DNA of 32,339 bases from Planctomicrobium piriforme (GTDB lineage Bacteria > Planctomycetota > Planctomycetia > Pirellulales > UBA1268): assembly GCA_945869735.1 (NCBI GenBank), contig CAMBPQ010000032.1, forward strand, positions 1 through 32,339, written 5' to 3'. The notes under the pieces were generated by a model. It saw only the letters and a program-made list of their open reading frames with translations. It did no database searches and had not been told where the DNA came from. Positions 1 through 32,339 of the stretch are shown here, one piece after another. Position numbers and translations under genes: made by a program. Each line of letters opens with the position of its first letter. Positions within the stretch are counted from its first letter, which is position 1.

Positions 1-1320
1 CAGTGGCGGCGCGAGTCGCCGCATTCGATCACCGTCGATGTGGGCGACGTGGTCCAGGGCACGGCCGTGAGCCTCGAGAGCGGGGGATCGATCATGATCG
101 ATCTCTTCAACCGGCTCGGCTACGACGCCTGGACGCTCGGCAACCACGACTTCGACTGGGGGCCGGAAAAGCTCGAGGCCAACCTCGCGCTGTCGCAGTC
201 GCCGGTGCTCACGGGCAACCTCGAGCGGGCGGGCACGAAACCCGGATCGTTTGCGGGCGCCTGGGGTAAGGTGAAGCCGTGGGTCTTGAAGGAAGTGGGC
301 GGGTTCAAGATCGGTCTCGTCGGACTGATCACGCCGGGCCTCCCCTACTGGCTCGCCCCGGAAACGCTCGGCGGCACGGCGGCGAGCGATCCTGTGCGGA
401 CGCTCGCCACGAGCCTGAAAGAGGTGAAGTCGGCAGGAGTCGATGCGATCGTGGTGATGGGGCACATGGGCTGGCGGTTCCAAGATGACTACGCTAATCC
501 GGTGCGCGAACTCTTGCGCGACGCCAAAGACGTCGACATCTACCTTGCGGGTCACTCGCACCAGAATCAGCCCACCTGGTCATTGCATGACGTACTCTGC
601 TCGCAGTCGAGCTACCACGGCATTCACTGCGGCCGGATCGACCTCACGTTCGACCTCGACAGCCGAAAGCTCGTCGATCGCCGAGCGTTCACGCTGCTCA
701 TGGACGACCGGTTCGAACTCGACCCGGCCGTGATGGAGCGGGCCCAGCCCAATCTGGCGAAAGCCGACGAGCAGCTCGCGCGACGGGTGGCGACGGTCGC
801 GAGGCAGATCGAGGGTAAGGGCCGCGGCAGCGGTCTCGCGAAGCTCCTTTGCGAGACGTTCGCCGAATCGCTCGCCCGCAGTAAGTCGCCGGTGGACGGC
901 GTCTTTCACGGCACGTTCGCCACGGGCGACCTCCCGCCGGGGGAACTGACCGTGGGCGACTGCTGGAGGATCATCCCCTACGAAAACATGCTTGCCACGG
1001 CGGATGTGACCGCCCGCGACCTGCTCACGATCGTGGCCGAGGACGCCAGCGACAAGAAGTCAGACCGCACGCTCTGGCCGTTCGAGGTCGTAAGGGGCGA
1101 CGGGGGCCGGCCCACGGCGATCAGCCGCGATGGAAGCGAGGTCGATCCCGATCGCCGGTTCACGATCGCCTTCAATAGCTACGACGCCCAATCGGGCGGA
1201 CGAAGGCTCATGAAGCTACGGGAGATTCTCCAGCAGCCGGAGGCGAAGCTGCGGACCACGTCGCTCGACACCCGCAGCGCTTTGATCGAGGGCCTGCTCG
1301 ACCGCGGCACAGTCGGCTGA
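1..1320 (+). CDS. 5'-nucleotidase / UshA-like metallophosphatase, 5' end outside window
   Basis: The frame is open from base 1, so the GTG at 40 is internal and the N terminus, with the first metal-binding Asp/His, lies upstream of the window. What remains is the metallophosphatase core with GDVVQGT, GNHDFDWG (metal-binding Asn and His), MGHMGW and AGHSHQ, which are the expected motif blocks of the calcineurin-like superfamily. After it comes a 5'-nucleotidase C-terminal domain from about 870 to 1290, with the NSYDAQSGG loop that in this family lines the nucleoside pocket. The family hydrolyses nucleotides or UDP-sugars in the periplasm or at the cell surface, releasing phosphate. Substrate cannot be told from sequence alone. 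The gene stops in TGA at 1318-1320 and is followed by a repeat-rich spacer. Confidence 0.92.
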   Translation, partial: QWRRESPHSITVDVGDVVQGTAVSLESGGSIMIDLFNRLGYDAWTLGNHDFDWGPEKLEANLALSQSPVLTGNLERAGTKPGSFAGAWGKVKPWVLKEVGGFKIGLVGLITPGLPYWLAPETLGGTAASDPVRTLATSLKEVKSAGVDAIVVMGHMGWRFQDDYANPVRELLRDAKDVDIYLAGHSHQNQPTWSLHDVLCSQSSYHGIHCGRIDLTFDLDSRKLVDRRAFTLLMDDRFELDPAVMERAQPNLAKADEQLARRVATVARQIEGKGRGSGLAKLLCETFAESLARSKSPVDGVFHGTFATGDLPPGELTVGDCWRIIPYENMLATADVTARDLLTIVAEDASDKKSDRTLWPFEVVRGDGGRPTAISRDGSEVDPDRRFTIAFNSYDAQSGGRRLMKLREILQQPEAKLRTTSLDTRSALIEGLLDRGTVG

Positions 1321-1412
1321 GCAGCGGCCGGTCCGCTTGCCGATAGAGACCTGAGGATTCTGCACGGGCACGGTAACTTTTCGGGGCCGAGCATGAGCAT
1401 CGCCGCGCGACG

Positions 1413-1454
1413 CGCCACCCGCTTACCCATCGCTCGCGCTCCGGGCTTCTTGAG
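1413..1454 (+). repeat. REP-like dispersed repeat, copy A
   Basis: This 42-bp element begins CGCCACCCGCTT and ends GGGCTTCTTGAG. It recurs at 1567-1608 in the same orientation with a single mismatch at its 13th base. The core CGCTCGCGCTCCGGGCTTC resembles the reverse complement of the palindromic element at 1492-1537, which suggests one repeat family in two orientations, like REP/BIME elements. Confidence 0.8.
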
Positions 1455-1491
1455 GACAGGAAGCGTCGCGGCATGAGCCGTGGGGCCTCCC

Positions 1492-1537
1492 GTCAGGAAG
1501 CCCCAAGCGCGAGCGCGGGGAATACGTCCACCACCCC
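1492..1537 (-). repeat. REP-like palindromic repeat, inverted copy
   Basis: The core CCCCAAGCGCGAGCGCGGGG can fold into a hairpin (GCGC/GCGC with CCCC/GGGG around it). Its reverse complement is found nearly intact at 13206-13250, including the flanking GTATTCCCC and GGGGCTTCCTGAC. It lies between the two 42-bp direct copies. Confidence 0.8.
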
Positions 1538-1566
1538 AACTCGCTTCCCACCACCACCACCACATT

Positions 1567-1608
1567 CGCCACCCGCTTCCCCATCGCTCGCGCTCCGGGC
1601 TTCTTGAG
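1567..1608 (+). repeat. REP-like dispersed repeat, copy B
   Basis: This is the second 42-bp copy, differing from copy A (1413-1454) only at the 13th base (C for A). The copies are 154 bp apart and flank the inverted palindromic element, a BIME-like arrangement. Confidence 0.8.
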
Positions 1609-1685
1609 AGAGGCACGGGAGCGTTATGCTCCCGGCGGTTGACGTTTGAACATCGACACCACCTGACAGAAAGGACACCGAAGCC

Positions 1686-1991
1686 ATGCCGCAATTTGAA
1701 ATCGAGGGTGAAGCGGATATCTTCGAAAGCGCCGACGACATCCATGTGAACGGCGATATCGCCCGCTACTCGTTCGTGGCGGCGGAGAAGGGAGCTGGCG
1801 ACACGGTCCAAATCACCCCGGTTCACCCGAAGGACCTCTGTGACTTCGAGGGGCTCCTCTTTCAGGTGGACATCAACGAGGACGAAGACACGGTCATCCT
1901 CAGGCAGGTCCAGATGTTTTTTTGGCCCTGGGAAGACGACGTGGAGTTCGAAGACACCGACTCTCCGGACGAAGACCCGGAAATCACCTGA
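1686..1991 (+). CDS. Small acidic hypothetical protein (101 aa)
   Basis: I do not recognise a family. The protein is strongly acidic, with a C-terminal run rich in Asp and Glu (EDTDSPDEDPE), and has no signal peptide or membrane segment. It alternates short hydrophobic and acidic stretches (FEIEGEADIF, VDINEDEDTVILRQVQMFF), which suggests a small beta-rich domain. The ATG at 1686 has AAAGGA about ten bases upstream, which supports the start. The gene stands alone: repeats lie upstream and a convergent gene ends about 80 bases downstream. Base composition and codon use look like the neighbours, so it is probably real, but no function can be given. Confidence 0.7.
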   Translation: MPQFEIEGEADIFESADDIHVNGDIARYSFVAAEKGAGDTVQITPVHPKDLCDFEGLLFQVDINEDEDTVILRQVQMFFWPWEDDVEFEDTDSPDEDPEIT

Positions 1992-2072
1992 CGCTCGCGA
2001 GGCAGACGAACCCCTCGTGAGTCTCACGAGCCGACCGGCGATGACGCGACACAGCGGGCGAGTGGCGGCCGG

Positions 2073-2417
2073 TCACGATTCCCGGAACACGAAGTAGACG
2101 GCGGCGCAGATGCACAGTGCCGCCCATAGATAGTTCAGCTTCAAGGGCTGTTTCATGTACAGCACGGCGAACGGAACAAAAACAGTGAGCGCGATGACCT
2201 CCTGCAGGATCTTGAGCTGGCCAAGAGAGAGCGCGGTGTAGCCGATCCGGTTCGCAGGCACCTGCAGGAGATACTCCGCCAGAGCGACGCCCCAACTCAC
2301 CAGCGCCGCGATGAACCACGGCCTCCCGCTCATGTCCTTGAGGTGCGCGTACCACGCAAACGTCATGAAGACGTTCGACAACACGAGCAGGAGCGAGGTC
2401 TGGAGAATGACAGGCAT
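2073..2417 (-). CDS. DUF486 / DMT-family small membrane protein
   Basis: This 114-aa protein has four predicted membrane helices and closely follows the DUF486 pattern: SNVFMTFAWYAHLK at the start, then the conserved block LLQVPANRIGYTALSLGQLK, then FVPFAVLYM and a last helix ending YFVFRES. Length is normal for the family. DUF486 proteins belong to the drug/metabolite transporter clan; their substrate is unknown. The start at 2417 (ATG) has no strong ribosome site, but the N terminus aligns with what I know of the family. It lies downstream of, and on the same strand as, the DUF4239-like gene, with 28 bases between them. Confidence 0.88.
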   Translation of the reverse strand: MPVILQTSLLLVLSNVFMTFAWYAHLKDMSGRPWFIAALVSWGVALAEYLLQVPANRIGYTALSLGQLKILQEVIALTVFVPFAVLYMKQPLKLNYLWAALCICAAVYFVFRES

Positions 2418-2445
2418 GGCGTGCTGAGAAACGACGACCCCGATA

Positions 2446-3258
2446 TCACAACCTACTGAACTGTGGAGCCGTCTCTTCCTCGTTCATATCGAACATCAAG
2501 ACCCGCAGATCCTCGGGCCCGACCGCGAACTGGCCGATATAGGGCCGCGTGTACGCAAACAGGAGCACGAAACAGCAACTGATCCCGATCGACACCATTC
2601 CCAACGCCATCCGCCGTGCCCGCCGCGAATCGGCGTGAATCAGCCCGACACCGAGCAGGGTGAGAATGGCAAGCACCCCCACGATGCCCCACCGAGCCGG
2701 GGGCGGCCGGGTGGCGGCGATCCGCAACCTCGTCTCGCGTGCGTCCGACGCCCTCCGATAGAGATCGCGAAGTTCGATGTGGAGAGTCCCTTCCGGCAAG
2801 GAGTTGATGGTGGTTCGCAACTCGCGCAGCGGAGGCGCCGTGACCCTGGGACTGAGCAGCTGGGCCAACTGCGGCCATTCCGTATTGACGATGAAGTTAA
2901 TCGCGTTCTGCAACGAGTCGTGCAGCGACTTCCCCTCGGCACCTGCCATCTCCTCGATCGACTCGGCCATCTCGCGATAGGCCGCCGCCTCGCTGCGGGC
3001 CGACTCCTCGGCGAGGTTGTGCTGCTCCCAGACCGGCATCGCGATGAATGAGATCAGGAGGCCGAACGCGAGCCCGATCTGAGCCGGAACCTCTGCCTCC
3101 AGCCTGCCGAGCCGCTTGCCCTCTCGACCCGCAATCCACGGCACGAGATATCGGTGGACGACAAACGCGAACAAGCCCCAGTAGACCAAGAGAGACCCGA
3201 CCATCAGCGGCATCGGAAGGGCCAGGAAGAAATCGAAGCAGGCGGGAGTTGTGAGCAT
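2446..3258 (-). CDS. DUF4239-like (bestrophin-like) membrane protein
   Basis: This 270-aa protein has an N-terminal helix (about residues 8-30), a second near 55-70, a long soluble middle and two C-terminal helices (about 190-210 and 215-235). This is the layout of DUF4239 proteins, which are distantly compared with bestrophin channels. Motifs such as EEMAGAEGKSLHDSLQNAIN and the TINSLPEG region fit that reading, but I assign the family with moderate confidence. The frame stays open upstream to 3810, but that extension is arginine/serine-rich antisense of the next gene. I therefore start at the ATG at 3258 (MLTTPACFDFF). No clear ribosome site is seen. Function unknown. Confidence 0.75.
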   Translation of the reverse strand: MLTTPACFDFFLALPMPLMVGSLLVYWGLFAFVVHRYLVPWIAGREGKRLGRLEAEVPAQIGLAFGLLISFIAMPVWEQHNLAEESARSEAAAYREMAESIEEMAGAEGKSLHDSLQNAINFIVNTEWPQLAQLLSPRVTAPPLRELRTTINSLPEGTLHIELRDLYRRASDARETRLRIAATRPPPARWGIVGVLAILTLLGVGLIHADSRRARRMALGMVSIGISCCFVLLFAYTRPYIGQFAVGPEDLRVLMFDMNEEETAPQFSRL

Positions 3259-3301
3259 GCCAAAGACCCTATGGGTTTGAGCGGAACGAGCAGCGCTGGC
3301 G

Positions 3302-4075
3302 CTAGCGGGCCGGAGGCACGACGTGAAGTCTGACGGCCTCGGCGACCGCCCTGGCGATCTCATCGGCCATCCGCTGCTGCTGGGTGATGTCGGCGATCCC
3401 ACTGCTGGAAGCCGCCAACTTGCCGACGACGACATACGGATTGAAGCCAGCCACGGCCGCGACGGGCAATGCCCCAGGCATATTCCGACCCTTGTCGGAT
3501 GTTTCGAGAATGAAGAAGGCCTGGCCGCCCGCCGTCGCGGGATCAGACATCGCCACATCGATGCCGATGCTTTTGTTGCCAACGCCGAAACCGATGACAT
3601 TCCTCGCGGCAGCGTTGCCGTCATCGAGGCCGACCACCTGTCCCCCGAGCCGCCAGCCATCCGCCGGGGGCGGATTGGGGTTGTCCCAAAACACAGCCGG
3701 CCACCCCGCTTGGGCGAGTTCGTCGGCCACCAACTTCGCGATGGAGGTGCCAACCGGGAGACTGCGGTCATTCCCCATGACCATGTCGGCCACGCGGGGC
3801 CTCGCTGCAAACAGCTTTCGCACCGGTCCCTGCGGAATCACCGCGGCTTCGGCCTGCTGCGTCAACGCCTCCTGTAAGCCGGGCTCCATGTCGAAGGGAA
3901 TCACGTAGATTTTCGCCGGAAGTCTCGCGGGCCAGCCCGTCGCTATCGGAACAGCCGCAGACGCCGTGGGATCGAAAACCGACTGCTGCCCATGAGACAC
4001 CGTGGCAGTCAGCCAGAAGACGGCTGCCAGCAGGCAACTCACGGCGTCTCCACACAACCGGATTCCCGATTTCAT
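3302..4075 (-). CDS. Secreted DUF4410-like hypothetical protein
   Basis: The 257-aa protein begins with a signal peptide (MKSGIRLCGD, then a hydrophobic core, with cleavage likely after SHGQ). The mature part holds a stretch from IYVIPFD to the C terminus with a GxGxGN turn (VIGFGVGNKSIGIDV), resembling DUF4410 outer-envelope proteins. The ATG at 4075 is chosen over an upstream ATG at 4093 because it is preceded by GGGAGG five bases away. The pairing with the DUF4239-like gene 43 bases downstream suggests a shared transcript. No enzymatic motif is visible and the role is unknown. Confidence 0.72.
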   Translation of the reverse strand: MKSGIRLCGDAVSCLLAAVFWLTATVSHGQQSVFDPTASAAVPIATGWPARLPAKIYVIPFDMEPGLQEALTQQAEAAVIPQGPVRKLFAARPRVADMVMGNDRSLPVGTSIAKLVADELAQAGWPAVFWDNPNPPPADGWRLGGQVVGLDDGNAAARNVIGFGVGNKSIGIDVAMSDPATAGGQAFFILETSDKGRNMPGALPVAAVAGFNPYVVVGKLAASSSGIADITQQQRMADEIARAVAEAVRLHVVPPAR

Positions 4076-4202
4076 GCACACCTCCCACGCCACGCCGATC
4101 GCGTCCGGGCGGGTTGCCTCCTGAACGACGGGCGGACCTTAGGACGCAGACCGTGCGCACGGAAGCCCACTTTCCCGCGGCACCGTGGCCCTCCGGGCAG
4201 GC

Positions 4203-4946
4203 TCACTGCCCCGAATCGGTGCCGTGGCAGGATGTGTCTTGCAACTCGACGAGCGCATTCGACGCGGCCCGTTGTTCCGCTTCCTTTTTATTGCGGCCCC
4301 AGGCCGGAGCGTAGCGGCGGCTACCGATCTGGGCGGAAACATGAAAACTCTTGCTGTGGTCGGGGCCTGCCTCCTCGATCACCTCATAGGTCGGCGTCAC
4401 CCCGAAATCCCGCTGGGCCCATTGCTGCAACAGCGACTTGTGGTTCGAGCCCATCTCGCCGCTCACCACCTTCCCGATCTCGGGCTCGAGCATCCGTGCC
4501 ACGAGGGGTCTCACGGCCTCGATGCCACCGTCGAGATAGATCGCTGCCACGAGTGACTCGAACAGATCGGAGAGCACCGACGGCGGCACGGACCGGTTGT
4601 TCACCGACAGTCCCTTGCCCACGATCAGGAAATCGACGAGCTGCAGTTGCTCGCTGAGCCGGCTGCACGTCTCGCGGCTGACGACCACCGACTTGATCCG
4701 CGTGAGGTCCCCCTCGAGCGAATCAGGAAACAGCCGGTAGAGCGTCTCGCAGACGAGAAACCCCAGAATGGCATCGCCGAGAAACTCGAGCCGCTCGTTG
4801 GAGGCCAGGCGGTGCTGGGCCCCGGAGGCGTGGGTCAGAGAGGACACCAACAGGGCGGGGTCACGAAACACGTATCCGATCCGGCGCTGGCACTCTGCCA
4901 CGTCAACGCCGGCCTCGGTTGGTCCCCGATGCTCCTGTCCCGCCAT
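4203..4946 (-). CDS. rnc: Ribonuclease III
   Basis: This 247-aa protein has the two-domain layout of bacterial RNase III. The nuclease domain carries the signature NERLEFLGDAI (catalytic Glu and Asp at about residues 54 and 58) and the second acidic pair in SDLFESLVAA (Asp127, Glu130). A double-stranded RNA-binding domain follows from about residue 165 (NHKSLLQQWAQRD) to GRNKKEAEQRAASNAL near the C terminus. The enzyme cleaves double-stranded RNA in rRNA processing and mRNA decay. All catalytic residues are present and length is typical. It is divergent from the HtrA gene, with about 230 bases between, which should hold both promoters. Confidence 0.97.
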   Translation of the reverse strand: MAGQEHRGPTEAGVDVAECQRRIGYVFRDPALLVSSLTHASGAQHRLASNERLEFLGDAILGFLVCETLYRLFPDSLEGDLTRIKSVVVSRETCSRLSEQLQLVDFLIVGKGLSVNNRSVPPSVLSDLFESLVAAIYLDGGIEAVRPLVARMLEPEIGKVVSGEMGSNHKSLLQQWAQRDFGVTPTYEVIEEAGPDHSKSFHVSAQIGSRRYAPAWGRNKKEAEQRAASNALVELQDTSCHGTDSGQ

Positions 4947-5178
4947 GTGAATACCGTCTCTCCGTTCGTCTGCAAAATAGGCCGCTCCCCCTCAATCTGT
5001 CAACGCGATGCACCAGCCTAACCGCTGCCGCGGCCGTGCCACGAACCATCCCGGGGGCTGCTTCGTAGAGACAGGAAACGTGTCGTGTCAGCCGCCGCCG
5101 ACCTCTGGGCCGGCCGGTGTCGTTTGACCGCGGCACGCCTACACTTGAAGGTCCGACCGCCCCTCCACAGGTGTTTTT
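4947..5178. promoter_or_regulatory. Divergent intergenic region between rnc and htrA-like gene
   Basis: This 232-bp spacer separates two divergently transcribed genes and must hold the promoter of the HtrA gene and probably that of rnc. I see no confident -35/-10 pair, operator palindrome or riboswitch in it, so the call rests on gene arrangement only. Confidence 0.4.
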
Positions 5179-6732
5179 ATGACCATGACTCTCCGCCAAC
5201 TCCGGTTTTCCGCCCCCCTCCGCGGCGGCCGTCCCTCGCGAACGCTGTGCGTATTTTGTGCGGCAGCCCTGTCGGCGGCCGCCGTCGCGGTCGCGCTGGC
5301 CCCGAGTGCCACCCGAGCCGCGGAGCCCGCCACCGACGACATCACCCACGCCACTGCCCTCTCCAACGCCTTTCGTCGGGCGGCTGGGATGACCACTCCC
5401 GCGGTCGTTGTCGTGCGGAGCGAGTCGAAGCCCAAGAAGGCTGCGGCCCGCGGCCAGCGCCGCGGCGGCGAAAACCCCCTCAAGGGCACGCCGTTCGAGG
5501 GCATGTTCCCCGACGGTCTGCCGGAGGGCTTTGACTTCAACATGCCCGAGGGGGGGCAGACACCCGGTCGCTCGGGCGTCGGTTCGGGCGTGATCGTCGA
5601 CTCCAGCGGCATCGTGATCACCAACAACCACGTGGTGGAGGGCTCCGACGAAGTCATGATCGAACTCTCCGACGGCCGTGAGTTCAAGGCTGTCGACATC
5701 AAGACCGACCCCGAGAGCGACCTGGCCGTCGTGCGACTGGCCGACGTGAAGGACCTGCCGACCGCAAAGCTCGGCGACTCCGACAAACTCGAAATCGGCG
5801 ACTGGGTGATCGCCATCGGCAACCCGTTCGAACTCGAGACGACCGTCAGCGCCGGGATCATCAGTGGCAAGGGCCGCGAACTCGGCGGCATCCGCCGCGC
5901 GCAGTTTCTGCAGACCGACGCCGCAATCAACCCCGGCAACTCGGGTGGTCCGTTGGTCAACCTGGCAGGTGAGGTCGTGGGCATCAACACCGCCATCGCC
6001 TCAAACAGCGGCGGCTACCAGGGCATCGGCTTCGCTATCCCTGTCAACCTCGCCCGCTGGGTGACTGACCAACTCATCGCCAAAGGAACCGTGCAGCGGG
6101 CATACATCGGGGTGCAGATGGGGCCGCTCGACGCCCGGATGGCGGCAAAGCTCAATGCCAAGGACCGCGGAGGCGTGTTGGTGAACGACGTTGTGCCGGG
6201 CTCCCCCGCCGCCGCGGCGGGCGTCCAAGACCTCGACATCATCACGGCCTTCGACGGCCAGGCCATCAAGGGCACACGGGCGCTCCAGGAGATCGTCGAG
6301 CGATCGGCCATGGGCCAACCACATAAGCTCACCGTTTTTCGCGACGGCGAGCAGGTGACGCTCACGATCAACGTGCAACCGCTCCCGACCGACATGGTCA
6401 AAGCAGGCCGGGCGATGAAGCCCGAGGCGGAACAAGGCGGCGAGACCTTTTCCTCCGAGGAGTTTGGTCTGGACGTTCGCGACAAGGGCTCGATGGCCGA
6501 AGACGCCTACGCCGACTTCGACGGCGTGGTGATCGATCGCGTCGATGCCGACGGCGTCGCGGCCGCGGCGGGCCTTGGGCCGGGCGTGCTTGTCCGCAAG
6601 GTCGGCAAGACCCCGGTGACGAGCCTCGCCGACTTCGAGAAGGCGATCGCCGAAGAGTCGGCCGAGGCGGGCGTCGTCCTCCAGGTGCGGACGCCACGCG
6701 GCAACGCCGTCGTGCTCTTGAAAAAGGAATAG
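5179..6732 (+). CDS. HtrA/Deg-type periplasmic serine protease with two PDZ domains
   Basis: The 517-aa protein has a long basic N-region, a hydrophobic signal core (about residues 22-42) and a likely cleavage after TRAAE. The trypsin-like domain shows the full triad: His151 in ITNNHVVEG, Asp181 in ESDLAVVRL and Ser255 in [10 protein letters not shown]. Two PDZ domains follow, one from about [10 protein letters not shown] to [10 protein letters not shown] and a second from about FGLDVRDKG to the end. The family degrades or refolds damaged envelope proteins. The segment at about 80-130 before the protease domain is Lys/Arg- then Gly/Pro-rich, like the flexible loop region of DegP/DegQ. Two ATGs lie close together (5179 and 5185). 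pdxJ starts 23 bases downstream, so the two may share a transcript. Confidence 0.95.
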
Positions 6733-6755
6733 CCGGCGGCGACGCTGAGTCGGAC

Positions 6756-7472
6756 ATGAGCACCCTTGGCGTTAACATCGACCACGTCGCTACCGTTCGG
6801 CAGGCCCGCCGAACGGTGGAGCCCGACCCGGTGTGGGCGGCGGCGCTCGCCGAACTCGGTGGCGCCGACGCCATTACGGTGCACCTCCGTGAGGACCGGC
6901 GGCATATCCAGGATCGCGATCTTGAGGTGTTGCGCCGCACGGTGCAGGTGAAGCTCAACCTCGAGTGCGCGATCGCCCCGTCGATGATCGACATCGCATG
7001 TCGGGTGAAGCCCTGCCAGGTGACGCTCGTGCCGGAGAAGCGCGAGGAAATCACGACCGAGGGGGGCCTCGACGTCGTCGCGCACCGTGCCGCGACGGAA
7101 GAGGCCGTCCTCCGGCTGAAGGACGCCGGCATCACGGTGTCGCTGTTTATCGACCCCTGCCCACAGCAGATCGATGCCTCGGTGGACCTCGGCGTCGCAG
7201 CCGCAGAACTGCACACCGGCTGCTATGCCAACGCAGCGACCGAAGCGGAGCGGCACAACGAACTTGTGAAGCTCTCGAGGGCCAGCGCGATGGTCCGGCT
7301 GGCGGGGCTCGAACTCAACGCGGGCCACGGGCTCACCTACCGCAACGTCGTGCCAGTCGCCCGGCTCGACGGCATGGGTGAACTCAACATCGGGCACTCG
7401 ATCGTGGCCCGCGCCGTATTCGTCGGCTTCACCCAGGCCGTCCGCGAGATGAAGTCGCTGATCAGCGGCTGA
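6756..7472 (+). CDS. pdxJ: Pyridoxine 5'-phosphate synthase
   Basis: The 238-aa protein opens with [16 protein letters not shown], the PdxJ signature, and keeps the other conserved blocks: [36 protein letters not shown] and LNAGHGLTY. It is a TIM-barrel enzyme joining 1-deoxyxylulose-5-phosphate with 3-amino-2-oxopropyl phosphate in the DXP-dependent vitamin B6 pathway. Length is typical. It follows the protease gene by 23 bases, with no obvious ribosome site of its own. Its last 11 bases overlap the end of the convergent alkaline phosphatase gene. Confidence 0.97.
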
Positions 7473-9201
7473 TCGCGGTGGCAAACGCCTCGGGCTCACC
7501 GAGCACAAAGGCGTGCCCGTGGTCGCTCGTCACGATCACCACCGCGTCGTTCCAGGCGTCGTGCCGCTCGAGCCACTTCACGACCGCCTGAAACGCGGCG
7601 TCACCCGCCCTCACGGCGCCGATCGCCGTGTCGATGTTGTTGGCATGCGACGCCCAGTCGACGTCTCCCGCCTCCACCATCAGCCAGAACTTGCCCCGCG
7701 ACGCGAGCACGTCGAGCGCCGCGCGGGTCATGTCGGCGAGCGAGGGATTCTCGTCGAGGTCGGCCACGGTGTAGTGGATCGCGGAGCCGTATTTCTTGCG
7801 GAGCGGGTCGACCTCGCCACGGTCAGCAGTCTCAAGCCCAGCCGCTGGATCGAAGTCGCCGTTGGCCGTCTGAAACGGCAGGTGCCCCTCCGCGACGCCG
7901 AAGAACCCGAACAGCCGGAGTTTCCGCTGGATCGCGTCGGCCGCGGCCTCGGAGAGCACCTCGTCGCCGCGGCGGCTGGGGGTCCGCAGGGCCACCCGGT
8001 AAGGCCCGCCGTGCGTTGCGTCGATCGCCTCGAGCGTCGACTCGGCCAGATATTTGTTGCCCGGCTCAAAGTTTCGACCCTGGTCCTTTTCATTCCTGCC
8101 CTGCACGCCGAATCCAGCGCCGACAAGCACGTCGAGGCCCGGTAACGGCGTGCCGCGGTGGGAGATCGACAGCTGGCCGAGGAGGTCGCGGGAGATGTCT
8201 TGGTAGTCGTCGCGGGTCACGTTGTGGGCGTAGGAGCACGCCGGCGTGGCGTGCGACACCGGCACGCTCGTCACAGCGCCGACCGCGTAGCCGCGTTTTT
8301 GGAGCAGATGCGCCACTGTCTCGAGTTGCTCGCCCTTCACCCCAATGTTGATCGCGTCGTTGTAGGTCTTGTGCCCCGTGCAGAGGGAGGTTGCCGATGC
8401 CGCCGAATCGGTGACGGCGTGCGGCAGGTCGCGATCCTTGCCCATCAGGTATTGAATACCGGCCCGCGGATCCCAGCCGGTCACCCCGCCCCGCCCTGCA
8501 TCGTATCCCCCCGGCAGTTCGCCGCCCGGGTTGATCACCACCTGCGCATCGACGTCGAACTTCGTGCCCTTGTTGGCGGGGCTGGTCACGCACTGCCCGA
8601 AATCTGTCGGGGCCCCGCGATAGTCCTGGAACTGAAAGCCGCTGCCGCGACCCCCGTCGTAGTCCACCCTGCCTTTGGCTGCAATCGCCGCAGTCCTTGT
8701 CGTGTGCCAGTCCATGCCGTCAAACACCACGAGGACGATGTATTTCTTGCCCGCATCGGCAGCCATCATCTGTAGGCGGGCAACGTCAGTCTGGTCGAAG
8801 TAGTCGGCCTCGGGATTGAGCGACTGCTCGGGCAGCCGCCCGTACAAGCTCCGCAGGCGTGCCTCGTCGCGATAGACGCTCCTTTTCCCCTTCACGGCGT
8901 CGAGCGTCATCCCGAACGAATACACCGGGATCAGCCGGTTCGAATGGTTCGACCACGACACGTAGCGGGCCGGCTGATCACCCCAATAACCCCACGACGC
9001 CCGGCCTGTCGCTTCGGCGTCGGCCTGCATCTGGCGAATGCGGTCCGGTGCGGCCACGTGCAGGTCGGCCTGGGCCTTTTCAGCCGCAAGCTCATCCCCG
9101 GCCGCGACTCCTTCCAACGTGAATTCTCCCAAGAGGGCCGGCAGCGAAAGTAGCAACACGCGGGCCGGCCCGCCTCGACGAGGGAGTCGTAGGAACATCA
9201 T
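7462..9201 (-). CDS. Secreted alkaline phosphatase (PhoA superfamily)
   Basis: The frame is open to 9810, but bases beyond 9201 are low-complexity antisense of ppc, so I start at the double ATG ([10 protein letters not shown]) that begins a signal peptide; the product is 579 aa. The metal- and phosphate-binding set is intact: VVFDGMDW, catalytic Ser266 in [10 protein letters not shown] (as in E. coli PhoA), then [14 protein letters not shown] and TSDHGHAF. The enzyme hydrolyses phosphomonoesters outside the cytoplasm. It is longer than E. coli PhoA (about 470 aa), mostly because about 110 extra residues lie between the signal peptide and the first metal-binding Asp. It is divergent from ppc with about 200 bases between. 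Confidence 0.93.
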
Positions 9202-9397
9202 GCCTGGAGCATAACCGGACCGCCGGCGGCCGACTGCCCACGGATGAGGCAGAGCGATGCCTCCCGTTTGACGCTCCGCGACGGCGGCCGGCCGGCGGGT
9301 ATTTGAGAGACCGCTGTATTTCCCGATTGAACAGGCATGGCCGCGGGTTCTTCCGGTGCCCACCCGCACGGCGCGGACTTTGCTGGAGAAACGTGGC

Positions 9398-12217
9398 ATG
9401 ATCTCTGCCGCCCCCACTTTTCCCCGTTCAGCCCGCCTTCCCTCCGCCGGATCCCCCCCCGTGCCCCACGACGAACTGCTCCACCGCGATGTGCGTTTTC
9501 TCGGTGACATGCTCGGCTCGGTGATCCGTGAGATCGCCGGCGAGGAGGCAATCGATCTCGTGGAGAAGGTCCGAACGCTGAGCCGCGACCGCCGCCTCGG
9601 CCGGCACGACGCCGAGCCGGCCCTCGCGGCCCGGATCGAATCGCTCGACGAGCGGCAGGCGACGGTCGTGGCCCGAGCGTTCAGCATCTTCTTCGACTTG
9701 GTCAACATCGCCGAGGACCGGCAGCGGGTCCGTATACTGCACGACCGGGAGCGGAAGCAGCATCCCGAGCCGCTCGGTGAATCGCTGCCGGCTGGGATCG
9801 CGGAGCTCAAGTCGCTCGGCGCCCCCGCGGACGACGTTCAAAAGATTCTTGACCGCCTCGCGGTAGAGCTCGTGTTCACGGCGCACCCAAGCGAGGCCAA
9901 GCGACGGTCGATCCGGGCCAAACTCCGGCGGATGCGGAAGAGCCTCCAGGCGATCGATGCCCCCGACCTGCTGCCACGGGAACGGACACGGCACGAGGCC
10001 GACATGAGAAGCGAACTCGTGCTTCTCTGGCAGACAGAGTTTCTCCGCCCCACGAGACCGACAGTGCTCGACGAGGTCGACCGTGGGCTATCGATCATGC
10101 CCCGAATCTGGGAGGCGGTGCCGCAGGTCTATGCCTCGCTCCGCCGCGCCCTGAGCGTGTATTACCCCGGCCACGAGTTTCGCGTCCCACCCTTTTTGTC
10201 GTTCGGTTCCTGGATGGGGGGCGACCGTGACGGCAATCCCTTCGTGACGGCCGACATCACGACGCAGACGCTCGTCCGGCTTCGTAACGAGGCGATCGCA
10301 GAGCATGTGGTCTGGTGCAATCGCCTGCACGATTTCCTGACCATCTCAATCCACACCGCCAGCGGCGCGGAGCCGCTGGCCAGGCGGCTCGAAGACCTCG
10401 CGGCCCGCTGGCCCGAACTGGCCGCCGCGCTCGAACCGATCGTGCCTCACGAGGTCTACCGGCGCTGGGTCAGGATGATGCGGTTCCGCCTCGAATCGTC
10501 GCGGGTTGAGTCGCTCACCACGACGGCTCCTGACTGGGCATACCGAGCCGGCGACGACCTCGAAGCCGATGTCGCGGCCCTGCTCGAGTGCCTCGCCCGC
10601 GATCATGCCGCCGCCAGCGAATCCCCGCCGCAGGCCTGGCTCGATCTCGTCCGCACGTTCGGCCTCCACATGACGCGGCTCGACGTCCGGCAAGACGCCC
10701 GGGCCTACAGCGAGATCATGGGTGACATTCTCACCGCCGCGGGGCTGTTGCCCAACGCCGACGCTTACGATGCACTCGATGATCAGGCCCGCTGCCGGAT
10801 ACTCGTCGACTCGCTGGGCCTCGTCGGCGACGTGCCGGAGGATCAACTGCGGCCGCTCGCCCTCGATTCGCTGCGGCTGTTCCGTGTGCTTCACGCGGCC
10901 AGCGTCCGCTTCGGCCCGCAGAGTATCGGCGGCGCGATCGTGAGCCTGACCCGCTGCCCCGCCGACGTGCTCTCCGTGCTCTGGCTGTGGCGGTGGGCGC
11001 AGGGTCGTGCGAGGGCGGCCGGCGAGATCGTCGCTGAAACCGACATCGCCGTCGTGCCGCTGTTCGAGAAGATCAATGACCTCGCGCAGGCGCACGAGAC
11101 TCTCGCCGCGATCCTCGACGAGCCCGCCTATCGCGAGCATCTCCGCGGCCGCGGAGATCGCCAGATTGTGATGGTGGGATACTCCGACAGCACCAAGGAC
11201 GGCGGCTACCTGGCCGCCTGCTGCGGGCTGCAGACCTCGCAAAGCAATCTCCACGCGGCCGCCGCGGCCCGGGGCGTGTCGCTCACCTTCTTTCACGGCC
11301 GTGGCGGCTCGCTCGGCCGCGGCGGCGGCCCCGCGGCCCGGGGCATCCTCTCACTGCCGTCAGAGACGCTCGACGGCTCGCTGCGGCTCACCGAGCAGGG
11401 CGAGGTGCTCGCCGAGCGGTACGACGACGCTGAGATCGCCCGCCGGCATCTGGAGCAGGTGACGTGGGCCACGATGGTGGCGTCGAGCGTGCGGCGGACG
11501 GAGCCGAAGCCCGAGTGGGCCACCGTCGCCGCGCGGATGGCCGAGCGCTCGTGGACAGTCTACCGCGACCTCGTCGACCAGCCGGGCTTCATCGGCTACT
11601 TCTCGCAAACCACGCCGATCGACGACATCGAGAACCTGCCGATCGCGTCGCGGCCCTCCCGCCGCCACGGTGAGCGGACGCTCGACGATCTCCGCGCGAT
11701 CCCCTGGGTGTTTGCGTGGACGCAAAGCCGCTGCATGATTCCGGCGTGGTACGGCCTGGGCACGGCGCTCACCGAGGTTCAATACGAGGATCGGCGGGCG
11801 TGGCAGGCCGTCTGCGACATGTATCGCCAGTGGCCGTTCTTCCAGGCCACGATCGACAATGCGACCCTCGCGCTGGCCAAGGCCGACATGTACATCGCCC
11901 AGCGCTACGCAGAACTCGCCGTCGACGAAGACGCCCGCCGGCAAATCTGGCAGCGGATCGCGGCGGAGCGCGACCGCACCCGACAGGCGATTCTCGACAT
12001 CGTGGGGGGCGGCGAACTGCTCGCGACCACGCCCTGGTTCCAGCGGTCGATCGAGGCCCACAACCCCTACGTCGACCCCCTCAACCTGATGCAGATCGAG
12101 TTTATGCACCGGCGGCGGGCCGATGCTGAGGCCGCTTCGGCTGCGGCCGACCAGCATCGGGATCTGCTCCGGCTCTGTGTGCAGGGAATCGCTGCCGGGA
12201 TGAGGACGACGGGATGA
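9398..12217 (+). CDS. ppc: Phosphoenolpyruvate carboxylase
   Basis: The 939-aa product has all landmarks of bacterial-type [17 protein letters not shown] (catalytic His), [48 protein letters not shown] and [19 protein letters not shown], with a C terminus [10 protein letters not shown] close to the usual RNTG end. It carboxylates PEP to oxaloacetate to refill the TCA cycle. I use the ATG at 9398, preceded by GGAG nine bases upstream, not the GTG at 9356. The stop codon overlaps the start of the next frame in ATGA at 12214-12217, so translation of the phosphofructokinase-like gene was once coupled to it. Confidence 0.96.
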
Positions 12218-13205
12218 CCACTCGGATCACGATGACCGACCTGGCCGTTGCCTCCCTCGGCCCCTGCCGGATCGACTCACCGCTCAGGCCGCTGATCGAG
12301 TCGCGGAAGACCAATGTCCACTACGTCGAGGAGGACGATCGCGTCCTCTTTGCCGATACGGCGGGGATCGTGACCTGCGGCGGCTGCATCGTATCCACGG
12401 CTTCAAGAACGGCTATCAGGGGTTCATCCCACGGTATGGCCACAGCGTGCTCGACCTCAGGCCCGAACTCGTCAGCAACATCGACGAAGACGGCGGCACG
12501 ATCCTTGGCACATCACGGGGGGGTCAGGATGCCCAAGAGGTCGTCGACTGCCTCGAACGCATGAACATCTCAACGCTGTTCGTGATCGGTGGCGACGGGA
12601 CGCTCCGGGGCGCGCTACAGATCGCGGCTGTCGCGGCGGAACGTGGCATGAGGCTCGCCGTGGTCGGCATCCCGAAGACGATCGACAACGACATCCCCTA
12701 CATTGACCAGAGTTTCGGGTTTCAGACCGCGTTCGCCGAAGCCACGAAATCGATCCGGTCAGCCCACGTCGAAGCGAAGGCGTCGCCCAACGGCGTCGGC
12801 CTCGTGAAGCTGATGGGCCGCCATTCGGGCTTCATCGCCTGCTATGCGTCGCTCGCCGAACCCGATGCCAACTACGTGCTGATCCCGGAGGTGCCGTTCA
12901 GTCTGGATGGTCCAAACGGGTTTCTGGAGCACCTGCTGGACCGGGTCCGAATGTGTGGCCACGCGGTGATCGTCGCCGCGGAGGGGGCCGGGCAGGATCT
13001 CATAGCGGAGCAGTCAACGGGGGTCGACGCCTCAGGTAACCGGAAACTTAGCGACGTGGGCCTGTTCCTCCGCAGCAGGATCACCGACCATTTCGCGGCG
13101 GCGGAAGTCGAACTCAACTTGAAATATATCGACCCGAGCTACGCCATCCGTAGCGTCGAGGCCACCGGTCAGCCGCGGACGTTCCCGCGAAGCCCACCGG
13201 AGTGA
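12214..13205 (+). pseudogene. Decayed ATP-dependent 6-phosphofructokinase (plant-type group)
   Basis: Two frames together spell one damaged gene. Frame one (from ATG 12214) gives LGPCRIDSPL and GIVTCGG, then becomes nonsense near 12385. Frame two is readable from about RIHGFKNGYQGFIPRYGH (12390 on), through NIDEDGGTILGTSRG, the ATP-site IGGDGTLRGA, VGIPKTIDNDI, KLMGRHSGFIA and LKYIDPSYAIRSVEATG. Against the family layout, about 29 residues expected between CGG and the GYQG block are reduced to 23 bases, a loss of roughly 64 bases that explains the frame change and removes the LCPGLN active-site loop. The homology also stops at about 13165, so about 100 C-terminal residues are missing. The frame then ends in TGA beside a REP-like repeat. 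A functional enzyme is unlikely. An assembly error could mimic the frameshift but not the missing C terminus. Confidence 0.85.
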
Positions 13206-13250
13206 GGTGGAGGGCGTATTCCCCGCGCTCGCGCTTTGGGGCTTCCTGAC
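13206..13250 (+). repeat. REP-like palindromic repeat at pseudogene end
   Basis: This is the reverse complement of the element at 1492-1537 with a few differences: GTATTCCCCGCGCTCGCGCT followed by GGGGCTTCCTGAC. It fills the 49-bp gap between the convergent phosphofructokinase pseudogene and the prenyltransferase-like gene. Its GCGC/GCGC and CCCC/GGGG arms could form a hairpin and act as a bidirectional terminator, though no T-run follows. Confidence 0.78.
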
Positions 13251-13254
13251 GCAA

Positions 13255-14469
13255 CTACCGGCGGCAGCGGTGGAGCGTCATCAGCGCGTAGGCTGTGCCG
13301 TATTGCTGGTGATAGTTGTAGAGCGGGTAATCCCACCACGAGCCGTCGGCGTCCTGCACATCGAGGATGATCCTCGCCAGGTTGTCTTGGTAATGCGGTC
13401 GCGCCGAGGCCGGAATCTCGACGAGTGCCCGGGCCGCGTAATAATGGCCGTAGAAATAAAAGTAGCCGGCCACCTGGAAAAACGACTCGTGCGGGATCGG
13501 CCGTTTGCGGCCGAGTTCGAGCCAGCCGTTGCGGACGATGAGCCGGTCGAGCCATTCCTCGAGTACCACGTCGGTCATCCGCTCGTCGCCCCAGAGCCGC
13601 AGCGCCAGGTTGCAGGCCTGACTCCGCCCTAGGCTGCCGCCAGGGCGATTGATGCCCCGCCGCGGCTGCCACGTGAGATACGAGCCGTAGAGATAGCTGA
13701 AGTCGGGAAGCAGTTGCTTCTCGGTCGCCTCAATGGCCCGTCGGGTCACCTTTTCCGGCGGCTCGACGCCGATCTCGAGGGCGTCGTGAAAGGCAATCAA
13801 TACGGTCGCATTAACGAAACTCGTCGACGATGACGCCGGCCGCTGGGTGCCCGCAGTGAAGTCGTAATACCCCCAGCCCCCCTGGGCCGACTCGTATCGG
13901 GTCAGCTTCTCGTACTGTCCGCGGATCAGTGCCACGATCTGCCCGCGGCGTGCTGCATCGTCGGGCTTCCGGCCGTGCATGGCCACCAACGCCTGGATGC
14001 CGTAGGCATGAGCCCAGACGTTGTAGATCAACATCGGATCGTGCCGGCGAACGTCGGGCAGATGATCGAACAGCCACTGCTCGCCCCGCTCGATCGCCCG
14101 GGCCACCGCCGGCGAGCCGTCATCCTCCTCGATCAGGGCCTGCACGCACATCGCCGTCGTGGCCGCCCGAAAACCGAGATGCGAGCCCACGCCGGCCATG
14201 ATGTTGAGATCCTTCGTCCGCTCGGCCGAGCCGAACGAGCCGTCGTCGTTCTGCACGCCGACGAGGAAGGCGACGCCCTTCGCGATTGCGGCGTTGAGCC
14301 CCGCCGGCGTCACCTCGACCGGCTGCGATTTCCGCTCCCTCGCGGTGGCCGCCACCGGCTCCGCAGCGGCCAGTTCCGCAGCAGCTTGCGCCGGGGTCTG
14401 GGCGAAAGTGACCACAGCCCACGCGAGGCAGGCCAGCACCGCCACGATCCGCCCGCCGCTCGTGATCAC
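13255..14469 (-). CDS. Secreted prenyltransferase/squalene-oxidase-repeat protein
   Basis: The 404-aa product has a signal peptide (hydrophobic about residues 7-25, ending near AQAAAE) and then alpha/alpha-toroid repeats of the terpene cyclase/prenyltransferase type. The QW-like motifs are QNDDGSFG, SAQGGWGYYDF and QDADGSWWDYP. It lacks a DxDD motif of squalene-hopene cyclases, so cyclase activity is doubtful. A carbohydrate- or polymer-related role on the outside of the cell is equally possible. The start is GTG at 14469, overlapping the stop of the upstream HlyD gene in a GTGA tetramer, so translation is likely coupled. Planctomycete genomes carry many such secreted toroid proteins with unknown roles. 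Confidence 0.85.
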   Translation of the reverse strand: MITSGGRIVAVLACLAWAVVTFAQTPAQAAAELAAAEPVAATARERKSQPVEVTPAGLNAAIAKGVAFLVGVQNDDGSFGSAERTKDLNIMAGVGSHLGFRAATTAMCVQALIEEDDGSPAVARAIERGEQWLFDHLPDVRRHDPMLIYNVWAHAYGIQALVAMHGRKPDDAARRGQIVALIRGQYEKLTRYESAQGGWGYYDFTAGTQRPASSSTSFVNATVLIAFHDALEIGVEPPEKVTRRAIEATEKQLLPDFSYLYGSYLTWQPRRGINRPGGSLGRSQACNLALRLWGDERMTDVVLEEWLDRLIVRNGWLELGRKRPIPHESFFQVAGYFYFYGHYYAARALVEIPASARPHYQDNLARIILDVQDADGSWWDYPLYNYHQQYGTAYALMTLHRCRR

Positions 14470-15956
14470 GGCTTCGAGGTCCGCACGCGGTCGCCCACGC
14501 CGACCCCCTCCACGATCTCGGTGCGGCCGCCAACGGTGCCACCGATCTTCACGATCTGTTTCTCGGGCTTGCCGTCGGCATCGCAGCGAAACACGTGACG
14601 GCTACCGTCGTCGTCGCGAAACACCGCGATGCTCGGCAGCGTGAGGGCTTCGGGCCGCTTCACGACCACGCAGCGGACCGCGCCGGTCATGCCGGGCAGA
14701 AGTTTCGGCCCCCCCTCCTTCGCAGCCACTGCGAACATCGCGTCGAACGACCCCTCTCTCGGCACGGGAACGAACGGCCGGAGCGTGACGGGCACGTCCG
14801 TATCGGGAAAGCCCGTCGGCTCCACGCGGCCCGCGAGGCCGACCGCGAGCAGATGCAGATCTTTTTCCTCGACCTTGGCCCGGAAATGGAGCCGGTCGGG
14901 ATCGAGCACGGTGAACTCGATTTCGCCTGGCGGCACCGCCCGCCCCACGACGGCCTTCGCCACGACGGAAGCGGTCGACCACGCACCCTCGCTGAGACGA
15001 CCGTAATACGCCATGCCGGCCCGCGGCGCCCGGACGGTCGCGGCATTCCGGTCATGCTCCAGTTCGGTGAGCCGGCGGAGTGACTGCGCCCGCTCGTGCT
15101 CCTGCTTCAAAAACGCGAGTTTTTTCTGCTCCAGCTGCAGCGGCAGCGTGGCCCGCAGCTTCGCCAGGTTCAGCGCGGCGGTCTCCGCGGCCCGCCGCAC
15201 CTCGATCTCCTGCCGTGGCAGACCGAGCAGGAGCCTCTCCTCGACCGTCTCGGCTATCCGCTTCAGCGAAAACTCGGCCTGCGTGACGTCGAAACGTGTC
15301 CGCTGCAGGATCATCTCCTCAGTCTCCTCAGTGAGATCCTTGTCTTTGTACATCTGCTCCAGCTGCCGTAGTTCTTCCCGCGCATACTTCAGCCGCTCCT
15401 CAGCGGCACGCAGGTCGAAGCGGGTCGCCTCCTCGGCCAGGCTCTTCTCGACGGCAAGAAACCTCGCCAGATTCTCGGCGGCGATCCTGCTCTCCCGTTC
15501 GGCGTCGGCCATCTCGAGCGGGTGCATCGCCTCGGCAATCGGCAACTCCCTGCGGGCGACCTCGAGCGGCTTCTCGCCCGCTGCCAGCTCAATCTTCAGG
15601 TCGCTGATCGCACGGTCAAGTTTCTCCGTGTCGAACTCCACCAGCGGGTCGCCGGCATTGACGCGAGCCCCGTGAGATACCACGCGGAGAATCTCCAGCG
15701 GTTGCGTCCACGACTGGGGCCGACATTCCACGACCGTGAACTCGACTGGTTCGAACCCGCCCTTCGCCGTGAGAGCCAGTTCGAAGGGACCGCGCTCCAC
15801 GACGACCGTGTCGGCCGCAGGCTTCTCGCCCCCCGGCGCAGCCCCCTTCGGCTCCTCACCGACGACGCGAATCGCGATGACGCAGAGGCAGCCCCACGCC
15901 AGCCCCAGCCGCGCCGCCCCGGACATCATCCTGAAAAAGCGTGTCATTCTCGCCAT
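14466..15956 (-). CDS. HlyD-family periplasmic adaptor (membrane fusion protein)
   Basis: The frame is open to 16058, but I start at the ATG at 15956 (MARMTRFFRMMSG), which has GGGAGAG nine bases upstream; the product is 496 aa. A signal/anchor helix (about residues 14-32) is followed by a first lipoyl half (VECRPQSW, ILRVVSHGARVNAGDPLVEF), a long helical hairpin rich in Glu, Arg and Leu (about residues 100-280), a second lipoyl half (ATVRAPRAGMAYYG), and beta-barrel and membrane-proximal domains. Such adaptors bridge an inner-membrane pump to an outer channel. No ABC, RND or outer-membrane partner is encoded in the window. It heads a two-gene unit with the toroid protein and is divergent from DAHP synthase. 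Confidence 0.88.
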   Translation of the reverse strand: MARMTRFFRMMSGAARLGLAWGCLCVIAIRVVGEEPKGAAPGGEKPAADTVVVERGPFELALTAKGGFEPVEFTVVECRPQSWTQPLEILRVVSHGARVNAGDPLVEFDTEKLDRAISDLKIELAAGEKPLEVARRELPIAEAMHPLEMADAERESRIAAENLARFLAVEKSLAEEATRFDLRAAEERLKYAREELRQLEQMYKDKDLTEETEEMILQRTRFDVTQAEFSLKRIAETVEERLLLGLPRQEIEVRRAAETAALNLAKLRATLPLQLEQKKLAFLKQEHERAQSLRRLTELEHDRNAATVRAPRAGMAYYGRLSEGAWSTASVVAKAVVGRAVPPGEIEFTVLDPDRLHFRAKVEEKDLHLLAVGLAGRVEPTGFPDTDVPVTLRPFVPVPREGSFDAMFAVAAKEGGPKLLPGMTGAVRCVVVKRPEALTLPSIAVFRDDDGSRHVFRCDADGKPEKQIVKIGGTVGGRTEIVEGVGVGDRVRTSKP

Positions 15957-16075
15957 CGCCACGTCTCTCCCATGCCCCGCACCGGACCCTTTGACGGGGT
16001 CGCGTCGGCGATCTCCCGCGGCCACGTTCGGACTGTACCATAACGTCTGACCTCTCACCGTCTCTCCCGCCCCTG
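15957..16075. promoter_or_regulatory. Divergent promoter region, HlyD operon / DAHP synthase
   Basis: This 119-bp gap lies between two divergent start codons and so must carry both promoters unless transcription comes from further away. No clear operator or leader peptide (such as an aromatic-amino-acid attenuator) is visible. Confidence 0.35.
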
Positions 16076-17182
16076 ATGAACCCGCAGCGAACCACCACCG
16101 ACGACCTCCGGATCGACGAGATCAAGGAGCTCTCCCCGCCGGCGCACCTGCTCCGCGAACTTCCCTGCACCGAAAGAGTCGGCAGCGTGGTGTCGGCGGC
16201 ACGTGGCAAACTGCACGCGATCCTCCGGGGAGACGATGACCGACTGATCGTCGTCATCGGCCCCTGCTCGATCCATGACCCCGAAGCGGCGGTCGCGTAT
16301 GCCCGACAGCTGGTGAGCGAGCGGGAGCGGCTCGCGGCCGATCTCGAGATCGTAATGCGGGTCTATTTCGAGAAGCCGCGGACGACGGTCGGCTGGAAGG
16401 GGCTGATCAACGACCCCGACCTCGACGGCACCTTCCAGATCAACAAAGGGCTGCGGGTGGCCCGTGAGCTACTCGTTGAGATCAATGCACTCGGCCTGCC
16501 GGCGGGCTGCGAGTTTCTCGACATGATCACGCCGCAATACATCGCCGACCTCGTTGCCTGGGGTGCGATCGGCGCCCGCACGACTGAGAGCCAGGTGCAT
16601 CGCGAACTCGCCTCGGGCCTCTCCTGCCCCGTGGGCTTCAAGAACGGCACGGATGGCAACGTGCGGATCGCGGCTGAGGCGATCCTCGCCGCGCGAAGGC
16701 CGCACCACTTCCTCTCGGTCACGAAGGGTGGTCATACCGCCATCTTCTCGACAAAGGGAAACGACGACTGCCACATCATTCTCCGGGGCGGCAAGGCTCC
16801 GAACTACGACACAGCGAGCGTCGCCGCCGCCTGCGACGAACTCGCCCGCAACAGCCTGCTCTCCCGATTGATGATCGACGCGTCCCACGGCAACTCCTCC
16901 AAACAGCACGAACGGCAGCTCGACGTGGCCGACGCGGTCGCGGCGCAGCTCGAAGCTGGCGAGGGCCGGATCGTGGGCGTGATGGTGGAGAGCAATCTCG
17001 TCGGCGGCCGGCAGGACCTCGTGCCGGGCAAGCCGCTGGCCCACGGCCAGTCGATCACCGACGCATGCCTCGACTGGGACACGAGCGTGCGGCTGCTCGA
17101 CCGGCTCGCGGCCGGCGTCCGCGGCCGGCGGACGACACTCGCCGCGGCGACGGGTGCCCGACCTGCGACGTCGCCGGTGTGA
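16076..17182 (+). CDS. 3-deoxy-7-phosphoheptulonate (DAHP) synthase, class I
   Basis: The 368-aa protein matches the AroF/AroG/AroH type: VIGPCSIHDP, MRVYFEKPRTTVGWKG, LPAGCEFLDMITPQYI, GARTTESQVHRE, VGFKNGTDG, MIDASHGNSSK and MVESNLVGGRQ are in the usual order. It condenses PEP and erythrose-4-phosphate in the first step of the shikimate pathway. The metal-binding Cys, His, Glu and Asp positions appear intact. The ATG at 16076 lacks a strong ribosome site, but the N terminus (RIDEIKELSPP) fits the family start. The last ~20 residues (RGRRTTLAAATGARPATSPV) are a low-complexity tail. Which amino acid, if any, inhibits it cannot be told from this sequence. Confidence 0.96.
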   Translation: MNPQRTTTDDLRIDEIKELSPPAHLLRELPCTERVGSVVSAARGKLHAILRGDDDRLIVVIGPCSIHDPEAAVAYARQLVSERERLAADLEIVMRVYFEKPRTTVGWKGLINDPDLDGTFQINKGLRVARELLVEINALGLPAGCEFLDMITPQYIADLVAWGAIGARTTESQVHRELASGLSCPVGFKNGTDGNVRIAAEAILAARRPHHFLSVTKGGHTAIFSTKGNDDCHIILRGGKAPNYDTASVAAACDELARNSLLSRLMIDASHGNSSKQHERQLDVADAVAAQLEAGEGRIVGVMVESNLVGGRQDLVPGKPLAHGQSITDACLDWDTSVRLLDRLAAGVRGRRTTLAAATGARPATSPV

Positions 17183-17210
17183 TCCACGGTTCCCTCAGGA
17201 GTTGCCCACC

Positions 17211-17561
17211 ATGACCAATCTGCCGCTCGAACTCTCGGTGAGCGATGCCCGAGCCGTCTTGCAGAATGTAGTTGCGGCACCGCTCCTGCTCGACTGCCGC
17301 ACGGCCGACGAGTACCAGACCGCCCGCATCAACGCGTCTGTTCTGATTCCCATGCAGGAACTACCCGACCGCGTCGGCGAACTCGCGCTCTGCCTCGGCG
17401 GCGACAAGAGCCGGCCGATCATCGTCCATTGCCACCACGGCATGCGCAGCCTCCGCGTGACGAAGTGGCTCCGCGATCAGGGCTTTCCGCAGACTCAGAG
17501 CATGGCAGGAGGCATCGACGCCTGGAGCGAGCAGATCGATCCATCGGTGCCACGTTACTGA
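17211..17561 (+). CDS. Single-domain rhodanese-like sulfurtransferase
   Basis: The 116-aa protein is one rhodanese domain: LLLDCRTADEY near the N terminus and the active-site loop HCHHGMRS, with the catalytic Cys present, then a closing GGIDAWSEQIDP. Such proteins move sulfane sulfur or act in thiosulfate and persulfide chemistry. The start at ATG 17211 is chosen because AGGAG lies nine bases upstream; an open frame begins earlier at 17154, inside the DAHP synthase gene. It lies 28 bases downstream of DAHP synthase on the same strand and may be co-transcribed, but no pathway link is evident. Confidence 0.92.
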   Translation: MTNLPLELSVSDARAVLQNVVAAPLLLDCRTADEYQTARINASVLIPMQELPDRVGELALCLGGDKSRPIIVHCHHGMRSLRVTKWLRDQGFPQTQSMAGGIDAWSEQIDPSVPRY

Positions 17562-17751
17562 TCCCCGGGCACGAGAGCGCATTCGACTTACGTGCATCGC
17601 CGGCTCGGGGGCGGCACAAGTCTCGTCGCCGGGGCGAGGATAGGCCCAAGGCTCCTCGAGCGTTCGCCGACCTCCGTGCCTACGTCCCCCAAGGTGCCAT
17701 CGTGCCGCTACACCAAAGGCAGATGCGCTCTCAAGGTCGCCCAAGTGGGCG

Positions 17752-20454
17752 TCACACGCCGCCGCGGCGGACGCGGTTAGCGCCCGGTGCAGCAGGCAAC
17801 GCGGCCATCCAGTTGGCGCCGTAGACGGCGAACGCCGACGCAGCGGCACTCGCCGATCCCACGTCAGGCATCCCGAATGCCGCCGTTCGACCGCCCGCTG
17901 TGGAGGAGAACGCGAACCGGACCGAATACACGCCCGTCGATGCGTTCCGTCCGGAACCTGCCCGGGTTGGTGAATAGCTGGCGTTTCCAAATCCGGAAAT
18001 CCCCACGTAGAAAGTCCCGGCAGCCGCCGCACGATACGAGAGATAACTGTCGGCGGAACCGCCGGAGTCGTCGTTCCTGGTGACCTGCTGCCCGGACGCG
18101 TTGAAGAGACGCACGTAACTGTCGAGCGTTGAGCCTCCGGAGAGCGAGGCCGCGTCGATGTCGATCACGAGCGTCTGGCCGGCGGCAAGCCTGACTCGAT
18201 ACATGTCGACGTCGCGGGCCGCGGAGGAGCCGTCACCGATCCGGCCCGAGAGCCGCAGTTCGCCCGACGTAGCCGACACCACCGCTGCCAACCGCAATGT
18301 ATCGCCAGCATCGACGATCGCGGCCGCCTGCGTCACCCACGTATCGGAGGCCGACGCTGCGAGGCCCACGCCACCCACGATCGACGCGATCCCACTTCCC
18401 GCCGCCACGACGGTGAGTACGTAGGTGCCCGCCGTGGTCGTCGCCGTAGCCAGTCCGTTGACCGTCCAGCGCACGTTGTCGGTCGTCGAAACCGTCACCC
18501 CGTCGAGCGACACGGCGAATCCGCCTCGGGTCAGCGACAGGTCAGCGGCGTCGAATCCAGCCACGGCTACGCTGAACTGCACCACGACGGCGGAGACGGC
18601 CGTCGTCCGCGGATCTGGGGAGACATCAATCACGTCCGCCACCGGGGTGAGAACCGGGGCCGCAGTCACTCCGACGGTGAGCGTGTAATCGCCGGTTGTC
18701 TGAGCCAGGGAGCCACTGCCGGCCGCCGTGGGCGAGTAAGAGGAGTTGCCGTACGCCGAGATCCCCACGTAGTAGGTGCCCGAGGCCGACGCCGTGTAAG
18801 TCGCAAGGCTGTCGTACGACCCGCCCGAGTCGTCGCTGAATGCGACCTGCGTGCCCGCGGCGTTGAAGATCCGCACGTACGAGTCGAGCGCCGATGGCGT
18901 CGCCAGCGTCGCCGCGTCGATGTCAACAGTCAGCGTCTCCCCGGCTGCCAGAGCGATCACATAGAAATCGACGTCGGCGGCGCCGTAGGCACCATCACCC
19001 ACCACGCCGCTCGCCCTGGCCGCGCCACTCACCAGCGCGAGAGCCGTCGCTGTTGCTTGCGAATCGTTGGGCTCATCTGGGTCTGTCGGAGTGGGCGGAG
19101 GAGCTGGCGGCTCCGGAGGGGTGACCGAGCCGATCGCGTCCAAGGCTGCGCGGGCGTTGATCAGCCCGCCGGTCGCGACCCTTCCCGCAAGGCTCGACAC
19201 GGGCACCGCCGTGGAGAGGATCGACGAGCGGATCTGCGCCGCCGTTGCCTCCGGATTCGCGGCGGCGAGCAGCGCGACGAGGCCGGCTACGTGGGGCGTG
19301 GCCATCGAGGTGCCGCTGTACGACGAATAGCTGTTGTTGGGCGTCGTGGAGGTGATGCTCACCCCCGGCGCCGCAACGTCGACTGTCGTCGCACCGTAGC
19401 TGGAAAACGACGCCAGCCGGTTCGACGAGTCGGTTGCGGCCACCGAGATGCTCGCGTAGTTGGCCGGATAGGAGGCCGAGCTGTCGTTGTTGTTCGCCTC
19501 GTTGCCCGCCGCGGCGATAAAGAGGATGCCCGCCCCTTCGCCCGCCGCGATCGCGTCGCGAAGCGCTGTCGAGGGGCCGCCGCCGCCCCAGCTGTTGTTG
19601 GTCGCGACGATGTTGATCCCGAAGTCACGCCGCATCCGCGTGGCGTAGTTGACAGCGGCGATCGCGGCGCTGGTCGTGCCGCTGCCGTCGGCTCCAAGGA
19701 ACTTAAGCCCGATCATCGACACCTGCCAATTGACGCCCGCCACGCCAACGCCGTTGTTGCCCACGGCGCCAATCGTGCCGGCCACGTGCGTGCCATGCCC
19801 CTGGTCGTCGAAGGGATCGGCGTCGTTGTTGGCGAAGTCCCAGCCGTTGACGTCGTCGATGAAGCCGTTGCCGTCGTTGTCGATGCGGTCGCCGGCCACC
19901 TCGCCGGGATTCTGCCAGATGTTGGCCGCGAGGTCGGCATGCCGGTAGTCGATGCCGGTGTCGATGATGGCAACGACGACCGATCGCGACCCAGTGGCCA
20001 CGTCCCACGCCTCCGGCGCATCGATGTCGGCGTCGGCGACACCACCGGTCTGGGCGGTGTTGTTGAGCCCCCAGAGTTGCCGTAGCGAAGGGTCGTTGGG
20101 CGTGGCCGAGGTCGTGATCACCGCGTCGGGCTCGACGTATCGTACGCCGGCGGTCGATGTCGCCCAGGCACTCACATCGGCGGCCGAAACCCCAGGTGCC
20201 ATCATAGAAAAGAAGCCCTGCCCGAGCGGCGCCGCGGTCCACCCGGCACGAATGCCCACGACCGGAGTGTCAACGCTCACGATCCACGCATCGGCGCGGG
20301 CAGTGACCGGGGTGCCGTTCCAGACGAGCTCCCTGACCGCCGCGGCTGCCGACCCGAGATCGGCCGTCAGCATGGCCCGCGGCTCGAGTCTTTCCGCGAC
20401 GAGTTGTGCGGGAGCACGACGGTTGGGGCGGTGGTGACGAGCCTGACGATTCAT
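17752..20454 (-). CDS. Secreted subtilisin-like (S8) protease with two PPC domains
   Basis: The 900-aa protein starts with a basic stretch and AERLEPRAMLTAD, an N-terminal motif common on large planctomycete exported proteins. The S8 domain has Asp in VVAIIDTGIDYRHADL, His in DQGHGTHVAGTIG and Ser in YSGTSMATPHVAG, so the triad is complete. A Pro-rich linker (PPEPPAPPPTPTDPDEPND) leads to a first pre-peptidase C-terminal (PPC) domain (VDFYVIALAAGETL ... YYVGISAYGNSSY). A bacterial Ig-like segment (VADVIDVSPDPR ...) and a second PPC domain (VDMYRVRLAAGQTL ... FYVGISGFGNASY) follow. The start ATG at 20454 has AGGA seven bases upstream. It probably acts outside the cell on proteins or peptides. 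The two PPC copies are clearly related and likely arose by duplication. Confidence 0.94.
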   Translation of the reverse strand: MNRQARHHRPNRRAPAQLVAERLEPRAMLTADLGSAAAAVRELVWNGTPVTARADAWIVSVDTPVVGIRAGWTAAPLGQGFFSMMAPGVSAADVSAWATSTAGVRYVEPDAVITTSATPNDPSLRQLWGLNNTAQTGGVADADIDAPEAWDVATGSRSVVVAIIDTGIDYRHADLAANIWQNPGEVAGDRIDNDGNGFIDDVNGWDFANNDADPFDDQGHGTHVAGTIGAVGNNGVGVAGVNWQVSMIGLKFLGADGSGTTSAAIAAVNYATRMRRDFGINIVATNNSWGGGGPSTALRDAIAAGEGAGILFIAAAGNEANNNDSSASYPANYASISVAATDSSNRLASFSSYGATTVDVAAPGVSITSTTPNNSYSSYSGTSMATPHVAGLVALLAAANPEATAAQIRSSILSTAVPVSSLAGRVATGGLINARAALDAIGSVTPPEPPAPPPTPTDPDEPNDSQATATALALVSGAARASGVVGDGAYGAADVDFYVIALAAGETLTVDIDAATLATPSALDSYVRIFNAAGTQVAFSDDSGGSYDSLATYTASASGTYYVGISAYGNSSYSPTAAGSGSLAQTTGDYTLTVGVTAAPVLTPVADVIDVSPDPRTTAVSAVVVQFSVAVAGFDAADLSLTRGGFAVSLDGVTVSTTDNVRWTVNGLATATTTAGTYVLTVVAAGSGIASIVGGVGLAASASDTWVTQAAAIVDAGDTLRLAAVVSATSGELRLSGRIGDGSSAARDVDMYRVRLAAGQTLVIDIDAASLSGGSTLDSYVRLFNASGQQVTRNDDSGGSADSYLSYRAAAAGTFYVGISGFGNASYSPTRAGSGRNASTGVYSVRFAFSSTAGGRTAAFGMPDVGSASAAASAFAVYGANWMAALPAAPGANRVRRGGV

Positions 20455-20649
20455 ATCGGATTCCTACCGTTTGAAACCACAAAAGGCGGATGCGCTCTGG
20501 TCCCTCCGCTTCGTCGCTACCGAATTATCGTCCTTCCCATCTGAACTGTCCAGCCCTAGATCCAAGGCGTTTCCGGACGAGGGCGGAGAGCACGTCGGGA
20601 ACAGCCTGCCGGCGACGCGTGAACAGGGTCGGCCGACCGTCGCTCCGCA

Positions 20650-21516
20650 TCACTTGTCGCCCGGCAACCGGGCGAGCACGCGGAGCGGACCGCCGCTGCC
20701 GCCGGCAATCTTCATCGGCAGGGCGGCTACAAACGCCCCCTCCTCCGGCAGCCGCTGGAGACCGTCGAGGTTTTCAAAAATCGGCACGTCCCCGGAACAG
20801 AGGGCGACGTGCGCCCCAAACAGGCTCGACGGGCCGTGGTCGATGCTGGCCGTGTCGATGCCGACGGCATGCACGCGCCGGTGCTCGACGAGCCACTTCG
20901 CTGCATCGGCCGCAAGCCCCGGAAACCTCAGGAGTGGCACCGCTTCGGGGCCCCTCGCGTCGGTGCCGAGGTAGCTCGTGCGATCCTCCCACCGCGACGA
21001 CCAGCCCGTCCGCAGGAGCACGATCACATCAACGAGTTGGCGGCCGTGTTTCCTTTCCCAGGCCACGAGGTCGTCGGCCGTCACCTCGTAGACCTCGTTG
21101 GCCGCGCACTTCTGCGCGACGTCGATCACCGCCGCCTCTCCCACCAGCCGCCAAGGCTCGATCTGATCGGCCGTGCGACGCCCCTCCGCGAAGTGCCGCG
21201 GGGCATCGAGGTGGGTGCCGCCGTGCTCGGCGGTCGCGAAGCGGTTCGCGGCGTAGTAGTAGCCCTGCGGTGTCGGCCCGTTCTTGCCTGCCTCGAAGAG
21301 AAAGCCCTTCTCGGTGGGCCAGTAAATCGTCGTGGCGTCGAAGGAATGCGTGAGGTCGAGCCAGGTGCCAGCCGCAAATCGCTGGGCCGCCGTCGTCGCT
21401 CCGGCTGGCGGTGTCGCTCCGGATGGAGGTGCAGCAGTCGTGCACACCGTGCACACCGCACACACCGCCACTCCGCACCCGAGCACGACCGCAACGAGTG
21501 GCCGCGACGGCCTCAC
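20650..21516 (-). CDS. Cyclase-family (kynurenine-formamidase-like) metal-dependent hydrolase, exported
   Basis: The 288-aa protein begins with an N-terminal hydrophobic segment rich in Cys, Ala and Thr (likely signal peptide or lipoprotein-like) and then a cyclase domain. This shows LDLTHSFDATTIYWP and the metal motif HGGTHLDAPRHF, in which the His/Asp/His ligands of the PF04199 fold are intact. IDTASIDHGPS and the C-terminal ENLDGLQRLP block also fit. The fold hydrolyses cyclic or N-formyl substrates (formylkynurenine, isatin and others); the substrate here is unknown, and its export argues against tryptophan breakdown in the cytoplasm. The start is GTG at 21516, overlapping the upstream gene's stop in GTGA. 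Confidence 0.88.
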   Translation of the reverse strand: MRPSRPLVAVVLGCGVAVCAVCTVCTTAAPPSGATPPAGATTAAQRFAAGTWLDLTHSFDATTIYWPTEKGFLFEAGKNGPTPQGYYYAANRFATAEHGGTHLDAPRHFAEGRRTADQIEPWRLVGEAAVIDVAQKCAANEVYEVTADDLVAWERKHGRQLVDVIVLLRTGWSSRWEDRTSYLGTDARGPEAVPLLRFPGLAADAAKWLVEHRRVHAVGIDTASIDHGPSSLFGAHVALCSGDVPIFENLDGLQRLPEEGAFVAALPMKIAGGSGGPLRVLARLPGDK

Positions 21517-22856
21517 TCCGGGTCTCTCTCGGTGTCGGTGTCGGGATCATGGTCGGGTGCCGCCTTGGGCAGGTTCGCCGACGCGGCTGACGCCGGGCCA
21601 CCCCCCGCGCTCCCCTTGTCTTTGTCCTGCACACGGACGAGCAGCATCTGCTCCACCTTGCCCCCCTCGCGATGAACAAGGATCGTGGTCTGCGGCTGCG
21701 TGAGGTTGGAGAGCCCCGCTTCGTAGACCGGCGTCTTCTTGTCGGCGATCGTCCACGCAGCCCGCTGCGACTTCTTGTCGACCTTACCCGTCATGTTCTG
21801 GGTGGAATCAGAAACGGCATCGTAGTAGGTGCCTCGCAGCAAGCCAGCCTTATCGATGGCGAGGCTCATGAACGTGCTCGGGTTTGTCTCCTCGGACCGT
21901 GCGAGCGCAAACACTCCCAGCGGCCGCCACTGGTCGTCGGCGGCCACCTTCACGTCGGCACCGCCCTGTGCCGCAATCGCCGACGCCTGCTGGGCATACT
22001 CCTCGGCGGAGCCCACACGCGTGCCCTGCACATAGACGCCGTCATCCTGGTAGCAGACGGTCGAACCGTAACTGTAGGCCACGGGCGCCGCGCCGTAGCC
22101 GCCCCAGCCGGCGAGTTCACCCCATGCGAGGCCGGTCATCATGCCTATCCCCATGCCCCAGCCCGACCCGCCCCACCATCCGCCCGGCCACCAGGCATTG
22201 AAGTGGTTGCCATACCAGCCCCGGCCGCCGTACCAGCCGCCGTTATAGAAGTTGTTGCGGATCATGTTGCCGCGATCGGCAAGCCGGCCCGCGGAGTAGG
22301 GACTCACCGCGCCGCGGCCGAGCGCATCCCGGCCGACGTTCTGCCCGGCAATTCGCTGAAAATCAGCCCGCGAAAGATTGCCCGCGCCTGCGAAGTGACT
22401 CCCGCCCAGATCGCGAGCCGCGCCGCCATCAAGCGGGCCGCCGCCATCGAGTCTGCCGCCGCCATCAAGCGGACGACCGCCATCGACACCCCGACCACCA
22501 TCGACACCCCGACCACCATCGACACCCCGACCGCCGTCGACACCGCGACCGCCATCGACACCCCGACCGCCTCCCATGTCTCGTCCGCCGCCGCCAAAGT
22601 CTCCACCGCGGAAATCACCGCCACCGAAGTCGCGGCCCCCGCTGACGTTCCCGCCGCCGTAGCCACCGCCGCCCATCGATCGGCCGCCACCGCCGCCACC
22701 ACCGTGGAATCCACCACCACCACCACCGCCGCCGCCATGGCCGCCGCCGCCACCATGGGCCCAGACCGCGGCTGGCGCAACAACCTGGCAGGCCACCGCC
22801 GCCAGCGCCATCACGATGCCATATCGACCCGACGACATTCTGACTGCACGCATCAT
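21513..22856 (-). CDS. Secreted Gly-rich repeat protein with C-terminal domain of unknown function
   Basis: The 447-aa protein has a signal peptide (hydrophobic stretch ending VWAHG) and then about 60 residues nearly all Gly and His. Next come five six-residue repeats of GRGVDG type, a Gly/Asp-rich stretch and an Asn/Trp/Gly-rich region (NNFYNGGWYGGRGWYG). A folded C-terminal part (about residues 235-420) starts near YSYGSTVCYQDDGVYVQG and includes AEEYAQQASAIAAQG. The start is the ATG at 22856, preceded by GGGGAG six bases upstream; an open frame further upstream is not used. The C-terminal half resembles planctomycete proteins of unknown role. It may be a surface or outer-membrane matrix protein. 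It overlaps the cyclase gene by four bases. Confidence 0.82.
   Translation of the reverse strand: MMRAVRMSSGRYGIVMALAAVACQVVAPAAVWAHGGGGGHGGGGGGGGGFHGGGGGGGRSMGGGGYGGGNVSGGRDFGGGDFRGGDFGGGGRDMGGGRGVDGGRGVDGGRGVDGGRGVDGGRGVDGGRPLDGGGRLDGGGPLDGGAARDLGGSHFAGAGNLSRADFQRIAGQNVGRDALGRGAVSPYSAGRLADRGNMIRNNFYNGGWYGGRGWYGNHFNAWWPGGWWGGSGWGMGIGMMTGLAWGELAGWGGYGAAPVAYSYGSTVCYQDDGVYVQGTRVGSAEEYAQQASAIAAQGGADVKVAADDQWRPLGVFALARSEETNPSTFMSLAIDKAGLLRGTYYDAVSDSTQNMTGKVDKKSQRAAWTIADKKTPVYEAGLSNLTQPQTTILVHREGGKVEQMLLVRVQDKDKGSAGGGPASAASANLPKAAPDHDPDTDTERDPE
22481..22570 (-). repeat. 18-bp tandem repeat, five copies
   Basis: Five 18-bp units run head to tail (22481, 22499, 22517, 22535, 22553), each close to CATCGACACCCCGACCAC. 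Three are identical or differ at one base, and the fourth has two changes. They encode the six-residue GRGVDG repeat in the Gly-rich protein. The near-identity at DNA level suggests recent expansion by slippage, so copy number may vary between strains. Confidence 0.92.
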
Positions 22857-22917
22857 TTCATCTCCCCGGATCAGTGCTCGTTCCCATCCCATTGTCCCTC
22901 CGCCGAAACGTGACGCC

Positions 22918-23844
22918 TCAACGAATCTTCTTAAAGTTGAGCGGTGGCGCGTCCGGCATCACGGCGCCGTCGATCGACCGCTCGATCATGTGCGTGGTCG
23001 CCCTGCCCTCGCCCGTGGGCGAGATCAGCTGCACCCACTTGGCTACGCGGCCCCGCACAGCGTCCGCCGGGGTGCCGGTCATCACCTTCTCGAACGACGT
23101 GCCGTCCCATTCGAAGAAGCCCTCGGCACGAGCTCCGGTGGAGTCGAAGACCCACGAGCGGATCAAGCCTGCGTCGCGGTCGGCATGGATTACCTCCAGT
23201 GCCTCGATGCCGTTCGGCATGAGCAGGGCCTTACCCGGCTTCGGAGTGATCTTCGTGCGGCCCACGATGGCATAGCCGCCGAGAGCTTTTTCATACGTGA
23301 GTTGGATCGTCGCCCGATCGGCCACCTCGGCCTGCCAGGTGCCGAGCAACCATTCGAGTTCGTCGAGCGCGGCCGCGTGGGCGGGGATGACCCGCGACTC
23401 CGCGATCCGCCACGTGTCGCCCTCGCGCACCCGCAGCCCGGTGAATCGCGACTCCAGCGCCTTGTCGCCCGCCTTCTGCCTGAAGCGCATCACCCCCGCC
23501 ACCCGGGCCAGCGGTTCGGCGACGACCTCGACGTCACGCACCTCGATCTCCAGCGACGACTCGGGGTGCCGGCCCCGCCAGGCCCTGATCGACTCGACGA
23601 TCGTGTCGCGGCCGGAGAGCGTAGCGCCACCTTCGACGAGTTCGGCGTTCGTCGTCCATTGGTCAGCGAGGGCCGCAAAGTCTCCCTTATTGAAGGCCTC
23701 CGCGTAGGCGGCCGACGCCTTCTTCACGGCATCAACGGTGGTTGGCTGGGCGATGGCCTCCGCCTGCACGACGCCAGAAGCCACCACCACAACCCATGCT
23801 GACAACACAAGGGCATGCTGAAGACGCAGTGAAACGACGTGCAT
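22918..23844 (-). CDS. Secreted two-domain protein: NTF2-like (DUF4440/SgcJ-type) plus DUF1579-like domain
   Basis: The 308-aa protein starts at ATG 23844 with AGGA about ten bases upstream and a signal peptide (LVLSAWVVVVASGVVQAEA). Residues about 35-155 form a SnoaL/DUF4440-type NTF2 fold (AYAEAFNKGDFAALADQWT, GRDTIVESIR, GDTWRIAESR). Residues from about 160 to the end follow the DUF1579 pattern (LDELEWLLGTWQAEV, GYAIVGRTK, FEWDGTSFEKV), a lipocalin-like barrel. The single-chain pairing of these two folds recurs in planctomycetes as far as I recall, but its ligand is unknown. The gene is 61 bases upstream of the Gly-rich protein, in the same direction. Confidence 0.83.
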   Translation of the reverse strand: MHVVSLRLQHALVLSAWVVVVASGVVQAEAIAQPTTVDAVKKASAAYAEAFNKGDFAALADQWTTNAELVEGGATLSGRDTIVESIRAWRGRHPESSLEIEVRDVEVVAEPLARVAGVMRFRQKAGDKALESRFTGLRVREGDTWRIAESRVIPAHAAALDELEWLLGTWQAEVADRATIQLTYEKALGGYAIVGRTKITPKPGKALLMPNGIEALEVIHADRDAGLIRSWVFDSTGARAEGFFEWDGTSFEKVMTGTPADAVRGRVAKWVQLISPTGEGRATTHMIERSIDGAVMPDAPPLNFKKIR

Positions 23845-23923
23845 TGATACGATTCCTGGCGATGGAAAATGACTCACGCGAGCAGGCTTCAGAGATTCTA
23901 TCGAAAAGAAGCCGGCTGGTGCA

Positions 23924-24930
23924 TCATTTGGGATGGTTCGCTTCATCGGCGTCGAGGGCGAGCAGTCGGCCCGTCGTGCGAAACACCATCCGGCCGCAGG
24001 CAATCGCCGGCGTGGCCCGGCACTGCTCTCCCAACGGGGTCCGCCCGAGCACCTCGAACGAGTCGCTCTCGGCGATCGTCACAGCCTCGCCATCGGCGGA
24101 GACGTTGCGGACCGTGCCCCCTACGGCGATCGGCGACACGGAAAACGTGCCCCCCACCCTGCCCCGCCACCACACCTCACCGGTTTGGGAATCGACGCAG
24201 GTCACCACGCCGCGGTCGCCCCAGAGGTAGAGCCTTCGGCCCACGCACAGCGGCGTGGAGTAGCCCGACTTGCCGCTCTCACGAGGCAGACGCCATCGTT
24301 CGCGGCCCCCGGCCGTCTGCAGTGCAACAACGAAACTTTCCCCTTCCTGATCGTTCGGCACGATAAGCACGTCGCCACAGATGGTGGCGGAGGTGCCGAA
24401 ACCGTACTCCGCCACGTCGGGGCCTAGGTCGACGTGCCATTTTGGACGACCGTCGAGCGTCCAGGCCTCCACCTGCAGTCCGTCACGCGCGGCCCACATC
24501 CAGTAGAAACCGGCATCGTCAACCGCGACCGATCCGGAGGCGGATCTGTTCTGGGCGTGGTGGCCATCAATAGGCCCCAGAATCTCACGGTTCCACACCA
24601 GAGATCCGTCGGCGAGTGCATGGCACGTGACGAACCGCTTTCCGGTCTTCGCCGAGCCCTGCTATCGCGGCCACGGCTCCGCGAATTCGTCCTGGGCGAC
24701 CACCATGCGGCCAGAGGCCGCGGCGCGGAGCGCCGCAATCCAGATGATTCCCGGTGTTGGCATGGGCATCGGGGAAGCGTGGCGACGACGCTGGCAGGCC
24801 GGCGCGACCAGTGTACACCACGATTTGCGAGCAGGCGGCCGTGCGGCTCCTCCGCGCGAGGGGATGCCGCGTTGCCGCGGCGACGGTCCATGCGGAATCT
24901 GCCAGAGCAGCCAGGAGCGTCGCGGCCGGC
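23924..24930 (-). pseudogene. PQQ-type beta-propeller protein, 5' part decayed
   Basis: From 24598 down to the TGA at 23924 the frame encodes clear propeller repeats: SLVWNREI, EAWTLDGRPKWHVDLG, VVALQTAGGRERWRLP, VTCVDSQTGEVWWRG and LLALDADE, each a W-like PQQ blade. The homology continues upstream in frame (SAKTGKRFVTCHALADG), but it meets an in-frame TAG at 24662-24664. Beyond it, patches such as GRMVVAQDEFAEPWPR (same frame), GRMVV-like spacing and LLWQIPHGPS near 24881-24910 suggest the former 5' half with frame damage. A working propeller of this type usually has about 400 residues. An alternative is a short protein starting at 24598. Whether it is genuine decay or sequencing error cannot be told here. 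Confidence 0.6.
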
Positions 24931-25001
24931 GAAGGTTGGCCGTGCCGGCCGACCGATAGAGCAAACTAGGCTGGCTCTCGCATCGAAAGACCTACCGCCC
25001 C
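24665..25001. other. Degraded upstream region of PQQ gene, promoter for small peptide gene
   Basis: No intact gene is seen. Minus-strand homology patches to the PQQ propeller fade out by about 24930. The 60-70 bases before 25002 must hold the promoter of the small secreted peptide; no ribosome site is obvious. Confidence 0.45.
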
Positions 25002-25238
25002 ATGCGTAACCTTCTCATCGCGTTCGTGGCCGCGGCCGCGCTCGTGCCTGTTTCGCCCATTGACGCCAGCACCACCGGCTTCGACCCCCGGATCATCACG
25101 TTCGGCGAGACGCGCGAACAGATCCAAAACACGCCCGTACTCAATCGGCCCTACAGGCCGCTCCACGTCTACGGCAACACGGTCCGTCGCCGGCATACCC
25201 GCAGCACCACGTCCCCGCGGAGCGGGACGGCCCGCTGA
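25002..25238 (+). CDS. Small secreted basic peptide (78 aa)
   Basis: The protein has a clean signal peptide (MRNLLIAFVAAAALVPVSP, likely cleaved after IDA or nearby) and a short mature part with the stretch GETREQIQNTPVLNRPYRP and YGNTVRRRHTR. The residues around RPLHVYGNTVRR look like a conserved core, and I believe similar short secreted proteins exist in related planctomycetes, but I cannot verify this here. Its stop (TGA, 25236-25238) directly abuts the stop of the convergent SprT-like gene (25239-25241), forming TGATCA. Function unknown. Confidence 0.72.
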   Translation: MRNLLIAFVAAAALVPVSPIDASTTGFDPRIITFGETREQIQNTPVLNRPYRPLHVYGNTVRRRHTRSTTSPRSGTAR

Positions 25239-25961
25239 TCAGCCGAACCGCGGCCCCGATCCGACGCGGCGGCGGAGACGCCTCGAAGTCTTCCGCCGCC
25301 GTGGCTGGCTCGATCTCGCCATGACCGTCGGCTCCGCGTCGAGCGGCTCGACGAACAACAGGCCGTGCACGCGATACTCGCGGCCCGTGCCGCACTCGAA
25401 ACACTTCCGCCGCGTTCGCACCTGCCGGTCGGCCCGGAACGCCTGGCCCCCTTCGACCCGGAAAAACGCCCCCTCGACGAGATCCTCCACACGCACTCGA
25501 CCGGGAGGCGGCTCGTCATAGCGGGCCAGCGCCAGTGCGAGCCCCCGATCGCTGCACGTGGCCGCCAAAGGGTTGCGCATCGACCGCGCGAGGGCGGCGG
25601 CGAGTTCGTCGGGCAACACGCCCGCCCCCACGACCGGCGCCAGGATGGCCTCGAACTCCCGCTTCCATTCCGGGCCGTGAGGCCGCACCCGCCGCCGCGG
25701 CCGATGCCGCTCCCAGGTTGCCGCATGGGCCACCTCGTGGAGCAGCGTGGTCAAAAACGCATAGGGATTGAGGTTGGCGTTGATCGAGATCCGGTGCGCC
25801 GTCCACCCCGTCGCGGGCGGTCGGTGATCACCGAGCTTCGTCCGTCGCGGCCGCGCGATCCGCACGTGCAGGTCGTAGCCGGCGAGCAGCAGCTCCACGT
25901 GGGCGACCGCCGCTGGCGGTAGAAACGGACGCACGACGATCACGGGGGAGGCGTTGCCCAC
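25239..25961 (-). CDS. SprT-like zinc metallopeptidase-fold protein
   Basis: The 240-aa protein shows the SprT pattern: KLGDHRPP, ISINANLNPYAFLTTLL and the zinc motif LLHEVAHAAT (HEXXH with catalytic Glu), followed by HGPEWKREF, where the third His is expected. Near residue 185-200 there is one CxxC (RKCFECG), so the usual second Cys pair of the zinc ribbon is missing or altered. The C terminus is Arg/Lys-rich (SSQPRRRKTSRRLRRR). The start is GTG at 25961, four bases after the stop of the upstream emfourin-fusion gene. SprT proteins include DNA-protein crosslink proteases and proteins of unknown role; substrate here is unknown. Confidence 0.85.
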   Translation of the reverse strand: MGNASPVIVVRPFLPPAAVAHVELLLAGYDLHVRIARPRRTKLGDHRPPATGWTAHRISINANLNPYAFLTTLLHEVAHAATWERHRPRRRVRPHGPEWKREFEAILAPVVGAGVLPDELAAALARSMRNPLAATCSDRGLALALARYDEPPPGRVRVEDLVEGAFFRVEGGQAFRADRQVRTRRKCFECGTGREYRVHGLLFVEPLDAEPTVMARSSQPRRRKTSRRLRRRVGSGPRFG

Positions 25962-25965
25962 GCGG

Positions 25966-26847
25966 TCACTCCACTGCCGGGGGAATGCGGAGCGTCGGCA
26001 CCTCGTCGGCGGCGACCTCGTGGGTCGTGAAGAAGTGCTCGACCGCCCGCACCTCCGCCGCGGTGGGCGGCGGCGGCGTCTCGTCGTGCACCACGCGCTC
26101 CGCCTCGGGTCGGCCAGCCACGATGCTCGTCCGCTCCTCGACCCGCCAGCGCGGCCCGAAGTGAAAGACGGCGTAATACATCGTGTTGGCCTTCACCGGC
26201 CCCACGCCGCCGCATCGGGTGGCGTCGAAAAACATCCGGTGCACGGCCTGCCACGGCCGGTCGCGCGCCTCGCAGGCGACGTCGTGAATGACCGACGCGT
26301 TGCGGAAGCGGCCCTCGAACGGCCCGCCGATCAGCGACCAGAAGGCCCGCGGGATGCTCGCGCCGTTCACGACCACGCCCGCAGGCGCGTCCCAGCGCAC
26401 ATCCTGCGGATCGACGTAGGCGAAGGGCTCCACGAGCGTCATGTCGCGGCCGTCGTCGCCCCACTTTGCGACCACGTCGCCGATGAACCGGCCCCACGTG
26501 GCGGCGGCGGACGCGGCGTGCTCTCCCGGCGCGTCGGGCAGCGTGAAACTCAGCGACTGCGGCACGGCCCGCTTCGCGAGGAAACCGACGAGCGGCCGCG
26601 CGGGATCGGGAAGGGAGGCGTCGTCGCACGACACCCGCACCAGCCGCGTCGCCCACTCGATCGCGAGGTCGTAGTGCTGGAGGTCGCGGCCGGTCGGCGA
26701 AAAACGCTCGAACGATTCGGTCAGCCCGCTGGCCTCCACCAGGTGCTCCACGTCGCCGCGGTCCACGGCCGGGAGCGTCGCCGTGTCGAGACGGCAGCCC
26801 CGGATGCTCCCCACGAAGCCGCCTGAGAGAATGAACGTGATCCGCAT
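25966..26847 (-). CDS. Emfourin-like protease-inhibitor domain fused to DUF1353
   Basis: The 293-aa protein has two parts. Residues 1 to about 97 match emfourin: MRITFILSGGFVGSIRG with the SGGF-G turn, LDTATLP and a closing RPLVGFLAKRA. Emfourin is known as an inhibitor of the M4 metalloprotease protealysin. Residues about 140-250 match DUF1353, a phage- and bacteria-associated family: NGASIPRAFWSLIGGPFEGR, VIHDVACEARDRPWQAVHRM and FHFGPRW. I start at the ATG at 26847; the frame extends to 26883 but without a better start. The gene ends four bases before the SprT-like gene start, so the two are almost certainly one operon. The function of the fusion is not known. Confidence 0.82.
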   Translation of the reverse strand: MRITFILSGGFVGSIRGCRLDTATLPAVDRGDVEHLVEASGLTESFERFSPTGRDLQHYDLAIEWATRLVRVSCDDASLPDPARPLVGFLAKRAVPQSLSFTLPDAPGEHAASAAATWGRFIGDVVAKWGDDGRDMTLVEPFAYVDPQDVRWDAPAGVVVNGASIPRAFWSLIGGPFEGRFRNASVIHDVACEARDRPWQAVHRMFFDATRCGGVGPVKANTMYYAVFHFGPRWRVEERTSIVAGRPEAERVVHDETPPPPTAAEVRAVEHFFTTHEVAADEVPTLRIPPAVE

Positions 26848-27100
26848 GAGAAAGGCCTGCCGCAGGGTGCACCGCCGCGGCATTATGGCGGCCAGGGAGG
26901 AATTTGGTCATCCCGGCAGTGGTTCCCCGCAGTCGGCTGAGACCCTTTTATGAGCCGAAAAACGTGGCGGTTGGCGGGCCGCACACCCTCGTGGGGACTG
27001 GATTTGCATTCCACCGCCGGGCTGGCAATTGTTAAGGAGGCAGGAAAGCCGTGGTGTGGCAGGAATGGCCGTTCCCCCACCTCCCGGGCAACCCAGTCTC
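26848..27100. promoter_or_regulatory. Divergent spacer with isolated strong ribosome site
   Basis: This 253-bp region separates the emfourin fusion from the SDR gene and should carry both promoters. It holds a perfect AAGGAGG at 27034-27040, about 60 bases before the ATG used for the SDR gene. An in-frame GTG at 27056 lies 15 bases after it and an ATG at 27065 lies 24 bases after it. No hairpin or operator stands out. Confidence 0.4.
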
Positions 27101-28120
27101 ATGCGTACCGCATTCGTCACCGGCGCGACCGGCTTCATCGGTCGTCATCTCGTCAGCGGTCTTCTCGACCAGGGCTACGAAGTTCGCTGCTTGGTCAGAA
27201 ATCATTCCCGCGCCGCACACCTCCGCCGCGACGGCGTGCGACTCGTCGATGGCTCCCTCGCCGATGTTCAACCCTGGCAGAGCGAACTCGCCGGCTGCGC
27301 TATCGTCTTCAACGCAGGCGGCCTGTGCATGGCCCGCAGCCGCGGTGAACTCTTCGCCATCAACGAGCGGGCCGTCGGCAACCTCGCCGACGCCTGTGCG
27401 GCGCTCGAGACACCACCGCAGTTTGTGCATATCTCGTCGCTCGCGGCCGCCGGCCCGGCGCCAAACGGCAACACGGTTCGTGACGAGCGCGACGGCCTCG
27501 CCCCCGTGTCGTCCTACGGCGCGAGCAAACTCGCCGGCGATGTGGCGCTGAGGCGCCGGGCCACGCGGCTCCCCATTACCGCTGTCCAGCCCGGGATCGT
27601 GTTTGGTCCGCACGACATGAAGATCCTCCCGCTGTACCAGATGATCAACTCCACCCGCCTGCATCTGCCAATGGGACTGCGGCCGGTGCCACTCTCGCTG
27701 ATTCATGTCGATGATCTTGTCCGCCTGCTGCTGTCGGCCGCCGACCGCGGCGAGCGAATGCGGCCCGTAAACGGCTGCCCGCACGAACCGTCGGGGATCT
27801 ACCATGCCTGCGACGACCGCGAACATCCGACCTACGACGAACTCGGCCGCCGGGTCGCGCGGGCCATCGACCGCGGCGTCGCGGTGGTACGACTGCCAGC
27901 CGTGCTTGCCCTGCCAGCCGTGGCGGCGATCGAGGGCTTTTGGAACCTGCTCGGGCAGGCCACGATCATCTCCCGCGACAAGCTTCGTGAGGCCACGGCC
28001 CGGAGTTGGGCAGCGTCGGCAGCGAAGGCCCGCGATCAGCTCGGCTTCGCGGCTGCCGCTCCGATCGACGACCGCCTCCGCGAGACGGGCGATTGGTTCC
28101 GCGACAACCGACTGCTATAG
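27101..28120 (+). CDS. NAD-dependent epimerase/dehydratase (extended SDR)
   Basis: The 339-aa protein begins directly with the Rossmann motif FVTGATGFIGRHL, carries the catalytic triad pieces VHISSLAAAG (Ser) and YGASKLAGD (Tyr and Lys), and has PGIVFGPHDMKI and LIHVDDLVRLL, as expected for extended SDR enzymes. The nearest known types are dihydroflavonol-reductase/HpnA-like enzymes acting on sugar nucleotides, sterols or hopanoid precursors. The substrate cannot be chosen from sequence. In-frame starts at 27056 or 27065 are possible because a strong ribosome site precedes them, but the fold begins at 27101. Confidence 0.93.
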   Translation: MRTAFVTGATGFIGRHLVSGLLDQGYEVRCLVRNHSRAAHLRRDGVRLVDGSLADVQPWQSELAGCAIVFNAGGLCMARSRGELFAINERAVGNLADACAALETPPQFVHISSLAAAGPAPNGNTVRDERDGLAPVSSYGASKLAGDVALRRRATRLPITAVQPGIVFGPHDMKILPLYQMINSTRLHLPMGLRPVPLSLIHVDDLVRLLLSAADRGERMRPVNGCPHEPSGIYHACDDREHPTYDELGRRVARAIDRGVAVVRLPAVLALPAVAAIEGFWNLLGQATIISRDKLREATARSWAASAAKARDQLGFAAAAPIDDRLRETGDWFRDNRLL

Positions 28121-28186
28121 ACTGTCGGTCTGTTGTTTGCCCAAATCTTTAGCGAGGTTTCCGTGCGCCAGCCTGCGGCTTGCTCA

Positions 28187-29275
28187 ATGAACCGGCCAGT
28201 CGTTTCCCGCCGCAGCTTCGCGACCGGCGTCGCCGCAGCCGCGACGGCCGCCATGGCCGCCATGGCCGCCCCGGTGTTTGGCAGGTCGCGGCGGCTCACC
28301 GACGAGACGATCATCGGCGCGGGCGACCATCGCTTCCGAGTGAAGCACCACTTTCCGCAGCTGCCCGATCGCTTCACGTGGCAGACGACGCACGGCGTGG
28401 CGGTCGACGCCGCCGGCAACCTGTATGTGATCCACGAGGGAAAGAAAGAGCAGAAGGATCATCCCGCCATCTTCGTGTTTGACCCGCAGGGAAAGTTCAT
28501 TCGCGCCTTTGGCAGTGAGTTTCAGGGAGGCGGCCACGGCATCGAGGTCCGCCAGGAGGGCAACGACGAGTTTCTCTACGTCTGCGGGTATCAGGGCGTA
28601 AAGTGCTTCGTCAAGATGACGCCCACCGGCGAGATCGTCTGGTTCCGCAAGGCGCCGATGGAGTCGGGCGTGTACGCCCCCGGCGAAGACGTCTCGACGA
28701 AGCCGTCGTGGAACCGCCAGGGATTCCTGCCCACCAACTTCGCCTTTCTCGACGACGGCGGCTTCCTGCTCGCCGACGGCTACGGCTCGTTCCGGATCCA
28801 CCGCTACGACAAGGACGCGAAGTGGCTCTCGTCGTTTGGCGGTGACGGCAAGGGTGAGGGCACATTCAACACGCCCCACGGCATCTGGATCGACCGCCGC
28901 GCGGGTCGGGAACCCACGATCGTCGTCTGTGACCGGGCCCACAACACGCTGCAGATCCTCACGCTCGACGGCGTCTATAAGGAGACGATCACCGGCTTCG
29001 GCCTGCCGGCCAACATCGACACCTGGAAAAACCTGCTGCTCGTGCCGGAGCTCAAGGCCTGCGTGACGCTGCTCGACGACAAGAACCAGGTCGTGGCCCA
29101 ACTGGGCCGGGCGGTCGAGCGGCTCGACGAGATCAAGAACCTCCGCGGCCAGCCCGACCAGTGGCTCGATGGCCAGTTCGTGCACCCGCACGACGCCTGC
29201 TTCGCGGCCAACGGCGACATCATCGTGGCCGAGTGGGTAGGCACGGGCCGTGTCTCGAAGCTCGAGCGGGTCTGA
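28187..29275 (+). CDS. Tat-exported NHL-repeat beta-propeller protein
   Basis: The 362-aa protein (from ATG 28187) has a twin-arginine signal: SRRSFATGV followed by an Ala-rich hydrophobic stretch (residues about 15-35). A start at GTG 28163 is also possible because GAGG lies five bases before it. The mature part is an NHL/six-bladed propeller: HGVAVDAAGNLYVIHEG, FVFDPQGKFIRAFGSE, GNDEFLYVCGYQGV, DKDAKWLSSFGG, VVCDRAHNTLQIL and WLDGQFVHPHDACFAA. Such proteins bind peptides, sugars or peptidyl substrates outside the membrane. It sits 28 bases upstream of the sarcosine-oxidase-like gene and may share its transcript. Confidence 0.88.
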   Translation: MNRPVVSRRSFATGVAAAATAAMAAMAAPVFGRSRRLTDETIIGAGDHRFRVKHHFPQLPDRFTWQTTHGVAVDAAGNLYVIHEGKKEQKDHPAIFVFDPQGKFIRAFGSEFQGGGHGIEVRQEGNDEFLYVCGYQGVKCFVKMTPTGEIVWFRKAPMESGVYAPGEDVSTKPSWNRQGFLPTNFAFLDDGGFLLADGYGSFRIHRYDKDAKWLSSFGGDGKGEGTFNTPHGIWIDRRAGREPTIVVCDRAHNTLQILTLDGVYKETITGFGLPANIDTWKNLLLVPELKACVTLLDDKNQVVAQLGRAVERLDEIKNLRGQPDQWLDGQFVHPHDACFAANGDIIVAEWVGTGRVSKLERV

Positions 29276-29303
29276 CCGGCTTCACGCCCCAGGAAGCCAG
29301 TGT

Positions 29304-30518
29304 ATGCGACGCTTTGACGTGATCGTAATCGGCGCGGGGGGCATGGGCACGGCGGCGGCCGCCCACCTCGCCCGCCGCGGGGCCAGCGTGCTGGCGGTCG
29401 ATCGCTTCCCCGTGGGCCACGCGCGGGGCAGTTCGCACGGGCAGTCGCGGCTCATCCGCCTCGCCTATTACGAGCATCCCGACTACGTGCCGCTGCTGCG
29501 GCGCGCCCGGGATCTCTGGCGAGAACTCGAGCAGGACACGAGCCAGCGGCTGCTCGTCGAGTCGGGCCTGCTCTCGTCCGGCCCGCCCGCGGGCGACGTC
29601 ATCGCCGGCACCCTCCGTTCGGCCCGCGATCACGGTCTGGCGGTGGAGCGATTCACCGCCCACGAGGCGATGGCCCGCTGGCCCGCGTTTCGGATTCCCA
29701 AGGACTGGGAGTCGGTGTTCGAGGCGGAGGCGGGGCATCTCGCGGTGGAGGCATGTGTCCGCGGTCATACCGAGGTCGCTATGCGGCACGGCGGGCTCAT
29801 CGAGGCAGGTCATGACGTGCGCGGGTGGCGAGTCGAAGGTGATGGCGTGGTCGTGGAGACGACAAAGGAATCGCTCGGGGCGGGCCGGCTCGTGCTCTGC
29901 CCGGGGCCGTGGGCCGGCGGGCTACTCGGCCTGCCCGACATCCCGTTCACCGTACTTCGCAAGTCGCTCTTCTGGTATGCGGCCACGAGCGGTCTTTCGT
30001 CAGACGCCGCGGCCACTCTGCCAGCGTTCGCCTTCGACACTCCGCAGGGCTTCTTCTACGGATTCCCGCAGCTCGACGACCGCGGCCTCAAACTCGCCGA
30101 CCACAGCGGCGGGCAGGTGGTCGCCGATCCATTCGAGGTTGACCGGCGCATCGACCCCGGTGAGCAGGCCACGATCGAGGGCTGGCTCGACGCTCATCTT
30201 CCCGGCGTGGGCCGCCGGCGCACGGCCCACGAAGTCTGCCTCTATACGATGTCCCCCGACGGCCACTTCATCGTGGGTCTGCATCCCGCGCATCCGCAAG
30301 TCGCAATCGCCGCCGGCTTCTCAGGGCACGGCTTCAAGTTCGCCAGCGTGATCGGGGAAGTGCTCGCCGACTTCGCCCTCGACGGCGTCGCGCGGCATCC
30401 GGTCGGGTTTCTCTCCGCCATGCGGTTCGCAGGCGTTGGGGCGGACGGCGGTGCCCAAGCGATGGGTATACGGGTGGCAGACGCGAGCGTGGGGCGTATA
30501 CGACCAGCCGCTCAATGA
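29304..30518 (+). CDS. Monomeric sarcosine oxidase / N-methyltryptophan oxidase-like FAD enzyme
   Basis: The 404-aa protein starts with the FAD-binding motif VIVIGAGGMGTAAAAHLARRG and the conserved FPVGHARGSSHGQSRLIR loop of the MSOX family. Near the C terminus, VCLYTMSPDGHFIVG carries the Cys that in monomeric sarcosine oxidase binds FAD covalently. GFSGHGFKFAS closes the family pattern. Such enzymes oxidise N-methyl amino acids and release hydrogen peroxide and formaldehyde or imines. The ATG at 29304 has AGGA about nine bases upstream, which decides it over the GTG at 29250. Its last seven bases overlap the convergent methyltransferase gene. Substrate unknown; the family assignment is firm. 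Confidence 0.93.
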   Translation: MRRFDVIVIGAGGMGTAAAAHLARRGASVLAVDRFPVGHARGSSHGQSRLIRLAYYEHPDYVPLLRRARDLWRELEQDTSQRLLVESGLLSSGPPAGDVIAGTLRSARDHGLAVERFTAHEAMARWPAFRIPKDWESVFEAEAGHLAVEACVRGHTEVAMRHGGLIEAGHDVRGWRVEGDGVVVETTKESLGAGRLVLCPGPWAGGLLGLPDIPFTVLRKSLFWYAATSGLSSDAAATLPAFAFDTPQGFFYGFPQLDDRGLKLADHSGGQVVADPFEVDRRIDPGEQATIEGWLDAHLPGVGRRRTAHEVCLYTMSPDGHFIVGLHPAHPQVAIAAGFSGHGFKFASVIGEVLADFALDGVARHPVGFLSAMRFAGVGADGGAQAMGIRVADASVGRIRPAAQ

Positions 30519-31390
30519 CTCTGCCGCCACGCCTCGGCGAGTACCACTCCGCAGGCGACCGACACGTTGAGGCTCTCGACCGCGCCTGTGCCCGGAATCT
30601 GCACGCACTCGGTCGTCACTGCCTCGATCGGCTGTGATACACCCTCCCCTTCGCTGCCGAGCACGAGCACAATCCGGCCGCCAAGCTTCGCCTTGCCGAG
30701 TGGTCCGCCGCGAAGGCTCGACGTCGCCACGATCCGGAAGCCTTCCTTCGCGAGCCTCCGGAGGTCGGCCACCGGGTTAGCAGAGTCGCACACGGGCACA
30801 AACTCCGCCGCTCCCTCCGCCACGCGGACCGCAGCGGGTGAGAGGGGTGGCAACTCGCCCGATCGGCCGACGATCGCCGCCACGCCGAAGTGGGCCGCGG
30901 TGCGGAGGATCGAGCCGAGGTTATGTGGATTTTGCACACCGTCGAGATAGAGCAGCGGCCCGACCGTTTTCCGCGCCGCCAGCTCCCGTAGCAGTTCGTC
31001 GAGCGACCAGCGGCGGATCGTCTTGGCGAGGATCGCCACACCCTCATGGTGGATCGAGCCGGTCAGCCGCGCAAGATTCTCGTCGGCCACGATCTGAAAG
31101 CCCTTCCGCTCGCGGGCACACCAGTCGAGGAGTTTGGCGAACTGTCGTTTGCGGGCTTCCGTCACGTACACGCGGATCACGTCGGCGGCACGCCTCGCAA
31201 ACAGCGCCTCGCAAGCCCGCAGTCCATGAAACATCTCCTCCGTCTTCGCCTGATGCCGCCGCGGCTCGTCAGGCCGTGTCGCTGCGGAACGTGTCGGCGC
31301 GGGCCGCATCTGTGCAGGTCGTGCCGCGGCAGGTCGTGACGGTGGGCGGCCGGCGCGTGCGCCGGGCTTCTTCGCGCGGAAAGGTTTCAT
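30512..31390 (-). CDS. TrmH/SpoU-family RNA 2'-O-ribose methyltransferase
   Basis: The 292-aa protein has an N-terminal basic, Pro/Ala/Arg-rich tail (about residues 1-48), a substrate-binding SpoU domain (FHGLRACEALF ... IHHEGVAI) and the knotted methyltransferase domain. It carries motif 1 NPHNLGSILRTA, motif 2 LVLGSEGEGVS and motif 3 IPGTGAVESLNVSVA. These bind SAM in a trefoil knot. The substrate may be 23S rRNA (RlmB type) or tRNA; RlmB is the usual match for this size and domain order, but I leave the symbol blank. It is tail to tail with the oxidase gene. Confidence 0.93.
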   Translation of the reverse strand: MKPFRAKKPGARAGRPPSRPAAARPAQMRPAPTRSAATRPDEPRRHQAKTEEMFHGLRACEALFARRAADVIRVYVTEARKRQFAKLLDWCARERKGFQIVADENLARLTGSIHHEGVAILAKTIRRWSLDELLRELAARKTVGPLLYLDGVQNPHNLGSILRTAAHFGVAAIVGRSGELPPLSPAAVRVAEGAAEFVPVCDSANPVADLRRLAKEGFRIVATSSLRGGPLGKAKLGGRIVLVLGSEGEGVSQPIEAVTTECVQIPGTGAVESLNVSVACGVVLAEAWRQSH

Positions 31391-31616
31391 AAGGATGTGA
31401 TCCTACCCTCCCTCTGGGAAGCCCCCAGCCAGAGTTTTGATGGATCGGCCGGGGTATGGTCGGCCTCGACCTGCCCCCCCCTTACTACGCAGTGTCCTTA
31501 AGAATCGACTTTTTTCAGCGGAATCCGTGAGGGGTTGGCCATGCCCCGAGAGCCGGCGTTGCTCGGGCACCGATCCGCCGGCAGCGGATTGGTCGGCGAA
31601 GCCATGGATGGCGAAG
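31391..31616. other. Intergenic remnant with duplicated IS end
   Basis: No gene is seen. The sequence GACCTGCCCCCC followed by TTA occurs at 31468-31483 and again at 31618-31633, about 150 bases apart in the same direction. The first is a likely leftover of another IS copy or of a nested insertion. A repeat-like GGAAGCCCCCAGCC at about 31419-31432 weakly resembles the dispersed repeats elsewhere. Confidence 0.45.
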
Positions 31617-31911
31617 TGACCTGCCCCCCTTAAACGTCGCCACTTTCAGAGAGAGAATCTCTGGTGGCGCAAACCAAGGGTAGGCAAGAGATGCCACGAG
31701 GAAAGAAGTTCACGGCGGAGCAGATCATTGGGAAGCTCCGCGAGGCTGAGGTTGGGTTGGCTCAGGGGAAGACCGTGCCCGAGGTGGTGCGGAAGCTTGG
31801 CGTGACCGAGCAGACGTATTACCGATGGAAGCGGGGGAGTACGGCGGGCTGCGGACGGATCAGGCGAAGCGGTTGAAGGATCTCGAGAAGGAGAACGCTC
31901 GGCTTCAGCAG
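31617..31911 (+). mobile_element. IS3-family insertion sequence remnant (left end and orfA)
   Basis: The region begins with TGACCTGCCCCCCTT, an IS3-like terminal sequence, and then encodes the 5' part of the transposase helper gene orfA. Homology stops near 31911, so orfB and the right end are absent. The element is non-functional. Confidence 0.75.
31691..31911 (+). pseudogene. IS3 orfA transposase fragment, frameshifted and truncated
   Basis: From ATG 31691 the frame gives MPRGKKFTAEQIIGKLREAE, then KTVPEVVRKLGVTEQTYYRW, the helix-turn-helix region of IS3 orfA. At 31833-31837 a run of five G's replaces the three expected, shifting the frame by two. The second frame then reads EYGGLRTDQAKRLKDLEKEN, the leucine-zipper part of orfA. 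Homology stops after ARL at about 31905-31911. The frame change is not at the A-rich site where IS3 elements frameshift on purpose, so I read it as damage. Codon use elsewhere matches IS3 elements. Confidence 0.82.
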
Positions 31912-31985
31912 CTCACAGCCAACCGACTATCCATGCCGCTGGACGCCGTCGCGAGTCTGCTGCAAGGCTTGGTTCGCCGCTTTTG
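31912..31985 (-). repeat. Candidate coding repeat giving an AANQALQQT tail
   Basis: Reading on the minus strand, this stretch encodes the tail AANQALQQTRDGVQRHG of the antitoxin-like gene and its TAG stop. I recall similar NQALQQT-type tails at the ends of unrelated planctomycete proteins, which would fit a dispersed repeat that invades 3' ends. The repeat also lies exactly where IS3 homology ends. No second copy is present in the window, so this is inference. Confidence 0.4.
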
Positions 31986-32127
31986 GGTGCCATACGGGGC
32001 GGCCCTCTTGAGCCTGCCGCTGTCGGGCATCCTTAGATATCCGATGGATATCGCCTTCGAATCGCTTGGCGATCTCGCGTCGCACCTCGTGAAGCTCTTC
32101 GATAATCGGATCAATTCGCTGAGTCAT
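31927..32127 (-). CDS. Probable antitoxin of a PIN toxin-antitoxin pair
   Basis: The 66-aa protein starts at ATG 32127, preceded by GAGGAG eight bases upstream. Its N-terminal half, MTQRIDPIIEELHEVRREI followed by FEGDIHRISKDARQRQ, matches short antitoxin-like proteins that accompany PIN toxins in planctomycetes, cyanobacteria and other bacteria. The expected Pro/Arg-rich tail after GRPV has been replaced by PKAANQALQQTRDGVQRHG. Toxin and antitoxin frames overlap by 17 bases (32111-32127), a usual sign of co-translated pairs. Function of the altered tail is unknown. Confidence 0.72.
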   Translation of the reverse strand: MTQRIDPIIEELHEVRREIAKRFEGDIHRISKDARQRQAQEGRPVWHPKAANQALQQTRDGVQRHG

Positions 32128-32339
32128 CGCCGTACTCCTCAAGCATGTCCTTTGGCGTGCATATCACTGGAAACGGAAGAGCGAAATCATCCAGGGTGCG
32201 AAATACGCGAGGCAGGATCATAGGGTTCGCTATGTGCGAGCAGTTCCACGTCAATAGGTAGTCTACGCGGCTCACTGCGGCGGAGGCAATGTGGAGGGCA
32301 TCAACCAGTGCATCCTTCGGCAGTATCGCCCGGCTCATG
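32111..32339 (-). CDS. PIN-domain (VapC-like) toxin, 5' end outside window
   Basis: Only the last 75 or so residues are present. They match the C-terminal part of PIN ribonuclease toxins: DALVDALHIASAAV (a conserved acidic residue in VDALH), DYLLTWNCSHIANP and PVICTPKDMLEEYGDD. The N-terminal catalytic acidic residues lie beyond base 32339. The ATG at 32338 is an internal codon and not the start. The toxin precedes the antitoxin on the minus strand, which is the reverse of the usual vapBC order but common in this subgroup. Confidence 0.82.
   Translation of the reverse strand, partial: MSRAILPKDALVDALHIASAAVSRVDYLLTWNCSHIANPMILPRVFRTLDDFALPFPVICTPKDMLEEYGDDSAN

Follow-up and report, generated by a model that had tools for sequence, protein, structure and literature searches.

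The window, by which we mean the whole stretch of 32,339 nucleotides analysed here, comes from a lake planctomycete and carries on its minus strand (contig C32 of the source genome) a gene that joins an emfourin domain to a DUF1353 domain. The fusion gene occupies positions 25966 to 26847 and encodes 293 aa from an ATG at 26847 (MRITF); this start is favoured over ATGs further upstream because orthologues of the fusion begin there. Residues 1-97 (26557-26847) form the emfourin domain, on the evidence of Pfam PF20242, alignments and comparison with PDB 6zyg, and residues 114-259 (26071-26508; Pfam core 136-227) form the DUF1353 domain, PF07087. The linker between them (residues 98-113; 26509-26556) varies in length. 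In the AlphaFold2 model of the fusion (mean pLDDT 83) confidence breaks within this linker, falling below 50 at residues 98-112; a flexible connection between the two domains is therefore probable. As the first-pass annotation had reported, the gene ends exactly four bases (25962-25965) before the GTG start of a gene with a HEVAH motif, and the translations are equally exact. This neighbour (25239-25961, minus strand; 240 aa; HEVAH at residues 75-79, positions 25725-25739) matches the SprT-like metallopeptidase family PF10263 at 32.4 bits against a cut-off of 25.6. The window also holds, at 17755-20454 on the same strand, a subtilase-family protease with pre-peptidase C-terminal domains that is unrelated to the fusion.

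The fusion is no sequencing artefact, since 16 genomes of the window's genus have it as an uninterrupted frame, with identities of 57-79% for the other 15. These are 16 of the 19 genomes in the genus that carry this DUF1353; the remaining three are G332, where emfourin and DUF1353 are separate, overlapping genes, G331, with a divergent copy whose frame ends early, and G344, in which no emfourin is seen. In G331 (L080, contig C225) both the M4 protease gene, with two internal stops, and emfourin-DUF1353 look degraded, for which a poor assembly is a possible cause. The named relatives are metagenome-assembled Planctomycetia, several of them from lakes. No fusion was found outside the family in the class sample of 297 genomes, and in the phylum sample of 392 genomes it was found in the source genome only. 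Literature searches on emfourin and DUF1353, with subscription journals largely outside their coverage, returned no paper describing the fusion.

The identity of the N-terminal domain rests chiefly on its sequence profile. PF20242 matches residues 8-90 with a score of 49 bits, where the curated cut-off is 27. This bears out the emfourin domain proposed in the first-pass annotation; the SGGF motif lies at residues 8-11 and Leu25 is nearly invariant in the alignments. The structural comparison is more equivocal: modelled residues 1-90 align with the solved emfourin 6zyg over 82 residues (Z 5.1, rmsd 5.1), but unrelated Mago proteins reach Z 7.7, and the match to 6zyg therefore backs the assignment without proving it, leaving the profile as the stronger evidence. 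A profile match from the emfourin domain to 6zyg gave 16.3 bits (E 0.099), and searches of PDB sequences with single proteins and small alignments gave a significant match for neither the fusion nor the SprT-like gene. Emfourin is an inhibitor of protealysin and thermolysin that binds protealysin 1:1 at the active site and is encoded in the protealysin operon (PMC9505478). The window's domain resembles emfourin (M4in) of the Serratia proteamaculans protealysin operon (6zyg) in scoring above the PF20242 cut-off, in a modelled fold that can be aligned with 6zyg, and in that an M4 protease gene adjoins emfourin in most relatives; it differs in being fused to DUF1353 and in lying away from its likely protease gene.

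A candidate target is present in the same cell. Whole-genome scans of the source genome found a single emfourin, that of the fusion, and a single M4 protease, located by an M4_C scan on the minus strand of contig C48 at about 3954-4994. This protease scores 158.6 bits for M4 and 96.8 bits for M4_C and has an intact active site; all 38 M4 orthologues retain HELTH and the downstream Glu. It resembles protealysin-like M4 proteases (PLN_propep plus M4) in its M4 and M4_C domains, its short IPPYM-type propeptide (here IVPPYM) and the lack of a signal peptide evident by eye. It departs from them in that the propeptide model PF16485 stays below its cut-off of 28.1 (13.9 and 17.6 bits) and in being unlinked from the inhibitor in the window's genus. 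Divergently upstream of M4 in nearly every genus lies a protein of about 1125-1150 residues without a Pfam match (L150:5155-8529 on C48 in the source genome). This neighbour was found in 43 of 72 family genomes, and was set aside as a further part of the system because some of these lack M4.

Across the family sample of 72 genomes, emfourin and M4 tend to occur together: 30 genomes have both, 33 neither, five emfourin only and four M4 only, such that 63 of 72 are concordant (Fisher 9e-11, with kinship among genomes ignored). The pattern recurs within genus g159 alone, where both are present in five genomes and both absent from seven. In two of the four genomes scored as M4 only, the contig ends within about 170 bases past M4, in one case inside an emfourin start. 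The DUF1353 of the fusion type is distributed in a similar manner with respect to M4 (23 both, 3 and 11 discordant, 35 neither). In genus g157 (L085-L089) emfourin has neither M4 nor DUF1353 beside it in five of five genomes; M4 lies elsewhere in two and was not detected in three.

Gene order points in the same direction as co-occurrence. In genera g2, g3, g5, g156, g159 and g161, as well as in six genomes from other families, the gene immediately upstream of emfourin is M4. Three of these genera (g2, g3 and g161) have M4, emfourin and DUF1353 consecutively, with emfourin and DUF1353 as separate neighbouring genes. Genome G346 extends this run on one contig to M4-emfourin-DUF1353-SprT. The source genome lacks the emfourin-M4 adjacency seen in other genera, and M4 in the window's genus lies at least 5 kb from the fusion, on other contigs in most genomes; in G326 the intervening 5 kb hold a histidine kinase and a SpoU methylase, and in G332 M4 is about 18 kb away. 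The simplest history would start from a block of M4, emfourin, DUF1353 and SprT, with a break separating M4 from the rest and a fusion joining emfourin to DUF1353.

Taken together, we propose, with a probability of roughly two in three, that the fusion protein inhibits, in trans, the M4 protease of its own cell, carries a divergent lipase-like domain and was born from the fusion of neighbouring genes. The N-terminal emfourin domain would bind and block the active site of the protealysin-like protease encoded on contig C48, acting in trans and inside the cell, while the C-terminal DUF1353 domain would be a divergent phospholipase-A2-like module held on a flexible linker; the parts may be jointly regulated. 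From an ancestral run of M4, emfourin and DUF1353, the adjacent emfourin and DUF1353 genes would have fused, and insertions and rearrangement would have parted the M4 gene from them, leaving the fusion beside the SprT-like gene that had formerly lain downstream.

As for DUF1353, the first-pass annotation had correctly placed this module downstream of emfourin (Pfam score 74 bits at residues 136-227 against a cut-off of 22.5), and the domain modelled alone reaches pLDDT 92. Its description there as a module of unknown role is outdated, as the Salmonella DUF1353 member TtaP is a phospholipase A2 with catalytic H70, D71 and D85, of which the D85A mutant is inactive (PMC11525133), though the window's clade is without one of these catalytic residues. 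The equivalents of His70-Asp71, His188-Asp189 (26281-26286, minus strand), are invariant, as they are in all 81 aligned DUF1353 sequences (80 viral relatives and the window protein). Asp85 is replaced by His203 (26239-26241, minus strand), 15 residues past the His of the pair; all close planctomycete members share this His, and in the same alignment the position holds His in 21 of 81 sequences and Asp in 30. This substitution sets the clade apart as a distinct subfamily whose chemistry is putative, and by sequence we would regard the domain as a divergent, phospholipase-A2-like module with putative lipid activity. Compared with TtaP (PMC11525133), the window protein belongs to the same Pfam family and keeps the His-Asp pair; unlike TtaP, it has His for Asp85, is fused to an inhibitor and is without a link to a toxin islet. 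When the DUF1353 model alone was compared with solved structures (Foldseek, VIA-align), the best Z was 2.8 and no group XIV or other phospholipase A2 chain was among the matches listed; the domain may nonetheless have that fold. The viral proteins (L182-L261) fall into subgroups according to whether the catalytic Asp position holds Asp, His or Ala, and one relative, L197, has an apparent signal peptide on a contig classed as viral; the viral scans found DUF1353 relatives only, with neither emfourin nor M4 beside them.

It is conceivable, at somewhat less than even odds, that emfourin inhibits M4 as proposed and DUF1353 has lost its phospholipase chemistry to serve a non-catalytic role, for example by binding a membrane or lipid and so anchoring the inhibitor in place. 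The rivalry extends only to what DUF1353 does; on the target, this alternative overlaps with our preferred reading. The replacement of Asp85 in the clade speaks for it, given the inactive D85A mutant of TtaP; the strict retention of His188-Asp189 and His203, which extends to one group of phage members, suggests instead a retained function that needs these side chains.

Rather unlikely, in our estimation, is that the fusion and its adjacency to SprT are a neutral outcome of genome rearrangement, with each part working alone. Such an outcome would be in keeping with the sister genus, where emfourin and DUF1353 are separate, overlapping or close genes, as in G332, and with G344, which keeps M4 and DUF1353 with no emfourin seen upstream of the latter. 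It fits poorly with a fusion frame held open across genomes as divergent as those described above, and with the tie between this DUF1353 type and M4 in the family.

Returning to the target of the preferred reading, an M4 protease, the neighbouring metallopeptidase must also be considered, as the first-pass annotation had paired the inhibitor with this different protease fold. The SprT-like orthologues share with their family (PF10263) the HExxH motif and a later His in a downstream HG..W motif; unlike that family, they do not conserve the CxxC zinc ribbon. Among the 19 genomes of the genus with this DUF1353, 17 have the gene downstream of the fusion or DUF1353 on the same strand, with gaps mostly below about 110 bases, and the order recurs with a wider gap in four sister-genus genomes, so that the two genes are not separated in most relatives within the genus and fusion and SprT are likely co-transcribed there. 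Re-targeting of the emfourin domain to SprT could draw on this adjacency and on a mirror-tree comparison of 17 genomes, in which the partial distance correlation with emfourin is 0.47 for SprT against 0.18 for M4, a lean towards SprT that is not decisive. Against it, the proposed survey of co-occurrence shows SprT in 59 of 72 family genomes irrespective of emfourin (p = 0.06), many of them without emfourin, M4 or DUF1353, and it is M4 that emfourin follows across the family; the fusion genomes, the source genome among them, still encode an M4 whose active site is intact. Moreover, SprT adjoins emfourin-DUF1353 in two genera only, G194 and G275 keep the fusion intact with SprT on another contig, and the genes flanking SprT are shared with genomes that have no emfourin at that place; on the history proposed above it would be a bystander by position. 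The adjacency finds a positional explanation in the order in G346, where the M4-emfourin-DUF1353 run continues into SprT. SprT is a family-wide gene and probably a bystander to the fusion. It was dropped as the first-choice target on co-occurrence and gene order and retained as an improbable yet live lesser rival, because of the distance correlation and of three g157 genomes (one 96% complete) with emfourin in which M4 was not detected. Of the idea of a new metallopeptidase-inhibitor module, the components are borne out, emfourin, DUF1353 and the SprT neighbour all being real; the pairing with SprT is not supported. Less probable still is a protease-gated lipase, in which M4 escaping inhibition would cut the linker at residues 98-113 and free DUF1353 to act on membranes, so that one switch would join protease control and membrane damage.

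These findings connect the emfourin inhibitors and the lipase-like DUF1353 proteins, both little-studied families, with a single M4 protease system, at first through gene neighbourhood and later through fusion, and so provide a concrete lead on the role of DUF1353 in bacterial genomes. They also bear on how inhibitors are assigned to targets: with the inhibitor gene lying away from its likely protease, a guess from its neighbours would pick the wrong one.
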